From positions 1-64,000 of the forward strand of contig JAAYQU010000047.1 in the NCBI GenBank assembly GCA_012519055.1: 64,000 bases of DNA. Reading direction: 5' to 3'. This document shows, one piece after another, positions 1 to 64,000 of the stretch. The notes under the pieces are model-generated. The model worked only from the letters and a program-made list of their open reading frames with translations. It was not told the DNA's origin and ran no database searches. How positions within the stretch are numbered: the first letter of the stretch is position 1; each line of letters begins with the position of its first letter. Source of the stretch: Bacteroidales bacterium (lineage in GTDB: Bacteria > Bacteroidota > Bacteroidia > Bacteroidales > Salinivirgaceae). Both the position numbers and the translations under genes were made by a program.

Positions 1-209
1 AAAAAGTACTTTTTGTAAAGCAAAAAACATCCGCAAATGCAAATGTTTTTAATCAGATTTATTTGCTATATTTGACTGGCTTTTATATGAGCTTACAAAA
101 GTAAAACACTCAAGTTTAGTAAAACAATTAAATTAGGTTTCTCTGTTCTAAGAATTGCAGAACAAGAAAAATGCACTGAATTTGCGAAAACTGGGAAAAA
201 GTAAGGTTT

Positions 210-494
210 ATGGAGTTATCAAAAACATTATTTTGGGATACCGACATCAATAAACTTGATTATGAAAAACATTCAAGGCTTATTATCGAGCGGGTTTTAA
301 TGCGAGGAACGTTAAATGATTGGTTCGAGATTAAAAAATATTACGGACTTGAACGTATAAAAAATGAAACATTGAAAATTCGTTATTTAGACAAAGTAAC
401 GTTAAATTTTTGTAGCAAATACTTTAAAATACCCAAACAACAATTCAGATGTTACAATACAGAGCCGTCTATCCAGAAACTTTGGAATTACTAA
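210..494 (+). CDS. DUF6922-like small protein, putative antitoxin of AbiE-type pair
   Basis: This 94-residue protein carries the pattern LFWDTDINKLDYEKH followed by an RVLMRG-x-DW segment and a KYYG helix. I recognise this as the DUF6922-type protein that in Bacteroidetes is commonly encoded just before AbiEii-like nucleotidyltransferases. Its last codons overlap the first 46 bases of the toxin gene in another frame, so the two are translationally coupled. A TAnnTTTG-type box (TATATTTG) lies at 67-74, which would leave a leader of about 135 bases. It is much shorter than the classical winged-helix AbiEi antitoxin, so the antitoxin role is inferred from position only. Confidence 0.75.
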   Translation: MELSKTLFWDTDINKLDYEKHSRLIIERVLMRGTLNDWFEIKKYYGLERIKNETLKIRYLDKVTLNFCSKYFKIPKQQFRCYNTEPSIQKLWNY

Positions 495-1084
495 AAATTC
501 TGATGAAATATGATAGTTTGAGACAGACTTTTTTAGTCGGAGGAACTGCATTAGCCTTGCAATTAGGACATCGTATCTCTGTCGATATTGATTTGTTTTC
601 TGAAACTGATTTTGATACAAATGAGATTTTGTCGGAATTACGTCAAGATTTAGAACTGCAAGTGATTATACAGAAAGAGAAAAACTCTTTGATAATCAAT
701 GCCAGAAAGAAAAATACGAATAATGAATTTGTAAAAGTGGATTTTGTAAAATACGCCTATCCTCTTTTAAAAGAGTTAAAAAATGAAGACGGAATACGTT
801 TATTATCAGTTGAAGATATAATTCCGATGAAACTTTCTGCAATTGCTAACAGAGGAGCAAAAAAAGATTTCTTTGATATTTACGAATTAATGAAAACATA
901 CTCATTATCTGATATGTTCGAGCTGTTTTCAAAAAAATATCCAGACACCGCACATTTTCACATATTAAAAAGTCTAACATATTTTGATGATGCAGAAGAA
1001 GATTTTGACCCAATAACTTTACTTGATACTGACTGGGAAATTGTAAAGCAAACTATTGAAAATAAAGTAAATAAATTTGTATAA
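449..1084 (+). CDS. AbiEii/AbiGii-family nucleotidyltransferase (putative toxin)
   Basis: This is a 211-residue minimal nucleotidyltransferase. The active-site segment GGTALALQLGHRISVDID (residues 31-48) has the GG/T motif and the D46-x-D48 metal-binding pair expected of the AbiEii/DUF1814 fold. A later RGAKKDFFDIYEL segment (about 135-147) matches the second conserved block, with a lysine and an aspartate. AbiE toxins are known to block growth by modifying tRNA or using NTPs; which substrate applies here cannot be read from sequence. The start overlaps the upstream small gene, as usual for this pair. No phage or integrase gene is adjacent. Confidence 0.85.
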   Translation: MLQYRAVYPETLELLKILMKYDSLRQTFLVGGTALALQLGHRISVDIDLFSETDFDTNEILSELRQDLELQVIIQKEKNSLIINARKKNTNNEFVKVDFVKYAYPLLKELKNEDGIRLLSVEDIIPMKLSAIANRGAKKDFFDIYELMKTYSLSDMFELFSKKYPDTAHFHILKSLTYFDDAEEDFDPITLLDTDWEIVKQTIENKVNKFV

Positions 1085-1259
1085 AATGACAAACAAGCTA
1101 TAACATGTGCTTGATGTTTAACCTTCTGCTATTAACTCAATTACTAACTTCTTTTCCTGTTTGTGCTAAAGCCTACAAAACATATATATATTACCAGCCC
1201 CCTCGACTTTCGCCCGTAGGGCGACACTTTTAACTTTCACCTTGCACCTTTTTACTAAA

Positions 1260-1294
1260 TTGCTAATTGTTAATTGCTAATTGCTAATTGAATT
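1260..1294 (-). repeat. Heptad tandem repeat (TTGCTAA / TTAGCAA type)
   Basis: Four in-phase 7-base units, TTGCTAA, TTGTTAA, TTGCTAA and TTGCTAA, are followed by a degenerate TTGAATT. On the minus strand this is the same unit as the GCAATTA arrays at 6894, 20912, 35754, 45803 and 46469. This is the only copy that does not lie downstream of a gene in sense orientation. Confidence 0.85.
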
Positions 1295-1350
1295 CCCCCC
1301 TCTGTTGATAAATTTTAATAAAAACCTGTACAATCTTTAAAAACATATTT

Positions 1351-1358
1351 TAACTTTG
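1351..1358 (+). promoter_or_regulatory. Probable -7 box of the rnf operon promoter
   Basis: TAACTTTG fits the Bacteroidetes -7 consensus TAnnTTTG and lies 21 bases before the ATG of the RseC-like gene. The -33 region (around 1326-1331, CTGTAC) is only a weak match to TTTG. Transcription would begin near 1365, giving a very short leader. Confidence 0.5.
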
Positions 1359-1379
1359 CTGTTCCTTATTTAAAATATA

Positions 1380-1793
1380 ATGATCCAACACAAGGGAATT
1401 ATACTTTCAATAAATAAAAACATCGCTGAGATATCGATTCAGCAAACGTCAGCCTGCGTTTCGTGTCAAGTAAAAGGGTCGTGCCTTTCTGTAGATACGA
1501 AAGAGAGACGAATAACGGCAAACATTACCCCCGAAAATTACGAAGTTGGAGAAGAGGTTCAGGTAACACTTAAAACCACACAGGGATATAAAGCTGTCTT
1601 TATTGCTTACGTAATCCCATTTATACTGATTATTGCGGTATTGGTTTTAGGAGAAACGCTTGGTCTCGCAGAGTGGAAGTCGGCTGTAGCAGCGATTTGC
1701 GTAACAGTCCTTTATTATATTGCGCTTAAACTGTTCGGGAAACAGCTGTCGCAATCTATGACATTTAAAATTGAGAAGTTAAATAATATATAA
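1380..1793 (+). CDS. SoxR-reducing system protein RseC-like, first gene of rnf operon
   Basis: The protein has 137 residues. The N-terminal soluble part carries a cysteine cluster C26-x2-C29-x5-C35, typical of the RseC/MucC family. Two hydrophobic segments at about 75-97 and 101-120 follow. In E. coli rseC belongs to the rpoE operon and acts with Rsx/Rnf to reduce the SoxR iron-sulfur cluster; in Bacteroidetes an RseC-like gene regularly precedes rnfB, as here. With six bases to rnfB it is surely cotranscribed. Its real partner in an organism without SoxR is unknown. No Shine-Dalgarno sequence is visible before the ATG. Confidence 0.85.
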   Translation: MIQHKGIILSINKNIAEISIQQTSACVSCQVKGSCLSVDTKERRITANITPENYEVGEEVQVTLKTTQGYKAVFIAYVIPFILIIAVLVLGETLGLAEWKSAVAAICVTVLYYIALKLFGKQLSQSMTFKIEKLNNI

Positions 1794-1799
1794 ACATCT

Positions 1800-2669
1800 A
1801 TGAGTCAGATAGTTTTATTATCAATTATTACACTATGTGCTATCGGAGCTATTGCAGCCATAATGCTCTATTATGCAGCCAAAAAGTTCCAGGTATATGA
1901 AGATCCTCGGATAGATGAGGTTGAAGCCGTATTGCCATCGGCAAACTGCGGAGGATGTGGTTATCCCGGTTGTCGTGGATTAGCCGAAGCTTTAGTCAAG
2001 GCTGACGATATTTCGGAACTGAAATGTCCTGCCGGCGGTGACTCTGTTATGAGTGCAGTTGCTAAGATTTTGGGACAAGAGGTTAAGACCTCGGAGCCTA
2101 TGATTGCTGTCATACGATGCAACGGCACACTAGAGAACAGACCAAGAACATCAGTTTTTCAAGGAGCAAAGAACTGTGCAATTGCTCAATCAGTCTATAT
2201 AGGAGAAACTGACTGTGCATACGGCTGTTTCGGCTATGGCGACTGTGTTGACGCTTGTAAGTTCAATGCAATACACATCGACCCAACAACAGGACTGCCT
2301 GTGATAGACGAAGAACATTGTGTCGCCTGTGGAGCGTGTGTAAAGGCTTGTCCGCGGAATATTATCGAACTGCGCAAGAAAGGACCTAAAAGCCGTCGCA
2401 TTTATGTTAGTTGCGTTAACTGCGACAAGGGTGCGATAGCAAAGAAAGCGTGTGCGGTTGCATGTATAGGCTGTGGCAAATGTGCAAAAGAGTGCCCCCA
2501 CGAAGCAATTACCATTCAAAACAATGTTGCATACATTGATTTCAACAAGTGCAAGCTATGTAGGAAATGCGTTGAGGTTTGTCCAACTAACGCAATTACA
2601 GAATTAAATTTTCCACCAAGGAAAGAGAATAAAAACGCTGAAACAAGCGGTGTTACTAACGAAAATTAA
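1800..2669 (+). CDS. rnfB: Rnf complex subunit RnfB, multi-cluster ferredoxin
   Basis: RnfB takes electrons from ferredoxin at the inner face of the Rnf complex. One N-terminal membrane anchor (about residues 4-24) is followed by the Fe-S domain with C50, C53, C58 and C76 (pattern NCGGCGYPGCRG). Four more CxxC-containing ferredoxin-like blocks come next: CAYGCFGYGDC, CVACGACVKAC, CIGCGKCAKEC and CKLCRKCVEVC. The 289-residue length and cluster number match the longer RnfB form of Bacteroidetes and clostridia. The C-terminal tail (about 270-289) is polar and poorly conserved. It follows the RseC-like gene by six bases. Confidence 0.95.
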   Translation: MSQIVLLSIITLCAIGAIAAIMLYYAAKKFQVYEDPRIDEVEAVLPSANCGGCGYPGCRGLAEALVKADDISELKCPAGGDSVMSAVAKILGQEVKTSEPMIAVIRCNGTLENRPRTSVFQGAKNCAIAQSVYIGETDCAYGCFGYGDCVDACKFNAIHIDPTTGLPVIDEEHCVACGACVKACPRNIIELRKKGPKSRRIYVSCVNCDKGAIAKKACAVACIGCGKCAKECPHEAITIQNNVAYIDFNKCKLCRKCVEVCPTNAITELNFPPRKENKNAETSGVTNEN

Positions 2670-2687
2670 CATTAACACACTTTAATT

Positions 2688-2693
2688 GAGGAG
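2688..2693 (+). promoter_or_regulatory. Shine-Dalgarno GAGGAG that sets the rnfC start
   Basis: GAGGAG stands seven bases before GTG 2701. Reading from the upstream TTG at 2686 would translate through this site. The protein starting at 2701 begins MLKTFKMGGVHP, the usual RnfC N terminus, so GTG 2701 is preferred. Confidence 0.75.
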
Positions 2694-2700
2694 ATATACT

Positions 2701-4026
2701 GTGCTTAAAACATTTAAAATGGGTGGTGTTCATCCACCGGAAAATAAAATTTCGGCAAACTCTCCAATAGAGGTTCTTCCGTTACCTGAGACTGTGACGA
2801 TACCAATATCACAACATATTGGTGTGCCCTCACAGATTTTAGTGCAGAAAAATGATAAAGTAAAAGTTGGAACTCTGATTGCCAAACAGAACGGCTTTGT
2901 ATCTGCAAATATTCACTCATCGGTATCGGGTACGGTGCAAAAAATTGAAGAGGTGTTCGATACATCTGGATACCGCAGAATGGCTATCACAATCGCAGTC
3001 GAGGGCGATGAATGGGAAGAGTTCATCGACCGCTCGACCGACCTGAAGAAAGATTACGACACTTCAATAGATATTATACAAAAGATTGCCGAGGCTGGTA
3101 TCGTTGGACTTGGCGGTGCAACCTTTCCCGCACACGTCAAACTGACCGTCCCACAGGGCAAAAAGGCTGAAATTCTGATTATTAACGGCGTTGAGTGCGA
3201 GCCTTACTTAACATCAGACCACAGGTTGATGCTCGAACGCGATAACGAAATAATGATTGGCACCTCGATACTTATGAAAGCCCTGAATGTCAGCGATGCA
3301 GCTATCGGGATAGAGAACAATAAGCCCGATGCAATTAAAAAACTGACCGAAACGGCTAAGAACTACCCGGGTATCAAAGTTGTACCTCTAAAAGTAAAAT
3401 ATCCACAAGGGGCTGAAAAACAGCTTATTAAAGCAATCATAAATCGTGAAGTACCAAGTGGAAAGCTCCCGATAGAGGTAGGCGCAGTAGTACAGAATAT
3501 CGGAACTGCATTTGCAGTTTACGAAGCTGTTGTAAAGAACAAACCACTGATTGAAAGAGTTGTAACCGTAACAGGAAAATCGCTGGAAAAACCGTCAAAT
3601 CTGTTAGTTAGAATAGGCACGCCTGTACAAAAGTTGCTCGATTATGCCGGCGGCATTGATGAAAACGCCACCAAAGTCATAAGTGGCGGTCCTATGATGG
3701 GCAAAGCGATAAGCAATTTAGATATCCCTGTAACGAAAGGCACAAGTGGTATAGTTGTATTAAGCAAAAAAGAGGGCTACAGAAAAGAACAAAACAACTG
3801 TATCCGTTGTGCTCGCTGCGTTTCTGTTTGTCCGATGGGGCTTGAGCCATATCTGCTTATGGCATACTCCGAGAGACAGATGTGGAGCGAGGCAGAAAAA
3901 GATAAAGTAATGGATTGTATCGAATGTGGCTCGTGCAGTTTTACGTGTCCGTCTAGTCGTCCGCTATTGGATTATGTTAGACTTGGAAAATCGACTGTTG
4001 GAAAAATCATTCGCAATAGAAAGTAA
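2701..4026 (+). CDS. rnfC: Rnf complex subunit RnfC, NADH/flavin-binding peripheral subunit
   Basis: RnfC is the peripheral subunit with an NADH/FMN-binding fold related to complex I NuoF. The N terminus (KTFKMGGVHPPENK) and the glycine-rich GIVGLGGATFPAHVK segment near residue 135 are family signatures. Two C-terminal 4Fe-4S motifs are present, CIRCARCVSVCP and CIECGSCSFTCP. With the GTG start the length is 441 residues, in the usual range for the short RnfC without the long alanine/lysine tail of gamma-proteobacteria. The gene lies 31 bases after rnfB. Confidence 0.95.
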   Translation: MLKTFKMGGVHPPENKISANSPIEVLPLPETVTIPISQHIGVPSQILVQKNDKVKVGTLIAKQNGFVSANIHSSVSGTVQKIEEVFDTSGYRRMAITIAVEGDEWEEFIDRSTDLKKDYDTSIDIIQKIAEAGIVGLGGATFPAHVKLTVPQGKKAEILIINGVECEPYLTSDHRLMLERDNEIMIGTSILMKALNVSDAAIGIENNKPDAIKKLTETAKNYPGIKVVPLKVKYPQGAEKQLIKAIINREVPSGKLPIEVGAVVQNIGTAFAVYEAVVKNKPLIERVVTVTGKSLEKPSNLLVRIGTPVQKLLDYAGGIDENATKVISGGPMMGKAISNLDIPVTKGTSGIVVLSKKEGYRKEQNNCIRCARCVSVCPMGLEPYLLMAYSERQMWSEAEKDKVMDCIECGSCSFTCPSSRPLLDYVRLGKSTVGKIIRNRK

Positions 4027-4052
4027 TTGATAATCAATTAAATATCGTACTA

Positions 4053-5054
4053 ATGAATCGTAAATTAATTGTTTCACCTTCACCCCATGCCAAAGGTAGT
4101 GACTCTATCTCGTCAATAATGTATGGCGTGATATTCAGCTTGATACCGGTGTTAGCGGTTTCGGTTTACTTTTTTGGTATATCGGCGCTTATTGTAACGC
4201 TCACTGCTGTTGTATCGTGCATGGTGTTTGAATTTTTAATTCAGAAGTTTATATTAAAGGGCAAGCTCACTGTATTCGATGGCTCTGCAATAATAACGGG
4301 AATGCTTTTAGCTTTCAACCTACCATCATCAATTCCAATTTGGATGATAATTATAGGCTCTCTTGTAGCTATTGGGGTAGCAAAAATGTCGTTCGGTGGA
4401 TTGGGCAATAATCCGTTTAACCCGGCACTTGTTGGTAGGGTTTTTATGTTGATTTCATTTCCTGTTGAGATGACATCGTGGCCCGCCAACAGATTTACTT
4501 TGATTGATGGATATTCAGGAGCTACACCGCTTGGACTTGCCAAAGCTGCTTTCAAAAGTGGCGAACCCCTGAATGAAGTTATGCCAAACCTGGCTGATAT
4601 GGGACATATATTCAACTACTTTGTAGGAAATATGGAGGGTTGTATAGGTGAGATTTCGGCACTGTTTATCCTATTGGGCGGTCTTTATATGCTTTATCGT
4701 AGAATTATTACCTGGCATATTCCAGTATCAATATTTGCTACTGTTTTTATTTTCTCAGGAATACTGCATTTGGTTAACCCAGAGCAATATATCTCGCCGA
4801 TGTTTCATTTACTTACTGGAGGTCTGTTCCTGGGAGCAATTTATATGGCAACGGATATGGTAACTTCGCCCATGTCGAGCAAAGGAATGATAATCTTCGG
4901 TATTGGTATTGGCGCACTTACGATAATTATTCGTACATGGGGCGCATATCCCGAAGGAGTATCATTTGCTATATTGATAATGAATGCATTTGTACCACTA
5001 ATCAACAGATATATAAAACCTAAACGCTTTGGAAAGGAGGTTAAACATGGCTAA
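4053..5054 (+). CDS. rnfD: Rnf complex subunit RnfD, flavinylated membrane subunit
   Basis: RnfD is an integral membrane subunit of the NqrB/RnfD family, 333 residues with about nine to ten hydrophobic segments. The covalent FMN site motif SGATPLG places the acceptor threonine at T158. The segment GGLGNNPFNPALVGR (about 115-129) is a second family signature. The gene end overlaps the start region of rnfG by eight bases, so the two are translationally coupled. An FMN transferase (ApbE) would be needed to modify it; none is in this window. Confidence 0.95.
   Translation: MNRKLIVSPSPHAKGSDSISSIMYGVIFSLIPVLAVSVYFFGISALIVTLTAVVSCMVFEFLIQKFILKGKLTVFDGSAIITGMLLAFNLPSSIPIWMIIIGSLVAIGVAKMSFGGLGNNPFNPALVGRVFMLISFPVEMTSWPANRFTLIDGYSGATPLGLAKAAFKSGEPLNEVMPNLADMGHIFNYFVGNMEGCIGEISALFILLGGLYMLYRRIITWHIPVSIFATVFIFSGILHLVNPEQYISPMFHLLTGGLFLGAIYMATDMVTSPMSSKGMIIFGIGIGALTIIIRTWGAYPEGVSFAILIMNAFVPLINRYIKPKRFGKEVKHG
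5034..5040 (+). promoter_or_regulatory. Shine-Dalgarno AAGGAGG that sets the rnfG start
   Basis: A full AAGGAGG is placed six bases before ATG 5047. The longer frame from TTG 5029 would encode this site as MERRLN, so ATG 5047 is the likely start. Confidence 0.85.
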
Positions 5055-5706
5055 AAAAGAATCTACATTTTTAAATATGCTGATCACGTTGTTAGTAATA
5101 ACATTGGTGTCGGCAACAGCTTTGGGTTATGTTTACGAACTTACTAAAGAACCGATTGAACTGGCAAAACAAAATAAAAATCTTGAAGCTGTAAAACAGG
5201 TCGTTCCTGAGTTTGATAATGATTTAAACGAATCCAAATGCCAACTAACTACAGATGAGGGCGTTACTTTAGATGCGTATCATGCAAAAATGGGAGACTC
5301 AATAGTAGGAACAGCCGTTAAGACTTTTACCAACAACGGATTTAGCGGCGAAGTTTGGCTAATGGTTGGTTTTACACCTGATGGCTCGATATACAATATT
5401 TCGGTACTCGAACATCAAGAGACTCCGGGATTGGGTACAAAAATGAGCGATCCAAGTTTTAAGGATCAGTTTATGAACAAAAATCCTGAAACGTTTAAAC
5501 TAAGAGTTAAAAAAGATGGTGGCGATGTTGACGCTATAACCGCAGCCACAGTAAGCTCACGCGCATTTTGCGATGCGGTAGAACGCGCCCACAGGGCTTT
5601 AACAGGCTGCGTTGACGGAACTACGTCAGCCACAACAAGTTCACAAGCATCTAACGATACAGAAGAACAAGCAGATAAGACTTTAACAGAAGGAGGTGAC
5701 AAATGA
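5047..5706 (+). CDS. rnfG: Rnf complex subunit RnfG, periplasmic FMN-binding subunit
   Basis: One membrane segment (residues 9-30) is followed by an FMN-binding domain. The motif HQETPGLG (123-130) and the flavin-attachment motif TAATVSS with acceptor T168 are as expected for RnfG/NqrC. The last 30 residues are a low-complexity Thr/Ser/Ala/Glu tail containing two similar stretches ([11 protein letters not shown] and KTLTEGGDK), beyond the end of the usual fold. The stop codon overlaps the rnfE start as ATGA at 5703-5706. Confidence 0.95.
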
Positions 5707-6308
5707 ATTTCAAACAAAATCTAACAAAAGGTTTCTTTAAGGAGAATGCCGTTTTTGTCCTACTATTAGGGCTCTGTCCTACCCTTGCCGTATCAAACTC
5801 GGCAATAAACGGATTAGGTATGGGACTCGCAACAACGTTTGTTCTGATGTCGTCAAACATGGCTATATCATTAGTCAAGAATCTTATCCCCGATAAAGTG
5901 CGAATACCCTCGTTTATAGTTATTATAGCTACGTTCGTTACTTTGGTTGATTTAACTATGTCGGCTTATTTGCCCAGCTTGCATGCAGCATTAGGAATTT
6001 ATATCCCGCTGATTGTGGTTAACTGTATAATTTTGGCGCGCGCCGAAGCGTTCGCATCAAAAAATAGCGTTTTTGATTCAATGATTGACGGTATAAGCAT
6101 GGGACTTGGTTTCGCAATGGCTCTGACCATTTTAGGCACAATTCGTGAGCTTTTGGGGGCTGGTTCGATATTTGGTATTAACGTACCGATTTACCCTGTA
6201 GATGAGTCGGGAAACCCCGTAACAACGCTAATATTTATACTTGCACCAGGTGCATTTATGGTGTTAGGATACGTTATTGCAATAATTAACAGATTACGTA
6301 AAGCATAA
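5703..6308 (+). CDS. rnfE: Rnf complex subunit RnfE
   Basis: This is an integral membrane subunit of the NqrD/RnfE family, 201 residues with six hydrophobic segments. Family signatures visible are [19 protein letters not shown] near the N terminus and the polar loop with RAEAFASKN. In the family RnfE and RnfA form an inverted pair that coordinates a membrane-buried iron-sulfur cluster; C23 in GLCPTLAV fits that role. The start is fixed by an AGGAGG at 5691-5696 and the four-base ATGA overlap with rnfG. Confidence 0.95.
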
Positions 6309-6320
6309 GGAGGAATCAAC

Positions 6321-6893
6321 ATGATATATATAACCATAATCATATCGTCAATTTTTGTCAACAATATAGTGTTGAGCCAAATAATTGGAATTTGCCCATT
6401 TATGGGAGTATCCAAAAAAATTGACACAGCAGTTGGCATGGGCGGTGCTGTAACTTTTGTATTGGTTCTATCGACCGTAGTTACATTTTTAGTTCAAAAG
6501 TATGCGCTTGACCCGTTTGGAATTGGATATCTTCAAACAATAGTCTTTATATTAATCATCGCCTCATTGGTACAGTTGGTCGAGATAGTTTTGAAAAAGG
6601 TTGCCCCACCACTCTATCAGGCACTTGGTGTTTATTTGCCGTTAATTTCAACAAACTGTGCGGTACTTGGTATCGCCATTATGACCATTCAAAAAGGGTA
6701 CACGTTATTAGAAGGAGCAGTTTACGCATTCTCAATAGCATTAGGCTTTGCATTTGCGTTGGTACTCTTTGCAGGTATCAGAGAGCAGCTTGACTTAGTA
6801 AGTATCCCCAAAGGTATGAAAGGCATACCTATTGCTTTGATAACAGCAAGCATTTTGGCTATGGCGTTTATGGGATTTGCGGGAATCGTTTAA
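6321..6893 (+). CDS. rnfA: Rnf complex subunit RnfA
   Basis: RnfA is the NqrE/RnfA-type membrane subunit, 190 residues with six hydrophobic segments. Signature segments are NNIVLSQIIGICPFMGVS (about 14-31, with the cluster-binding cysteine) and LISTNCAVLGIAI in the second half. AAGGAGG at 6307-6313 overlaps the rnfE stop and sits seven bases before the ATG. It is the last rnf gene; the stop codon is followed without a gap by a heptad repeat array. Confidence 0.95.
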   Translation: MIYITIIISSIFVNNIVLSQIIGICPFMGVSKKIDTAVGMGGAVTFVLVLSTVVTFLVQKYALDPFGIGYLQTIVFILIIASLVQLVEIVLKKVAPPLYQALGVYLPLISTNCAVLGIAIMTIQKGYTLLEGAVYAFSIALGFAFALVLFAGIREQLDLVSIPKGMKGIPIALITASILAMAFMGFAGIV

Positions 6894-6928
6894 GGCAATT
6901 AGCAATGTGCAATGAACAATGAGCAATT
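6894..6928 (+). repeat. Heptad array GCAATTA type, directly after the rnfA stop
   Basis: Five in-phase 7-base units (GGCAATT, AGCAATG, TGCAATG, AACAATG, AGCAATT) begin at the first base after the rnfA TAA. A further three units of the same type lie at 6978-6998. Confidence 0.9.
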
Positions 6929-6954
6929 AGTTGACTGAATGTCAGTGTGTTGTA

Positions 6955-7056
6955 GAGACGTCATATTATGGCGTCTCAGCAATGAGCAATGAGCAATTAT
7001 TAATTAATCTATTGAATATCAGTGTATTGCAGAGACACTGTATTTATGGTGTCTCT
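6955..7056. repeat. Two related hairpins in a duplicated intergenic module
   Basis: Hairpin one is GAGACG/CGTCTC (6955-6977) with an inner CAT/ATG pairing. Hairpin two is AGAGACAC/GTGTCTCT (7031-7056). Each is preceded by a GAGCAATTA unit and a TGAATRTCAGTGTRTTG stretch, so a segment of about 65 bases is present twice in tandem and has diverged, with changes on both sides of the stems. They could end rnf transcripts, but no clean T-run follows either. Confidence 0.7.
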
Positions 7057-7152
7057 CTATAACTTTTGGCTCAATGTTTGTCGCAATGTTTCAATAGCAA
7101 TTCAATAAACAAATAAGCTACTTAAGTGTTAGTAGTGATAAAATTAGCGACA

Positions 7153-7449
7153 ATGGAAAATATTAATATAGAAAAACTGATTGAAGAACATAGATTAGAT
7201 GAGGCATTAGAAGCACTTAATGCCCGTTTAGAGTCTAACAAAAGTGTTAAAAACCTCCTTTTAGGCGGAAAAATCACTATGATGCAACAAAAGTACGGCG
7301 ATTCGCTGAACTTTTTTTATAAAGTCTTGGAAATAGAACCAGATAACGTTGAGGCTCAGTCGAAAATATCCTCTATAAGAGGTATTTTAAATATCACAAA
7401 CTCATTTTATTTTGAAAATACTTATCTCGATAGCAGTTTATACGAATAA
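7153..7449 (+). CDS. Small TPR-like protein of unknown function
   Basis: The 98-residue cytoplasmic protein has two helix-pair repeats of TPR type (RLDEALEALNARL and YGDSLNFFYKVLEIEPDN) and ends with NSFYFENTYLDSSLYE, a tail I associate with a small Bacteroidetes TPR family. I prefer ATG 7153 over GTG 7126, because the family begins near MENINIEKLIEEH and the extra nine residues look like leader translation. It is the only gene between the rnf operon and the terminator at 7516-7549. TPR proteins mediate protein contacts; the partner is unknown. Confidence 0.7.
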   Translation: MENINIEKLIEEHRLDEALEALNARLESNKSVKNLLLGGKITMMQQKYGDSLNFFYKVLEIEPDNVEAQSKISSIRGILNITNSFYFENTYLDSSLYE

Positions 7450-7515
7450 TGGCACGAGATTTGAACAGTTAATAACGATTCATGGCTATTTTTCATATGC
7501 AGTTATTTGCTTAGT

Positions 7516-7549
7516 AAAAGCATCCGTTGAGTAATCTTCGGATGCTTTT
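7516..7549 (+). terminator. Hairpin terminator after the TPR gene
   Basis: An 11-bp perfect stem (AAAAGCATCCG / CGGATGCTTTT) with a 12-base loop ends in a short T-run. Because it is flanked by A and T runs it could work in both directions. Confidence 0.8.
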
Positions 7550-7623
7550 CAATTTTATGCAATCTGAAATTAAAAGTTTGTGATGTTATATCATATCAAT
7601 CTGTAAAAATCAAAAATTAGTTA

Positions 7624-7631
7624 TATTTTTG
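7624..7631 (+). promoter_or_regulatory. -7 promoter box TATTTTTG of the LysM gene
   Basis: This matches TAnnTTTG exactly. With a TCTG about 20 bases upstream (7600-7603) it forms a plausible Bacteroidetes promoter. Transcription would start about 5-7 bases later, downstream of ATG 7633, which argues that the coding start is ATG 7669. Confidence 0.5.
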
Positions 7632-7668
7632 TATGATTGGAATAAGGTCAGAAACTAAAAATAACATA

Positions 7669-9678
7669 ATGAGGTATTATTCAATTGTCATTATCTTCTT
7701 GTTATCAGTAGCTTGCTGTTACGCTCAGGCACAACCTGCAGGGAGACAAAACAGAGTTATTATATCAGGAAAATCCTATATTATCCACATTGTAAAACGT
7801 GGCGAAACCCTCTATAATATTTCAAAAACATACAATATCCCATACGACAGTTTAACGGCTGCAAATCCGTTAGTATTACCAACATCATTGGAAATTGGCT
7901 CTGCACTGAAAATCCCCTGTTTAGAAGCTGACAAAAAAACAGCCTCCGAGATTAAAGACTCTATACCTCTATACCATGTGGTTCAAAAAGGTGAAAATAT
8001 TTACAGAATATCACTGAAATATAATTTAAAACCGAGTGATATTTATAAGCTAAATCCGGGTTCGGAGGTTAGCATTAGTGTAGGTCAGAAACTATTACTA
8101 CAAGCAAATGATGATGTAGAAATTGTTGATATAGAACAAGATAAACAGTTTATATATCACACAGTGCAAGAGAAAGAGACACTGATGGCTATATCAAGAA
8201 AATATGGGGTTAAACTTGAAGACCTGAAAAAAAATAACTCAAAACTAAAGGATAATGACATTATAAGTGTTGGAGAAAAAATAAGAGTTCCTCGCGATAT
8301 GGTGGAAGTAATAACGCAAGTTAGCACAACACAAACCGATACAACATTTCAATATCATAAAGTAAAACCTAAAGAGACACTTTTCAGTATATCAAGGCTT
8401 TACGAGGTGTCGATTGATGAAATAAAAACAATTAATCCCGCACTAAACAGCCGAGAGCTTATGGCTGGCGAATTGTTGAAACTTCCAATAAAACAGTTGT
8501 CAGAAGAGACAACCCGACATGAGCCTACTCAAGAACCTATTGTCGCTCCATGCCCTTGTAAAGAGCAAAATATATATCGCACTGTAAAGGTTGGATTAAT
8601 GTTGCCGTTTTATACAAACATTAACGACACTCTGACACAAACAAGAACTATTCCCCAAATATTTGAGCGCTCGAGACAATTCGTTGAGTTTTATCAGGGT
8701 TTATTGCTAGCAATGAACGACTTAAAGGAGAAAAATCTTTTGGCTGAGTTGCATGTATTTGATACACAAAACAGTCAATATGTTGTCCGTCAAATATGTA
8801 ATTCTGAGGACTTTAAAAATTTAGATTTAATAATTGGACCTGCATTCAGCAAAAACATTGAAATCGTGTCGCAGGAAGCCAAAAAGTATAATATTCCTAT
8901 AGTCAGCCCCCTCTCCACCGATGATAAGTTTCTTGAGGATAATGAAAATGCATTTATGGTCAGTCCATCTCAAAAAATACAGGATGACGAATCTATAAAA
9001 CATATAAATGACATTAAAAGTGATAGTTATGTAGTAATATTTGACGGTAATCAATATGACTCAACGTATATTCCTGCTCTTAAGCAACATATTTTTAATA
9101 AATATACTCCTGAAACCATTGGGAAGTTAAAATACACTGAGTTTACGTACCATAAAGGCATGGAGACCCAATTAATGGATCTGTTTACAAACAATGATTC
9201 GGTGGTTATAATAATGCCGTCAAGAGATAAAGCTTTTGTAAGCGACATTGTTGCACGTCTCAATACTTTAACTGCAGAAAAGAGTATTATTTTATTTGGA
9301 CAGCCGAGATGGTCCAGATTTGATAATATTAAACTTGAGTTTTTCCACAATCTAAACACACATCTGTTCTCTCTCTCCTATTGTGACTACACTAAAGAGA
9401 ACGTAATTAATTTTGTCAGACAATACAGAGCTTTTTATAATACTGAACCCTCAAACAGAGCTTTTGAAGGATACGATATTGCAAAATATTTTATTGGGGC
9501 TGTTCATAGATACGGTAAGGACTTTAGATGCTGTTTAGACAAATACAAACCGGAACTTCTCCATATGTTTTTCGATATGAAACAGACAAAAAGCGGAACA
9601 GGTTATGCTAATCATCATTTGTACATGATACACTACATGAAAAACTTTGAACGCTCGATAAAAACGATTGAAAATTAA
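7669..9678 (+). CDS. Exported protein with four LysM domains and a periplasmic-binding (type 1) fold
   Basis: From ATG 7669 the protein has 669 residues and opens with a signal peptide (MRYYSIVIIFLLSVACCYA). Four LysM peptidoglycan-binding repeats follow at about 39-83, 102-145, 163-207 and 229-273, each with the pattern Y/H-x-V-x-x-x-E-T/N-L/I-x-x-I-S. The C-terminal part (about 305-665) resembles the type 1 periplasmic-binding fold of LivJ-like proteins: KVGLMLPF, DLIIGPAFS, NIPIVSPLS and FEGYDIAKYF. Such proteins are often annotated as amino-acid ABC substrate-binding proteins, but no transporter genes are adjacent, so a wall-anchored sensor or scaffold is equally possible. Confidence 0.85.
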   Translation: MRYYSIVIIFLLSVACCYAQAQPAGRQNRVIISGKSYIIHIVKRGETLYNISKTYNIPYDSLTAANPLVLPTSLEIGSALKIPCLEADKKTASEIKDSIPLYHVVQKGENIYRISLKYNLKPSDIYKLNPGSEVSISVGQKLLLQANDDVEIVDIEQDKQFIYHTVQEKETLMAISRKYGVKLEDLKKNNSKLKDNDIISVGEKIRVPRDMVEVITQVSTTQTDTTFQYHKVKPKETLFSISRLYEVSIDEIKTINPALNSRELMAGELLKLPIKQLSEETTRHEPTQEPIVAPCPCKEQNIYRTVKVGLMLPFYTNINDTLTQTRTIPQIFERSRQFVEFYQGLLLAMNDLKEKNLLAELHVFDTQNSQYVVRQICNSEDFKNLDLIIGPAFSKNIEIVSQEAKKYNIPIVSPLSTDDKFLEDNENAFMVSPSQKIQDDESIKHINDIKSDSYVVIFDGNQYDSTYIPALKQHIFNKYTPETIGKLKYTEFTYHKGMETQLMDLFTNNDSVVIIMPSRDKAFVSDIVARLNTLTAEKSIILFGQPRWSRFDNIKLEFFHNLNTHLFSLSYCDYTKENVINFVRQYRAFYNTEPSNRAFEGYDIAKYFIGAVHRYGKDFRCCLDKYKPELLHMFFDMKQTKSGTGYANHHLYMIHYMKNFERSIKTIEN

Positions 9679-9735
9679 AGACAAAAGACAGAAGAGTGTT
9701 ATTAACAATTCGTAACTTGTTGAAATAAACAACTA

Positions 9736-9755
9736 TAACGCCTTTCAAGGCGTTA
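9736..9755. repeat. Palindrome TAACGCCTT-TC-AAGGCGTTA
   Basis: This 9-bp perfect stem with a two-base centre stands in the gap before tag. It is similar in size and style to the palindromes at 20971-20990 and 21180-21199. On the plus strand it is followed by AAAAAATTTT rather than a T-run, so a terminator role is uncertain. It is followed at about 9764-9790 by pyrimidine heptads of the TACCTTT type. Confidence 0.7.
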
Positions 9756-9821
9756 AAAAATTTTACCTTGCTCCTTTTACCTTTTACCTATAAAAGCGTT
9801 ATAAACAAATAGTTAACAATC

Positions 9822-10397
9822 ATGAATTTGAACAAAAAACGTTGTCCATGGGCTATATTAAGCGACGAGAAATATGTGGAATACCACGATAAAGAGTGGG
9901 GTGTGCCTCTGTTTGATGACAACAGACTTTTTGAGATGTTAGTATTAGAGGGCGCACAGGCAGGGTTAAGCTGGCGCACTATTCTTCACAAACGCGACGA
10001 GTATAGAAGCTGTTTCTTTGGATTTAATCCCGAAAAGGTTGCGAGAATGACCAATGATGACGTGGAGACTCTTATGTTAACAGGTGGAATTATTCGTAAC
10101 AGATTGAAAATAAGCTCTGCCATTAAAAACGCTAAGGTTTTTATTGATATTGTTGAAAAATATGGTTCATTCTCGAACTACTATTGGAATTGGGTTGACG
10201 GAAAACCTATTATCAATCACTTTAAGACAATGGATGAGGTTCCCGCCAAGACACCCCTTTCCGAAGCGATAAGCAAGGATTTAAAAGGCAGAGGTATGTC
10301 TTTTATTGGAGCCACGATAATATATTCGTTTATGCAGGCAACAGGAATGGTTAACGACCATTTAACAAGCTGTTTTAGGCATAAAGAGTTGTGTTAG
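9822..10397 (+). CDS. tag: DNA-3-methyladenine glycosylase I
   Basis: Tag removes 3-methyladenine from alkylated DNA by base excision. The 191-residue protein has the Tag zinc ligands C8, H22, H180 and C184 with the family spacing, and the conserved LEGAQAGLSW segment in which E43 corresponds to the base-recognition glutamate. The length matches the family. It stands alone, in a gap with repeats upstream and a stem-loop downstream. No alkylation regulator (Ada) is nearby. Confidence 0.95.
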   Translation: MNLNKKRCPWAILSDEKYVEYHDKEWGVPLFDDNRLFEMLVLEGAQAGLSWRTILHKRDEYRSCFFGFNPEKVARMTNDDVETLMLTGGIIRNRLKISSAIKNAKVFIDIVEKYGSFSNYYWNWVDGKPIINHFKTMDEVPAKTPLSEAISKDLKGRGMSFIGATIIYSFMQATGMVNDHLTSCFRHKELC

Positions 10398-10475
10398 CCG
10401 TTATTTGGTGGTTTGCAACAGTTTTGAGTCTTCGTTCAGCCTTTTCTTTACTTTTAAATTCGAGGAATCGAAGTA

Positions 10476-10507
10476 ACAAAATTATCAATAAATAATGATA
10501 ATTTTGT
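10476..10507. promoter_or_regulatory. Perfect 12-bp inverted repeat upstream of the KilA-N gene
   Basis: ACAAAATTATCA and TGATAATTTTGT are separated by eight bases. The repeat ends 38 bases before the KilA-N ATG. It lacks a T-run in the plus direction. An operator for a DNA-binding protein, or a weak terminator of tag, are both possible. Confidence 0.6.
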
Positions 10508-10545
10508 AATTTATAATTTCACGCAATATAAAGCAACAATGAACT

Positions 10546-11355
10546 ATGGCAAAAAAAATAACGGTTGAAGGTAAAGAGATATCTATTATTCTTGAAAAAG
10601 AACAAGAATACATTTCGTTAACCGATATGCTGAAAGCTAAAGATGGTGACTTTTTTATTTCCGATTGGCTTCGTAATCGAAATACGATTGAATATCTTGG
10701 TATTTGGGAATCGGTTTATAACCCTGATTTTAATTATGGCGAATTTGCCATAATTAAAAGTCAAGCAGGTTTGAATAGTTACAAACTTAGCGTAAAAGAA
10801 TGGGTTGATAAAACCAATGCAATAGGGCTAAAGGCAACCGCAGGCAGATATGGCGGAACATACGCCCATCCCGACATCGCCTTTGAATTTGGAATGTGGA
10901 TTAGCCCACAATTCAAAATATATCTTGTGAAAGAGTTCCAACGCCTCAAAAGCGAAGAAAACGACCACCTAAAATTAGAATGGAACCTGCAACGTACACT
11001 TGCAAAAGTAAACTACCAAATTCACACTGATGCCATCAAGGAAAACCTTATCCCGCAAGAAATTACCAAGCAGCAGATAAACTTTATTTATGCTAATGAA
11101 GCCGATTTGCTGAATGTCGCTCTTTTCGGAATTACGGCGAAAGAGTGGCGCGACAGCAATCCAGACAAGACAGGAAACATACGGGATTATGCTACATTGG
11201 AACAACTTGTTGTATTGAGCAATATGGAGAGTGTAAACGCTTTACTTATTAGACAAGGTTTGTCTCAAAGCGAAAGACTTATGCAGCTCAACAAAGTGGC
11301 TATTACACAGATGAAATCATTACTTGCAAGCAACACAATGAAAAAATTGAAATAA
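10546..11355 (+). CDS. KilA-N domain protein
   Basis: The 269-residue protein carries a KilA-N DNA-binding domain at about residues 8-130, with YISLTDMLKAKDGDFFISDWL, RYGGTYAHPDIAFEFGMWISPQFKIYL and LVKEFQRLK as recognisable blocks. The C-terminal part (about 140-269) is helical and ends in KSLLASNTMKKLK. KilA-N domains come from phages and large DNA viruses, but intact single-gene copies like this are widespread in Bacteroidetes chromosomes. No phage gene adjoins it, so it looks like a stand-alone acquired gene. Function beyond DNA binding is unknown. Confidence 0.85.
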   Translation: MAKKITVEGKEISIILEKEQEYISLTDMLKAKDGDFFISDWLRNRNTIEYLGIWESVYNPDFNYGEFAIIKSQAGLNSYKLSVKEWVDKTNAIGLKATAGRYGGTYAHPDIAFEFGMWISPQFKIYLVKEFQRLKSEENDHLKLEWNLQRTLAKVNYQIHTDAIKENLIPQEITKQQINFIYANEADLLNVALFGITAKEWRDSNPDKTGNIRDYATLEQLVVLSNMESVNALLIRQGLSQSERLMQLNKVAITQMKSLLASNTMKKLK

Positions 11356-11478
11356 AACTAATCGCTAACATAAAATATGCAATGACGGTTCTTTCAAAAA
11401 TTAAAATAAAATATCGAAAGTTATATACTGCAAATCCGCTACTCCACATAGCCTCGACCATTGATAAATTATTGCAAT

Positions 11479-14058
11479 ATGTCAAATTATCCCTCAAAAA
11501 AAATTAAAACAGCTATCTTTACTTCTATTTTTTTGCTACTCGCAGTAATATTAATATCGTGCAAGAGTAACAACAAGCAAACTCTGATAATTAAGAATTT
11601 AGACCAGAATTGGCAATTTTCGCAAGCGAATGAAGAAAAATGGCTTCCTGCTACTGTACCAGGCATTGTTCACACCGATTTATTTAAAAATGTGGCTATT
11701 CCCCACCCTTTTTACGCTTGCAACGAGGATTCACTACAGTGGATTGATAAACAAGATTGGGAGTATAAAACAACTTTTATTGCTGATAAAGCTCTGCTTG
11801 AAAAAGAGAATATTTATCTAATATTCGAAGGATTAGATACTTACGCTGAAATCAAGCTAAACAATACTGTTTTAGGAAACACAAATAATATGTTTAGAGA
11901 GTGGGCATTCGATATTAGTAATATTGTTCGTAGTGGCGAAAATGAGCTAAATATAGTTTTTAAATCTGCTTACAACCAAACATACAGTGATTCAGCATCT
12001 TACAGAGTAACATTGCCCGGCGGAAAGTATGTTTTTGCGCGCAAAGCCGCATATCATTTTGGCTGGGATTGGGGTCCTACTTTTATTACATCGGGTATAT
12101 GGAAACCTGTTTATTTAAAGGCTTGGGACAACAATTTGGTCGAAAATTTTTATATCAAAACAGAGTCCGTCACACCCGACAAAGCAACGGTTGATATTAG
12201 CTTCGATATTGCAAACAGAAAAAACGAAGATGCAAAAATTGAAATTAAGGTTAATAGCAAAAAGCATTTGCAGTCGAATTTCTGTATCAACTCGTTGCGT
12301 AAAACATATAACTTTAGTCTTGAGATTAATAAGCCAAAACTCTGGTGGTGTAATGATTTGGGCGAACCGTATCTTTATGATATTGATGTGCAAATAACCT
12401 CTACGGCAGGGCTAATTTACTCAAAACAAATAAAATACGGTATCAGGACAGTTGAAGTTGTGTCTGAACCCGACAGCATTGGGCAGTCGATGTATATAAA
12501 ACTAAATGGAACACCTGTTTTTATCAAAGGAGCCAACTATATACCACAACATAGCTTTGTCACTGAGGTAACCGATAACGATTACGCCAATATAATTTCG
12601 CTTGCTAAAGAGTCGAATATGAATATGTTACGTGTTTGGGGCGGTGGAATATACGAAAACGATATTTTTTACGACCTCTGCGACCAAAACGGAATTATGG
12701 TTTGGCAAGATTTTATGTTTGCTTGTGCCATGTATCCTATTGACATTCAGTTTTTTGACAATGTATCAGTTGAAGCGGAACAGCAAATAAAAAGGTTGCG
12801 AAATCATTCCTCGTTAGCTCTGTGGTGTGGCAATAACGAAATTGATGAGGGTTGGCACAATTGGGGTTGGCAAAGAGAGTTTAAGTTTTCAAAAGCCGAT
12901 TCATCTGATATTTGGAACGGATATAAACATCTGTTTCACAATATCTTACCAAATCTTGTTTTAGAAAACGACAGGGATAGGTTTTACACAACCACATCGC
13001 CCATTTATGGTTGGGGGCGCGACAAGAGTATGACACACTACGATTCGCACTACTGGGGCGTATGGTGGGGAATGCAACCATTTAGTAAATATTTGGATAA
13101 AGTGCCCCGATTTATGAGCGAATACGGTTTTCAGGCTATGCCAGCTAAATCCACGATTAGAACGTTTCAGCCGGAAACATGCGATAGCCTCTTCTCGCCC
13201 ACTCTACTATGTCATCAGAAACACCGCATTGGTTATCAGACAATTACAAAATATTTGGAGTATGAAAAACTGTATCCTAAAACGCTTGATGACTTTATTT
13301 ATATGAGCCAACTAATTCAAGCCGAGGGCATTGGCTTGGCTATCGAGGCACACCGAAGAGCTAAACCGCTGTGTATGGGAACATTATATTGGCAATTGAA
13401 CGACTGTTGGTCCGTAACAAGCTGGAGCAGCACCGATTTTTACGGCACTCCCAAAATGTTGCAATATAAAATTAAAGAGCTGTTTGACAACATTATAGTT
13501 TCATTGCTAAAACATAATGACAGCATTGATGTTTTTGTCGTTTCTGATAAATTATCGGATATTAAGGGCGAGGTAACCCTCTCGGCAATTGACTTTTCGG
13601 GGAAAAGAGAGACTCTTTTTAATAAAACAATTACAGTTCCGACTAACAGTTCTGTTCATGCTATTTCCTTGTCAGCAACAGATCTGTTTGAAAAGTTTCC
13701 ACCCGAAACGACGCTTTTTGAAGCAACATTTAAAAATGACGATAACGTATATACAAATCGGAAGTTTTTGGCACCGTTAGGAACTATAAAAGTGCCTAAA
13801 GCTGAGTATAATATTAATATAAAGCCAATTAAAAACGGTTACGAACTTTTGTTAGAGGCGAAAACTTTAATGGCTTATGTTCATCTTTCGCTTGGGGACA
13901 AACAGGGCAAGTTTAGCAAAAACCATTTTACTCTTTTACCAAATGAGAAAATTGTGGTATTTTTGGAATGTGATTTGGGTAAAGAAGAGGTGGAGAGTTT
14001 GTTGACAGTTAAGTGTTTGTTGATTTCGGATATTGGAACACAGAAAACACAGATTTAA
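11479..14058 (+). CDS. GH2 beta-mannosidase lipoprotein
   Basis: This is a glycoside hydrolase family 2 beta-mannosidase, which releases terminal beta-linked mannose from mannosides. With ATG 11479 (rather than TTG 11461) the 859-residue protein has a lipoprotein signal ending LISC at C28. The N-terminal jelly roll contains NWQFSQ-x6-WLPATVPGIVHTDLF, typical of beta-mannosidases. The acid/base is E454 in WCGNNE and the nucleophile E548 in MSEYGFQ. The final residues SDIGTQKTQI are encoded by an intergenic-type repeat (14028-14150), so the C terminus appears to have been extended by repeat sequence. It probably works with the GH92 enzyme downstream. Confidence 0.92.
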   Translation: MSNYPSKKIKTAIFTSIFLLLAVILISCKSNNKQTLIIKNLDQNWQFSQANEEKWLPATVPGIVHTDLFKNVAIPHPFYACNEDSLQWIDKQDWEYKTTFIADKALLEKENIYLIFEGLDTYAEIKLNNTVLGNTNNMFREWAFDISNIVRSGENELNIVFKSAYNQTYSDSASYRVTLPGGKYVFARKAAYHFGWDWGPTFITSGIWKPVYLKAWDNNLVENFYIKTESVTPDKATVDISFDIANRKNEDAKIEIKVNSKKHLQSNFCINSLRKTYNFSLEINKPKLWWCNDLGEPYLYDIDVQITSTAGLIYSKQIKYGIRTVEVVSEPDSIGQSMYIKLNGTPVFIKGANYIPQHSFVTEVTDNDYANIISLAKESNMNMLRVWGGGIYENDIFYDLCDQNGIMVWQDFMFACAMYPIDIQFFDNVSVEAEQQIKRLRNHSSLALWCGNNEIDEGWHNWGWQREFKFSKADSSDIWNGYKHLFHNILPNLVLENDRDRFYTTTSPIYGWGRDKSMTHYDSHYWGVWWGMQPFSKYLDKVPRFMSEYGFQAMPAKSTIRTFQPETCDSLFSPTLLCHQKHRIGYQTITKYLEYEKLYPKTLDDFIYMSQLIQAEGIGLAIEAHRRAKPLCMGTLYWQLNDCWSVTSWSSTDFYGTPKMLQYKIKELFDNIIVSLLKHNDSIDVFVVSDKLSDIKGEVTLSAIDFSGKRETLFNKTITVPTNSSVHAISLSATDLFEKFPPETTLFEATFKNDDNVYTNRKFLAPLGTIKVPKAEYNINIKPIKNGYELLLEAKTLMAYVHLSLGDKQGKFSKNHFTLLPNEKIVVFLECDLGKEEVESLLTVKCLLISDIGTQKTQI

Positions 14059-14150
14059 CAGATTTACACGGATATCGGATTTGTGATTTCGGATTTCGGA
14101 TTTTTGGAACACAGAACACACTGATTAGACGGATTTACACGGATTTTTGG
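14028..14150 (+). repeat. Tandem copies of a CGGATTT/ACACAGA repeat overlapping the mannosidase 3' end
   Basis: Two copies of a unit of about 50 bases (TTTCGGAT...TTGGAACACAGA...ACACGGAT) lie at about 14028-14078 and 14091-14150. Between them the units TCGGATT, TGTGATT, TCGGATT, TCGGATT keep a strict 7-base phase. The first copy encodes the C terminus and stop codon of the mannosidase. An inverted copy lies at 14432-14480. Confidence 0.8.
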
Positions 14151-14521
14151 ATTTGTGGTTGGTTATTAGTGAACGTTAACTAAATAACCATTAAGGAGTT
14201 AAGGATAGTTTAGGAAAGACTTCGTCTTTATGATATGGGTGATTTTTAGTTAATTAATTGTTTTTTAACTTTTTAAACTGCGCTAAGTAAATATTAAAAA
14301 GTTTAGAAAATTTAGAAAAGACTTCGTCTTTATAATGTATTTGAATTTCAGGTAATTAATTTTTTTTAACTTTATGAACTCTCAACTAAAAGAAACATTG
14401 AGGTTTTGGGCGACCACAAGGGTCGCCCCTACGTTAAATCTGTGATTATCCGTTAAATCTGTGTCATCTGCGTTCCAATTACTTTTAACTTTATGAACTT
14501 TTAACTTTTAACTCAATAAAC
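14059..14521. other. 463-base repeat-rich gap between the two mannosidase genes
   Basis: No ORF is visible. Contents in order: the CGGATTT repeats; hairpin AAAGAC-TTC-GTCTTT at 14215-14229, preceded by a GGAGTTAAGGATAG arm; a second, related copy of the same hairpin at 14317-14331; the palindrome GGGCGACC/GGTCGCCC at 14408-14428; an inverted copy of the first repeat at 14432-14480; and AACTTTT-type units (14481-14516) running up to the GH92 start. Confidence 0.7.
14408..14428. repeat. Palindrome GGGCGACC-ACAAG-GGTCGCCC
   Basis: An 8-bp perfect stem with a 5-base loop. It shares the core GGGCGA/TCGCCC with the palindrome at 1210-1224, so the two are probably members of one dispersed family. 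Confidence 0.75.
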
Positions 14522-17464
14522 ATGAAAACACTTGTAAAATTATCACTACTGACAGCTCTGTCGTTAACGTTTGTCGCTTGTCTGAAAACTAAAGAAAAGC
14601 TTCAACCTGCTGAATATGTAAATCCGTTTATTGGCACGGATGCGCATGGGCACACGTATCCCGGGGCAAGTTTGCCGTTTGGAATGGTTCAGTTAAGTCC
14701 GCAAACACGACTTACTGGTTGGGATGGCTGCTCGGGTTATCATTTCAGCGATTCGGTTGTTTATGGGTTTGCGCACACTGCCTTAAACGGCACTGGATGT
14801 AGCGATTATGGCGATATTCTGATTATGCCTATTTCGGGAGAGAAACCGCAGTTTTTAAATCAAGACTATTGCTCACAATTTGACAAAAAAAGCGAAGTTG
14901 CAAAAGCAGGATATTACAGTGTTTATCTAACAAAACCATCTGTTTTGGCTGAGCTTACAGCCTCGCAAAGAGCAGGTTATCATAGATATACATTTACAAA
15001 TGGCGGTAAATCGGGGTTTATTATCGATTTGGAACATCGCGACAAAGTCCTTAACTCATGGATTGAGGTTGTTAGCGATACGGAGATCAGAGGTTTGCGC
15101 CAATCATCTAATTGGGCTAAGGATATGGTTTGGTATTTTCATATCAAGTTCTCTAAACCATTTGAACAGGCAATATTAGCTAAAGACAACTTAGAACAAC
15201 CTGATACTAAAAGAGTTGAAGGCACTAATATCAAAGCCTTTATAAAGTTTGATATTGCTGATAACGAAGCTGTTGAGATAAAAGTAGGATTATCGGCAGT
15301 TGATGAATCGGGTGCTTTGAAAAATTTGGAGTCAGAACTGCCTGATTGGGATTTTGCCAAAGTAAAACAATCGGCTTTCGACACGTGGAACAACGAATTG
15401 AGCAAAATAGAGGTTAACGGAGGCTCTATCGCTCAGAATATAGCTTTTTACACTGCACTTTACAGAACATACTTGCAACCCAATGTTTATCAAGATGTTG
15501 ACGGTAGATACAGGGGAATGGATAAAAATATTCACACAGCCACCGACTTTACAAATTACACAGTTTTCTCACTTTGGGATACATACAGAACATATCACCC
15601 ACTAATGACCATAATTGAGCAAAAACGTACTGCCGATTTTATCAATACAATGCTAAATATGTATCGTTTAGGCGGTTTGCTGCCAATTTGGGAGCTATCG
15701 GCTAACGAAACCTACTGTATGATTGGAAATCACGCTATTTCTGTTATTGCCGATGCTTATATGAAAGGGATTGAGGGTTTTAATGCCGAGGAGGCTCTAA
15801 AAGCAATGATAAACAGTGCCGAACAAGACCATTTTGGGCTAAAACCATACAGAGAGCACGGTTATATCCCCGGAGATAAGGAGCATGAATCTATCTCCAA
15901 AACATTGGAATACGCATATAACGACTGGTGTATAGCCGTAATGTCAAAGAAAATGGGAAAAGAGGATATTTATCAGAAATATATAAAACGTGCACAGTCT
16001 TATAAAAATATCTTAGACCCCGAAACTGGATTTATGCGCCCCAAACTTAACGGTGGCTGGTTATCGCCTTTTGATCCTACAAAAGTGGATTGGCATTTTA
16101 CGGAAGCCAATTCATGGCAATATAGCTTTTACGTGCCTCACGATATAACTGGTTTTTATTCACTTTTGGGCGGTAAAGAGAGAATGATAGAACAATTAGA
16201 TAAACTATTTACTACAAATGCCGATGTCTCAGGGCGTGATATGAAGGACATTACGGGTCTTATAGGACAGTATGCACACGGCAACGAACCGAGTCATCAT
16301 ATGGCTTATTTATATGTATTCGCAAACGAACCTTGGAAGACTCAACACTACGTTAAAAAGATTATGGACGAGTTTTATACCCCTACTCCAGATGGCTCGA
16401 TTGGCAACGAAGATTGCGGTCAAATGTCGGCGTGGCTTGTTATGAGTGCTATGGGGTTCTATCCTGTTACTCCCGGAGCACCGGAATATATTATAGGTAC
16501 ACCATGGTTCCCAGAGATGTCGATAAACTTAGAGAACGGAAACAGGTTTAAAATAACTGCGAAGAACCTCACTGAGAAAAACAAATACATCAATTCGGTG
16601 AAGCTAAATGATGTGGATTATCCCAAGTCGTATATTTCTCATAATGAGATTATTTCTGGCGGTCATTTAGAGTTTTACATGACCGATAAACCCAATAAAA
16701 CATGGGCTACTGCCGATGAAAATGTTCCTGTAACGCATATATCCGATAATCTGATACTACCTGTTCCTGTAGTAAACTCAAAAGATAGACGAATTCGTGA
16801 CAGCATGGTTGTAGAAATTGTAAAAGTTGTTTCGGATTGTCACGTATTTTACACTTTAGACGAATCGGAACCTGATACAAGTTCTACAGAATACACCTCT
16901 CCTTTTGCGCTAAAAGAGACAACAACCGTAAAGGCTGTTGCATACAACCAAGAGCTTGGATACAGCTTTGTTACGGAAGCAGGTTTTGTAAAGATTGATT
17001 TGGATAAAAAGATAGAGATTCTCTCGAAATGGAGTAGTAGCTACCATGCAGGCGGTGCCGAAGCATTGATTGATGGTATAAAGGGTCAAGACAACTGGCG
17101 TTTAGGCAATTGGCAAGGTTATCAAGGTACTGATTTTGAGGCTATTGTTGATTTAGGAAAAGTAAAAGCCATAAAGTATATAAGCGCAGGATTTGTACAG
17201 GATATCAGGTCATGGATTTGGATGCCTATGGATGTTACCTTTTACGGCTCAAAAGACGGTAAAACGTATCAGAAATTGGCTACAGTTAAAAACCTTGTTC
17301 CTATTCACGATTACACTATTCAAACGCAAAATATGAGCGCAAAAGTTAATGCAACTGTACGATACGTAAAGGTTAAAGCTACTAATTTTGGCAAGATTCC
17401 ATCTTGGCATTTGGGTGCTGGTGGTCAGGCGTTTATTTTTATTGATGAGATAGATATAGATTAA
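14522..17464 (+). CDS. GH92 alpha-mannosidase lipoprotein with C-terminal accessory domains
   Basis: GH92 enzymes are calcium-dependent exo-alpha-mannosidases acting on N-glycans and yeast-type mannans. The 980-residue protein has a lipoprotein signal ending FVAC at C20. The GH92 domain runs over about 28-720: YVNPFIGTDAHGHTYPGAS at the start, GNEPSHHMAYLY at 587-598 and GNEDCGQMSAW at 628-638, with E630 the likely catalytic acid by family analogy. A chitobiase/Fn3-like domain follows (about 755-830), then a discoidin/F5-F8-type carbohydrate-binding module (about 845-980). Most GH92 proteins lack these extra modules. No SusC/SusD pair is nearby. Confidence 0.95.
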   Translation: MKTLVKLSLLTALSLTFVACLKTKEKLQPAEYVNPFIGTDAHGHTYPGASLPFGMVQLSPQTRLTGWDGCSGYHFSDSVVYGFAHTALNGTGCSDYGDILIMPISGEKPQFLNQDYCSQFDKKSEVAKAGYYSVYLTKPSVLAELTASQRAGYHRYTFTNGGKSGFIIDLEHRDKVLNSWIEVVSDTEIRGLRQSSNWAKDMVWYFHIKFSKPFEQAILAKDNLEQPDTKRVEGTNIKAFIKFDIADNEAVEIKVGLSAVDESGALKNLESELPDWDFAKVKQSAFDTWNNELSKIEVNGGSIAQNIAFYTALYRTYLQPNVYQDVDGRYRGMDKNIHTATDFTNYTVFSLWDTYRTYHPLMTIIEQKRTADFINTMLNMYRLGGLLPIWELSANETYCMIGNHAISVIADAYMKGIEGFNAEEALKAMINSAEQDHFGLKPYREHGYIPGDKEHESISKTLEYAYNDWCIAVMSKKMGKEDIYQKYIKRAQSYKNILDPETGFMRPKLNGGWLSPFDPTKVDWHFTEANSWQYSFYVPHDITGFYSLLGGKERMIEQLDKLFTTNADVSGRDMKDITGLIGQYAHGNEPSHHMAYLYVFANEPWKTQHYVKKIMDEFYTPTPDGSIGNEDCGQMSAWLVMSAMGFYPVTPGAPEYIIGTPWFPEMSINLENGNRFKITAKNLTEKNKYINSVKLNDVDYPKSYISHNEIISGGHLEFYMTDKPNKTWATADENVPVTHISDNLILPVPVVNSKDRRIRDSMVVEIVKVVSDCHVFYTLDESEPDTSSTEYTSPFALKETTTVKAVAYNQELGYSFVTEAGFVKIDLDKKIEILSKWSSSYHAGGAEALIDGIKGQDNWRLGNWQGYQGTDFEAIVDLGKVKAIKYISAGFVQDIRSWIWMPMDVTFYGSKDGKTYQKLATVKNLVPIHDYTIQTQNMSAKVNATVRYVKVKATNFGKIPSWHLGAGGQAFIFIDEIDID

Positions 17465-17501
17465 ATATAACTACGTTCTATAAACAACTGAACAATTAAA
17501 A

Positions 17502-17534
17502 AAGAGGCTGTCTCAAAAGTAAAGACAGCCTCTT
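17502..17534. terminator. Bidirectional terminator between GH92 and FISUMP genes
   Basis: A perfect 12-bp stem AAGAGGCTGTCT / AGACAGCCTCTT with a 9-base loop, flanked by A and T tracts, lies between two convergent genes. Confidence 0.9.
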
Positions 17535-17562
17535 ATATTTATTAAGTTTTAAACATCCCTAA

Positions 17563-18483
17563 TCAATCCTTCAAACAGCGTACTGAAAAACCCCAATCCT
17601 TGTCGTAATAAACTCCACCTATTACAGTGGCATAGAAGTTCATGCCATAACTACGTACACCAAAGCCACTACGCTCTGTGGTAGTCCACCAGTCTCCAAC
17701 ATACCCAATGTACATAAAACTTCCATTATTGTATCGGTCGCCAGCCGGAAGAGCTGTAAAGCCTGATTCGTTGGTTGCTCCTTCGTTTGGACTTTCCCAG
17801 TGTTCTGTTCCGGCTTCTTTAAGTTTACCACCTGCTATATCTGTTCCACCAAGGTAATCTATTAATTGCACCCATTCTGCATCGCTTGGCAAATGCCAGC
17901 CTGTAGGACATACTCCCTGTACTCCGCTTGGATTAGAGCTACTACTTGACGATCCTGCCATTGCTGCTGTCCAGTTATATAATACACCGTAAGTGGCGTA
18001 ATTAGCTGTAGCTTTGGCTTCTGTTACACTTGTTCCATAATAGTCATAGACATAATAATATGGTTCACTGTTTGAGGCTGTTTCCGGACCAACTACGCTC
18101 GGCAAATATTTTAGGTTCTCTGCCATCCATATTTGAGAGCCAATTTGTACTATCTGATATACATTGCCATCTCTGGGATCTGTAAAGGTCCCGGCTGTTG
18201 AGTCTTCTACTTCCGGTCTATAAAAAATAATACTGTCTATATCTGTATTAACGCTATATCGACCATTAACCACTCCGTTTTTTATAATATAGAGGGTATC
18301 ATTGGAAGCAGAACCACTATTTCCATAAAACACAATACTATCTGTTTGTGTGTTAATATTGTATTGTTGCAAAATCGCTCCGTTTTTCATGATATACATT
18401 GTGTCAATCTGAGCAAAAGTACTGTTTAACGATAAGCCAAAAATTGCTATTAAAAAACTGATTATTGGGATAATTCTTTTCAT
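17563..18483 (-). CDS. Exported FISUMP-domain protein
   Basis: The 306-residue protein begins with a signal peptide (about 1-24). Two copies of a 27-residue unit follow (DTMYIMKNGAILQQYNIN... near 27 and DTLYIIKNGVVNGRYSVN... near 62), both ending DSI-V/I-FY. Residues about 97-306 are a Fibrobacter succinogenes major paralogous (FISUMP) domain, with GNVYQIVQIGSQIWMAENL, VCPTGWHLPSDAEW and the terminal WGFSVRCLKD. FISUMP domains are surface or secreted modules of unknown biochemical role. A serine run (GSSSSSSNPSG) interrupts the domain. AGGAG at 18491-18495 precedes the ATG. It forms a pair with the T9SS-tagged gene 16 bases upstream. Confidence 0.85.
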   Translation of the reverse strand: MKRIIPIISFLIAIFGLSLNSTFAQIDTMYIMKNGAILQQYNINTQTDSIVFYGNSGSASNDTLYIIKNGVVNGRYSVNTDIDSIIFYRPEVEDSTAGTFTDPRDGNVYQIVQIGSQIWMAENLKYLPSVVGPETASNSEPYYYVYDYYGTSVTEAKATANYATYGVLYNWTAAMAGSSSSSSNPSGVQGVCPTGWHLPSDAEWVQLIDYLGGTDIAGGKLKEAGTEHWESPNEGATNESGFTALPAGDRYNNGSFMYIGYVGDWWTTTERSGFGVRSYGMNFYATVIGGVYYDKDWGFSVRCLKD

Positions 18484-18499
18484 ATTAATTCTCCTGTTA

Positions 18500-19003
18500 T
18501 TAGTTTTGTTTAATAACTTTTACTGTTTCAGTATATGTGCCGTGTACGTAACGGCAGAGGTAAATGCCTTGTGGCAAAGCGTTTAAATCAAGAGTCGTTT
18601 GGCTATTGGTAATTTTGTGGCTTATCAACGTTTTGCCATCGATGCCAAATACCTGCATTTCTCCACCAAGTTTATCGCTCGGCAGGATAATGTTTAGCAG
18701 GTTATTTGCCGGATTTGGGTACACCGTTAGCATATTTGCCTGTTCATCTGGCATATCAATTCCTATAAAGTTGATAAAACTTATATATCTTATTTCGTTA
18801 ATGGCGTGTACAGCAGTACTGTTATCTGTTTTATGTACAGTAACATTGCCATCAGAAAAACTCAACTTGCTGATACTACTAAGGGTATAAATATCCTGAG
18901 TATCATCGGTGTTGCGCACATACAAATTTTGCGCGAAGGCCGGCAAAATATACAAGACTGAAGTGGCAACTACTAAAATTGATTTTAAAAAGTGTTTTCT
19001 CAT
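18500..19003 (-). CDS. Small secreted protein with T9SS type A C-terminal sorting domain
   Basis: The 167-residue protein has a signal peptide (to about residue 24), two short related repeats (NLYVRNTDDTQDIYTLSSI..LSF and VTVHKTDNSTAVHAINEI..ISF) and a type A sorting domain from about residue 88: LTVYPNPANNLLNI, MQVFGIDGKTL, LPQGIYLCRY and TVKVIKQN. The domain directs export through the type IX secretion system. Little is left apart from the tag and the repeats, so it may be a carrier or adaptor, or a remnant of a larger protein. The repeats resemble those of the FISUMP partner. Confidence 0.85.
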   Translation of the reverse strand: MRKHFLKSILVVATSVLYILPAFAQNLYVRNTDDTQDIYTLSSISKLSFSDGNVTVHKTDNSTAVHAINEIRYISFINFIGIDMPDEQANMLTVYPNPANNLLNIILPSDKLGGEMQVFGIDGKTLISHKITNSQTTLDLNALPQGIYLCRYVHGTYTETVKVIKQN

Positions 19004-19176
19004 TTTCTTATATTTAAAATTTTTAATTTATAAATATAGAACTAATAAACGTAATTCAGTAATCAAGATACTACATTTTAATAAAAATTTTAATTTTTAT
19101 TTGGTTGTAATTAAGTTTTTGCAGTCTTGTAGTGATTTAAGAAAAATATTTTCATAAACTCCCATTAATGCAATAA

Positions 19177-19208
19177 AAAAGCCAACTACTAATAGCATAG
19201 TTGGCTTT
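19177..19208. terminator. Terminator-like hairpin, AAAGCCAACTA family
   Basis: Stem AAAAGCCAACTA / TAGTTGGCTTT, preceded by an A-run and followed by TGTTTT, lies downstream of the minus-strand gene at 19243-19791. The same stem recurs at 19955-19984 and 63323-63357. Confidence 0.75.
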
Positions 19209-19242
19209 GTTTTATTAGTCTTTAATTGCCTAAGTCTTATAG

Positions 19243-19791
19243 CTATAATGTTAAAACCAAGATAGTTATCAACATTGTTGTAAAATCATTATCATCGTTA
19301 TCATATTCTATGGAAACTCGTTTATCAAACCTGCCTAAACCCAATTGCAATAGACCTGCTGTAAGCTCATTTAGCTCTTCTGTACTAGCTGTAATATGAT
19401 AATTCTTTTCCTTTTTATCATAAGTATAGTTTATTTCAAGAATCTTATCGTTATCTAAATAGTAATCCCAACCGTTTTTCTTTTTCTTTTCTGATACAAC
19501 AATATTTTGTGAAGGAAAAAATATCCTTTTGCCCTTATAAAAGGCAACTGTATCTTCATTACTGTTAAATAGTATTTTACTTTTCTTTAAAATGTAGTTA
19601 TTCTCATTTATTTTAATATTTCTGATATTATCTTCTCTAACAAACGTAATAATTGTATCGTTTGTACTATTTAAAAGTGAGAATTTTTCAGCAGCACTAT
19701 GTTTTTTAGGAATAACAGACGTAAATTGCTGTCCCTGCGAGAAAAGATTAGAGAAGAAAAAGGCAAATATTACAAAAGTTAAGTGTTTCAC
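19243..19791 (-). CDS. Exported protein of unknown function
   Basis: The 182-residue protein has a signal peptide (about 1-18, MKHLTFVIFAFFFSNLFS). The mature part is rich in Lys, Asn, Ile and beta-type alternation (TIITFVREDNIRNIKINENNY), followed by an acidic stretch (YDNDDNDF) and a short hydrophobic end (TMLITILVLTL). I do not recognise the family. The C-terminal hydrophobic tail is unusual for a periplasmic protein and could be a membrane tail. It stands alone between two hairpins. Confidence 0.6.
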   Translation of the reverse strand: MKHLTFVIFAFFFSNLFSQGQQFTSVIPKKHSAAEKFSLLNSTNDTIITFVREDNIRNIKINENNYILKKSKILFNSNEDTVAFYKGKRIFFPSQNIVVSEKKKKNGWDYYLDNDKILEINYTYDKKEKNYHITASTEELNELTAGLLQLGLGRFDKRVSIEYDNDDNDFTTMLITILVLTL

Positions 19792-19923
19792 TGTTAATTA
19801 TTTTTAATTAGTTCTATTACTGTCAAATATAATGTATTTCGATAATTAAATACAATATTTCTTTTGCTATTATTGTTATTTTTTTGTAACATTGCGGTAG
19901 CTTTTAAATTTTTATTTGGTTGT

Positions 19924-19984
19924 CCCCGTTTTGTTATATAACGGGGTTGTCAAGAAGCCAACTATATCATGGCGTAGTTGGCTT
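19924..19984. other. Two adjacent hairpins in a divergent gene gap
   Basis: CCCCGTT/AACGGGG (19924-19930 with 19940-19946) is followed nine bases later by AAGCCAACTA/TAGTTGGCTT (19955-19984), the latter from the same family as the hairpin at 19177. They stand between a minus-strand start and the ChaN start, so neither is in a position to end an annotated gene. A leader attenuator of the ChaN gene or a dispersed repeat are alternatives. Confidence 0.6.
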
Positions 19985-20056
19985 TATTTATTAAATAAGC
20001 ATCACAAGAGATTATTTGAATTGTAAAACTTAGCAATCAATCTAAAAAAACACACT

Positions 20057-20920
20057 ATGAGAACTACTATATTGTTGATAATTATGCTATTAAGCTCAAA
20101 TATTTTAATGTGTCAAATGCGGACATATACCATTTATGACAAAACTGGAAAAGAGCTTGATTTTGAAGAGTTGGTAAACGTATCCCTTAAATCGGAATTG
20201 GTTTTCTTTGGTGAGTTGCATAATAACTCGATTGCCCACTGGCTACAAATAAAAATGCTTAAATCATTCATAGAGGCTACCGACCGCCAAATAGTTGTTG
20301 GAATGGAGATGTTTGAATCTGATGATCAGACACTTATTGATGAGTATTTAAACGGTATTATTCCGGAACGGAACTTTGAAGAGGAAGCTAAACTATGGTC
20401 AAACTACAAAACTGACTATAAACCTATAGTTTTGGTTGCTAAAGAGCATAAAATACCTGTTATTGCAACAAATACTCCCCGCAGATACGCTGCAATGGTT
20501 AATCGTGGTGGGTTTGAGGCTTTAGATAATCTAACCGATGAGGCAAAACAATTAATCGTCCCTCTCCCATTTGCTTTTGATGCGGAGCTACCAGGATATA
20601 AATTGATGACAGAAATGTCCCCAATGCAAAGCGTGAAAATAAATGTAGAGAACTTAGCTAAAGCTCAGGCATTGAAAGATGCAACTATGGCGCATTTTAT
20701 ACTTAAAAACCTCAAAGACAGAGGCTTGTTTTTCCATATCAACGGCATTTACCATACGAAAAACAACGAGGGTATTTTGTGGTATATTAACAATCAACTA
20801 AAAGGGGTGAAAATTACAACTATTAGCACAATTACGGTTTTGGATATAAACTCTGTTGATACTAGCGAGTTACAAACAGCGGATTTTACTATTTGTATAG
20901 ATTCTGACTTTAGCAATTAA
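20057..20920 (+). CDS. ChaN family (haem-binding uptake, Tiki superfamily) exported protein
   Basis: The 287-residue protein has a signal peptide (about 1-19). The ChaN/DUF399 signatures are VFFGELHNNSIAHWLQ, VGMEMFESDDQ and PVIATNTPRRYAAMV. Campylobacter ChaN binds haem, and the wider Tiki fold includes metalloproteases. The E-x-H in GELHNN is the conserved metal or haem site. There are no neighbours for iron uptake, so the substrate is open. Its last codons (AGC AAT TAA) are already part of a heptad repeat array. Confidence 0.8.
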   Translation: MRTTILLIIMLLSSNILMCQMRTYTIYDKTGKELDFEELVNVSLKSELVFFGELHNNSIAHWLQIKMLKSFIEATDRQIVVGMEMFESDDQTLIDEYLNGIIPERNFEEEAKLWSNYKTDYKPIVLVAKEHKIPVIATNTPRRYAAMVNRGGFEALDNLTDEAKQLIVPLPFAFDAELPGYKLMTEMSPMQSVKINVENLAKAQALKDATMAHFILKNLKDRGLFFHINGIYHTKNNEGILWYINNQLKGVKITTISTITVLDINSVDTSELQTADFTICIDSDFSN

Positions 20921-20946
20921 CAATGTGCAATTAGCAATGAATAATT
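20912..20946 (+). repeat. Heptad array across the ChaN stop codon
   Basis: Five in-phase units AGCAATT, AACAATG, TGCAATT, AGCAATG, AATAATT begin six bases before the stop codon, so the final Ser-Asn and the TAA are encoded by the repeat. Confidence 0.9.
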
Positions 20947-20963
20947 AAATGGCTGATTTTCAC

Positions 20964-21206
20964 TCAATTGCCACGACTTTTAAGTCGTGGAATAGGTTAC
21001 ACACAGAAAATAGGCTTTAGCCCAAACTTACTTTATTTTCAGGTTTTGAAAGTCATAAGCCTTAATAAACTCATTGTATTCATCTGCAAAAGTTTTTCTT
21101 TTTTGATGCTCTTCCTGATTGACCATGTAAGCCGTTTTTTATAGATTTAGGCTAAAGCCATTTTTAATTCATTTATTATCCGTGCCTTAAAAGGCACGGC
21201 AATTGA
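20964..21206. mobile_element. Internally deleted REP/IS200-type element (243 bp) with palindromic ends
   Basis: The left end reads TCAATTGCC followed by a palindrome (20971-20990, CCACGACTT/AAGTCGTGG). The right end is the inverted counterpart (palindrome 21180-21199, CCGTGCCTT/AAGGCACGG, then GCAATTGA). Compared on one strand, the two ends agree over about 29 bases, and their differences keep each palindrome paired. A second inverted pair lies inside (GGCTTTAGCC at 21013-21022, GGCTAAAGCC at 21150-21159). The interior keeps only the 3' end of a Y1 transposase on the minus strand. It fits a MITE-like derivative of a RAYT element. Confidence 0.7.
21028..21138 (-). pseudogene. C-terminal remnant of a REP-associated tyrosine transposase
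   Basis: On the minus strand an open frame from 21138 to the TAA at 21028-21030 reads MVNQEEHQKRKTFADEYNEF, then IKAYDFQNLKIK and stop. The NQEEH-x-KKTF-x-EEY pattern is the characteristic C terminus of Bacteroidetes IS200-like/RAYT Y1 transposases. The catalytic HUH and tyrosine parts are absent, and a stop codon lies just upstream in the frame (21139-21141). This is therefore a relic, too short to be functional. Confidence 0.7.
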
Positions 21207-21213
21207 TATTCTA

Positions 21214-22152
21214 TCACGGAATTTGACTCTCAATTATTGCTATATTGCTAATTCGTGCTTGCAAAATTTGTATATACTCTAAAGCTGGGGCAAATCCTAT
21301 CTCTTTAGATTTTTGAGCAAATTCAAGGGCTTGGAGTAAAACTCCCTCTCTTTCGCATTTCACTGCTAAATTGTAATTTGCTTTTCCTGCAAGATTTTTA
21401 TTTCCACTATCCGAGTACCTACTCCATAAGTCCTCGGCTTTATCCCATTGATTTGAACTAACATAGCTTTTTGCCACAACAAAATCATTATTTCCCGAAG
21501 TGAAAATATAACGATAGGTTTGATTCCAATGCGGAGAAATAGTTTTAGCAAATTGTTTGCCACACCTGTTAACTATATGATTTACAGCCTTGTGAAAATC
21601 AACAAGATCATACAAAGAGTTATAAGAAGTTTTTACACCTTCAACCCATACGGTATCGTGATAGTAGCGTTGGTAAACTGTTTGGTTATTACTATTCAAT
21701 ATTTCCCATGCAACCTTATATTCAACCATTACAGCCGATACGTAAAGTCTTGTATAATAGTCGCGTGTAGGTTCTTGAAGTACTTCTGTTTTTAAATCCA
21801 CCAATTTTAGCTCTATGCGATTATTGTTGCTGAGATTTGAATTGAAAGTTGTATCAACACGGGCAAATTCAAATCTTTCCGATTCTGCTAAAATATTATA
21901 AGCTGCTCTAACACACTCAAAAGAGAGTAAACTATCTAACTGCCATTTCTCATATTGCTTGTTTGAAACAGGCTTTGGATTAGTAATAAAGTGCTTATTT
22001 ACTAAATCAACATTTCTAACATTAAGATTTATAACTGTGTCGGCAGGTCTTAGCACTTCAAAATATACTCTGTCAACCACTGTACAAGAGTTGAAAAATA
22101 TTAGTGTTGACAGTAAGGTACCAAAAACAAATATTAAACTTTTCGATTGCAT
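21214..22152 (-). CDS. Lipoprotein, DUF6340-like, with TPR-like C-terminal half
   Basis: The 312-residue protein has a lipoprotein signal ending FFNSC (about C23). The first mature residues (VYFEVLRPADTVINL) and a later paired-Tyr region (YYTRLYVSAVMVEYKVAWEI, YQRYYHDTVWVEG) match my memory of the DUF6340 family of Bacteroidia lipoproteins. The last 90 residues contain helix pairs (AKSYVSSNQWDKAEDLWSRY, AVKCEREGVLLQALEFAQKS) of TPR type. A strong AGGAGG (complement of 22162-22167) precedes the ATG. It follows the VWA gene by 34 bases and may share its transcript. The function is unknown. Confidence 0.7.
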   Translation of the reverse strand: MQSKSLIFVFGTLLSTLIFFNSCTVVDRVYFEVLRPADTVINLNVRNVDLVNKHFITNPKPVSNKQYEKWQLDSLLSFECVRAAYNILAESERFEFARVDTTFNSNLSNNNRIELKLVDLKTEVLQEPTRDYYTRLYVSAVMVEYKVAWEILNSNNQTVYQRYYHDTVWVEGVKTSYNSLYDLVDFHKAVNHIVNRCGKQFAKTISPHWNQTYRYIFTSGNNDFVVAKSYVSSNQWDKAEDLWSRYSDSGNKNLAGKANYNLAVKCEREGVLLQALEFAQKSKEIGFAPALEYIQILQARISNIAIIESQIP

Positions 22153-22186
22153 GATTGAAATCCTCCTGTTTTACTGGTTAAATTTA

Positions 22187-24262
22187 TTAACGTTGACCAT
22201 GATATTTACGCAAAAACCATTCAATTGTTGCGAAACTAATAACCAAAAATAGTAAAAATGTATAAACAACAATGTCTGATATTGTGCGATTTGATATTTG
22301 ACGCGGTTTTGAATCTATGAGCTTGCCAATCCTGTCGGAAAGTTCGTCTAAATCGGTATTATAAAAGATATTTTCATCTGAATTTCCTGAAATGTTTTTC
22401 AAGAACGTGATATCAGGAATTGAAACTTGCTTTTCTATGTTGATATCGGCAACTGCAAATGTCTTTTTATCTGTATATGTAGCACTATCTGTTTTATAAT
22501 ATCCTGTTACAGAATATGTTCCAACCGGCAAAGTCCCAATATATGTTCGATAGTACTGCTCATAAGGTTTCATACTAAAACTTATGTTTTGAGTGTCTTC
22601 GCCCTCAATCAGTAAATCGACTTTTTTATCGTTGATAAGCTGAAAGTTCATATTATATACAAACGCATCAACGTATATATTTGTTGTTTTTGCCCATATA
22701 GGTTTTACGCTAATTTTTAGTGGCGATGTTGCCGGCTTAACTGACAGGAACTGAATTACTTGTCCAATTAAATCGTTTAGAGCCGAGGCGTTTCCGTAGT
22801 TTTTATTTAAAAATATATTCCAACGCCACAATCCCTCTCCTGTTGTCAGGGCTATACGTCTGTTTCCTACAATTGTAGTTAGTAACAACGGGTTTTCTGT
22901 TTCAACTGACCCAATACGCTGAAATATAGCAATTTCAGAACTATTTACTACATTCCAACGTCCAAATTGAGCATATAACGGTGGCAATTTATCGATCACT
23001 GAAAGAAGCAACTGAGGTATAATAAAGTAATTATAGAATTGGTTTTCAACAGGATATACCAAATCTAACTTTTTGCCTGTACGACTAAAGTTCCACCCCA
23101 AATTTAGTTGGTTCAATATTGTTGTATTTGTTTTGGAGCCAACGAAAAACCATATCGAACGATTTTGCTTAACTGCCTCTACAACAAACCTATCAGCACC
23201 GAAATCACCATCGGGAAGGTGCATGAAAATTATAGCAGAATACTTATTAAAATCTCCAGAAAACGAACTAACATGCTGCACATCAAGTCTATAAGCCTTA
23301 TTTTGCTCAATGCTTTGTCGTAAAAAACCAATATCTGGAGAAGGTGCATTATAAAGTAGCAGTATATCTGTTTCTGCATCAATAACTTCTATCGCAAAAT
23401 AGGCTTTATTGTTTTCAATATTTTTCTCTCTTTGGTCGGCTTTTAATCTTACTTCGTATTGATAAACACCAGCTTTTGGAGCGTTAAGCATTACAGTAGT
23501 TTTTATTCTCTGTTCATCTTTTTGAAAATTGATTGGGATTTTTTCAACAAGAGTTCCTTTGCGGTAAATCTCAATTTCCGAGTTAACTATATTATTATCA
23601 GTTCTTCTGACCTCAATATCAACTTGAAATTTATTGTTGGAATATACCATTGGGTTATTTTGAATTGAAGCTATCCAATAATCAATAACTGCCACAGTAT
23701 CAGCCATTACAACCGATAGTACAGGTATGCCACTCTTTTCAGCTTTTCTTGTAGGATACTCGCCTGTATTAACCAATCCGTCTGTAATTAAAACAATAGC
23801 GTTGGGCTTATTTACCTGATAATAGCTATCAATATGGTCGAACAGTGCCGATATATTTGTCTCATTCTCACTGTGTTGCAACGGGCAAGTATCACAAACT
23901 CTTTCGCCAAATGTAATGTTCTGTATATCAAACTTTTTGCTTAACTGTTCGGCTTGATTATTTATAATATCAATATTCTGTTGTAGTCTGATGGAATCGT
24001 TCAAGTATTTTATTGATTCTGAATTATCGTAGGCGAAAATAAGTTTTGGTTTTTGAATTTCTGTAAGTGTAAATGATATGCGAGGATTTAGCAAAATAAA
24101 AACTAACAGCGCGATAGTTAATGCTCTTAACGCAAAAAGATAAAAAGTTACTGATTTAGAAAACTGATTAGATGATTTTTTATAGTAAAAATAGTATGAA
24201 ACTAAAGCTCCAGCGGCTAAAGCCAATAAAAAATAGAATATAAATTGAAGTGTGCTACTCAT
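22187..24262 (-). CDS. Membrane protein with von Willebrand factor A domain
   Basis: The 691-residue protein has two N-terminal membrane segments (about 5-26 and 38-60), a VWA-like region with the metal-site motif DNSES (about 79-83) and LITDGLVNTG, Ig-like beta sections, a Rossmann-like segment (ILLLYNAPSPDIGFLRQS, about 303-320) and one C-terminal membrane segment. The architecture resembles Bacteroidetes BatA-related or glutamine-amidotransferase-like VWA membrane proteins. No MoxR or BatB-E genes adjoin it. It is probably cotranscribed with the DUF6340-like lipoprotein, whose start lies 34 bases further along. The role is unknown. Confidence 0.75.
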   Translation of the reverse strand: MSSTLQFIFYFLLALAAGALVSYYFYYKKSSNQFSKSVTFYLFALRALTIALLVFILLNPRISFTLTEIQKPKLIFAYDNSESIKYLNDSIRLQQNIDIINNQAEQLSKKFDIQNITFGERVCDTCPLQHSENETNISALFDHIDSYYQVNKPNAIVLITDGLVNTGEYPTRKAEKSGIPVLSVVMADTVAVIDYWIASIQNNPMVYSNNKFQVDIEVRRTDNNIVNSEIEIYRKGTLVEKIPINFQKDEQRIKTTVMLNAPKAGVYQYEVRLKADQREKNIENNKAYFAIEVIDAETDILLLYNAPSPDIGFLRQSIEQNKAYRLDVQHVSSFSGDFNKYSAIIFMHLPDGDFGADRFVVEAVKQNRSIWFFVGSKTNTTILNQLNLGWNFSRTGKKLDLVYPVENQFYNYFIIPQLLLSVIDKLPPLYAQFGRWNVVNSSEIAIFQRIGSVETENPLLLTTIVGNRRIALTTGEGLWRWNIFLNKNYGNASALNDLIGQVIQFLSVKPATSPLKISVKPIWAKTTNIYVDAFVYNMNFQLINDKKVDLLIEGEDTQNISFSMKPYEQYYRTYIGTLPVGTYSVTGYYKTDSATYTDKKTFAVADINIEKQVSIPDITFLKNISGNSDENIFYNTDLDELSDRIGKLIDSKPRQISNRTISDIVVYTFLLFLVISFATIEWFLRKYHGQR

Positions 24263-24335
24263 GTCGTAATTACCATGTTTTAATTGTCAAAAATACGAGA
24301 TTTTTCGGTGTTTTTAGATACAATATTATAACAAA

Positions 24336-24363
24336 AGAGCCTTACAAATATATGTAAAGCTCT
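24336..24363 (-). terminator. Terminator of fabG
   Basis: On the minus strand AGAGC-x-TTACA pairs with TGTAA-x-GCTCT, with one mismatch, and is followed by TTTTGTT. It lies 41 bases after the fabG stop. Confidence 0.75.
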
Positions 24364-24403
24364 AATGGTTTATGATTGTATATTTTCAGTTCTATTTTTA
24401 CAA

Positions 24404-25150
24404 TCAGGTTTGCATTGCTCCGCAAACGCTAATTACTTGTCCGCTAACATACGAAGATAAGTCTGATGCTAGGAATAGACACACCTTAGCAACCTCGTCA
24501 GGTTCTCCACCACGTCTTAGTGGAATTTTTTCGTACCAACCTTTAACTATCTCCTCTGGCAGTTGTCCTGTCATGTCGGTAATGATAAATCCAGGTGCAA
24601 CAGCGTTACAACGAATATTACGTACACCAAGCTCTTTGGCAATTGATTTTGTAAAACCAATCATTCCGGCTTTTGATGCCGAATAGTTACATTGATTGGC
24701 ATTTCCGCCTACTCCAACAACAGAACTCATGTTGATAATACTTCCGGAGGCCTGTTTCCACATAATTGGCTGAACAGCTTTGGTAAAGTTAAACGCTGAT
24801 TTTAAGTTTACGGTAATAACTGCATCCCACTGATCTTCGGTCATGCGCTTTAGAGCACCGTCTTTTGTTATTCCTGCGTTGTTAACTAAAATATCAACGC
24901 GTCCAAAGTCCTTTGCTATCTCTTCAACAACTTTTTGCGTTTGCTCATAGTCTGCTGCATTTGAAGCATAGCCTTTTGCCTTGACATTTAGAGCTTTTAT
25001 CTCTTTTTCGGTTTCAAGAGCTACATCGTTGATAACAAGGTCTGTAAATGCTATATTACATCCCTCTGATGCTAAACGGAGCGCAACCGCTTTTCCTATT
25101 CCTCGTGCAGCTCCTGTAATAATTGCTGTTTTACCTTCTAATAGTTTCAT
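24404..25150 (-). CDS. fabG: 3-oxoacyl-ACP reductase
   Basis: This is a 248-residue short-chain dehydrogenase that reduces 3-oxoacyl-ACP with NADPH in fatty acid elongation. The cofactor motif TGAARGIG spans 12-19, NNAG is near 90-93, and the catalytic set is S143, Y156 and K160 (SS...YSASK), with N115. The sequence NMSSVVGVGGNANQCNYSASK is typical of FabG rather than other SDRs. It stands alone, without other fab genes, between map and its own terminator. Confidence 0.93.
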   Translation of the reverse strand: MKLLEGKTAIITGAARGIGKAVALRLASEGCNIAFTDLVINDVALETEKEIKALNVKAKGYASNAADYEQTQKVVEEIAKDFGRVDILVNNAGITKDGALKRMTEDQWDAVITVNLKSAFNFTKAVQPIMWKQASGSIINMSSVVGVGGNANQCNYSASKAGMIGFTKSIAKELGVRNIRCNAVAPGFIITDMTGQLPEEIVKGWYEKIPLRRGGEPDEVAKVCLFLASDLSSYVSGQVISVCGAMQT

Positions 25151-25259
25151 AAATTACAATTTTATCTGTTATAATATCAATACAAAGTATATTGACCTTT
25201 TCGTGTCAAATTTACAAAAGGAGATTGATTTTTCAAAATTATGTCCAAACTCTCTGATG

Positions 25260-26018
25260 TTAATCGGGTAAGGTTAATATTTCGTAGCCTGTTGGGGTAA
25301 CTAAAACCGTGTGTTCGAATTGTGCAGAGAGCTTTCCGTCAATTGTTCTGGCAGTCCAACCATCTTTGGTGTCTATTGTTACTCTTGGTTTTCCTATATT
25401 TATCATTGGCTCTACTGTAAAAATCATTCCTTCGCGCATCTTTTTTCCGGAGCCTCTGCGTGCAATATGTTCAACCTGCGGCTCTTCATGAAAATCAATT
25501 CCAACTCCGTGACCACAAAACTCGTAAACGACGCTGTATCCTTTGCTGTGTGCATAACGTGCAATAACAAATCCAATATCACCAAAATATGCACCAGGCT
25601 TTACTTGTTGAATCCCTAAGTTCAAACAATGTTTGGTTGCTTCAACCAATTTCATTGCCTCATCTGATACATTGCCTATCAAAAACATTGTGCTTGTATC
25701 GCCATAATATCCGTTCAAAATTGTGGTTACATCTATATTTACAATATCACCTTCTTTTAGGATAATTGATTCTGAAGGAATTCCATGACAAACAACTTCA
25801 TTAAGAGATATGCACGAAGCTTTTGGGAAACCGTTGTAACCCAACGTTGCTGATATTGCGCCGTTATCTTCTATATACTTTAATATTAAGTTGTCTAAAT
25901 GCTCTGTGGAAACGCCTGCAACTACGTAAGGTTCAATGTATTTCAGAACATTAGCTGCTAAACGAGAGCTTTTACGAATACCCTCAATTTGTTCGGGTGT
26001 TTTAATTATTATGGACAT
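25260..26018 (-). CDS. map: Methionine aminopeptidase, type I
   Basis: The enzyme removes the initiator methionine from nascent proteins. The 252-residue protein shows the five metal ligands in their family contexts: two Asp in NIDVTTILNGYYGDTS, His in GHGVGIDFHEEP, Glu in FTVEPM and Glu in FEHTVLV. There is no N-terminal extension. An AATATTTG box, one mismatch from TAnnTTTG, is present on the minus strand at 26021-26028, suggesting its own promoter and a very short leader. A terminator hairpin separates it from dnaA. Confidence 0.95.
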   Translation of the reverse strand: MSIIIKTPEQIEGIRKSSRLAANVLKYIEPYVVAGVSTEHLDNLILKYIEDNGAISATLGYNGFPKASCISLNEVVCHGIPSESIILKEGDIVNIDVTTILNGYYGDTSTMFLIGNVSDEAMKLVEATKHCLNLGIQQVKPGAYFGDIGFVIARYAHSKGYSVVYEFCGHGVGIDFHEEPQVEHIARRGSGKKMREGMIFTVEPMINIGKPRVTIDTKDGWTARTIDGKLSAQFEHTVLVTPTGYEILTLPD

Positions 26019-26047
26019 TACAAATATTGTTTAAATTCACAAAATGA

Positions 26048-26092
26048 AATAGTTTCCAAAGCTAACAATTAAACATCGCTTTGGAAACTATT
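26048..26092 (-). terminator. Strong hairpin downstream of dnaA
   Basis: A perfect 15-bp stem AATAGTTTCCAAAGC / GCTTTGGAAACTATT with a 15-base loop begins 18 bases after the dnaA stop. The T-run on the minus strand is short (TTTCATTTT). Confidence 0.85.
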
Positions 26093-26109
26093 GCCATTAA
26101 AAAAAGTAA

Positions 26110-27549
26110 TTAACCTTTAAATATTTTCTCCAACTCTAACACATCCTCTCTAAAGCTCCTGTCAGTTTCCATTAAATTTCTGACTGTTTTACAGGCGTGA
26201 AGGACAGTTGCGTGATCTTTCCCTCCTATTGATGTGCCAATTGAGGCTAATGACTCCTTAGTCAACGCTTTAGCAAAATACATTGCAACTTGTCGCGCTT
26301 GGACAATTTCTCTACGGCGTGTTTTACTGTTAAGTTGTTCGAGAGAAACTTTATAATAGCTACATATTGTGTTTTGTATTAAATCAACTGTAATTGATTT
26401 ACGCGTGTTTTTAACAAGTTTATCTATTAAATCTTGAGCTAAACTTAAAGTTATTTCATTTTTATTTAAAGTAGAATGTGCTAAGAGTGAAACTAAAGCA
26501 CCCTCCATTTCCCTAACGTTTGTAGTTACGTTTTTAGCAATATACTTTTGTATTTCTGGGTTAAGTTCAACTCCATCTCTATATAAACGATGTTTTAATA
26601 TAGCTAATCGTGTTTCGTAATCGGGTGCTTGTAGCTCGGCAATTAATCCCCATTTAAAGCGCGATAAAAGTCGTTGTTCTAAACCTTGTAGTTCGGCTGG
26701 CGACTTATCACATGTTAACACAAGTTGCTTAAAGTTTTGATGCAAATAGTTGAAAATATGAAAGAATGCTTCCTGCGTTTTGGGCTTGTTTCCTTGTGCA
26801 AATGAGTGTATATCATCAATTATCAATACATCTATCATTCTATAAAAGTTGATAAAATCGTTAGTCTCATTAGCTTGTACTGCATCAACAAATTGTTGTT
26901 GAAATTGATGTGCATGAACATATAAAACCATTTTGTCAGGGTGCTGTTCTTTAACCTGAAGACCTATGGCATGAGCAAGGTGACTCTTTCCATATCCACT
27001 GCCACCGTGAATAAACAACGGATTAAATGCTGTTTTGCCCGGATTTGCAGCTATATTTAATCCTGCCGAGCGAGCTAATTTATTGCAATCGCCTTCTATA
27101 AAATTATCAAATGTGTATTGTGGATTTAATTGTGAATCTATTTTAAGCTTTTGTAAACCAGGTATTACGAAAGGGTTTTTTATTTCGTGCCTTCTGTCGA
27201 CACTAATTGGTATTTCAACAAGCTTGTTCACAGTGTTTACTTTTCCTTGTGCGGGCATAGCAATAGTTTTAGAGTTTTCGTTGGTTAAATCTTGGACCAT
27301 AACTGGCTCGTATGATAATTTAGCACCGGGTCCAATAACTCGGCGTAGTGTTGATTTTAATAGTCCAATATAGTGTTCTTCTAAAATCTCTACATAAAAC
27401 ATTGATGGGACTTGTAGTCGCAAATCTGTTCCTTCAAAATGTAGTGGTTTTATTGGAGCGAACCAAGTTTTAAATGCTTGTACTGGTACATTGTCTCGAA
27501 TTATATTAAGACACCTCTCCCATATTTGATCATGACTATTAAATTTCAT
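26110..27549 (-). CDS. dnaA: Chromosomal replication initiator DnaA
   Basis: DnaA binds origin boxes and opens the DNA. The 479-residue protein has the N-terminal DnaB-interacting domain (WERCLNIIRDNVPVQAFKTWF), the AAA+ core with Walker A GGSGYGKSH, Walker B VLIIDDIHSF and sensor region LLSRFKWGL, and the C-terminal box-binding helix-turn-helix with GGKDHATVLHACK. AAAGGAG (complement of 27559-27565) stands about ten bases before the ATG, an unusually good Shine-Dalgarno sequence for this window. The upstream gap is long and very AT-rich. Confidence 0.97.
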   Translation of the reverse strand: MKFNSHDQIWERCLNIIRDNVPVQAFKTWFAPIKPLHFEGTDLRLQVPSMFYVEILEEHYIGLLKSTLRRVIGPGAKLSYEPVMVQDLTNENSKTIAMPAQGKVNTVNKLVEIPISVDRRHEIKNPFVIPGLQKLKIDSQLNPQYTFDNFIEGDCNKLARSAGLNIAANPGKTAFNPLFIHGGSGYGKSHLAHAIGLQVKEQHPDKMVLYVHAHQFQQQFVDAVQANETNDFINFYRMIDVLIIDDIHSFAQGNKPKTQEAFFHIFNYLHQNFKQLVLTCDKSPAELQGLEQRLLSRFKWGLIAELQAPDYETRLAILKHRLYRDGVELNPEIQKYIAKNVTTNVREMEGALVSLLAHSTLNKNEITLSLAQDLIDKLVKNTRKSITVDLIQNTICSYYKVSLEQLNSKTRRREIVQARQVAMYFAKALTKESLASIGTSIGGKDHATVLHACKTVRNLMETDRSFREDVLELEKIFKG

Positions 27550-28163
27550 TAAAAAAAACTCCTTTCACTTAAAAATCAGTACACAAGAAAAATGGCATTT
27601 GTACCTGCAATATTGTGAATTATTTTTATATAAAAAAATGAATTTCCTCTTGCTTTTTTGGATATTTTGATATGAACTTCACTATCAAGTGCTTTGAAGA
27701 ATATTTTTTATATATTATATATTTATCTATATTTCAGTAATTTATAATTTATATTTTTTAACTAGATTTGCAATTATTTATTAAAATCATGCAAGTGACA
27801 AGCAAATTTTATTGGTGTAAATAGTTGCTTTATGGTTAATTATATGTTCTAATATTTTTATTTAAACGTTGTTATATTATTGTTATTTTTTTGATATTTT
27901 TATAAAATTTTTGCACATTAAATTAAAAAAAACTTCAAAATTATTATTAAAGTTATAATAACAATTGTTCATGTAAAAGTTTACAATTTTGTAAAATAAT
28001 ACTTACGGTTAACCATGTATTATCCCTAAGGACAGATTTATTATAGTCCGCATATTGTAAATATAGGACAATAGATATATTTTCGACACATACGTAACAC
28101 ACGCATTTATAAGAAGCTGCTACGTTGGTACACTTAAATGTGTGATTTTTTTACTAACCGAGC
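27550..28163. other. 614-base AT-rich gap upstream of dnaA
   Basis: No ORF is visible and the composition is clearly more AT-rich than elsewhere. One sequence matching the relaxed DnaA box TTWTNCACA is present (TTTTGCACA, 27909-27917), with near matches only elsewhere. A TTTACAA-TT-TTGTAAA palindrome is at 27980-27995. A TAGATTTG promoter-like box on the plus strand (27773-27780) has no matching -33 element. The gap could contain dnaA regulatory sequence or a DNA-unwinding region, but a box cluster expected of oriC is not evident. Confidence 0.45.
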
Positions 28164-29138
28164 TTATTTTTTAACTTCTCTGCTAAAGATACTAAAGTTA
28201 AAATACCTCTTAGGATTTTTATTTATATCTTCGGACAGTTTGCTCAGGTTTTCAACCGCTTCGACAAGTGAGTAGTATAAGGTGTCATTTTGCATCATCT
28301 TTCCAACTGTGCCCTCGCCCTTTTCAATTCTTTCCATTGTGGATTTAACAGAAGCCGTTGTTTTATTGATATTATCGGTTAAACTTACAAATGAGATGTT
28401 TGATATAGAGTCTGTGGTTTTATCTAAATTGTTAATTATTTGTCGTATCTCTTTATTGCTTTTATTTAGGTTGTCTGTCAAACTTCTGATATTTACAACC
28501 GTAGCTTGTATATCATCAGATTTATTAACAAGTAGAGTATCTAGTTTATTAGTAATACTGTGTATGTTTTTAGTTGAAGAGTTAATATGAGTAAATGCTT
28601 TTTGAATATCTTCTCGTGTCTCTTCATTAAAAACCAATCTTACCATTCTTATAGCTTCCTCCATCTCATTTAACAAATCTTCTGCCTTATGTTTTAGGGG
28701 TAACATTTGTATACTTACTTGCTCTTTTAAGCTCTCTTCCGTGTCTGAAATCAACGTGTCGCCTGATTTATGAAACTGTTTATTTTCGGTAAACTCAAGC
28801 TCTACGGCTTTTGTTCCCATTAAATCAATACTAACAATACGCGCAATAGTGCCAACAGGAATATCTATCTTAGGGTTAACTCCTATTACTACATCTATAT
28901 TGCCAATCTGTTCAAAATTGATTTTTATTGAATGAACAGTTCCTACTTTAAAACCATTAAATAAAACTGAAGACGATTCGGATAATCCACTAACATGTTG
29001 ATAAGTAACTTTATAAAAATTTTCATTTGAAAATACGTCTCTACCTTTTAAAAAGTTAATCCCCCATATTAGTATAAATATACCAATTGAGACAAGTAAG
29101 CCTATTAAGGCAATTTTTGATTTATGACCTAATGCCAT
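28164..29138 (-). CDS. MlaD/MCE-domain protein
   Basis: The 324-residue protein has one N-terminal membrane anchor (about 9-28), an MCE domain at about 38-120 (VTYQHVSGLSESSSVLFNGFKVG, with IPVGTIARIVSIDLMGTKAVEL) and a long helical, probably coiled-coil, C-terminal region (about 135-305) with NIRSLTDNLNKSN-type repeats. MlaD-type proteins form hexameric rings that move phospholipids between membranes. The partner genes mlaE and mlaF, usually adjacent, are not in this window. A TATATTTG box (29154-29161, minus strand) with a TTTG 17 bases upstream is a good promoter. Confidence 0.9.
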   Translation of the reverse strand: MALGHKSKIALIGLLVSIGIFILIWGINFLKGRDVFSNENFYKVTYQHVSGLSESSSVLFNGFKVGTVHSIKINFEQIGNIDVVIGVNPKIDIPVGTIARIVSIDLMGTKAVELEFTENKQFHKSGDTLISDTEESLKEQVSIQMLPLKHKAEDLLNEMEEAIRMVRLVFNEETREDIQKAFTHINSSTKNIHSITNKLDTLLVNKSDDIQATVVNIRSLTDNLNKSNKEIRQIINNLDKTTDSISNISFVSLTDNINKTTASVKSTMERIEKGEGTVGKMMQNDTLYYSLVEAVENLSKLSEDINKNPKRYFNFSIFSREVKK

Positions 29139-29153
29139 ACTCTATTTTTTATG

Positions 29154-29161
29154 CAAATATA
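29154..29161 (-). promoter_or_regulatory. -7 promoter box of the MlaD-like gene
   Basis: TATATTTG on the minus strand fits TAnnTTTG, with TTTG at 29179-29182 as the -33 element and a 17-base spacer. The predicted leader is under ten bases. Confidence 0.5.
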
Positions 29162-29229
29162 CTGTTTTTTCAATTATTCAAAATCAATAGTTGGCTATGT
29201 AATTTATGTTTTGTAAGCCAAATATTTAC

Positions 29230-30336
29230 TTATTTTGAGCTCTTTCTAATAGCTACATCAACGGGTATTGGTTTTTGATCCTCAAAAGCTGTAATAAATG
29301 CTCCTGGAAAATATATTTTACAATTTTCTATTGCATTTTTAGCTTCTGCATACGTACTAAATGTACCGTGATAGTATTTATTAAACCCGTCTAGCCATAA
29401 ATAATAGACTTTTCCTAATTCAACAAACTCTTTTTTACCCAAGTCGGGTGTTGCCTTTGATGCCGTTAGCTGAACAGAAAATACAATTCCTTTTTGAGGT
29501 AACTTTATGGTTGTATTATCATTAGCCTGACCATCTTGGCTCTCACTTAGTTTTTCTAATTTTATACTTAACTCCTCAAAATATGAATCAACAGCTCTGT
29601 AAATAGCTGATGCTAACTGCTCTATACCTTTTTGGCTATTGATATAAGCTTCTTCTTCTCTATTTGAAATAAATCCTACTTCCACTAATACACAGGGCAT
29701 GCTAGTATTCCATAACACAAGAAAACCCGCCTGCTTTACGCCTCGGTTATGCCTTTTAACATTTTGAGTAAATTCGTTTTGTACAAGATTTGCAAATTGG
29801 AGACTTTGATCAAGATGCGCATTTTGCATCAATGAAAAAATGATAAACGATTCAGCAGATGATGGATCGTAACCTTCATATCTCTCGCTATAATCTTGCT
29901 CAAGAACAATAACTGCGTTCTCTTTTTGTGCTACTTCTAAGTTCTCCTGGGTTTTGTGTAGCCCCATTACAAAGGTCTCTGTTCCATGGGCTTTAACATT
30001 TTTGGATGAATTGGCATGTAATGAAATAAAAAGGTTTGCCTTATTCTCATTTGCAATTTTTGAGCGTTGATCCAATGGAATAAAAACATCTGTATCACGT
30101 GTATAAATAACCTTAATATTTGGTAATCCTTCGTTGATAAGTCCTCCTAATTTTAAAGCTAATCTAAGAACAATATCTTTTTCTTGTGTAGAAGACCCTA
30201 AAGCACCTGAGTCTTTGCCTCCATGTCCGGGATCGATCACAACAGTAAATGACTGCTTTCCTATTTTACTATCTTGAGAAATCGCACTCTGCAACCCCAA
30301 TAAAAAAACGATTAATAATAAAAAAAATCGAGACAT
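29230..30336 (-). CDS. N-acetylmuramoyl-L-alanine amidase (AmiC-like) with SPOR-like C terminus
   Basis: The enzyme cleaves the amide between muramic acid and the stem peptide. I start at 30336, where MSRFFLLLIVFLLGLQSA forms a normal signal peptide; a start at 30408 would add 24 residues before it. The Amidase_3 domain has VVIDPGHGGKDSGALG, the zinc-ligand E in QEKDIVL, SLHANSS and the catalytic E in CVLVEVGFISN. The last 75 residues (FSVQLTASKA, GKVYYLWLDGF, YHGTFSTYAEAKNAI) resemble a SPOR domain that binds denuded glycan at division sites. It is transcribed divergently from lptD. Confidence 0.9.
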   Translation of the reverse strand: MSRFFLLLIVFLLGLQSAISQDSKIGKQSFTVVIDPGHGGKDSGALGSSTQEKDIVLRLALKLGGLINEGLPNIKVIYTRDTDVFIPLDQRSKIANENKANLFISLHANSSKNVKAHGTETFVMGLHKTQENLEVAQKENAVIVLEQDYSERYEGYDPSSAESFIIFSLMQNAHLDQSLQFANLVQNEFTQNVKRHNRGVKQAGFLVLWNTSMPCVLVEVGFISNREEEAYINSQKGIEQLASAIYRAVDSYFEELSIKLEKLSESQDGQANDNTTIKLPQKGIVFSVQLTASKATPDLGKKEFVELGKVYYLWLDGFNKYYHGTFSTYAEAKNAIENCKIYFPGAFITAFEDQKPIPVDVAIRKSSK

Positions 30337-30549
30337 TAACGAAAGGGTTGATATTCTTAGCGAGAATTTCGTTAGTTTTGACACGAAATTTGACGAGCAT
30401 GTTTCCATGTGCGTTTGATTTTAATGTTTTGTAAACTGTATATATTTGAAACTCAATATTATACTTTTTATTGTTAGCTAAATTAGGATAAGTTTGCAAA
30501 TCCAACGTTATAGAATACAAAAGTATAATTTATTAATCGTTTTTCATAA

Positions 30550-33063
30550 GTGAATCGATATTTTTACATATTACTTTTATTACTATTAACATTTCCGATA
30601 GAATTATTATGGTCTCAAGATGAGTCTATTGATAAGCCAAAACCTTCTGTACAGAAAAAAAGCAAATCAATGCTAGAAATGCCAATAGATTATCAGGCTC
30701 AAGATACAATAAAAGTTTTTATCAGGAAAAAAAAGGAGGTTTTGATAGGTAATGCAAAGGTAACATATCAAAATATGGAACTTACGGCTGATTACATTGA
30801 AATCGACTTCGAAAAGGGAGAAGTGTTTGCAACTTGCAAACCCGACAGCACAGGGCAAATGTCTGGTTTTCCGGTATTTAAAGAGGGTCCGGACCAATTT
30901 GAGGCTTATTCTATTAGATATAATTTCAACACAAAGAAAGGTTTGATTCACGATGTTGTGACAGAACAAGATGGGGGGTTTTTACATAGCTCTACTACAA
31001 AAAAACACTCTGCCAATATTATTGATATTAAAAAGGGTAAATATACAACCTGCGAGAATGAGCATCCACATTTTTACATCGCTTTGTCAAAAGCTCGAAT
31101 TATCCAGAACGAAAAGATAGTTGCCGGACCAGCCTACTTGGTTATCGAAGACATACCTACACCCGTTGCTATTCCTTTCGGTTATTTCCCATTTACTAAA
31201 GAAAAAGCCTCTGGAATTATTATTCCATCTTATGGTGATAGTCGTGAAAGAGGCTTTTACCTTACTAATGGCGGATATTATTGGGCGGGCACTGATTACT
31301 TCGACTTTAGAATTTTAGGCTCAATTTACACAAAGGGTTCATGGGATTTGGAAGCAAGATCAAGATACAAACTACGTTACAAATTTGGAGGTGTTTTGGC
31401 ATTCAAAACCGAGAAAATAGTGATAGGCGAAAAAGGGACGTCTGACAGACAAGTGCGTGATGGATATGTATTTACATGGAACCATAACCAAGACCCTAAG
31501 GCTAACCCCTACCAACGTTTTGGAGCTAATGTTAATTTAAGGTCAACCTCATCTAATATCTACTCTACAAACCTTAATAACTATATTCAAAACACTGTGT
31601 CGAGCGATATCTCTTACCAGAGAACATTCTCGGGCACACCTTTTTCTCTATCTGCTAATGCTAAGCACGTTTTAAACACAATTGATACAAGTGTTACACT
31701 TACTCTACCAACAGCAACACTTAATATGACACGACAAACTCCCTTTGCACGAAAAGAGAGAATTGGAAAACAAAAATGGTACGAAACAATTGGGATAACC
31801 TATAATGCAAACTTGCAAAACACTGCAAAAATGCACGAGCGTGACTTTTTTACCAACAGAATGAACGACAAATTCAAATATGGTGTCAATCACAACATAA
31901 ACTCAAATGCGTCACTAAAAGTGTTAAAGCATATTAATATAACGCCGCAAGCATCGTATAAAGAACGTTGGTATTTTGAGCAATTTAACAAGAAATTTAT
32001 CAAGGGAACAATGCATGATAGCCTAATGATAGACCCTCCAATACGAGACACAGTTATTGCTGATACTTCGCAAGGTTTTTACCGTGTTTGGGATTATAAC
32101 ACATCAGTAAGCATGAGCACCATGATATATGGTATGTTCAAGTTTCATCCAAAACTACCCGTAAAAGCCATAAGAGTTGTACATAAACCATCAATTTCAT
32201 TATCGTATAAGCCCGATTTTGGCGAACAAAAGTACGGATATTACAATCATGACACTATTGCGGCTTTAAACTACAACAGGTATGCAGGTAGTATTTTTGG
32301 AACTCCGTCGGTAGGAGAATCAAAGTCTATTTCGTTCAGCCTTAATAATAATGTTGAAATGAAAGTTCGAACCAGAAAAGATTCCCTAAATGATTCAAAA
32401 AAAATCACTATTTTCGATGCTATTGGGTTGTCAACAAACTACAACGCAGCTATAGATAGTCTAAACTGGTCACCACTTAGTTTTAATGCCCGAACTAAAC
32501 TATTCGATTTTTTGAACTTTAATTTAAGCGGAAGCATGGATTGGTACACATTTGATGAGGTTGCTATGCGGCGTATCAATAAATTTCAATACAAAGTCGA
32601 CAAAAAATTAGGACGACTGACCTCTGTTAACTTTACCGCTAATTTTAGCCTAAATTCAACATCTTTTGGCGATAAAAACGAACGCGTTAGTTTAGATCCA
32701 TATGACTACAATTACTATTATAACTATTTTGATATCCCCTGGTCAATTAGCGTTGGGTACACATATTCATACGCAAAGCCTGATACAAAAAAGCGTGTTA
32801 TTCAGAACGTTAACATTTCGGGAGACTTTAGTGTAACAAACAAATGGAAAATAAGCTATTCAACTGGTTATGACATCGAAAGGAAACAAATTTCACTTAC
32901 GAACTTGGGAATAACGAGAGATTTACACTGTTGGATAATGCGCTTCGAGTGGGTTCCATTTGGAGAGCGACAAAGCTACTTCTTTACAATTGGAGTTAAA
33001 TCAAGTATTTTACAAGACCTTAAATTTGATAAACGAGAATATTATTTCGATACTGTACGATAA
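30550..33063 (+). CDS. lptD: LPS-assembly outer-membrane protein LptD (Bacteroidetes type)
   Basis: LptD places lipopolysaccharide in the outer leaflet of the outer membrane. The 837-residue protein has a signal peptide (about 1-22) from a GTG start, an LptA-like OstA domain at about 55-200 (IGNAKVTYQNMELTADYIEID, DVVTEQDGGFLHS) and a long C-terminal beta-barrel with many aromatic-ended strands. The segment IPTPVAIPFGYFPFTKEKASG is typical of this family. The paired cysteines of the E. coli protein are not conserved in the same way. Downstream genes (DUF2179, cinA) follow closely, so one transcript is likely. Confidence 0.9.
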   Translation: MNRYFYILLLLLLTFPIELLWSQDESIDKPKPSVQKKSKSMLEMPIDYQAQDTIKVFIRKKKEVLIGNAKVTYQNMELTADYIEIDFEKGEVFATCKPDSTGQMSGFPVFKEGPDQFEAYSIRYNFNTKKGLIHDVVTEQDGGFLHSSTTKKHSANIIDIKKGKYTTCENEHPHFYIALSKARIIQNEKIVAGPAYLVIEDIPTPVAIPFGYFPFTKEKASGIIIPSYGDSRERGFYLTNGGYYWAGTDYFDFRILGSIYTKGSWDLEARSRYKLRYKFGGVLAFKTEKIVIGEKGTSDRQVRDGYVFTWNHNQDPKANPYQRFGANVNLRSTSSNIYSTNLNNYIQNTVSSDISYQRTFSGTPFSLSANAKHVLNTIDTSVTLTLPTATLNMTRQTPFARKERIGKQKWYETIGITYNANLQNTAKMHERDFFTNRMNDKFKYGVNHNINSNASLKVLKHINITPQASYKERWYFEQFNKKFIKGTMHDSLMIDPPIRDTVIADTSQGFYRVWDYNTSVSMSTMIYGMFKFHPKLPVKAIRVVHKPSISLSYKPDFGEQKYGYYNHDTIAALNYNRYAGSIFGTPSVGESKSISFSLNNNVEMKVRTRKDSLNDSKKITIFDAIGLSTNYNAAIDSLNWSPLSFNARTKLFDFLNFNLSGSMDWYTFDEVAMRRINKFQYKVDKKLGRLTSVNFTANFSLNSTSFGDKNERVSLDPYDYNYYYNYFDIPWSISVGYTYSYAKPDTKKRVIQNVNISGDFSVTNKWKISYSTGYDIERKQISLTNLGITRDLHCWIMRFEWVPFGERQSYFFTIGVKSSILQDLKFDKREYYFDTVR

Positions 33064-33075
33064 ATCATTAATGAT

Positions 33076-33669
33076 ATGGACTCTTTTTACGACTCAAATC
33101 TGTTTTCTTATGTAGTATTGCCACTTCTTATATTTGTGGCACGCGTTATCGATGTTAGCATAGGTACGCTACGGATTATTTTCCTGTCAAAAGGATTTAA
33201 AAAGACCGCACCCATAATGGGTTTTTTTGAGGTTTTAATCTGGATTTTAGCAATTGGCGAGATAATGAAAAACCTAAATAACTGGAGTTGCTATCTTGGC
33301 TATGCAGCGGGCTTTGCTGCAGGAAATTATATAGGTATTCTCTTAGAAGAGAAGTTGGCAATGGGAATACATATTGTTAGGGTAATTACCGAAAAGGGTA
33401 CTAAACAACTGCTTAATAATTTCCACGACGCTGGTTTCGGAGCAACTGTTTTAGGGGGTGAAGGTCACAGCGGCAAAGTTGATGTTGTGTATGTAATAAT
33501 CAACAGAAAAGATTTACCAAAAGTTGAAAATATAATCGAAGCTCACAATCCTCAATCATTTTATTCTATTGAAGATATAAAACAGGTTAAGCATGGAATA
33601 TTTCCGACACCATCATTGAAAAACAAAAGATATAGAAGTCCATTTAATAGATTAAGAAAAGGAAAATAA
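33076..33669 (+). CDS. DUF5698/DUF2179 membrane protein (UPF0316)
   Basis: The 197-residue protein begins with three membrane segments (about 12-32, 45-65, 72-92; LIFVARVIDVSIGTLRIIF is the family signature of DUF5698). A soluble C-terminal DUF2179 domain follows (about 105-185; VITEKGTKQLLNNFHDAGFG, VVYVIINRKDLPKVENII). UPF0316 proteins are widely conserved but uncharacterised; DUF2179 alone has been linked to nucleotide or ion sensing by analogy only. It lies twelve bases after lptD and seven bases before cinA. Confidence 0.9.
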   Translation: MDSFYDSNLFSYVVLPLLIFVARVIDVSIGTLRIIFLSKGFKKTAPIMGFFEVLIWILAIGEIMKNLNNWSCYLGYAAGFAAGNYIGILLEEKLAMGIHIVRVITEKGTKQLLNNFHDAGFGATVLGGEGHSGKVDVVYVIINRKDLPKVENIIEAHNPQSFYSIEDIKQVKHGIFPTPSLKNKRYRSPFNRLRKGK

Positions 33670-33676
33670 AATTATC

Positions 33677-34942
33677 ATGTCAAAATATTCTGCTGTAATT
33701 GTCACTATAGGCGATGAAATATTAATAGGTCAAATATTAGACACTAATAGCCAGTGGCTTGCGAACAATCTTTTTTCTGAAGGCTTCACTATCGCTGAAA
33801 TAATAAGCATTGGCGACATCGCCGAAAAGCTTATCGAAGTTTTGGAATATGTCAACAACCGTTTTGATTTTGTTGTATTTACAGGTGGCTTAGGTCCTAC
33901 TAATGACGATAGAACTAAGGTTATACTAAACAATTGGTTTGGAGCTAAGTTGGTTTTAAACCATGATGTTTTGTCTGATATCTCCGAAATGCATTTTAGA
34001 CGACACGGAAATAAAAATCTTAACCAACGAAATCACGATCAAGCAATGGTTCCCGACTGTTGCACTGTTCTAAGGAATGAAGTTGGCACCGCACCCGGTA
34101 TGGTATTCTCAAAGGATGATAGCAAAACTATCTTTGCAATTCTGCCGGGAGTTCCTTTTGAGATGAAGTGGTTATATGAAAATAGATTAAAGGAGATAAT
34201 CAATTCCAAATTCGACTTAATCCCACAAACCTACGACCTGTTTCATGTAATGGGTATTTCAGAATCAGCTCTTGCCCATCTGTTAGAGGATTGGGAAGAA
34301 CAGTTGCCCGATGAATGGAAGCCCGCATACTTGCCCGCCGCAGGAATTATAAAATTGAGAGTTTTTCGCCCACAACCTGTTACAGAGCACTATAAACAGA
34401 GCATTGACACTTTGAAAAATCTTTTGGGTGAAAAACTAATTGCAAAAGACCAGGATACAATTCTTGATACAGTTGCTAAATTACTAGTATCCAATAAATT
34501 AACCATTGGAACTGCCGAGAGTTGCACCGGAGGAAATATTGCACGAGTCTTTACCCAAAAAGCCGGTGCAAGCGACTATTTTAAAGGCTCGATTGTATCC
34601 TATTCGAATGAGATTAAAACCAACATCCTAAAAGTTGATGAGAAATCTATAGAAAAGTTTGGTGCTGTTAGCCAAGAGGTTGTGGAACAGATGAGCGCAG
34701 GGGCACAAAAAATACTTAATTGCGATATCGTAGTATCAACAACAGGTATAGCTGGTCCCACTGGTGGAACTGAACAGAAACCAGTTGGCACAGTTTGGAT
34801 ATCAGTATATTTTAAGGGCAAGTTCTTTACAGAGAAGTATCTATTTGGAAAAACAAGAGAAATAAACATAGAGCGAACTACTAATAGTGCAATATATTTG
34901 TTATACAAGGTTTTAAAGAATTTATATAAACCTTTAGTTTAA
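33677..34942 (+). CDS. cinA: CinA-family nicotinamide-nucleotide amidohydrolase
   Basis: The 421-residue two-domain protein has an N-terminal MoCF-binding/COG1058 domain (VTIGDEILIGQILDTNSQWL, FTGGLGPTNDDRTK), then a C-terminal PncC deamidase domain (AESCTGGNIA, FKGSIVSYSNEIK, STTGIAGPTGGTEQKPVG). The family recycles nicotinamide mononucleotide by deamidation and hydrolyses ADP-ribose. It sits at the head of the conserved Bacteroidetes order cinA, rpmB, rpmG, DUF4295, ftsY, rimO, with the ribosomal genes under their own promoter. Confidence 0.95.
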   Translation: MSKYSAVIVTIGDEILIGQILDTNSQWLANNLFSEGFTIAEIISIGDIAEKLIEVLEYVNNRFDFVVFTGGLGPTNDDRTKVILNNWFGAKLVLNHDVLSDISEMHFRRHGNKNLNQRNHDQAMVPDCCTVLRNEVGTAPGMVFSKDDSKTIFAILPGVPFEMKWLYENRLKEIINSKFDLIPQTYDLFHVMGISESALAHLLEDWEEQLPDEWKPAYLPAAGIIKLRVFRPQPVTEHYKQSIDTLKNLLGEKLIAKDQDTILDTVAKLLVSNKLTIGTAESCTGGNIARVFTQKAGASDYFKGSIVSYSNEIKTNILKVDEKSIEKFGAVSQEVVEQMSAGAQKILNCDIVVSTTGIAGPTGGTEQKPVGTVWISVYFKGKFFTEKYLFGKTREINIERTTNSAIYLLYKVLKNLYKPLV

Positions 34943-35026
34943 ATTTAAATAAACAGCAAATTGTTGTGAACTAAAACTTTTTACGAAAAAAACAACAAAA
35001 GAGTTGTGTAAATAAAAAATTTACCC

Positions 35027-35034
35027 GATATTTG
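35027..35034 (+). promoter_or_regulatory. Likely -7 box of the rpmB operon
   Basis: GATATTTG differs from TAnnTTTG at one base. A GTTG/TTG element at 35003-35006 gives a 20-base spacer. The predicted leader to rpmB is about 35 bases. Confidence 0.45.
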
Positions 35035-35074
35035 CACTCCGAAAAATAAACAAAAGATTTAAACATAATTATAG

Positions 35075-35317
35075 ATGTCACGAGTTTGTCAAATAACAGG
35101 AAAAAAGATGATGGTCGGTAATAATGTTTCGCACTCAAACCGTAGAACAAAAAGACGTTTTTACCCCAACATATTTAAGAAAAGATTCTACATTCCTGAA
35201 GAAGATCGTTGGATTACTCTAAGAGTATCAGCCAATGGAATTAGAACAATCAACAAAAACGGGCTATTAAATAGCCTTAAAGAAGCCCAAAAAAAAGGTT
35301 TTATTAAAAGTTATTAA
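35075..35317 (+). CDS. rpmB: Ribosomal protein bL28
   Basis: The 80-residue basic protein begins MSRVCQITGKKMMVGNNVSH and contains RRTKRRFYPN and RVSANGIRTINKNG, the bL28 signatures. Only one cysteine remains at the N terminus, so it is the zinc-free form. It is the first gene of a three-gene ribosomal operon. Confidence 0.97.
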   Translation: MSRVCQITGKKMMVGNNVSHSNRRTKRRFYPNIFKKRFYIPEEDRWITLRVSANGIRTINKNGLLNSLKEAQKKGFIKSY

Positions 35318-35328
35318 TTTAGATTACA

Positions 35329-35517
35329 ATGGGAAAGAAAGCAAAAGGCAATCGTATACAAGTAATTCTTGAGTGCACTGAGCATAAAGAGAGTGGAATG
35401 CCTGGAACATCGAGGTATATAACCACTAAAAACCGGAAAAACACAACCGGAAGAATGGAATTAAAAAAATACAACCCAATATTAAAACGCATGACATTAC
35501 ATCGCGAAATTAAATAA
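35329..35517 (+). CDS. rpmG: Ribosomal protein bL33
   Basis: The 62-residue protein ([38 protein letters not shown]) is the bL33 of Bacteroidetes. A single Cys is left from the four-cysteine zinc site, so it is a zinc-independent form. It lies 11 bases after rpmB and nine before the DUF4295 gene. Confidence 0.97.
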
Positions 35518-35526
35518 ATATTAGTC

Positions 35527-35685
35527 ATGGCAAAGAAAGCAGTAGCAACATTGAGAAAAGGTGGCAGCACAAAAGGTTACGCCAAAGTTATTAAAATGGT
35601 AAAATCTCCAAAAACTGGATCTTATCAGTTTAAAGAAGATGTTGTACCACAAGAAGAGATAAAAAATTTCTTTAGCAAAAAATAG
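35527..35685 (+). CDS. DUF4295 protein, Bacteroidetes-specific ribosomal protein (bL38)
   Basis: This 52-residue, strongly basic protein begins MAKKAVATLRKGGSTKGYAK and ends EEIKNFFSKK. It matches the DUF4295 family that always follows rpmG in Bacteroidetes. From memory, this family was identified as an extra large-subunit protein, called bL38, in the Flavobacterium johnsoniae ribosome structure. The operon ends with the terminator 27 bases further on. Confidence 0.9.
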   Translation: MAKKAVATLRKGGSTKGYAKVIKMVKSPKTGSYQFKEDVVPQEEIKNFFSKK

Positions 35686-35711
35686 TTTTTTGTTCATACT
35701 TTTATGCATTT

Positions 35712-35735
35712 AAGCCTTCCTTGGGAGGCTTTTTT
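35712..35735 (+). terminator. Terminator of the rpmB-rpmG-DUF4295 operon
   Basis: AAGCCT and AGGCTT pair around an eight-base loop, with TTTTT immediately after the stem. Confidence 0.85.
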
Positions 35736-35753
35736 GCGTTATATTAACAACTA

Positions 35754-36100
35754 AGCAATTAACAATGAGCAATGAACAATTAGCAATTTAGTTAAAAGTT
35801 GAAAGTGGTTGGTGGTTGGTAAGTGGTGAATGGTGAATGGTGAATGGTGAATGGTGAATGGTGAGTAGTGAATGGTAAGTGGTGAAAATCAATCATATTT
35901 TAAAGACGTAGTCTTTCCTTAATATTCCTTAACTCCTAATTGGTTTAATTTAATGGTCGGAAGACCGAAGTCTGAAGTCAGAAGACAGAAAAACGAAAAG
36001 TCGAAGCCTATTTCAAAAAAGACACAACTCGTTCCACGCAAGACGCACCTTTTACCTTGTACCTTTTACCTTGCACCTTGTTCCTTGCAACTCGCAACTT
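35754..36100 (+). repeat. Compound cluster of four heptad tandem-repeat families
   Basis: Array A, 35754-35788: five AGCAATT-type units. Array B, 35791-35888: fourteen in-phase units from GTTAAAA and GTTGAAA through GTGGTTG to GTGAATG. Array C, 35956-36004: seven GTCTGAA-type units (GTCGGAA, GACCGAA, GTCTGAA, GTCAGAA, GACAGAA, AAACGAA, AAGTCGA). Array D, 36045-36100: eight units GCACCTT, TTACCTT, GTACCTT and so on to GCAACTT. Unit sequences differ completely between arrays, yet the 7-base period is strict in each. Confidence 0.9.
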
Positions 36101-36140
36101 TGTAAATTGTCAAACACGTTGTTTATTTGATGTTTTTATA

Positions 36141-36148
36141 TAACTTTG
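36141..36148 (+). promoter_or_regulatory. Promoter of ftsY
   Basis: TAACTTTG matches the -7 consensus TAnnTTTG. GTTG at 36118-36121 gives a -33 element at exactly 19 bases. The predicted leader to the ATG is about 25 bases. Confidence 0.6.
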
Positions 36149-36180
36149 TTCGTCTAAATTAGTTCACTAAAAATAATACT

Positions 36181-37125
36181 ATGTTCTTTTTCTCAAAAGA
36201 CAAAAAAGAGACTCTTGATAAAGGGCTCCATAAAACACGAGAAAGTGTTTTGTATAAACTCGGTAGAGCAATACTCGGCAAATCAAAAGTTGATAATGAA
36301 GTACTTGACAATCTCGAAGAAGTGCTGCTTTCATCTGATGTTGGTGTCGACACCACTTTGAGAATTATTGAGTCAGTAGAAAAGCGCATCAAAAGAGATA
36401 AGTACGTTAACACTGATGAGCTGAATAATGTCTTAAAGCAAGAGATAGCTGCTCTATTAGAAGAAAACGACAACGAAGATGAAATGGGGTTTAATCCACC
36501 GGAAAACAAAAAACCTTACGTAATACTGGTTGTTGGCGTTAATGGTGTAGGCAAGACAACAACTATCGGGAAGTTGGCATACCAATTCAAACAGAGTGGT
36601 AACTCGGTTATGTTAGGAGCAGCTGACACTTTTCGAGCGGCAGCCGTTGAACAGCTTGTTATTTGGGGCGAACGTGTTGGGGTTCCGGTTATTAAGCAAC
36701 AAATGGGAGCTGATCCTGCTTCTGTTGCTTTCGATACAGTTAAATCTGCCGTAGCAAACAATATAGATGTTGTTTTAATTGATACTGCAGGAAGACTGCA
36801 CAACAAAATCAACCTAATGAACGAACTTACCAAAATAAGGAAAGTGATTCAAAAGATTGTTCCAGAGGGACCTCATCAGGTTTTGTTAGTTTTAGACGGT
36901 AGCACAGGACAGAACGCTTTTGAACAAGCAAAACAGTTTACTGCTGCTACAAAAGTTACCGACTTGGCACTGACCAAGTTAGACGGAACAGCAAAAGGTG
37001 GCGTTGTTATTGGTATCTCTGACCAATTTAAAATTCCGGTACGCTATATTGGTGTGGGTGAGGGAATTGAAAATTTGCAGCTGTTTAACAAAGCTGAGTT
37101 TGTGGATTCGCTGTTTAAAAGCTGA
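36181..37125 (+). CDS. ftsY: Signal recognition particle receptor FtsY
   Basis: FtsY is the GTPase that docks SRP-ribosome complexes at the membrane. The 314-residue protein has only a short basic N terminus in place of the long acidic A domain of E. coli, then the N helical bundle and the G domain: GVNGVGKTT at 119-127, DTFRAAAVEQL, DTAGRLHNKINLMNEL and TKLDGTAKGG. It has its own promoter and is normally followed directly by rimO in Bacteroidetes. Here two extra genes separate them. Confidence 0.97.
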   Translation: MFFFSKDKKETLDKGLHKTRESVLYKLGRAILGKSKVDNEVLDNLEEVLLSSDVGVDTTLRIIESVEKRIKRDKYVNTDELNNVLKQEIAALLEENDNEDEMGFNPPENKKPYVILVVGVNGVGKTTTIGKLAYQFKQSGNSVMLGAADTFRAAAVEQLVIWGERVGVPVIKQQMGADPASVAFDTVKSAVANNIDVVLIDTAGRLHNKINLMNELTKIRKVIQKIVPEGPHQVLLVLDGSTGQNAFEQAKQFTAATKVTDLALTKLDGTAKGGVVIGISDQFKIPVRYIGVGEGIENLQLFNKAEFVDSLFKS

Positions 37126-37177
37126 TAGTAAGACTGATAAACCTTTCAATAAATCGAGTTATTGCTATATGTAATAA

Positions 37178-37747
37178 ATGAAAAAAAACTTTTACATAAT
37201 TGCATTGATTGTTTTGATTCCCGGCTGTGGAATTTTAATTAACCCGATTGTAGAACAGATAACTGACTCTTTCGTGGATTGTGCACAAGAAATGGAAATT
37301 GATAGTTGTGAGCAAACTTTGATTTCGCTAGTAATAGCTAAGCGATTTACTGAACAAAAGTTTCCTGAAAGCCTTGACCAATTGAATTATATAAACATGG
37401 AAAACTCAATTGATTCAACACAATTTACAGATTCAGAGAAAAAAGAATATAAAGAAAGCATTGGGACAATAACAAATAATTGGATATTGCCATGGACTAA
37501 TGACTGTAAGCAAAATTTTGACACAGTTTCTATGTTTCCGTATTCAGTAGATTCTTTAAAACTAGGTTGGACAAAGACCTCATATTTAGAAAATTTATCA
37601 AAAAAAATAGTTAAAGAAAGTTGGATGTTAAAAGTAAAATCAGATTCGATAATTGAGCCATATCTCATTGATTTCAAAATTAAAGTTATAGATTCAACGG
37701 GTAGAGTTATATCGATAATGACAGGAATGGAGAAACAAGATGAATAA
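37178..37747 (+). CDS. Lipoprotein of unknown function, between ftsY and rimO
   Basis: The 189-residue protein has a lipoprotein signal ending LIPGC at C17. A conserved-looking double cysteine region follows (DCAQEMEIDSCEQTL), and the rest is acidic with few hydrophobic stretches (ILPWTNDCKQNF, KVIDSTGRVISIM). I do not recognise the family. It interrupts a gene order that is normally compact in the phylum, and the 179 bases after it are unusually rich in short inverted repeats (TTGGT/ACCAA, GTTTTC/GAAAAC), so it may be an inserted gene. Confidence 0.6.
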   Translation: MKKNFYIIALIVLIPGCGILINPIVEQITDSFVDCAQEMEIDSCEQTLISLVIAKRFTEQKFPESLDQLNYINMENSIDSTQFTDSEKKEYKESIGTITNNWILPWTNDCKQNFDTVSMFPYSVDSLKLGWTKTSYLENLSKKIVKESWMLKVKSDSIIEPYLIDFKIKVIDSTGRVISIMTGMEKQDE

Positions 37748-37926
37748 AATACATCTGTCAATATAAAACAGTTGGAATTCAATGGTTTTGCGTGGTTTTG
37801 GTTCTCATACCAACGTTTTCCTCGATGGATACAGGCAAACTCCGAAAACACGACCGTTTCATTTTGTCAAGCGTTATGCCTCATATAGATATTTATTTAT
37901 GCACAATAATTTAAATTGATTTAAAA

Positions 37927-38412
37927 ATGAAAAGAGTAACAATTATTATGACCTTACTTACAGTTGTCTGTTCACTTACCTATGGACAATCTGTATCTGA
38001 TTCGATTTCAGTAAAAAAAGTATTTGGAGGATATCAGTTTTACCAAGGCGACAAAAAATTGGATATAAATCAACTTGTAAGCACAATGCAATCAAATGAA
38101 CAAGCCTACCAACAAATCAAATCTGCTAAAACAAAACATACCATAGCAACTATAATGTGCGGAGTTGGTGGTTTTTTGATAGGATGGCCTATAGGGGCAG
38201 CATTAGGTGGCGGAGAACCAAACTGGACAATGGCTGGTATTGGTGGAGGAATAATTGTTGTTTCTATACCAATTGTTAAAAGTTGTAATAAAAAATCAAT
38301 ACAAGCAGTTGAAACCTATAACAGTGGATTACGAACAAGTTCGTTTTGGGATAAAAATAAGCTAAAACTATCATTTACAGAAAACGGAATTGGACTGACA
38401 TTAAACTTTTGA
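37927..38412 (+). CDS. Small exported protein with glycine-rich membrane segment
   Basis: The 161-residue protein has a signal peptide (to about residue 20, ending LTYG). A short beta-type segment (VFGGYQFYQGDKKLDINQL) follows, then a helix and a glycine-rich hydrophobic hairpin (GVGGFLIGWPIGAALGGG, GIGGGIIVVSIPIV; about 77-120) reminiscent of glycine-zipper proteins. The last residues NGIGLTLNF end in Phe, as in outer-membrane proteins. I recognise a general resemblance to small Bacteroidetes exported proteins but no named family. rimO follows after 11 bases. Confidence 0.6.
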   Translation: MKRVTIIMTLLTVVCSLTYGQSVSDSISVKKVFGGYQFYQGDKKLDINQLVSTMQSNEQAYQQIKSAKTKHTIATIMCGVGGFLIGWPIGAALGGGEPNWTMAGIGGGIIVVSIPIVKSCNKKSIQAVETYNSGLRTSSFWDKNKLKLSFTENGIGLTLNF

Positions 38413-38423
38413 GAACTACTTAA

Positions 38424-39725
38424 ATGAAAGCAAAAGCAAAAGTAGTTACCTTAGGCTGTTACAAAAACCTTGTTGATAGTGAACGCCTCATACGTCAGTT
38501 ACAACTTAATGATATTGAACTAATTGCAGAGAATCAAACAGCAGAACATCTTGATATCGTTGCCATAAATACGTGCGGATTTATAAACGATGCTAAAGAG
38601 GAGTCAATTGAAACGATACTTCATTACGTGAATTTAAAAGATAGAGGTGTAGTTGGGAAAATAGTTGTTTTCGGCTGTTTAAGTGAACGTTATAAAAACG
38701 AACTGATTAAAGAGATTCCAGAGGTTGATAATTTCTTCGGCAAGTTTGCAATTGACGATATAGTTAAAAGCATTGATAAAAGCACTGTATCTGAGAAACT
38801 ATATCAACGAACTATTACAACCCCAAAACATTACGCATACCTAAAAATTTCAGAAGGGTGTAACAGAAAATGTGCATTTTGTGCTATTCCGCTTATAACG
38901 GGAAAACATAAATCGGTGGAAATTGAAGATTTAGTAAAAGAGGCACGTTTTTTAGCAGAACAAGGCACAAAAGAGCTTATTTTGGTAGCACAAGACCTAA
39001 ACCAATATGGCAGCGATTTAGCTCGTAAAACTACACTTTACGAGCTTATTAATAGACTGTCTGATATCGCTGAAATTGAATGGATTAGATTGCAATATCT
39101 ATATCCCCAAGGATTCCCAAAAAAACTGCCAAAACTAATGGCTAATAATCCCAAAATTTGCCATTACGTTGATATCCCTTTTCAACATGCCAACAATGTT
39201 ATACTTCAAAAAATGGAGCGACACCACTCCTACGAGGATAATATCAAAATAGTTGAGATGTTGCGGGAGGCTGTTCCTGATATAGCTATCCGAACAACTT
39301 TAATTGTTGGATTTCCTGGCGAAACTAACAAACGTTTCGACGAGTTAGTCAAATTTGTTAAAACCGTTCGTTTTGAGAGACTTGGAGCGTTTACATATTC
39401 TCACGAAGAGAATACACCTGCCGCTAAGAAACTGAAAGACAACATATCAGAAAAGGTTAAGTTACAGCGACTTGAACATATTATGAGCATTCAGGAAAAA
39501 ATATCAACCGAAATAAATCAAAGTAAAATAGGAACAATCCAAAGGGTTATTATTGACAGAAAAGAGGATAATATATTTATTGGGCGCACTCAATACGACT
39601 CACCCGAGGTGGACAATGAGGTTTTAATCACAAACTCAAACGATACAAAAATAAAAGTTGGCGATTTTATAAACGTGAAAATTGTTGATGCACACGCTTT
39701 CGATCTGTTTGCAACCACTATTTAA
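38424..39725 (+). CDS. rimO: Ribosomal protein uS12 methylthiotransferase RimO
   Basis: RimO adds a methylthio group to an aspartate of uS12, using two 4Fe-4S clusters and S-adenosylmethionine. The 433-residue protein has the N-terminal cluster ligands C12, C51 and C85, the radical-SAM motif C146-x3-C150-x2-C153 (CNRKCAFC) and a C-terminal TRAM domain (about 365-430). All family landmarks are present. Confidence 0.96.
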   Translation: MKAKAKVVTLGCYKNLVDSERLIRQLQLNDIELIAENQTAEHLDIVAINTCGFINDAKEESIETILHYVNLKDRGVVGKIVVFGCLSERYKNELIKEIPEVDNFFGKFAIDDIVKSIDKSTVSEKLYQRTITTPKHYAYLKISEGCNRKCAFCAIPLITGKHKSVEIEDLVKEARFLAEQGTKELILVAQDLNQYGSDLARKTTLYELINRLSDIAEIEWIRLQYLYPQGFPKKLPKLMANNPKICHYVDIPFQHANNVILQKMERHHSYEDNIKIVEMLREAVPDIAIRTTLIVGFPGETNKRFDELVKFVKTVRFERLGAFTYSHEENTPAAKKLKDNISEKVKLQRLEHIMSIQEKISTEINQSKIGTIQRVIIDRKEDNIFIGRTQYDSPEVDNEVLITNSNDTKIKVGDFINVKIVDAHAFDLFATTI

Positions 39726-39848
39726 TAGTTTTAAATAAGTTAGTCTAAAACTTTTATTACTTCAAATAACATTTTTTAAAAGAATTTTACTATTTTCGTA
39801 AAATTAACATTATGTTAACATATTTAAAAATTCTTTTAATCAAACGCT

Positions 39849-40757
39849 ATGTTTAAAACATTTATCCACAAATATATAGCAACAATTCTTGCAGTAACTA
39901 TTTATTCCCTTTTACTTACAGGTTGCACAAAAAAAAGTCCTTATCCAGATTACTCTTTAATTGACGGAGATGTTTATTACAAACTAATAATGTTTGGAGA
40001 CGAACGCAGTTTTCCTAAAGCAAGTGACTTTGTTACTATTGACATTGCATACAGGACAATGAATGATAGTCTATTTTTTATTGGTCGTCGTACACTGCAA
40101 TTATCTGAACCTGAATTTCCGGGCTCAATAGATTACTGCTTTTTTGCACTTTCAGAACATGATAGTGCTTCATTTATAATCGATGCACAAGGATTATTCG
40201 AAAAAACATTAAGCGGAGAACTTCCTTCATTTTTAAGCCCCGGAGATGTTTTGAAAGTTGATATTAAAATGATAATCAAAAGAACAGAAGATCAATACAA
40301 ACGCGAAAAAGAAGAGTTTTTAGCATGGATTAAAGATTTTGGAGAGTATGAGCGTACCGTTTTAGAGAATTTTATCGAACAACGCGATATTAAAATAAAA
40401 CCCACAGAATCGGGCATGTACTTTATTCCACTAAAAAGTGGCAACGGTAAAAAAGTTGAACTCGGTGATATTGTTACGGTCAACTATGAAGGTAAATTTT
40501 TAAACGGTGATTTCTTCGACTCTACAGTTGAACGACAGCAACCATTTGAGTGTGTATATGGTACTGAATGGCAGGTTATCAAAGGTTTGGAAGAGGCTAT
40601 AGGAATGATGAGAGAGGGTGATAAAGCAGCAATTATTCTTCCTTCAGGATTAGCTTGGGGGTCTAAAGGCTCAAGTACAGGAATTATTCCACCGTTCACT
40701 TCTGTTATATATGAAATAGATTTGGTATCTGTTCAACAAAGAGCAAACCGTTTATAA
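39849..40757 (+). CDS. FKBP-type peptidyl-prolyl isomerase lipoprotein (first of three)
   Basis: The 302-residue protein has a lipoprotein signal ending LLTGC (about C26). A degenerate FKBP-like half (about 45-150) precedes a recognisable FKBP domain at about 190-297: VNYEGKFLNGDFFDST, VIKGLEEAIGMMREGDKA, GIIPPFTSVIYEIDL. The Phe-Asp of the active site is kept, the pocket Trp is Leu and the Tyr of LAYG is Trp (LAWG). Similar FKBP lipoproteins occur in Bacteroidetes, for example GldI. A TATTTTCG box is at 39791-39798, and the gene has its own leader. Confidence 0.85.
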   Translation: MFKTFIHKYIATILAVTIYSLLLTGCTKKSPYPDYSLIDGDVYYKLIMFGDERSFPKASDFVTIDIAYRTMNDSLFFIGRRTLQLSEPEFPGSIDYCFFALSEHDSASFIIDAQGLFEKTLSGELPSFLSPGDVLKVDIKMIIKRTEDQYKREKEEFLAWIKDFGEYERTVLENFIEQRDIKIKPTESGMYFIPLKSGNGKKVELGDIVTVNYEGKFLNGDFFDSTVERQQPFECVYGTEWQVIKGLEEAIGMMREGDKAAIILPSGLAWGSKGSSTGIIPPFTSVIYEIDLVSVQQRANRL

Positions 40758-40899
40758 ACAACACTCTTTTACATATTGCTCAACCTATCCATGCATTTGT
40801 ATTGCTTGAATTTTCCATGTATATCAAAAATGAGTATTTTCGTAGGTTAATTTCTTAACGAAAGAAGATTAAAATAACTATAAATCAATTGATAAGCTT

Positions 40900-41757
40900 A
40901 TGCGTTCACTAATTATCTTATTATCAACACTTTTGGTTTTTGCAGGTTGCAACAACAGCAATAGAAAAAGAACTCACGATAAAGGTTTTAAATATATAAA
41001 CCACATAAAATCTGAATATGGGCTAAGTCCAAGACCCACCGACATTGTAATATTAAATCTAAAAATCACCGCACCAAACGACTCTATCCTAGAAGAGGCT
41101 ACAAACATAACAATGCAAGTACAACAACCTGCACACAAGGGTGGCTCAATAGAAGATGCGCTTATGTTTATGCACCGCGGGGATTCTATATCATTTTTTA
41201 TAAATGCCATAGATTTTTATACTTATTCTAAGCAAACCCCTGCACCACAGCACTTTAAAGAAAAAGATTTATTAAGATTTGATATTGGATTGGTTGATGT
41301 TATGAGCGTTAAAAAATTTGAAGAGATACGACGTACAAAACTATCATCAGGATTTTTGGAAGAGAGAGAGTTTTTAGAGGATTTCCTTGAAAAAGTATCA
41401 AAAAACAGAGTTGAACTTGACTCAATGCTTTACTATCTGCCCGAACGCAACGGGATAGGTCCAAAAATCGAAAAGGGCGACCTGATTACAATGAATTACA
41501 TCGCCTATTTTATTGATGGTAAGATATTTGCAAACACATATGCCAATAATTCTCCTTTTACAATCATTGTTGGCGATGAGGCTCTTATACCCGGACTAGA
41601 AATAGCACTTATAGGATTACAAGAATACAGTAAAGGACGCGTCGTTATCCCCTCTTATCTTGCATACGGCTCAACAGGTATTAAGGACATGATACCACCG
41701 TTTTCTACTTTAGTATTTGATATTGAGATTATTTCAGTCTCAAAAAACAGAAAATAA
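40900..41757 (+). CDS. FKBP-like lipoprotein (second of three)
   Basis: The 285-residue protein has a lipoprotein signal ending VFAGC (about C17). The first half (about 40-145) is a barely recognisable FKBP-like region; the second half (about 175-283) is FKBP-type: MNYIAYFIDGKIFANT, LIPGLEIALIGLQEYSKG, SYLAYGSTG, MIPPFSTLVFDIEI. The active-site Asp is missing (IFANT), so isomerase activity is doubtful and a chaperone role is more likely. TATTTTCG at 40835-40842 may be its promoter box. The third gene follows after ten bases. Confidence 0.8.
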   Translation: MRSLIILLSTLLVFAGCNNSNRKRTHDKGFKYINHIKSEYGLSPRPTDIVILNLKITAPNDSILEEATNITMQVQQPAHKGGSIEDALMFMHRGDSISFFINAIDFYTYSKQTPAPQHFKEKDLLRFDIGLVDVMSVKKFEEIRRTKLSSGFLEEREFLEDFLEKVSKNRVELDSMLYYLPERNGIGPKIEKGDLITMNYIAYFIDGKIFANTYANNSPFTIIVGDEALIPGLEIALIGLQEYSKGRVVIPSYLAYGSTGIKDMIPPFSTLVFDIEIISVSKNRK

Positions 41758-41767
41758 ATAAAAGCTT

Positions 41768-43012
41768 ATGAAAATCAATGGCAAACCTATACCTATTCTC
41801 ATTTTGTTGATAATAGTACTTAATATCAATCTTCCAATTTTAACAAAAGCAAACGTAACAACAGATACACTATCAATTCCACAAAACAAAAAAGAGTATC
41901 GCAGTTGGTTAAAAACGTTTGAACGTTCAAAAAGCGGGCTTTATCATAAAACCATTATTCAAGGAGATGGCAAAACACCAAAAGCTGGTGATTTAGTGGT
42001 TGTTAATTACAAGGGCCTATTCAAAGACAACACGGAGTTCGATAACTCTGCAAATCATGGAAGACCATTAGAATTTAACATCGGCGTAGGACAAGTTATT
42101 GATGGCTGGGACGAAGCCATTTTATTGATGAACGAAGGCTCGAAAATGTGGATTATTGTTCCTCCACACATTGGATATGGCAGTCGTGACAACGGTCCTA
42201 TTCCTGCCAACTCAACCCTATATTTTGAGATTGAGCTATTTAAAGTTGTGCCACAAACACCAATTGAACCTTTTAAAGTTGATAAAAAGGAATTTAAGAC
42301 TACCAAATCGGGGATTAAATACGCCTTTATTGAAAACAACGATGGTGTCAAACCCGACAGCAATTACATTGTTACATTTCATTACACTGGCTATCTGCCT
42401 AACGGAAAGATATTTAGCTCATCGATACTATCTGAAGAACCTGAAAAACTTACAGTTGGAACAATATCAGCAATAAAAGGTCTGAATGAAGCCTTTATGT
42501 TGATGAGTCAAGGTTCTAAGGCGCGTTTTGTCATTCCATCAGCATTGGCTTATGGCGAAAAGGGTTATTACACCCTGATACCACCAAATACAGATTTGAC
42601 ATACGATATTGAGATGATTGAAGTAAAACAACCTCCAATAATCACTCCATATATATCTGATAACGACACTATTACATTAGAAAATGGTTTAAGATATATC
42701 CCTTTTCTCACAACTAACGATAAACAACCAACCACTGGCAGTATTGTTGGTATTCATTATACGGGATATTTCGAAGATGGCAAGATATTTGATTCCAGTG
42801 TGTTACGGGATCAACATATTATGTTTGTTGTTGATGAGGGGCACGTAATTCCAGGGATAAATGAAGCTATAAAAGAGATGCATATTGGCGAAAAAGCTCG
42901 AATACTTATACCTTGGGATTTGGCTTATGGTGAAGAGGGAAATCCCCCTGTTATCGAACCAAAAACTAATCTGATATTTGATATTGAGTTACTTTTTATT
43001 GCAAATCAATAA
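41768..43012 (+). CDS. Exported protein with three FKBP domains (third of three)
   Basis: The 414-residue protein has a signal peptide (about 1-28) and three FKBP domains at about 57-165, 177-286 and 303-412. Domain 1 keeps most of the pocket (VNYKGLFKDNTEFDNS, VIDGWDEA with the Trp). Domain 2 has lost the Asp (KIFSSS) and the Trp (IKGLNEA). Domain 3 keeps Phe-Asp (KIFDSS) but has Ile for Trp (IPGINEA). One active and two binding-type domains are therefore likely. uvrA follows after six bases. Confidence 0.88.
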   Translation: MKINGKPIPILILLIIVLNINLPILTKANVTTDTLSIPQNKKEYRSWLKTFERSKSGLYHKTIIQGDGKTPKAGDLVVVNYKGLFKDNTEFDNSANHGRPLEFNIGVGQVIDGWDEAILLMNEGSKMWIIVPPHIGYGSRDNGPIPANSTLYFEIELFKVVPQTPIEPFKVDKKEFKTTKSGIKYAFIENNDGVKPDSNYIVTFHYTGYLPNGKIFSSSILSEEPEKLTVGTISAIKGLNEAFMLMSQGSKARFVIPSALAYGEKGYYTLIPPNTDLTYDIEMIEVKQPPIITPYISDNDTITLENGLRYIPFLTTNDKQPTTGSIVGIHYTGYFEDGKIFDSSVLRDQHIMFVVDEGHVIPGINEAIKEMHIGEKARILIPWDLAYGEEGNPPVIEPKTNLIFDIELLFIANQ

Positions 43013-43018
43013 CTTCTA

Positions 43019-45811
43019 ATGAGTCATAAAGACGACTACATAATAATTTCGGGAGCAAAAGTTCACAATCTTAAAAATATAAGCCTCGAAATTCCCAGAG
43101 ATAAAATTATTGTTGTTACAGGCGTTTCGGGAAGTGGAAAATCATCGTTAGCATTCGATACACTTTATGCTGAGGGGCAGCGAAGATATGTAGAATCTTT
43201 ATCGGCTTATGCCCGACAGTTCCTTGGAAAGATAAATAAGCCCGCCGTTGATTCCATTAAAGGCATTCCGCCCGCAATTGCCATTGAACAAAAAGTTGGT
43301 TCGAGCAATCCACGCTCTACAGTTGGGACATCAACGGAGATATATGAATATCTAAGACTTCTGTTTGCACGCATAGGAAGAACATTCTCCCCTATTTCGG
43401 GCAAAGAGGTTTCAAGACACTCAGTTACTGATGTTGTCGATTATATAACCTCTCTGAATGAGGGAACGAGAGCTATGATACTCACTCCTATTCAAATTAA
43501 AAATGTTGAGGCGGATTTGAAATTGGTTTTAGCACATGGGTTCCAGCGAATTTTATCGGCAAATGAGGTAATTAATATCGAAGATCTTACAGATTATAGC
43601 CTAATAAACAAAAAGACAGATAGTTACGTCGTAGTTGACAGAGTAGTTGCTTCAACAGAAAAGGACAATATGTCGCGCATGGCCGATTCTGTTCAAACAG
43701 CTTTCGACGAGGGACACGGCAAATGTTCAATCTATATTCCAGAAACATCTCATTATCAGCATTTTTCAGACCGATTTGAACTTGACGGGATAGAGTTTGA
43801 ACTTCCAACCGAACATCTTTTCAGTTATAACAGTCCTATGGGCGCATGCAAACGTTGTGACGGATACGGACAAACACTCGGAATAGACGAAAACTTGGTA
43901 ATACCCGACAAAAGCTTGTCGATATATCAGGGTGCTATTGCCTGCTGGCGTGGCGAGGTTATGAAAGAGTTTAATAATCTGTTGATTAGCAACGCATCAA
44001 AATTCAATTTTCCAATTCACAAACCATACTTTGAACTTACAGACGAACAAAAGCGACTGCTTTGGACTGGTAACAAATATTTTGAAGGTATTAACAGTTT
44101 CTTTGAAATGCTTGAAAGAAACCTGTATAAAATACAGTATCGGGTAATGCTAAGTCGCTATCGTGGAAAAACAATTTGTCCTGACTGTTTGGGTTCACGA
44201 CTACGGAAAGAGGTTAATTATGTGAAAGTTGGAGGTTATTCCCTACCCGACTTAATACAAAAACCTATCGAAGAGCTTGACAAAATTTTCAACAATTTAG
44301 TTCTAGATAAACACGAACAGGTAATAAGCGAAAGGGTGCTACTGGAGATTAGAAACCGTATTGGTTTTCTTAAAGAAGTAGGTTTGGGTTACTTGACCTT
44401 AAATCGTCGTTCAGACACACTATCTGGTGGAGAAGCCCAGAGGATAAGGCTTTCGGCATCGTTAGGTTCTAATTTAGTCGGCGCACTATATATTTTGGAC
44501 GAACCGAGCATTGGGCTGCATTCAAGGGATACGCAACGTTTAATCAAAGTTCTGAAAAAACTCAGAAACTTGGGAAACACGGTCTTAGTTGTTGAGCATG
44601 ACGAGGAGATAATACAATCAGCTGATTATGTAATTGATATTGGTCCCGGTGCAGGTATTTTTGGCGGAAACTTGATTTTTGCAGGAGAGAAAGCCGATAT
44701 TTTGAAGCAAGAAAACAGCCTTACAGCTGGTTATCTAAATAGAACATTGAAAATTGATATTCCCGCAAAAAGGCGACCGTTTAATAAAAGCATAAAAATT
44801 GTTGGCGCAAGGCACAATAACCTGAAAGGATTTGATGTAGATATACCTCTAAATGTATTAACAACAATTACAGGTGTTAGTGGCTCCGGAAAGTCATCAC
44901 TTATAAAAGGTATTTTTGTTCCTGCCCTGCAAATTGCATATAACGGGCACTCCGACTTTGTTGGACAACATATTAAAATTGAGGGAGATATTAAAACTCA
45001 TAAAAGGGTTGAGTTTATTGACCAAAACCCGATTGGACGCTCATCGCGCTCAAACCCAGTTACTTATATAAAAGCCTACGATGATATAAGAAAACTATTT
45101 TCGGACCAACAGTTGGCTGTACAAATGCGCTTTAAACCTTCACATTTCTCATTCAATACCGATGGTGGTCGATGCGAAGCCTGTCAAGGAGAAGGTATTA
45201 CTACTGTTAGTATGCAATTTATGGCAGACGTCCAACTAGTTTGCGAGGAGTGTGGCGGTAAACGTTTTAAAGACGACGTTTTGAGCGTTAAATACAGAGG
45301 TAAATCAATTTACGATGTACTTGAAATGACTGTTAGCGAAGCAATTGATTTTTTCAGTCAAGGAAAAAGTTCATTAGCTAAAAAAATTGCAAAAAACCTA
45401 CAACCATTAGCCGATGTTGGTCTCGATTATGTGCATTTAGGACAATCATCATCGACGCTTTCGGGTGGTGAGAGTCAGCGAGTTAAGCTAGCTTCGTATC
45501 TTTCAAAAGATTTGGGAGACGGTTCCGACACCATAATATTTGTTTTTGACGAACCCACTACGGGTCTTCATTTTCACGATATTAGCAAACTGTTAGCATC
45601 GTTCGACGCACTTATAAAACACGGACACTCAATTGTTGTAGTTGAGCATAATTTAGAAGTAATTAAATCATCTGATTGGGTTATTGATTTAGGTCCCGAG
45701 GGTGGCGAAAAGGGCGGGAATATTGTTGTTTGTGGTACTCCTGAACAGGTTGCGATGTGTGACAAATCATATACGGGACATTTTTTGAAAGAGAGACTAA
45801 TAGGCAATTAG
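43019..45811 (+). CDS. uvrA: Excinuclease ABC subunit A
   Basis: UvrA recognises DNA damage in nucleotide excision repair. The 930-residue protein has both ABC ATPase units: Walker [10 protein letters not shown] twice, signature LSGGEAQR and LSGGESQR. The C-terminal zinc site is complete (C719, C722, C742, C745). At the first zinc finger only the second pair C277/C280 (CKRCDGYG) is present; the usual CxxC about 20-25 residues before it is replaced by [14 protein letters not shown]. Its last two codons lie in a heptad repeat that fills the gap to the next gene. Confidence 0.95.
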
Positions 45812-45844
45812 CAATTAACAATGTGCAATTAACAATTATCAATT
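45803..45844 (+). repeat. Heptad array filling the uvrA-AlaX gap
   Basis: Six in-phase units (GGCAATT, AGCAATT, AACAATG, TGCAATT, AACAATT, ATCAATT) start inside the last two uvrA codons, contain its TAG stop and end one base before the next ATG. Confidence 0.92.
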
Positions 45845-45845
45845 T

Positions 45846-46289
45846 ATGAGCGAGAAAAACTATTATCCCCCAATGCATACTGTCGAGCATGTTTTAAATC
45901 AAACCATGGTTAGAATGTTTAATTGTGGTAGGTCATTTAATGCACACATAGAGCGAAAAAAATCGAAATGCGATTATCGCCTCTCCTCTCCCATTACAGA
46001 TAAGCAAGTTAAAGAGATAGAGCGAGTTGTAAACGAGGAGTTAAGTAAAAACCACTCTGTTACCGAACAGTTCGTAACACTTGAAGAGGCGAAAAAGTTT
46101 GTCGATACATCAAAACTTCCCGAAGATGTTGGCGAGACAATTAGAATAGTATCTATCGGCGATTACGACCATTGTGCCTGCATTGGACCGCATGTATCAA
46201 ACACCTCCGAAATAAGAACGTTCACAATTACAACATATTCGTGGGAAAATGGTATTTTAAGATTGAGGTTTAAAATTACAGAAAATTAA
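45846..46289 (+). CDS. AlaX-like tRNA-editing domain protein
   Basis: The 147-residue protein has the zinc ligands of the alanyl/threonyl-tRNA synthetase editing domain: H11-x3-H15 (HTVEH) and the CACIGPH block (Cys and His) near residues 119-125. Stand-alone AlaX proteins hydrolyse mischarged Ser-tRNA(Ala) or Gly-tRNA(Ala). It is short and lacks the N-terminal glycine-rich barrel, as in the smallest AlaX forms. The substrate cannot be decided from sequence. Confidence 0.8.
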   Translation: MSEKNYYPPMHTVEHVLNQTMVRMFNCGRSFNAHIERKKSKCDYRLSSPITDKQVKEIERVVNEELSKNHSVTEQFVTLEEAKKFVDTSKLPEDVGETIRIVSIGDYDHCACIGPHVSNTSEIRTFTITTYSWENGILRLRFKITEN

Positions 46290-46333
46290 TGGCGGTGTCT
46301 TATAATTGTTAATTGCTTCCACCTGCCTTTGTC

Positions 46334-46349
46334 ACCCCTTCGGGGTTTT
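46334..46349 (+). terminator. Terminator after the AlaX-like gene
   Basis: ACCCC-TTC-GGGGT stem-loop followed by TTT, 44 bases after the stop codon. Confidence 0.65.
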
Positions 46350-46468
46350 ATTGCCCTTTATCTTAATTGGGGTATATCATTTAACCACACCAAAAAATAC
46401 AAGTCAGGACATACATCAACCCATTCCACAACTTAAAAGTCGTTGCTATTAATCTGACAATCACCTCA

Positions 46469-46503
46469 TTAATTGCTAATTGCTAATTGTTAATTGATAA
46501 TTG
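46469..46503 (-). repeat. Heptad array directly after the cls stop
   Basis: On the minus strand five in-phase units CAATTAT, CAATTAA, CAATTAG, CAATTAG, CAATTAA begin at the base following the cls TAA, in sense orientation with the gene. Confidence 0.9.
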
Positions 46504-47982
46504 TTACAATAACGGGCTGGCAATACGAGCAATATTGGCCTTAAACTTATTCATAACTGGTCTCTTAGTCCACTCATCAAGATATATCAACTCGCTATCT
46601 TTCAAATCTTCAAAAAACCAATAAGTTAATTCTGAGGTAACAACAGGATCGTAAATCAACGCATTAACTTCGAAATTTTGGCTAAAGCTTCTATAATCCA
46701 TATTGGCTGTTCCGATTGAACAAAACGCGTCGTCCACCATAATTATCTTACTGTGATTAAATCCTTTACGGTATATATAAACCTCTATTCCAGCCTCAAG
46801 CAACTCATTTACAAAAGAGAGTGTTGCAAAATAGACAAACTTAGAATCACTTATTCCTGGTATTAAAATTTTAACATCTATGCCACTAAGAGCAGCTGTT
46901 TTAAGTGCAGTTAAAATACTTTCATTTGGAATAAAATATGGCGTTGATATATATACGTTTTTTCGCGCCAAAGTGATTGAAGTAAAATAAGCCTGCATAA
47001 TGCTAGCCCAGTCAGAGTCGGGTCCTGACGCAACTATTTGAACTAATGTTTTGTCGTCTATCAAGGGTTCGGGGAAATAGATAGGGTCGTCTAACAGCTC
47101 TTTTTTCAAGAAATACCAATCTGTAGCAAAAATTATTTGCAGTGCGACAGCAGCCTGACCCTCTGTCATCATATGTGTATCGCGCCAAAATGGTATTTTG
47201 CTATTGCCATGTATATAGTGGTCGGCAATATTTATCCCACCAACAAAACCCACTCTACCATCGACAACTGTAATTTTTCTATGATTACGGTAATTGATTT
47301 TTCTTGTAAGAATTGGGAAACTTACAGGCATAAAACAGGCAAACTCAATACCATGCTTCTCCAACTCTCTGATAAACTGCTTTTTAAGTTTCCAACTACC
47401 AACATCATCATATATTATTTTTACTTTCACACCCTCGTCTGCTTTTTTTATTAGAATATTACCAAGCTCTTTTCCAATATTGTCGGACTCCAGTATGTAA
47501 TACTCAAGGTGTATATGATGTTTAGCTTTTTTCATTGCTTTAAACATAGCCCTGAACTTTTCGTCCCCGTTATTAAGAATCGAAACCTTGTTAATATTTG
47601 TTAAAATCGCCTTGCTATTACGAAGTAACAGTCTAACTATCTTGGTTTTATCTTCAATATATGGATCGTGAATATAGGTTTTCTCAGCCAAGTCGCTTAA
47701 TTGTTCAGCGCTGAGTTCTTCGAGCTTAATAAAGTCAACCAATCCTTTTCGACTAAAAATTTTCTGTTTTCTGTAGTTTTGTCCGAACACTAAGTAAAAA
47801 ACTATTCCCACAACGGGGACTAGAATTAAAACCAGTATCCACGACATTGTTTTGTGTGGCGAACGATTTTGACTTATAATAATGATTGCCGTAGCAATAA
47901 CTGTAATTACATAAACTAAAGTGATAACATTGCCTATGTTTGACCAAAAATTTGGTAAATTTTCTATAATATTATCAAACAT
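46504..47982 (-). CDS. cls: Cardiolipin synthase (phospholipase D family)
   Basis: The enzyme makes cardiolipin from two phosphatidylglycerol molecules. The 492-residue protein has two N-terminal membrane segments (about 17-37 and 46-66) and two HKD motifs: H234-x-K236-x4-D241 and H410-x-K412-x4-D417, each followed by a G-x-N segment (GGINIADHY, GTANMDYRS). It is the last gene of the minus-strand run beginning with prmA, 26 bases after the GT9 gene. Confidence 0.95.
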   Translation of the reverse strand: MFDNIIENLPNFWSNIGNVITLVYVITVIATAIIIISQNRSPHKTMSWILVLILVPVVGIVFYLVFGQNYRKQKIFSRKGLVDFIKLEELSAEQLSDLAEKTYIHDPYIEDKTKIVRLLLRNSKAILTNINKVSILNNGDEKFRAMFKAMKKAKHHIHLEYYILESDNIGKELGNILIKKADEGVKVKIIYDDVGSWKLKKQFIRELEKHGIEFACFMPVSFPILTRKINYRNHRKITVVDGRVGFVGGINIADHYIHGNSKIPFWRDTHMMTEGQAAVALQIIFATDWYFLKKELLDDPIYFPEPLIDDKTLVQIVASGPDSDWASIMQAYFTSITLARKNVYISTPYFIPNESILTALKTAALSGIDVKILIPGISDSKFVYFATLSFVNELLEAGIEVYIYRKGFNHSKIIMVDDAFCSIGTANMDYRSFSQNFEVNALIYDPVVTSELTYWFFEDLKDSELIYLDEWTKRPVMNKFKANIARIASPLL

Positions 47983-48008
47983 AGTCTTACAGTATTATCA
48001 ATTAAGTC

Positions 48009-49007
48009 CTAACTGTCGGGAACACAATCAAGCAACTGCTTGATTGATATTTTTTGAGCGCAATCAAAGTGCTTTTCTGGACACTGCTTTCGTCCATGAA
48101 GTCCACAAGGACGACAAGAAAGATTTTCGGTAACCTCGACAACTTTACCGTTGTTACCGACCGGACCAAAACCAAAATAGGGTACAGTACTACAAAAAAC
48201 AGCTGTAACAGGTGCATTTGTTGCGCTGCAAATATGCAACGGTGCCGAATCGTTAACAAAATTCATAACAGCATCTTTAACTAACGCCGCCGACTCTATC
48301 AATGATAGTTGACCGCATAAATTAACAACGTTGCTATTAGTTTTTTCAACGATTTTTTGACATAGTTCAAAATCACCGCTACTACCAATCAGATAAACGC
48401 GAATATCCTTGTTTAAGCTGTTTATCAATTCAATCCATTTGTTTTCGGGAAATTGTTTTGTAAACCAAACAGATGCTGGAGCTATACAAATATATTTTTG
48501 ATTTTTATATTTTCTAACGTTATAATCAGCTTTTTCAGTTATATAAAGCTTAGGTTTGGCAGCGTGACCATCAGTAATAAACTCGATAAGTTTTTGGTTT
48601 CTATCAATCTCATGTTCTCCTGCAATCTCGTGCTCAGCTTTGTTTTGAAAGAAAAATGACAATGGATTTTTCTTAAATCCGCTTTTTATTGGTGCACTTG
48701 ACATAGTTGTTATCAGACCTGTGCTAAAAAAACGCTGTACATTTACTACAATGTCATATTTTCTTCTCCTAACTTTGCGAATAACAGTAAAAAGCGACCT
48801 GTATTTTTTCTTTGCTTTATTCCACATAAGAACTCTGCCTACGTTTGGATTGGTATTGAAAATTGATTCATTTCCTTTCCGTACTAAAACATCAATCTTT
48901 GTTGTTGGGTAAAAAGATTTTAATTTTTCAATCAAAGCTGTTGCTAATATTGCATCGCCGATAAAAGCTGTCTGAATAATCAATATTTTATTGAAATTTT
49001 TCCTCAT
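48009..49007 (-). CDS. Glycosyltransferase family 9 (heptosyltransferase-like)
   Basis: The 332-residue GT-B enzyme has the N-terminal IIQTAFIGDAILATAL motif and the nucleotide-sugar site NDSAPLHICSATNAPVTAVFCS of GT9. Family members add heptose or similar sugars to the LPS inner core. An extra C-terminal cysteine-rich stretch (LSCRPCGLHGRKQCPEKHFDC) is seen in many GT9 proteins. It starts three bases after DUF4159 in the same operon. Confidence 0.9.
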   Translation of the reverse strand: MRKNFNKILIIQTAFIGDAILATALIEKLKSFYPTTKIDVLVRKGNESIFNTNPNVGRVLMWNKAKKKYRSLFTVIRKVRRRKYDIVVNVQRFFSTGLITTMSSAPIKSGFKKNPLSFFFQNKAEHEIAGEHEIDRNQKLIEFITDGHAAKPKLYITEKADYNVRKYKNQKYICIAPASVWFTKQFPENKWIELINSLNKDIRVYLIGSSGDFELCQKIVEKTNSNVVNLCGQLSLIESAALVKDAVMNFVNDSAPLHICSATNAPVTAVFCSTVPYFGFGPVGNNGKVVEVTENLSCRPCGLHGRKQCPEKHFDCAQKISIKQLLDCVPDS

Positions 49008-49010
49008 ATT

Positions 49011-49661
49011 CTAATGATTAAAAACATATTGAATAATATTTGCTCCCATTTTAAGAGCCTTTTCGCGCGTTTCGGGAGAGTTATTGTGAACTTCGGGTGA
49101 TTCCCAACCATCACTAATATCTGATTCATATGTGTAATATACAACTAATCTATTGTTTACAAATATACCAAATCCTTGCGGAGGTTTGTTATCGTGCTCG
49201 TGAATTTTTGGCAAGCCTTTTGGAAACTTATACTTTTGATTGTATATCGGGTGACTTATGGGCAGTTCAACTAAAGGATTGTCTGGAAAAACTTTTACTA
49301 TCTCGCGCCTAAAAAATGGGTCGAGTCCATAATTATCATCAACGTGCAAAAAACCTCCAGATTCCAAATATAACCTTAGATTTTTAACATCGGAAGGAGA
49401 AAAAACCACATTGCCGTGACCTGTCATGTGAACAAATGGATATTCGAAAATTTGAGAGCTACCCACCTCAACCTCATCATGTTGCGGATTAATATTTGTA
49501 CCTAAATTTTTGTTACAAAAATCAATTAGATTTGGCAAGGCGGTAGGGTCAGCGTACCAGTCTCCTCCTCCGCCATACTTCAATAGTGCAATTTTTAAAG
49601 GATAATCCTGACTATATGAATATGTTGTAATTAAAATAAGTATCAAAAACAGATTTCTCAT
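49011..49661 (-). CDS. DUF4159 domain exported protein
   Basis: The 216-residue protein has a signal peptide (about 1-18). DUF4159 signatures seen are LKYGGGGDWYADPTALPNL, FVHMTGHGNVVFS, LESGGFLHVDDNYG and the final ETREKALKMGANIIQY. The fold is related to the glutamine-amidotransferase-like domains that occur in VWA-containing membrane proteins. The function is unknown. Three bases separate its stop from the GT9 start, so it is clearly in the operon. Confidence 0.88.
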   Translation of the reverse strand: MRNLFLILILITTYSYSQDYPLKIALLKYGGGGDWYADPTALPNLIDFCNKNLGTNINPQHDEVEVGSSQIFEYPFVHMTGHGNVVFSPSDVKNLRLYLESGGFLHVDDNYGLDPFFRREIVKVFPDNPLVELPISHPIYNQKYKFPKGLPKIHEHDNKPPQGFGIFVNNRLVVYYTYESDISDGWESPEVHNNSPETREKALKMGANIIQYVFNH

Positions 49662-49685
49662 AATAAGTAGTTCACTTTTAAATAG

Positions 49686-50399
49686 TTAGCAACTTTTCAA
49701 ATAAAAGGAATGGCAAACTGCTATTCCTGCTGTTTCAGTTCTAAGGCGACTGCTACCGAGCGTTACAGGTATAAAACCACTCTCTATTGCAAAATCAACC
49801 TCAGAATTAGAAAAATCTCCCTCTGGTCCAATTAACACAATTGTATCTTTGTGTAACTCTGCAACTTCATTAACGGAAATCCTATCGTCAAAATTACAAA
49901 CTGCTATATATTTTTTCTCAATATTTTTATGTTGCAAGATAAACTCTTTAAGTTTGCAGGACTCGTTAATTACTGGAAAATAGGCTTTTAGCGATTGCTT
50001 TGCTGCTGCAATTACAATTCTGTTTAACCTATCAGCTTTTACAATACTTCTCTCTGAATGTTCGCAAATAACGGGGGTTAACGCACTAAAGCCAAACTCG
50101 GTGCATTTTTCTATCATAAACTCGTATCGTTCAATATTTTTAGTTGGAGCAACAGCTAAATGCAGATTGTACGGGAGTTTAGGTAATTCACAAATTTCAT
50201 TTACCGAATAATCTATTCTGTTTTTAGAGATATTTGTTACAACAACTTTTATAAGCTTGCCTTTTCCATTGGTAATCTGTATTTTGGTTCCTTCACGCAA
50301 ACGCAAAACAGCACTTGCATGGTGTGCTTCAGCGCCTGTGATAAAATTTTCGGTTTCTAAGTTTTCATTAATAAATAATGGAACCTGGCTGTTTATCAT
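49686..50399 (-). CDS. rsmE: 16S rRNA (uracil-1498-N3)-methyltransferase RsmE
   Basis: The 237-residue SPOUT-class methyltransferase modifies U1498 of 16S rRNA. The knot motifs VLIGPEGDFSNSEVD and LGSSRLRTETAGIA are present, and the N-terminal PUA-like part has HHASAVLRLREG. Its ATG overlaps the end of the large exported-protein gene by four bases, so translation is coupled to that gene. Confidence 0.95.
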   Translation of the reverse strand: MINSQVPLFINENLETENFITGAEAHHASAVLRLREGTKIQITNGKGKLIKVVVTNISKNRIDYSVNEICELPKLPYNLHLAVAPTKNIERYEFMIEKCTEFGFSALTPVICEHSERSIVKADRLNRIVIAAAKQSLKAYFPVINESCKLKEFILQHKNIEKKYIAVCNFDDRISVNEVAELHKDTIVLIGPEGDFSNSEVDFAIESGFIPVTLGSSRLRTETAGIAVCHSFYLKSC

Positions 50400-53300
50400 C
50401 TTCTTGATCTTTTACCTCTAGGATTTAAATCTTCTTTTTTACCACCTTTAAAATAGAATATTGTTTCGTCTTTTACCCTTGGGTATGTTAGATAATAGGT
50501 ATATTTTGGTCCGTCAGTTTTAAGTTTTCTATTTTTTAATTTAATTTTTCCAATCATATCATTGTAGACAGGGTCGCTTGATACTGTAAGCATCGAATTA
50601 TAAGTGTATTTGAAGAAATACCAGTGATTCGGCATTGGTTCAATATATATGAAAAACTCTGTCCCCGATTTTAGGTATCTAAACTCAACATACCCTGCAA
50701 CGAACTTATTAATTGTTTTATCGAGAATACTACCTATCCCGATCCTTCCTATCGACTTGAATGCATTGTCTGCAGAATCCCACATCATATTCAAATCTGT
50801 AAAAACTATACTATGAACAAAACCCTCTGGAATTGTTTTTGGAACACCAAATAGTTTTTGCTCTTCTATAAGAGTTTTAAATGCTTCATTGCTAATTAAG
50901 TCTGTCATGCCTTGCTCGTAATCACTAAGTAGTGTATTTACAGGACCGAGAGATTTAATTTTGTTAATAGTGTCAGCCATATACGTTAAATTGGGATCAT
51001 TAAAGAAAAAGTCGAAAGTCATAAATAAATCTGTCAATATCTCTTCTCTTTGAGCTGTATATATAATATTTCCGCGTGTTTTAATCTTTACCTGTCCCAA
51101 ATCGCGAGCTATATTTATAATACCTGTACTATTGAAATCTGATGTTTGTGTATTTATGGAGACATAATTATCTTTCAATTCTTTATTCTCAAACTTTTCT
51201 AGTGTACTTGTCTCATACTTTTCACTGTTACGATCAAATTTTAAATATCCTGGTGTTGCTGAGTATGCGTGGAAATTCGGTTTTGTTGTTTCGGCATAAA
51301 ATGCAGGATATGTCACAACTGAATCCATATTGGTTATTAAACTGTGATACAGCTTCCTATTATTAGCACTCTCATTAACAGAGTCAACAGGTATAATAAC
51401 GTTATCTGGAACAATTTCAGAACTGAATTTTACCCAGTTTTTAGCCAATCCTTCAGGTAATAGTAATAACTTGGTACTACCTTCAAACAGCAGATATTTA
51501 TTTTGTGCAAAAAGTTTCACATCTCCCATAAATCCAAAAGCGGGACTTAGAGTAAAAGATTGATCTGCAAGTATTTTTCCTGTAGCATACGTTGAATTAA
51601 TATCTGTATTAACCGAAATAACTAAGAAGTTAATTTTTTGAACATTTTTGTCTAAATCTACGTAATCGTAATATCCGTTACCTGTATAGAACTTACGACT
51701 TGAGATATTGACTGTTGCGTCGTAGAATTTATGATATTTGTTGTCTCTGCTAGCAATAACTTCTGCATTCGGTATGGCTCGGTGCCTGGCATCGGTGTCG
51801 ATTGTTATATTTCCATCGGTTGGAATTATCATAGCATCAGCAACGTTGACGAATTTTACCTCGTGCGTGAACAGAACATTATTTTTTAGATCAATATCGG
51901 TAATTGGAGAGATAAAATTAAGTTTATCTTGCTGACTATGAGTTGAAATAAAAAGACTTCCTGCAGGGTTTGTGGTTGAGGCTTCAGCTTCAATAGAATG
52001 AACAAAATTATCAAATGAATGAACCGAACTACTTGAAACATAAAGCTTTTCGCTATCAATATTCCAATTTAACTCATCAGCATAAGCCATATATTGATTA
52101 GCAGGGAAATAAATAACATTATTTAAATCATTGGAACGGAATTTACCTGTACGTGTTTCAAAATCTATATGAGAGTTTACGTTATCTGTTTTAATTGAAA
52201 TACCTTTTTTGTCCATTGAAGCCAAGCTCCAAGACGATGTGTCTGCATCAATAGTCGTTTCAGCATATCTGAATCTTTCACTATTGAGCGTGCTTCGCTC
52301 TATAGCCATAGAGCCATTGCCGGTAATTATTCGCGGTTCTAACACAAAACCGCCATTAAGTGTCGATTGAGCGTTGTACATGTCAAGTGGAGTAGATGTA
52401 GTTTGACCATACATTTTGTCGTTATACGGTTCCCAATGTATTTTTATCTCTTTACCCTCCATTATTGGGAATGAGGGAGTTTTTGTAGATTGGTTTACAA
52501 ACCGTGTTGACAATGTATTCATACTGTCCAAAAAGAAAGTAATATCGTCACTCCAAGTTGATGACCTTATATAATCAACCCTACCTCGCACCTTAATCCC
52601 CTGATTACTAACACCAATTAATCCTGTGGTAAATCCCTTCCCTCCATAAGTTAGAATCGGCTCTTGTGTTTGATCGTGTATAAAACCAAGGCTTAAATCT
52701 TGTTGCACAGTAATCTCTTGCTTTATCTCAGTAAAAATATTGCCCGAATAGAATGTTCCTTCCAATTTTACTTTTTCCGCTTCTGGATTATTTAAACTAT
52801 CTAATGTATATGGTTCTATTTTAAAATAAATACTGTCACGATCGTAGACACCACCTTGAATTGATGGTTCATCGTAATATACATATGAATCTTTTGTTGA
52901 CTCAAAAACCGGGAAACGACTAATAAGATAAATACCTGATTTATTGCCCGGATTATCAATATGAATAATACCTGAAATATTTTCAATTTTGCTGCGGACT
53001 GTTCTAAGATCGTGGTGTCCTGTAAGATCAATTCCTATAGATATTTCCATCAACAAGGAATCAACACTTTCTAATTCAATGTTAAAATCTGTATAATTAA
53101 ACCTGAATTTTTCTCCAAAATAGGTATATAACCCTGCTCTTAATTCACCATCAAACTGTATTTCGCGATCTTTCTTAAGAATAATTTGTCCACCTCTGGG
53201 TCTTGTTGCAACCCTGTTTGCCTTAGAAAATTCAAAATAATCAATACCATTTACCATTAAATCAAGGTTTCTCAGTTCTAGCACGGCGTTATCGAGCATA

Positions 53301-54961
53301 CCCGAAGCTTTCGACTTTATTGATATCACATCGTAATCTTTGCTTCGCGTCACAGCCATGATATAATCATATAATTTTTGCCGTATTGTAACTAATTGAG
53401 TTTCTTTGTCATAGTAAACATATCCTTCAAAGGACATCGTTATTAACATTTGACGAACTTTATATTCTGCAAACATCATATATCTGGCTAATTCTTCGGC
53501 ATAAAACTCTTCTGAGTCTATCTTTACAGCGAAGTCACGAATTTGAAATAGTGGATTTGTTGTCGAAATACCTTGAAGCCTATAAAATCGCTCTGATGAG
53601 AAATAGTTATAGGATTCAAATACTGCTTCACTTGCTTCGGAACCTAACATGCGAGAGAAATGTATTCTTGTGTCATTCATATTCCATTTCAACAACTCAG
53701 CTTCAATTTCTACCATGTGATACGAGTCGAAATATGGGCTACGAGACATATTAGACAAATCGTTGTTGCGCAACAGGTTAACCTCTCTCGATTTCACAAA
53801 ATATTGAAGATTTAAACCTGGATGATAAATTGAGTCTTTATCGAGATATATTGATATAACTGCATTATTGGTAGCAACTTTTTCCTTGGTAAAGGTATAT
53901 TCCTCGCTTGCAGCTCTCATAACAACAATATCTCTAAGTACTGTGTCACCTTTTTCAACAATTTTCATCTCCTTCCAAAAGTTAAGTGTGGCCGGCTCCC
54001 TTTTTGTTCCTGCACCAATAAACTGGCTGCCGTGTTGTACGTATCCTCCATTATAATCTACCTTTTCGTATAAATTTTTGATAACAAACCACTTTTGAAA
54101 CGATTCAAATTTTGGGAAACGAACTGCCGCAACATTCGCCACTTTAGAAGCTTGATGACGTAAAGAGCCTTGCAAGGGCTTATCAAAATAGTAATAATTA
54201 TAAAATAAAACTGTATCGACCAATACTAACGAACGGCTAGTTTCAAAACTATAATTTTTAAAAGTCGCATAGACAGAATCACTTGGAAATCCTGCCCGCT
54301 CCCATGTTACCTTACCGCTATTACCATAAAACTTACGATTGTTTAAATCGTAACTGCCTGCTGTTTCAAAAATTTTTATACTGTCGTCCTGAGCATAACA
54401 AATTAATGTTGTTTGCGGAAAAACAACAGTTATATTGTTCTCATCGTTTATCTCAAACTGAAAATTTGTGTTTGTTGCTAACCATCTTGTCTGTGGAGTG
54501 TCGAACAGAAACCCCATGCCTATTAGATTTCTGATATCAGATATAAAAGCACTGATTTTAGTTTGTGTTGTCTCACTATCTTCGCAATACCCTTTTAACA
54601 AGCTATTAAAAACATTGTAATTTTTTCGGTGTTCAACCTTATTTGTAAAAAGAATTAAAGCATCAAGATAATTTTTAAATGCCGCATAAGAGACTTTTCT
54701 AACTTCAAGTAAATTATAGCTTATTGCACAAATGTCAGCTTGAGCTTGTTGATTATAATACCCACTGTTCCAAGTGCTATGAAATAAAGAGTAATAATCG
54801 CGTCCTACTCTTCTAGACTCCTCATTATTAGTAATCAATTCGTTAACTTTTACTAAAAACAAACTATCGCATACAACCATATCATTTGTTTGAGATAGTA
54901 ACATTTCATTGATTGAAAGTATAACTAACAGCAATAAAATAAGCTTTCTAAACAAGTTCAT
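50396..54961 (-). CDS. Very large exported protein of unknown function (1521 residues)
   Basis: ATG 54961 starts a signal peptide (MNLFRKLILLLLVILSINEM). After a helical region (to about residue 160) nearly the whole protein is beta-rich, with many short repeated strands and recurrent patterns such as NFNIELESVDSLLMEIS, VKIKTRGNIIYTAQ and GSMAIERSTLNSERF that recall OstA/LptA-like or AsmA-like stacked jelly-roll proteins. The C terminus (FYFKGGKKEDLNPRGKRSRR) is basic and does not look like a T9SS tag or a barrel end. I know no functional assignment. The operon context (translation modification, DUF4159, GT9, cls) hints at envelope biogenesis. Confidence 0.75.
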   Translation of the reverse strand: MNLFRKLILLLLVILSINEMLLSQTNDMVVCDSLFLVKVNELITNNEESRRVGRDYYSLFHSTWNSGYYNQQAQADICAISYNLLEVRKVSYAAFKNYLDALILFTNKVEHRKNYNVFNSLLKGYCEDSETTQTKISAFISDIRNLIGMGFLFDTPQTRWLATNTNFQFEINDENNITVVFPQTTLICYAQDDSIKIFETAGSYDLNNRKFYGNSGKVTWERAGFPSDSVYATFKNYSFETSRSLVLVDTVLFYNYYYFDKPLQGSLRHQASKVANVAAVRFPKFESFQKWFVIKNLYEKVDYNGGYVQHGSQFIGAGTKREPATLNFWKEMKIVEKGDTVLRDIVVMRAASEEYTFTKEKVATNNAVISIYLDKDSIYHPGLNLQYFVKSREVNLLRNNDLSNMSRSPYFDSYHMVEIEAELLKWNMNDTRIHFSRMLGSEASEAVFESYNYFSSERFYRLQGISTTNPLFQIRDFAVKIDSEEFYAEELARYMMFAEYKVRQMLITMSFEGYVYYDKETQLVTIRQKLYDYIMAVTRSKDYDVISIKSKASGMLDNAVLELRNLDLMVNGIDYFEFSKANRVATRPRGGQIILKKDREIQFDGELRAGLYTYFGEKFRFNYTDFNIELESVDSLLMEISIGIDLTGHHDLRTVRSKIENISGIIHIDNPGNKSGIYLISRFPVFESTKDSYVYYDEPSIQGGVYDRDSIYFKIEPYTLDSLNNPEAEKVKLEGTFYSGNIFTEIKQEITVQQDLSLGFIHDQTQEPILTYGGKGFTTGLIGVSNQGIKVRGRVDYIRSSTWSDDITFFLDSMNTLSTRFVNQSTKTPSFPIMEGKEIKIHWEPYNDKMYGQTTSTPLDMYNAQSTLNGGFVLEPRIITGNGSMAIERSTLNSERFRYAETTIDADTSSWSLASMDKKGISIKTDNVNSHIDFETRTGKFRSNDLNNVIYFPANQYMAYADELNWNIDSEKLYVSSSSVHSFDNFVHSIEAEASTTNPAGSLFISTHSQQDKLNFISPITDIDLKNNVLFTHEVKFVNVADAMIIPTDGNITIDTDARHRAIPNAEVIASRDNKYHKFYDATVNISSRKFYTGNGYYDYVDLDKNVQKINFLVISVNTDINSTYATGKILADQSFTLSPAFGFMGDVKLFAQNKYLLFEGSTKLLLLPEGLAKNWVKFSSEIVPDNVIIPVDSVNESANNRKLYHSLITNMDSVVTYPAFYAETTKPNFHAYSATPGYLKFDRNSEKYETSTLEKFENKELKDNYVSINTQTSDFNSTGIINIARDLGQVKIKTRGNIIYTAQREEILTDLFMTFDFFFNDPNLTYMADTINKIKSLGPVNTLLSDYEQGMTDLISNEAFKTLIEEQKLFGVPKTIPEGFVHSIVFTDLNMMWDSADNAFKSIGRIGIGSILDKTINKFVAGYVEFRYLKSGTEFFIYIEPMPNHWYFFKYTYNSMLTVSSDPVYNDMIGKIKLKNRKLKTDGPKYTYYLTYPRVKDETIFYFKGGKKEDLNPRGKRSRR

Positions 54962-54989
54962 ATAAAACAATTTACTTATTAAAAATTTG

Positions 54990-55817
54990 TTATTTATTAA
55001 AAACTAAACACGACCATTGTTGACACTCTAATCTAAAGCTCTCTTTCAAAGCGTGTTTGTCTGCTTCGATACAAATAAATTCATTATCAGATTGGAAAAA
55101 ACCACTCATTAACAAAAATCCGTTATTATTCAAGTGGTTGGCATATATAGACATATCTTTTAGCAAAACATTCCTGTTGATATTAGCAAGAATAATATCA
55201 AAATTTCCTTCTATAGCAGAACTGTCGCTTGTCTTGCAAATTATCTGATTAACTTGATTTATTTCAATGTTCTCTTTACAGTTTTCGGTTGCATTTGGGT
55301 CAATATCAATAGCAACAACATTTTTAGCTCCCAACTTTTTAGCTAATATACTTAAAACCCCCGTACCAGAGCCTATATCAAGCACCAAACGTTCTTTGAA
55401 TTCTATTTTACGCATTGCCTGAATCATAAGTCTTGTGGTTTGGTGATGTCCTGTCCCGAACGACATTTTGGGCATTATAACTAATTCATGCTCAAACCCT
55501 TGTGTTTTATTGTGGAAAGGTGCCCTGATATGGCAAAAATCGTCAATAGATATTGGCTCGTAATCAGCTTCCCATTGCTGATTCCAATTTTGATGTTCTA
55601 TTAATTTATTAATTATAACTGTTCTATCTATTTTAAGTGCTCCAAGCACGTTAAAAACAGTAGCTTCATCGAATTCTGTCTCAGGAATATAGGATTTTAC
55701 ATAACCCTCTTCGGTAATAAAACTTTCATAGCCACATTCTGCTAATTCAGCGATAACTATTTCGTGATCAAGCCCTTTAAGATTACTAAGCGATATCGAA
55801 GTTTCTATATAGTTCAC
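54990..55817 (-). CDS. prmA: Ribosomal protein L11 methyltransferase PrmA
   Basis: PrmA trimethylates ribosomal protein L11. I choose the GTG at 55817, where the protein begins MNYIETSISLSNLKG as in the family; the longer frame from TTG 55874 adds 19 unlikely residues. The 275-residue form has the SAM motif VLDIGSGTGVLSILAKKLGA, the acidic VAIDIDPNA and the substrate-site motif ILANINRNVL (NPPF/NxxR type). It is the first gene of the minus-strand operon, 28 bases before the large exported protein. Confidence 0.93.
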   Translation of the reverse strand: MNYIETSISLSNLKGLDHEIVIAELAECGYESFITEEGYVKSYIPETEFDEATVFNVLGALKIDRTVIINKLIEHQNWNQQWEADYEPISIDDFCHIRAPFHNKTQGFEHELVIMPKMSFGTGHHQTTRLMIQAMRKIEFKERLVLDIGSGTGVLSILAKKLGAKNVVAIDIDPNATENCKENIEINQVNQIICKTSDSSAIEGNFDIILANINRNVLLKDMSIYANHLNNNGFLLMSGFFQSDNEFICIEADKHALKESFRLECQQWSCLVFNK

Positions 55818-56192
55818 TTTTTTGATTTTATATTTATCATTAAACAATATTAAAGCTTTTATCAAGCTTACCAACTAGCAATTGAACTAATTTTTATGTA
55901 TAAACTTTATTCTGTAAAAATAACCCTTTTATCGATAAGAATAATAGGGCTAGTAATAATTTTATTGCACCACCTAGTGATTAAACCTAAAAAAATGTTA
56001 AAAAGAGCTTTTTAGGCTAAAATTATAAAAATAACATTCATATTTGGATATGCAAATTAACTGACAAATAATTGATGTTAAAGTGTTGAAAAACAAATAA
56101 TTACAACTAATTTAAATGGAGACCAGAAACCATTTCTTAGAAACGGGGCGAAACCGAAAAGCCAGATGAGTAGGAAAATTAAAACAAATTAT
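55818..56192. other. 375-base gap between divergent genes
   Basis: AT-rich, no ORF. A TTATCGATAA palindrome lies near 55929-55942, between CCCT and AGGG. A TTTCT/AGAAA inverted repeat is near 56133-56143. I see no clear promoter consensus for either gene. Confidence 0.4.
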
Positions 56193-56555
56193 ATGAGAAA
56201 ACTTCTTTTATTATTAATCGGGACTGCATTCCTTTTTTCAGGTTGTGCTGTCCATTCAGGATTGACGTTTAATACGAACAATCATGTAACTCAAGTTGTG
56301 TTATCAAAAAATAATTACGTGGTTATTGATAGTGTAAGAGGAGAGTCTGAAGCAATATATGTTTTTGGAATTGGTGGATTTTTAAAAGAGGCATTGATAG
56401 CAGAAGCAAAAGCTGATATGTTGTCAAAAGCCGACATTATTGGAGGGTCAAGGGCAATAATTAACGAAACTGTTGAAATCAAACACTCACTTTTCCCAGT
56501 AATAAGACTTTATAAGGTGACTGTTTCAGGGCATGTAATTGAATTTACAGAATAA
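56193..56555 (+). CDS. Small lipoprotein, DUF6567-like
   Basis: ATG 56193 gives a 120-residue protein with a lipoprotein signal ending FSGC (C18). The first mature part (GLTFNTNNHVTQVVLSKNNY), then YVFGIGGFLKEALIAEAKADM and RAIINETVEIKHSLFPVI, fit a small Bacteroidetes lipoprotein family I remember as DUF6567. ATG 56166 would add nine residues without improving the signal. It stands alone between long gaps. Function unknown. Confidence 0.7.
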   Translation: MRKLLLLLIGTAFLFSGCAVHSGLTFNTNNHVTQVVLSKNNYVVIDSVRGESEAIYVFGIGGFLKEALIAEAKADMLSKADIIGGSRAIINETVEIKHSLFPVIRLYKVTVSGHVIEFTE

Positions 56556-56587
56556 AAAATCAGCCTAAAACTTTATAAACTATTATT

Positions 56588-56650
56588 GCAGGATTTTTTA
56601 GCGAATTTAACGTTGTGTTAATTTTACACAATGCTGCTAAAGAATCCTGC
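56588..56650. terminator. Nested hairpin, 15-bp outer stem
   Basis: GCAGGATTTTTTAGC (56588-56602) pairs with GCTAAAGAATCCTGC (56636-56650) over 15 positions with a single G-T wobble. Inside, TTGTGT and ACACAA (56613-56618, 56626-56631) form a second stem. No strong T-run follows, so it may be a terminator, a structured RNA or a transposon-like relic. Confidence 0.55.
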
Positions 56651-56921
56651 ATTTAATCATTTTTACAATCCGTTAGCGCAAATATTATGCAATAAACAAA
56701 CAACTTCAAAAAAAAATCTTATAAATTCAATCATAAATTATATTTTCAGATAAAACGTAATTGTATATACATTTTATTAATTTTATTGTAATTTTGCTGA
56801 TAACCATTGGCATATTTTTTGACAAAATCCTCAACATTGTATCAACTTGAAAGTTGTTGATAACAGTTGATAACAATAGAAAAAACAACTTTGGTTGAAA
56901 TCAATATTATTTTACAAAACA

Positions 56922-57011
56922 ATGAATATACAGTTCAAAGAGATGTATTCTATAAGACGGCTCTACAAACTGATGTGGCTTCCAGGTGTTGATCCAGGAA
57001 TGGCTCAATAA
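56922..57011 (+). other. Possible 29-residue leader peptide upstream of the P-ATPase
   Basis: ATG to TAA without interruption; it reads MNIQFKEMYSIRRLYKLMWL then PGVDPGMAQ. It is basic in its centre and ends 74 bases before the ATPase start. The 3' third lies in a stem (TGTGGCTT 56974-56981 with AAGCCACA 57043-57050; inner AATCAG/CTGATT at 57014-57019/57033-57038), so its translation could open or close that stem. A short ORF by chance is the alternative. Confidence 0.3.
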
Positions 57012-57085
57012 ACAATCAGTTCTCCTTAAAATCTGATTTCCAAAGCCACAATTAATTCAACATTAACACGAGTAAAATATAGTAG

Positions 57086-59758
57086 ATGAAACCATTTTTC
57101 AACCAAAGTGCGGAAGAAACGTTAGCACAATTTAACGTAACTACCGACAGTGGGCTATCTTTGTCCGAAGCCCAAAGAATCCTCAAAGAAAAAGGACCAA
57201 ATCAATTAGTTTCAAAAAAACAAAAGTCTCTTACTATCATATTCTTAAGTCAATTTAAGAGTAGTATGGTTCTTATTCTGATTATTGCCGCTATAGTTTC
57301 TGCGTTTATCGGGATAAAAGAGGGAGAAGGAATTACCGAAGCCGTTATAATTTTAGCTATCCTATTTGTAAACGCCATAATTGGCACGTGGCAAGAGAAA
57401 AAGGCGCAGTCGTCTCTTGAGGCATTGAATCGAATGAGTTCCCCACACTCAAAGGTGTTACGTGATGGCTCAGTTTACGAAGTTGTTTCTACAGAAATAG
57501 TTCCCGGCGATATTGTTGTACTTGACACAGGCGACATTATCCCCGCTGATATGCGACTGATAGAGGCATTTAACCTAAAAATACAAGAATCAGCCCTTAC
57601 CGGTGAGTCGGTTCCTGTGGAGAAAAATACAGAAACGATAACATCGAGCAAAATTCCATTAGGCGATCACCATAATATGGCATTTTCAACTAGCATTGTT
57701 ACTTATGGACGTGGAAAAGGCGTAGTCGTAGGAACCGGAATGGATACCGAAGTAGGGAAAATCGCTCACATGTTGCAAAGCACGCAACAGACAGAAACTC
57801 CAATGAGCAAACGTTTAGAGCAACTAGGTAAAGCTCTAGGATATGTGGCACTTGCAATCTGTTTGCTAATTTTCGGAGTGGGAATACTCTACGGAAATAA
57901 TTGGCTTGAAATGTTTATGATAGCTGTAAGCTTAGCAGTAGCTGCTATTCCTGAGGGATTGCAAATTGTTTCTACTATTGTATTGGCATTTGGTGTACAA
58001 CGGCTGGTAAAACTAAACGCCATTGTGCGTACATTGCCTTCAGTAGAGACCTTGGGCAGTACTACAGTTATATGTTCAGACAAAACGGGAACACTCACTC
58101 AAAACAAAATGACAGTAGTTGAAGGTTGGACAAACGGGAATATACTCGATTTTAGAAATACAAATTTCCCCAAAGAATTGAGGAACAATGAAAAAGCACT
58201 TATCAACTCTATACTTTTATGTACAGACGCACATTTAAAAATTGATGCAGATGGTGAACATCAAACAACTGGAGACCCTACAGAAACAGCTATTATAGAT
58301 ATTGCTCTTGATTTACAAATCAATAAAAATGATTTGGAACGTAAATATCCCCGCGTGGCAGAAATTCCTTTCGATTCCGACAGAAAGCGTATGGCTACCA
58401 TAAATATGATTGGAAACGGAAAATTGCAAGTGAATGTAAAAGGCGGACTAGATGAAGTACTAAACGTTACTACTCATATACTTAAGCATGGAAATGTGCA
58501 ACCTATAACCAATGAAGATATTTCCATTGTAAGAAAGGAAAATGAACGTATGGCGAAATCTGCTTTGCGGGTTTTATCTGTGGCTTACAAAGAAGTAGAG
58601 AACGTGCCAGCCGAATTAAGCGCTGAAACAGTAGAAAACTCCCTTATTTTTGTAGGATTAATTGGAATGATTGACCCTGCCCGCCCCGAAGTAATAGAGG
58701 CAATAAATAAATGCGAAACCGCAGGCATTAAACCTGTTATGATTACAGGTGACCATAAAGTTACAGCTGTAGCAATTGCCCAAGAAATAGGGATTTACAA
58801 AGAAGGTGATAAGTCGATTACCGGAGTGATGTTGCAAGAGATGTCAGATGAGGAGCTTCGCCGTGATGTTGAAAAGTGTTCTGTTTATGCTCGCGTAGCA
58901 CCCGAACATAAAGTGCGTATTGTACGAGCATGGCAGTCGCACGGTAACATAGTGGCAATGACAGGAGACGGAGTAAACGACGCACCCGCCTTAAAACAAG
59001 CTGACATTGGCGTGGCAATGGGGGTAGTAGGCACCGAAGTTGCTAAAGATGCTGCAGACGTGGTGTTAACAGACGACAACTTCGCCACTATTGTTGATGC
59101 TGTTGAGGAAGGTAGGCGCATTTATGACAATATCCTCAAAGCTATTCAGTTTTTACTTTCGGCAAATGTAGGCGAAGTGTTGCTTATTTTTGTAGCCTCT
59201 ATTTTCAATATCGGAAATCCGTTAACACCTATTATGATTTTATGGGTAAACCTTGTTACTGATAGTTTACCAGCGTTAGCTCTTAGTATGGATCCAGCAG
59301 AAAAGGATATTATGACACGTCGTCCGCGAAACCCAAAACAGGGATTTTTTACCAAAGGTATGACCTGGCGTATTTTCTATCAAGGTATAACCATTGGATT
59401 AATTTCACTTTTCGCATACTTTGTGGGCTACCACGATGGCGGACAACAACTCGGACAAACAATGGCATTCAGTGTATTGGCGTTCTCTCAACTTATTCAC
59501 GTACGCAATTTGCACTCAAACAAACTTTCATCTTTCCGTACAAGCATATTCAGCAATTCTATGCTGTTGTTTGCTATTTTGGCATCGACAGCGTTAATGT
59601 TAGCTGTATTGTTTATTCCCCCGTTCCGTACTGCTTTTAGCTTAGCTGTAATGGATACAACTCACTGGCTATATGTTATTGTACTTTCATTTGTTCCTAT
59701 TTTAATTGTAGAAATTACTAAGTTGCTAAAAATAAATTACTTTAAAAACGAATATTAA
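57086..59758 (+). CDS. P-type ATPase, Ca2+-transporting type (PII)
   Basis: The 890-residue ATPase pumps cations using a phospho-aspartate cycle. Landmarks: TGES at 172-175, phosphorylated D332 in CSDKTGTLT, MTGDH and GDGVNDAPALKQADIG, and about ten membrane segments. The M4 motif AAIPEGLQ and the overall length fit SERCA/PMCA-like Ca2+ pumps; Mn2+ or other divalent cations cannot be excluded. There is no N-terminal metal-binding domain. It is followed by a terminator shared with the convergent barrel-protein gene. Confidence 0.92.
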   Translation: MKPFFNQSAEETLAQFNVTTDSGLSLSEAQRILKEKGPNQLVSKKQKSLTIIFLSQFKSSMVLILIIAAIVSAFIGIKEGEGITEAVIILAILFVNAIIGTWQEKKAQSSLEALNRMSSPHSKVLRDGSVYEVVSTEIVPGDIVVLDTGDIIPADMRLIEAFNLKIQESALTGESVPVEKNTETITSSKIPLGDHHNMAFSTSIVTYGRGKGVVVGTGMDTEVGKIAHMLQSTQQTETPMSKRLEQLGKALGYVALAICLLIFGVGILYGNNWLEMFMIAVSLAVAAIPEGLQIVSTIVLAFGVQRLVKLNAIVRTLPSVETLGSTTVICSDKTGTLTQNKMTVVEGWTNGNILDFRNTNFPKELRNNEKALINSILLCTDAHLKIDADGEHQTTGDPTETAIIDIALDLQINKNDLERKYPRVAEIPFDSDRKRMATINMIGNGKLQVNVKGGLDEVLNVTTHILKHGNVQPITNEDISIVRKENERMAKSALRVLSVAYKEVENVPAELSAETVENSLIFVGLIGMIDPARPEVIEAINKCETAGIKPVMITGDHKVTAVAIAQEIGIYKEGDKSITGVMLQEMSDEELRRDVEKCSVYARVAPEHKVRIVRAWQSHGNIVAMTGDGVNDAPALKQADIGVAMGVVGTEVAKDAADVVLTDDNFATIVDAVEEGRRIYDNILKAIQFLLSANVGEVLLIFVASIFNIGNPLTPIMILWVNLVTDSLPALALSMDPAEKDIMTRRPRNPKQGFFTKGMTWRIFYQGITIGLISLFAYFVGYHDGGQQLGQTMAFSVLAFSQLIHVRNLHSNKLSSFRTSIFSNSMLLFAILASTALMLAVLFIPPFRTAFSLAVMDTTHWLYVIVLSFVPILIVEITKLLKINYFKNEY

Positions 59759-59830
59759 TTTTTTTGAAAAATTTATCTCTCCCCCCCTATCACTCTTGTT
59801 TCTGCGGCACAAACATAGAAAAAAAGAATA

Positions 59831-59870
59831 AAAAAGAACGAACTGCCATTTATAGAAGTTCGTTCTTTTT
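59831..59870. terminator. Bidirectional terminator between P-ATPase and barrel-protein gene
   Basis: A perfect 14-bp stem AAAAAGAACGAACT / AGTTCGTTCTTTTT with a 12-base loop between convergent genes. Confidence 0.92.
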
Positions 59871-59899
59871 ATGAAAATATATCTAATTACAAAATTTTT

Positions 59900-60568
59900 C
59901 TAGAATGCAAAACCAAGAGTTACATAAAGCTGGTTGTTTTTGAGTATAAAGTTATTGTTCGTATTCGAATTTGTATTACGGTTTAACAATCCCCAATCGT
60001 AACCAACGCGAAACATAGTATTGTTGTATTTAATGCCAAGGCCAGGACCCACTGCAAGGTTAAAACGAGAGTAGTCTGTATCCTTGAATAGGTCTGTTTC
60101 TGTTTTTACTGGATCTCCTTGCTCTTCACCGTTTACAATAGCAATTACTTTGTTTTTTGTTTTGCCTGCTACGTCAAAAATAAAATTAGGACCTACATAA
60201 CCAAACAATCTAAAATCGTTTGTTAAGTTAATTCCTAATTCAAGACGAATAGGAATATCAAGTGCGTGAAACGTCGTAGTGATATCTGTTTTTGATACTG
60301 GTAGGTTAATTTCATCATGCTTGAATAGGAATTGATAATTCAATCCGGCGTTGATTCCCAACATATCGCTAAATTCGTGTGAATAAGATATACCTAAGGT
60401 AAAACCGTTGTAATTAGTTGTTCCAATACTTGTGTTATTGTTAAGTTTCGTAGTTTGCATACGTGTGTCGTTTAGATAGCCCACGTTAAAACTCATTTGT
60501 GCCATTACATTAGCAGTCAATACTACTGCAGTTACCATAACTGCCATTTTTTTAAAATTTAATTTCAT
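59900..60568 (-). CDS. Outer-membrane beta-barrel protein (porin family, OMP_b-brl_2)
   Basis: The 222-residue protein has a signal peptide (to about residue 23, VMAQ). Eight or so amphipathic strands end with the aromatic C terminus LYVTLGFAF, typical of barrel recognition. Motifs such as LNYQFLFK and GPGLGIKYNNTMFRVGYDWG match Bacteroidetes outer-membrane barrels of the PF13568 type. Specificity is unknown. The upstream 255-base gap is shared with the divergent TonB receptor. Confidence 0.85.
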   Translation of the reverse strand: MKLNFKKMAVMVTAVVLTANVMAQMSFNVGYLNDTRMQTTKLNNNTSIGTTNYNGFTLGISYSHEFSDMLGINAGLNYQFLFKHDEINLPVSKTDITTTFHALDIPIRLELGINLTNDFRLFGYVGPNFIFDVAGKTKNKVIAIVNGEEQGDPVKTETDLFKDTDYSRFNLAVGPGLGIKYNNTMFRVGYDWGLLNRNTNSNTNNNFILKNNQLYVTLGFAF

Positions 60569-60823
60569 CGTATTTCTAATTTTTGGTTAATATAATATGT
60601 TCAATATTCACAATTTAGTAACAATAAGCCTCTTAAAATATAAAGATAATAATTTTTACACACTTTTATGAAAAAAGGTTAAAAATATTTGTATCAAATT
60701 TTCATTACAAAACTTTAACATAGTCTTAACTAAGTGTCAATGATTGCTTGAAAAACTATCAGCTATTTTTGAACGCTAATTTCTAACTTTTATATAGACA
60801 TTAAACTGATTAAATATTAAAGC

Positions 60824-63205
60824 ATGAAAATAACATTTACACTTTTGTTTACATTTTTTTTGACACTTGGTACAATTGCACAAGAACAACTCACACAAAC
60901 TGTCAGAGGGAGTGTTTCTTCAACAGATCCCGATAGTGAAATTTTTAACGCATCAATCATAGTGGTAGGGAGTAGTCCACTAATTGGTACAGTTACAGAT
61001 ATCAATAATGAGTTCTCACTTAAAGTACCAACAGGAAGACAGGTGATTGAAGTTCGTTGTATGGGATTTGAAACCAAACAATTTGATGTGCTCGTTACCT
61101 CCGGGCGCGAAGTCATTATTGATGTTGTTTTGCACCCTTCTTCTGTTCAATTGAAAGGCGTTGAAATTGTCGCTCAATATGACAAAAGTAAACCTATCAA
61201 CAATTTAAGTTATGCAGGAGCAAGAAGTTTTAGTGTTGAAGAAACCTATCGTTTTGCAAGCTCATTAGGCGACCCAGCACGTATGGTTCGCAGTTTTGCA
61301 GGTGTAACACCCGTTAACGATGCTAGAAACGATATCATAATTCGCGGAAACTCTTCTATTGGCGTACAGTGGATTATAGATGGCATCGAAATAGCCAACC
61401 CAAATCACTTTAATGCGGGTGTGGGTATGACAGGCGGACAAGTAACACTATTAAATACTAATCTCCTTTCAAACTCCGATTTTCATCTAAGTGCATGGCC
61501 TGCCCCATACGGAAATGCTTTATCCGGTATTTTCGACTTAAATATGAGAAACGGAAACAATCAAAAACGAGAATTTTGGTTGCAATTGGGTTATAATGGT
61601 GTAGAAGCTGGTGCGGAAGGGTATTTCTCCAAAAAAAGCAAATCCAGTTATTTGATATCGTACCGATATTCTATTCCTGATTTAATGAAAAAAATGGGCA
61701 TGGAAATTCCCTTTGTACCAAAATATCAAGATTTAACCTTCAAAACAGATTTTAAACTAAATGATAAAAATTCGTTATCTGTTATAGGAATTTGGGGTGC
61801 AAGTAATATTGATTTTGACATTGATGAAGGCATGTTGGAGTTTTTAGATATGAGTGATTTTGAAGCAACCTTTTTCCAACAAATTGAAGTAAACTCTTTA
61901 TCTTATATACTTGGAGGAACTCATAAAGTAAAATTTTCACCCAAAACTGAGCTGAAAAACACAGTCTCTTTTGTAAGAAGTGACACCCGAATGCTTGTAG
62001 ATACTATGAACAGGTATGATGGATCGGGATGGCAAATAGTTTGGCACGAAAACGCAATTGAAAATAAATATTCGGCGTATTCCGAACTAACTCATCGATT
62101 TTCCTATCACTCACGGATTATTGGTGGATTAAAATATGACTTGTATGACTTTAATTATCTTGAGAAAGCAGACAAAACATATTTTCAAAATGGAATTGTA
62201 ACAGATGAAAATGGGGAGTTTAATCTGTTACGTGCCTATGCACAATATGTACACAATTTGTCTTCAGGTTTTTCTATTACAGGAGGGGTTTTTGGCATGT
62301 ATAAGACCCTTAACGACAGATATAGTATCGAACCTCGAGGAGGAGTTAAATATACGCCATCGCAAAATCATACCTTTGCCTTATCGGGTGGATTATATAG
62401 CCAAATGCAACCACGTACGTTCTATTTTATCAAAACACCAACTCCAAACGGAATTGAATATACAAACAAAAATCTCGACTTTTCCCGAAGTGCACAATTA
62501 GACATGTTTTACGACTGGGCTTTTGCATCTAACTGGCATACAAAAGTTGAAGTATACTATCAACACTTGTATAGTATTCCTGTAAAAAATGATCCCAATA
62601 CTTGTTGGACTATGCTACAAGCAGGAGGTGCGGGAGACAACTATATACAAAGAGAGGATAGCTTAGTTAGCAAAGGAACCGGAAGAAACTATGGAGTAGA
62701 GTTTACGATAGAAAAGTTTCTTAGCAAAAATTTTTATATGCTGTTTAATACCACTTTATACAATTCGACATATACCAACGGCTTTAACGACACACGATGG
62801 CGAACAATTTTTGATGGAAGATTTCTGATGAACTTAGCAGCTGGATATGAATTTAATTTGAAAAACAACTGGACTTTTTTTACTGATTTAAGAGGCTCGT
62901 GGGCAGGCGGAACCCGCTATACGCCTATCTTAACACAAGAGTCACATTTAGCAGGTTACATCATATTTGATAACAGTCGGAATAACTCTTTAAAATTAAA
63001 AGATTATTTTAGAGTTGATTTACGTTTTGGATATCGTAAAAATCACAAACGCTTTACAGAAGAGTTAGCAATTGACTTACAAAACGCTACAAACAGAAGA
63101 AATGTTATGGGACTATCGTATGATGTGAAAAAACAGAAATATGTTGAAGCGCTTCTTCCGGGCATTATGCCAATGGTTACATATAAGGTCTATTTCTCTC
63201 TATAA
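60824..63205 (+). CDS. TonB-dependent receptor with N-terminal CarboxypepD-like domain
   Basis: The 793-residue outer-membrane receptor has a signal peptide (about 1-19), a carboxypeptidase-regulatory-like domain at about 26-108 (VRGSVSSTDPDSEIFNASI, GTVTDINNEFSL), a plug (about 120-240; FAGVTPVNDARNDIIIRGNS, WIIDGIEIANPNHF) and a barrel ending VTYKVYFSL. It is shorter than SusC proteins and has no SusD partner, so it is not a polysaccharide locus member. A substrate cannot be named. Promoter-like TTTG is at 60768-60771, with only a weak -7 box. Confidence 0.9.
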   Translation: MKITFTLLFTFFLTLGTIAQEQLTQTVRGSVSSTDPDSEIFNASIIVVGSSPLIGTVTDINNEFSLKVPTGRQVIEVRCMGFETKQFDVLVTSGREVIIDVVLHPSSVQLKGVEIVAQYDKSKPINNLSYAGARSFSVEETYRFASSLGDPARMVRSFAGVTPVNDARNDIIIRGNSSIGVQWIIDGIEIANPNHFNAGVGMTGGQVTLLNTNLLSNSDFHLSAWPAPYGNALSGIFDLNMRNGNNQKREFWLQLGYNGVEAGAEGYFSKKSKSSYLISYRYSIPDLMKKMGMEIPFVPKYQDLTFKTDFKLNDKNSLSVIGIWGASNIDFDIDEGMLEFLDMSDFEATFFQQIEVNSLSYILGGTHKVKFSPKTELKNTVSFVRSDTRMLVDTMNRYDGSGWQIVWHENAIENKYSAYSELTHRFSYHSRIIGGLKYDLYDFNYLEKADKTYFQNGIVTDENGEFNLLRAYAQYVHNLSSGFSITGGVFGMYKTLNDRYSIEPRGGVKYTPSQNHTFALSGGLYSQMQPRTFYFIKTPTPNGIEYTNKNLDFSRSAQLDMFYDWAFASNWHTKVEVYYQHLYSIPVKNDPNTCWTMLQAGGAGDNYIQREDSLVSKGTGRNYGVEFTIEKFLSKNFYMLFNTTLYNSTYTNGFNDTRWRTIFDGRFLMNLAAGYEFNLKNNWTFFTDLRGSWAGGTRYTPILTQESHLAGYIIFDNSRNNSLKLKDYFRVDLRFGYRKNHKRFTEELAIDLQNATNRRNVMGLSYDVKKQKYVEALLPGIMPMVTYKVYFSL

Positions 63206-63322
63206 TAATTTAATAAACATTTAAAGTTAAAACCCGCTATTGTTCAAATATACTAACAGCTGATTAAAGGTAAGTTTGATTTTAAAACTTCGAGAAGATA
63301 ATAATGAAAATATAAAAACAAT

Positions 63323-63357
63323 AAAGCCAACTGTATTATAATTAACTAGTTGGCTTT
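63323..63357. terminator. Hairpin of the AAAGCCAACT family
   Basis: AAAGCCAACT / AGTTGGCTTT with a 15-base loop, 118 bases after the receptor stop. It has the same stem as the hairpins at 19177-19208 and 19955-19984, so it is a dispersed terminator-like repeat. Confidence 0.7.
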
Positions 63358-63471
63358 GATTTATTGATTTTTGAATTTCACTATTTATATATCAAAATAA
63401 TACTTTAATTTTAACATCATCGTAACAACTTATTATTTATTTTGTATTAAAGTCAAAAATTATTTAAGAAA

Positions 63472-64000
63472 ATGTTTTTAAAACTATTAAGGCACAACTG
63501 GCTTAAAGGTGTTCGCTCGCCGGGATTCTATAAAAATTTAGCTATGAACATATTTATTGGGTTGGTAGCAATCTATTTTCTCTCGATCTTTGTAATCTTA
63601 GGTTTCTTACTTCCCCAAATATTGCAGGAAATAGCTCCCGAAACAAGCCCTGTTCACGCATTTAACGGAATACTCGTATTTGTGGTGCCTATAATATTAT
63701 TCATTCGTTTTTGGTTTCAACCGCTAAGTTCCATTAACATACAAAGCTACCAGCTGTACCCTATTAAACGAAGCATACTTATAAACTATCTGTTAATTAA
63801 ACCGCTACTCAATCCCGTAAATTATATTTCGCTCTGTTTCGCAATACCATTTGCTTTAAGTGGAGTTGCTCCCATACTTGGTAATGATACGGCATTTCGA
63901 TTTGTTTTGATTACTATTTTCCTTATTTGGTTTAATACACTTTTTGCCTCTTTCTTGAAACGAAAGTATGGAGCAAACATCGTAGGGATACTCGCATTTA
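63472..64000 (+). CDS. DUF5687-like ABC-2 type membrane protein (partial, runs off the window)
   Basis: From ATG 63472 the frame stays open to the window end (176 codons). It begins MFLKLLRHNWLKGVRSPGFY and has at least four hydrophobic segments (LVAIYFLSIFVILGFLLP, GILVFVVPIILFIRFWF, and others). YQLYPIKRSILINYLLIKP is the pattern of DUF5687 permease-like proteins of Bacteroidetes, which are usually followed by an ABC ATPase gene. A one-mismatch TAnnTTTG box is at 63437-63444. Confidence 0.75.
   Translation, partial: MFLKLLRHNWLKGVRSPGFYKNLAMNIFIGLVAIYFLSIFVILGFLLPQILQEIAPETSPVHAFNGILVFVVPIILFIRFWFQPLSSINIQSYQLYPIKRSILINYLLIKPLLNPVNYISLCFAIPFALSGVAPILGNDTAFRFVLITIFLIWFNTLFASFLKRKYGANIVGILAF

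Follow-up and report, generated by a model that had tools for sequence, protein, structure and literature searches.

A probable internally deleted 243-bp transposon derivative in a Bacteroidales genome and the REP/transposase pairing that it exposes

Results

Anatomy of the 243-bp element

The window analyzed in this work, i.e., the whole 64-kb stretch of DNA, contains a 243-bp element that fills the gap between two convergent genes, a ChaN-like gene (20057-20920, plus strand) and a DUF6340-like gene (21214-22152, minus strand), both named as in the initial annotation, which was made from sequence only. That annotation had placed the element exactly, and the two perfect palindromes in inverted positions that it described are present. 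The features of the element and the related features of the window are as follows, left and right being given in the orientation of the transposase:

20964-21206: whole element, 243 bp, bounded by TCAATTG and CAATTGA
20964-20970, plus strand: right-end outer tag TCAATTG, 5' foot of the hairpin (consensus in the family, T[CG]AAT[TA]G)
20971-20990, plus strand: right-end 20-nt palindrome CCACGACTTTTAAGTCGTGG, perfect, 9-bp stem
20959-21036: right-end covariance-model unit (E = 3.6e-15; in the training set of the model)
21013-21022, plus strand: right-end inner conserved motif GGCTTTAGCC
21028-21129, minus strand: C-terminal relic of a Y1 transposase, 33 codons beginning with the catalytic Tyr and followed by a TAA stop
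21150-21159, minus strand: left-end inner conserved motif, GGCTTTAGCC on the minus strand (given as GGCTAAAGCC at the same site)
21180-21199, minus strand: left-end 20-nt palindrome CCGTGCCTTTTAAGGCACGG, perfect (given as CCGTGCCTTAAAAGGCACGG at the same positions)
21136-21211: left-end covariance-model unit (E = 6.0e-13; in the training set of the model)
21200-21206, minus strand: left-end outer tag, TCAATTG on the minus strand (CAATTGA)
46394-46457, minus strand: further unit of this REP family, decayed (E = 1.7e-6)
9724-9796, plus strand: weak candidate unit (E = 0.037) containing a perfect palindrome of 20 nt at 9736
20916-20933, 6898, 6982, 45814, 46470, and 1271, and 95304-95405 of the same contig: AT-rich repeat ATTAGCAATGTGCAATTA

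Each end is a bipartite unit in which TCAATTG and the adjoining 20-nt palindrome, whose stem has 9 bp, are separated by about 22 nt from GGCTTTAGCC, both copies of the latter pointing inward; this inner inverted motif (21013-21022 and 21150-21159) had been overlooked in the initial annotation. The terminal symmetry reported there was confirmed, but the stretch common to both termini amounts to 27 nt, 7 from the tag and 20 from the palindrome, instead of about 29. Perfect 20-nt palindromes (9/9 pairs, at least four of them GC) occurred three times in the window, two of them being the ends of the element and the third the one at 9736, in contrast with a mean of 0.2 and a maximum of 1 in 20 shuffled windows. 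As a single strand the element folded better than its shuffles (z = -4.5; 0/200 as good), the predicted fold comprising the two end hairpins and the inner motifs paired with each other.

The transposase remnant lies between the two inner motifs and runs on the minus strand from the Tyr codon at 21127-21129 to the stop at 21028-21030 (YMVNQEEHQKRKTFADEYNEFIKAYDFQNLKIK), thus covering 33 codons and including the catalytic Tyr motif. Its ORF was the sole significant match, among 2,423 ORFs of the window, to an HMM of the clade of 11 relatives described below (32.1 bits, E = 1.4e-8); the next-best ORF reached 5.9 bits (E = 1.6) and the best of 2,000 shuffles 9.0 bits. It fitted this clade better than an HMM of other Y1 genes (25.6 bits) and aligned to the C-termini of the 11 full or near-full transposases, the window copy retaining the last 33 codons and missing about 115 N-terminal ones. 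Judged from these scores, the homology of the remnant to Y1 transposases is not due to chance. The initial annotation was right about this homology and one codon short in its count of 32; the opposite outcome that it had considered, namely that these codons have nothing to do with Y1 transposases, did not hold at 32.1 bits.

The ends as a REP family of the host genome

A blastn search of the own genome with the element (283-bp query) yielded 49 matches up to E = 10, of which 17, self included, had E ≤ 1e-4. The parts that recurred at those E-values were the ends and not the coding interior, except for the last codons in one sibling element. Alignment of 22 units showed them to be built as TCAAT[AT]G, 20-nt palindrome, spacer, and TTGGGCTTTAGCCCAA; mean column identity of the own-genome units was 65%, and they are old. 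Over these 22 units, 91.8% of 352 cells (97.0% in the outer helix) were base paired as compared to 84.8% after shuffling, and both sides had changed in 20 cells vs. 6.5 in shuffles, none of 500 shuffles being as high. This covariation supports the view that the stems have been preserved.

A covariance model (R1) trained on own-genome units, both ends of the window element included, recovered 28 units from the own genome (E ≤ 0.01), so that the ends are multi-copy and the single-copy outcome considered in the initial annotation did not occur. All 27 assessable units were intergenic (one more was too near a contig end), 16 of them in convergent, 10 in tandem, and one in divergent gaps. Counted by site, the convergent share was 13 of 24, as compared to 4 of the 27 gaps of the window, a small baseline taken from one 64-kb stretch (p = 8e-6). 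Such a bias would suit bidirectional terminators or RNA-stability hairpins, selection for such a role and not transposition preserving their stems, which would be compatible with an origin from a transposon. We consider this function unlikely: the outer hairpins carry no T-run, a terminator scan gave a single terminator-like site, located at the inner motif (0.4 expected in shuffles), no Rfam family matched at gathering score, and the transposase gene linked to the units would be left unexplained.

An AT-rich repeat with a period of 14 bp, ATTAGCAATGTGCAATTA, was found at 84 places of the genome with up to two mismatches (reversed control, one). Of the 28 REP units, 12 have it 13-41 bp from the tag side and two have it on the inner side, where random positions would give 0.09 such proximities, a figure in which intergenic bias is not controlled. 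The repeat may serve as a target, belong to a larger unit, or occupy a common niche.

A clade of Y1 transposases bearing ends of the same plan

The Pfam family Y1_Tnp was present in 46 of the 60 genomes compared, the own genome included. The sample comprised 91 Y1 loci, weaker Y1_Tnp matches falling mostly outside it, and 82 of them gave rows long enough for a tree. Matches of the REP covariance model to the 91 loci (41 at E ≤ 0.5) fell almost entirely on one set of genes; these genes together with L142 formed a single clade in the tree of 82 proteins (SH-aLRT 99), and support for the same clade was 100/99 in a careful tree of 73 of the 82 rows, from which nine long or divergent rows had been dropped beforehand. 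A screen independent of the model, accepting any 20-nt palindrome with at least 8/9 pairs and four GC pairs within 250 bp of the gene, found a palindrome on at least one side of all 11 clade genes vs. 7 of the 71 other Y1 genes, and on both sides of 7/11 vs. 4/71 (Fisher p = 2.4e-5).

Full-length relatives with the end anatomy of the window element exist in other genomes, with other stem sequences. Locus L040 is a complete transposon, which reads CACCGCCTTTTAAGGCGGTG, GGCTTTAGCC, gene, GGCTAAAGCC, and CCCCACCTTGAAAGGTGGGG. Copies with an intact transposase, as sought on the proposal of the initial annotation, were therefore found, but in other genomes and not in the own one. Left and right ends have diverged separately in L040, L046, and L054, whereas one stem is common to both ends in L111 and L196. 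The initial annotation had taken the different stems at the two ends of the window copy as compensatory changes that keep the structure; preservation of stems agrees with the covariation over 22 units, but, in view of those loci, the difference between the ends of this copy does not on its own demonstrate such changes within it, and may descend from different source ends instead of repeated compensatory mutation.

Two non-clade Y1 genes, L136 and L151, also displayed well-formed palindromes on both sides (CCGCGGGTTTTAACCCGTGG and CCGACGACTAAAGCCGTCGG, in genomes G038 and G051, respectively), and other Y1 branches may bear REP-like ends too. Directly downstream of the transposase gene of L044 (genome G040), at positions 1951-2235 of the locus, eight palindromes of 18-20 nt follow one another in tandem with a period of about 38 nt.

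A scan of a collection with one genome per species gave at least 581 confirmed relatives among 591 stretches, and the best 80 of the 581 were analyzed. Most of these 80 were from Bacteroidota (Flavobacterium, Chryseobacterium, Cyclobacterium, Algoriphagus, Chitinophagaceae, and Bacteroidales), and a few were labelled Pyrinomonadaceae or Acidobacteria, Ignavibacteria, Calditrichia, and Chlorobiota; since many records are MAGs, some of these labels may be binning errors. Palindromes were located upstream of 49, downstream of 65, and on both sides of 39 of these best 80 loci, as compared to 0.43 per side and none on both sides with shuffled flanks. When the ends of the 80 loci were aligned on the palindrome nearest to the gene within 160 bp, T and A surrounded the two central bases in 41/41 left and 64/64 right ends, although the filter demanded complementarity of this pair and not T-A; the outer pairs were mostly CC/GG, most hairpin feet read AAT[TA]G, and GGCTTTAGCC appeared again about 22 nt inside. 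One Flavobacterium-type palindrome pattern occurred in eight of nine genomes searched, with a control of 0 in all of them.

Paired ends and partly deleted copies

Units of the own genome are mostly solo, 22 of the 28 not being in pairs. In counts covering 150 of 212 unit matches plus the 28 own units, close neighbours were inverted in 35 of 39 cases among the matches listed, 24 facing inward and 11 outward; inward pairs, most of about 176-198 bp and some near-identical, were found in genome G027 and outward pairs in G017. The own genome presents a series of three inward pairs at different stages, with 33 codons in the window, the last few codons on contig C35, and a more eroded remnant at the same place on contig C21. 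Both siblings are shorter than the window element, keep the same transposase 3' end and, in a short alignment, seem to have one deletion in common.

The predominance of solo units, together with the preference of REPs for convergent gaps, would also allow the window element to be two unrelated solo units that came to lie in one gap, the 33 codons being a stray gene fragment. This is very improbable, given that the remnant sits exactly where the L040 gene has its 3' end, with GGCTAAAGCC beside its stop; the two sibling pairs, each with a left-type and a right-type end in the same order, bring such a coincidence close to refutation. Derivation from a transposon by internal deletion agrees in turn with locus L155 of G027, a partly deleted gene with an intact relative (L104) in the same genome, where a 12-nt imperfect direct repeat marks the ends of one of the deletions. 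The partly deleted copies support a putative route from transposon to paired ends.

The window copy itself would have arrived at its place by insertion. DUF6340 was found in all six genomes of the family, the own one included, and ChaN near it in the own genome only; no syntenic ChaN-DUF6340 gap, and with it no empty site, was found in the relatives, where ChaN is not adjacent to DUF6340.

State of the family in the host

A clade profile search of the own genome, an assembly of 53 contigs, found no intact clade transposase and matched only locus L031 and the window relic (E = 2.6e-6 for the relic); an intact clade gene may lie in an assembly gap. Mobilization of the relic by a RAYT elsewhere, as suggested in the initial annotation, found no support in the own genome, which contains no intact clade transposase and, in L031, a gene of another branch with different ends. 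Among the 60 genomes, the clade gene was present in 10 (in the tree), nine of which also contained units, and units occurred without a clade gene in 18 of the other 50, the own genome included. Therefore, either gene loss with persistence of the units is common or weak genes were missed; genome by genome, units and transposase are loosely linked, which frequent loss of the gene would lead one to expect. The family looks orphaned in the own genome and, for this reason, the window relic is probably inert.

The only Y1 gene that is intact in the genome is L031 (contig C21, 69903-70543; 1384-2024 of the locus). Its ends consist of inverted TTGTCCGTAGGACAACATGTGATTAA beside the palindromes CCGTAAGATTTATCTTACGG and CCATAGGCTTACGCCTATGG, which differ from the REP family, and the end motif was found at three places only in the genome, two being its own ends and the third a further copy at C14:14114. 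L031 was rejected as mobilizer on the basis of its position outside the clade, its different ends, and the three places of its end motif.

Class of the parent transposase

Six of eight proteins, among them five of six clade proteins, scored above the cutoff of 55 of the NCBIfam model NF033573 (IS200/IS605), with L031 (49) and L132 (53.8) below it. The NCBIfam RAYT model NF047646 (cutoff 80 bits) gave 24.6-38.5 bits in seven of the eight and none above the cutoff. The closest solved chains include the ISHp608 transposase and others named only transposase, and the E. coli TnpA_REP structure 4ER8 was absent from the nine solved-chain matches at E ≤ 0.01, which fits the IS200/IS605 rather than the RAYT class. 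The signature Y---Q--HH (Y114, Q118, H121, and H122) was invariant in nine proteins. By sequence, the parent transposase is of the IS200/IS605 class, RAYT-like in its behaviour and not in its class. The initial annotation had called the element a relic of a RAYT/REP transposon: internal deletion and palindromic ends are borne out by the full-length relatives, the 33-codon homology, and the two siblings, but assignment to RAYT is not, with scores below the RAYT cutoff.

The scores with NF033573 and the match to ISHp608 would also fit a plain IS200/IS605 insertion sequence decayed in place, with ordinary subterminal hairpins and no REP biology. We regard this as improbable. The ends are inverted with their tags outward and are dispersed both as solo units and as inverted pairs without a gene, whereas the gene is of low copy, with one per genome in the 10 clade-bearing genomes, except for two unlike genes in G007 and the additional, partly deleted L155 in G027; multi-copy near-identical full-length elements, as in IS200/IS605 class 1.1, were not found in these genomes.

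Discussion

A relationship between REPs and IS200-like element ends has been assumed, but the known RAYTs are already far from IS200. The element described here very probably arose from a Y1 (HUH) transposon by internal deletion and is non-autonomous; solo ends of this transposon constitute a REP family that looks orphaned in this genome, with hairpin- and tag-directed movement as the presumed mechanism. At full length the transposon has its Y1 gene between two ends, with tag, outer hairpin, spacer, and GGCTTTAGCC in this order before the gene and GGCTAAAGCC, spacer, a second outer hairpin, and a tag after it; as REPs, its solo ends are scattered over the genome, mostly in convergent or tandem gaps. 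On single-stranded DNA each end could fold into a hairpin that, together with the AAT[TA]G tag, would be bound by the clade transposase; its Tyr would nick near the foot of the hairpin and the enzyme would move ends or pairs of ends. The transposon would turn into MITE- or REPIN-like pairs by loss of its interior, short direct repeats having bounded the deletion in one case.

The relic itself is an ordinary element, of a known sort, since relics that consist of ends and keep the 3' end of an ORF are already known as PATEs (excerpts of PMC7290912). As in the 271-nt PATE of IS200/IS605 from Halanaerobium hydrogeniformans, both ends and the last ORF codons are kept after an internal deletion (58 nt of tnpB in that copy according to those excerpts, 33 Y1 codons here), but the ends described here are inverted bipartite units that are also dispersed as solo repeats. 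Both ends resemble those of autonomous elements from other genomes and there is no intact transposase within, as in MITEs and PATEs. Its interest resides in the REP/transposase pairing that it exposes.

This pairing shares with REPIN/RAYT systems (TnpA_REP, class 2) the dispersed intergenic palindromes, a short 5' tag, inverted pairs, and a low-copy flanked Y1 gene. It differs in the tag, AAT[TA]G taking the place of GT[AG]G (the latter being absent from the hairpin foot, where the consensus is T[CG]AAT[TA]G), in a transposase of IS200-like class with Y---Q--HH, and in a second, nearly invariant inner motif, GGCTTTAGCC. Its features in common with subclass 1.2 of TnpA_Y1 (Quentin et al. 2018; PMC6006769) are Y---Q--HH, IS200-like character, low copy number, and occurrence in Bacteroidetes; Table 1 of that study gives no REPs for the subclass and the text generally no terminal secondary structures, whereas the branch described here has both REPs and terminal palindromes. 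The automatic REP search of that study was built on GT[AG]G, a tag absent from the present units, which could therefore have been missed.

With slightly better than even confidence, we propose a third REP/transposase system, of the IS200 class with Y---Q--HH, that would extend across Bacteroidota and to records labelled Acidobacteria, Ignavibacteria, and Calditrichia. It would have a REP superfamily of its own, defined by AAT[TA]G, a fast-diverging 20-nt palindrome, and nearly invariant GGCTTTAGCC, and would form REPIN-like pairs via internal deletion, being an intermediate between IS200/IS605 and RAYT/REPIN of which the relic and its siblings would be frozen steps. The system is apparently undescribed: among the matches listed from open-licence literature on RAYT/REPIN, REPs, IS200/MITE, and Bacteroidetes none described this family of REPs, neither Nunvar 2010 nor Nunvar 2013 contains the word Bacteroid, and excerpts of a 2024 paper on Chryseobacterium (PMC11194056) name 'RayT' genes and mention no REPs. 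An IS200-class transposase is here tied to dispersed REP-like units across a phylum, with partly deleted copies indicating a route from transposon to paired hairpins. Bacteroidota would gain a REP/transposase pair amenable to testing and an explanation for a class of their intergenic hairpins.

The GTAG- and CGTC-tagged REPs, as presented in excerpts of Di Nocera (2013; PMC3733652), are likewise tagged intergenic palindromes that form dimers, but neither tag fits the present units; CGTC REPs are described in those excerpts as having no dedicated transposase. A CGTC-1-like REP palindrome (GTCATCCCCGC-GAAG-GCGGGGATC) was found nested in the end hairpins of two clade elements of G027 (L104 and L155; C102 and C168), and its core pattern occurred at 10 places in that genome and at none in seven others.

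Follow-up and report, generated by a model that had tools for sequence, protein, structure and literature searches.

Our analysis shows that the gap between a DUF4295-type gene and ftsY in a Bacteroidales genome carries four tandem arrays with a 7-base period, and that this period dominates the strictly repeated intergenic DNA of the genome to the near exclusion of all others. The arrays lie between genes, were gained in this lineage, draw on unit families that recur from locus to locus, prefer gene ends, and run with their G-rich strand outward from the nearest gene edge. The pattern is real, strong and of an already known kind; our work adds the exclusivity of lag 7 over several bacterial groups, the sharing of units across phyla and a general strand rule. 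Being tandem 7-base units above chance, intergenic, dispersed and divided among several families, the heptads are of the STRR type.

Heptad arrays between DUF4295 and ftsY

The gap lies in the second half of the window (the whole stretch of DNA analysed, 64,000 nucleotides), and its neighbour genes are ordinary: bL28, DUF4295 and FtsY. On its left is a plus-strand DUF4295-type gene for a small protein of 52 aa (35527-35685), recognized from its translation and from homologues at the same place before ftsY in relatives, and on its right is ftsY itself (36181-37125, plus strand), with homologues in 30 of the 31 genomes searched. The DUF4295 gene is followed by a terminator-like hairpin and T run, AAGCCTTCCTTGGGAGGCTTTTTT (35712-35735, plus strand), read from the sequence and matched by a similar hairpin and T run in the gaps of most relatives. 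Approximately 350 bases of arrays sit between this hairpin and ftsY.

Four arrays were delimited with TRF, with lag-7 identities of 0.72-0.80 per array. Array 1, of the AGCAATT/AACAATG family, has 5 units (35754-35788, plus strand; identity 0.79), and array 2, which passes from AAGTTGA to GTGGTTG to GTGAATG, has about 13 (35797-35885, G-rich strand plus; 0.80). Array 3, GTCTGAA/GACNGAA, has 5 units (35956-35990, plus strand; 0.79), and array 4, GCACCTT/TTACCTT, has 8 (36044-36100, minus strand; 0.72), its G-rich strand, AAGGTGC, being the minus strand and so reading outward from ftsY. The recount gives about 31 units where the original prediction had about 34; its numbers held for arrays 1 and 4 and were too high for arrays 2 and 3. 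The central claim, four strict 7-base-period arrays at 35754-36100, was borne out: lag-7 identity over this interval was 0.576, compared with a mean of 0.265 and a maximum of 0.341 in 2000 dinucleotide-preserving shuffles (z 12.8). Lags 2-6 and 8-13 were near or below chance, and lag 14 was also high because it follows from lag 7. Read along the sequence, the 7-base phase is continuous from 35754 to 35885 whilst the unit shifts stepwise, through AGCAATT, TAGTTAA, AAGTTGA, AAGTGGT, TGGTGGT, TGGTAAG and TGGTGAA.

No GGG run occurs in 35754-36100, and the region therefore lacks the G-quadruplex pattern of at least four runs of at least three G. The gap also contains no inverted repeat of 12 bases or more.

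Other arrays in the window

Smaller arrays had been proposed at seven further places in the window, and six of these hold. At 1226-1294 (minus strand), ACCTTGC/ACTTTTA arrays are followed by TAATTGC; outward from the right-hand gene the strand reads CAATTAG and then AAGGTGC. GCAATTA/GCAATGA arrays at 6894-7000 (plus strand) begin directly after a stop codon and flank both sides of a GTAGAGACG hairpin (6952-6977), and a TTTTACC array (9764-9793, minus strand) lies upstream of an ORF at 9822. The GCAATTA/GCAATGT array at 20912-20946 and the GCAATTA array at 45803-45844 (both plus strand) begin in the last codons of ORFs 20057-20920 and 43019-45811, and their first units provide the stop codons, which makes the claim that arrays are always between genes slightly off. 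Finally, a TAATTGC array (46469-46503, minus strand) is flush with the 3' end of the minus-strand ORF 46504-47982. The exception is 14028-14150, where identity is the same at lag 7 as at lag 9 (0.41) and the sequence is mainly a 71-base duplication, with no strict heptad array.

Two other kinds of repeat were seen alongside the heptads. The interval 14022-14157 consists of two copies of a 71-base unit built from ACAGATTT/ACACGGATT words of 9-10 bases; loci L006, L043 and L047 and one relative (L071) contain similar words, and these repeats form a repeat class distinct from heptads. A second dispersed hairpin, CCACGACTTTTAAGTCGTGG, is present at 20947-21000, at 46420-46465 and in locus L011 (1870-1960); it adjoins AGCAATT arrays, from which it is set off by a conserved spacer like GGCTGATTNTCA.

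Period 7 genome-wide and in other groups

The survey covered 779,666 bases of this 2.71 Mb draft genome of 53 contigs and scanned periods 2-22 for strict arrays, defined by at least 13 of 14 matching positions. Eighteen strict intergenic arrays had period 7, every other period contributed between none and two, and shuffled gaps yielded 0.1 period-7 arrays on average. No strict period-7 array was found in coding sequence within the 779,666 bases. The lag scan thus gave an excess at lag 7 and not at 5, 6, 8 or 9, which supports the idea put forward at the outset that some process makes or keeps 7-base steps. Arrays also cluster, with two or more in six gaps against 2.4 expected (p 0.017).

The same period dominates elsewhere. 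Sampled Bacteroidota (the phylum in the GTDB sense, as the same-phylum genome G075 gives match coordinates identical to those of the genome that carries the named Stygiobacter locus L161; 20 stretches bearing the palindrome described below and 20 free of it) held 41 intergenic period-7 arrays in total, with no more than 8 at any other period, and pooled cyanobacteria held 73, with 17 at the next highest period, 9; coding regions gave no comparable period-7 peak. This smaller second peak at period 9 was seen only in cyanobacteria, in the sampled loci.

Gain of the arrays

The DUF4295-ftsY gap measures 498 bp here and 35-435 bp in the 23 relatives with both flanking genes, and none of the relatives' gaps read contained heptad arrays. 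Between species, with one genome per species compared, the arrays at this site are either present or absent. A family, CAATTARCAATTARCAAT, matches 125 times in this genome, never in the same-genus genomes G001 and G002, and 84 times in a single genome from the same order; strict period-7 arrays number 0 in 200 kb of G001 and 1 in 132 kb of G002. With few or none in same-genus genomes and none in relatives' gaps, the arrays must have been gained, or hugely expanded, in this lineage.

Position and strand polarity

Arrays favour gene 3' ends. In this genome 32% lie within 10 bp of one, compared with 13% expected under random intergenic placement, and the corresponding figures in cyanobacteria are 30% and 10%. 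AGCAATT arrays frequently begin at, or supply, a stop codon. The gene edges used here are crude ORF calls, and one of them is wrong at the window gap, where the caller misses DUF4295 because of its shortness.

When arrays are read outward from the nearest gene edge, related arrays agree in orientation. Here, 82% of pairs were concordant (p 0.0002, flipping orientations by gap), with p 0.003 for the AGCAATT family alone and p 0.006 for the remaining families; in cyanobacteria concordance was 63-66% (p about 0.003). Orientation measured against transcription or against the plus strand did not reach significance overall. By base counts, the outward strand is the G-rich one: G exceeds C in 100 of 136 arrays and in every group, namely 23/35 here, 50/73 in cyanobacteria and 27/28 in other Bacteroidota, the last having been held out when the rule was framed. 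Taken by itself, this genome does not give a significant result for the G/C form of the rule (p 0.09), and support for polarity here comes from the pairwise concordance test, not from the G/C count.

Neighbouring arrays obey the same geometry. Adjacent arrays that share a gap follow the order G then C in 14 cases and C then G in two. In tandem gaps, G predominates on the sense strand up to 15 bases downstream of stops (26 to 6), and C predominates on it up to 40 bases upstream of starts (27 to 3). The polarity fades at greater distance from stops and more than 30 bp from gene edges, and it did not appear in divergent gaps, where 7 of 19 arrays were outward. An artefact of ORF calling is not the source, as the same arrays, inserted at random places and in either orientation and scored with the same caller, were outward in 46-48% of cases overall and 40-51% per class; neither is the base skew of gaps, given that array-free gaps have no matching excess of G over C.

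Unit families shared across phyla

The arrays had been thought to have nothing in common but their period. This no longer stands, as families recur at many loci and units are common to phyla beyond composition-matched chance. The recurrent families of this genome are GCAATTA/GCAATGA, AAGGTRC/AAAAGT, TTGGTGG and ACGAATT. Units vary inside arrays, and the variants CAATTAA, CAATTAG, CAATGTG and CAATGAA recur at many loci, a pattern that points to spreading or gene conversion in addition to local birth.

Six of 30 Bacteroidota units are also cyanobacterial, where 1.9 would be expected with letters shuffled within the unit (p 0.008), and 25 of the 30 differ from some cyanobacterial unit by at most one substitution, compared with 17 after shuffling (p below 0.002); since such unit features were found by scanning, the single p values are optimistic, and more weight lies in the agreement between phyla. 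Depletion of A-x-A and enrichment of T-x-A likewise occur in the units of both Bacteroidota and Cyanobacteria. Two simpler ideas were discarded: a core motif, A.T, is enriched but not universal, and the self-complementarity of units is the same as in shuffled units, which leaves no sign of hairpin-driven expansion or self-pairing.

A dispersed palindrome and a candidate transposase

The hairpin at 6952-6977 is one copy of a palindrome, GTAGAGACG-N-CGTCTCTAC, whose 9-base arms are fixed and whose middle is self-complementary and varies between copies. There are 42 full copies in this genome. The palindrome is present in 43 of 297 Bacteroidota searched, and also in Cyanobacteria (up to 384 copies), Acidobacteria, Chloroflexi and Desulfo- groups, whilst a reversed control pattern almost never matched; it seems common to several phyla. 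It resembles GTAG-tagged REP elements (PMC3733652). The genome encodes a single Y1 transposase domain (PF01797, RAYT family; G000:C21:70020-70352), a candidate mover of the palindromes. Coupling between palindromes and heptads was rejected at genome level: sampled Bacteroidota that carry the palindrome and those that lack it have similar heptad densities (1.04 and 1.20 per 100 kb). At the local scale, a heptad array is found within 100 bp of 4 of 20 palindromes, against 6.8% expected, which is a weak association.

Origin of the arrays

Our data are, on balance, best read as STRR-type heptanucleotide arrays that grew by slippage with a preferred 7-base step and that flank mosaic intergenic inserts, a model to which we give somewhat better than even credence. 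An array would start when seven bases close to a gene end were duplicated by chance, and would grow and shrink by strand slippage strongly preferring the 7-base step. It would survive because it lies between genes, where indels are harmless. Repeated rounds at a tolerant site could then give several unit families per gap, in continuous phase where families drift, and some arrays may have spread with small dispersed repeats, producing mosaic inserts with heptad arrays on their flanks. In Nostoc, Elhai reportedly described, in 2008, heptamer arrays in which small dispersed repeats are embedded. We infer slippage as the driving process, near-neutrality and the step of dispersal. Plain slippage explains neither the number 7 nor the polarity, and on random sequence it predicts neither the shared units nor the preferred strand.

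The polarity is explained well by a different model, in which the arrays are the inverted-repeat-like outer ends of small dispersed MITE- or REP-like elements that insert at gene ends and carry the heptads with them. Outward concordance between loci is what this model would give, both here and in cyanobacteria, and in four loci (L011, L018, L041 and L043) oppositely oriented AGCAATT-family arrays bound one gap. Conserved spacers and hairpins often come after arrays, Xanthomonas genomes hold 70-75 convergent heptad pairs each (Rehm 2015), and the Y1 transposase is of the RAYT-like family. However, inverted element ends explain neither the many families nor the many arrays that stand alone. Paired arrays enclose differing sequences, no inverted repeat of the length sought is present in the window gap, and the RAYT-like palindrome has no genome-level link to heptad density. 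We regard this origin as possible, at perhaps one chance in a few.

A rather less probable reading, which we put forward tentatively, makes more of the strand rule: the occurrence of a G-rich outward strand in arrays of many unit sequences, seen in three or more phyla and chiefly in tandem and convergent gaps, might reflect one conserved process of sequence-tuned 7-base steps acting on DNA ends or on transcription-exposed gene ends, and not generic slippage.

It is unlikely, to a somewhat greater degree, that the arrays are maintained by selection for a regulatory role at the RNA or DNA level, for example as 3'-UTR elements, terminators or protein-binding arrays. The enrichment by gene 3' ends in both groups and the G-rich strand after stops and C-rich strand before starts in tandem gaps would suit such a role, and translational regulation has been proposed for TAACTGA repeats (MacGregor 2015, PMC4679880). 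Against this, the same gap has no arrays in same-genus relatives, and unit sequence changes from locus to locus. A special RNA fold was considered and rejected, the window-gap RNA being no more stable than shuffles (z -1.05).

Telomere-like 3'-end addition at double-strand breaks, making G-rich heptads that point into the gap before end joining, would make the G-rich strand enter the gap 5' to 3' at either edge, as in the 100 of 136 arrays and the 14 to 2 ordering. We consider it very improbable: a search of this genome for the RVT_1 reverse transcriptase domain gave no match (very divergent enzymes could escape such a search), divergent gaps are without polarity, and polarity fades away from gene edges. 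Lastly, an assembly or sequencing artefact, which a draft genome of 53 contigs might invite, is scarcely credible, because units are degenerate and neighbouring arrays differ, and the same pattern occurs at many independent loci and in long single-contig assemblies of other phyla.

Any account of heptad origin must explain the G-rich-strand-outward rule, which holds here, in related genomes and in cyanobacteria. Why 7-base units dominate among bacterial intergenic repeats has been a standing question since at least 2007. Polarity and shared units are constraints that simple slippage fails, and both can be checked by re-analysing public genomes; they shift the question from the period to which process sees gene ends and strands.

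Relation to known heptad systems

According to later papers that cite it, the survey of Mrazek 2007 found heptanucleotides to be the most abundant class of long SSR in most genomes (via PMC4679880) and offered a hypothesis of polymerase-contact slippage for the number 7 (via PMC4679880 and PMC4692102). Our arrays resemble those SSRs, as so summarized, and the STRR of filamentous cyanobacteria in their 7-base unit, intergenic position, many units and scattered phylogenetic distribution; they differ, as far as those summaries go, in that cross-phylum unit sharing and outward polarity were measured here and in that the arrays are mostly short, at 3-9 units.

The original prediction knew of no description of heptads in this phylum, but one exists: heptamer direct repeats are present in five Bacteroidetes, with other heptamer repeats sharing the same intergenic regions, and relatives of the carriers have shorter gaps without repeats (MacGregor 2015, PMC4679880). 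As with the TAACTGA and other heptamers of Beggiatoaceae, Cyanobacteria and those five Bacteroidetes, the arrays described here are intergenic, with several heptamer types per gap, and here too relatives have shorter, repeat-free gaps. Unlike those repeats, which lie mainly before start codons, ours belong to other unit families and are often by stop codons.

The closest parallel in orientation comes from GGGAATC in two Xanthomonas genomes and GGGGAYT in Nostoc (Rehm 2015, PMC4692102). Whilst those repeats are one G-rich, quadruplex-capable family and most families here have no three-G runs, they share with our arrays the heptad period, the intergenic location, the convergent pairs and an ORF closer on the 5' side of the G-rich strand. 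In Xanthomonas the nearer ORF is almost exclusively on the 5' side of GGGAATC (28 compared with 160 nt) and each genome has 70-75 convergently oriented pairs, which is the same strand geometry as that reported here, in Proteobacteria and for one family.
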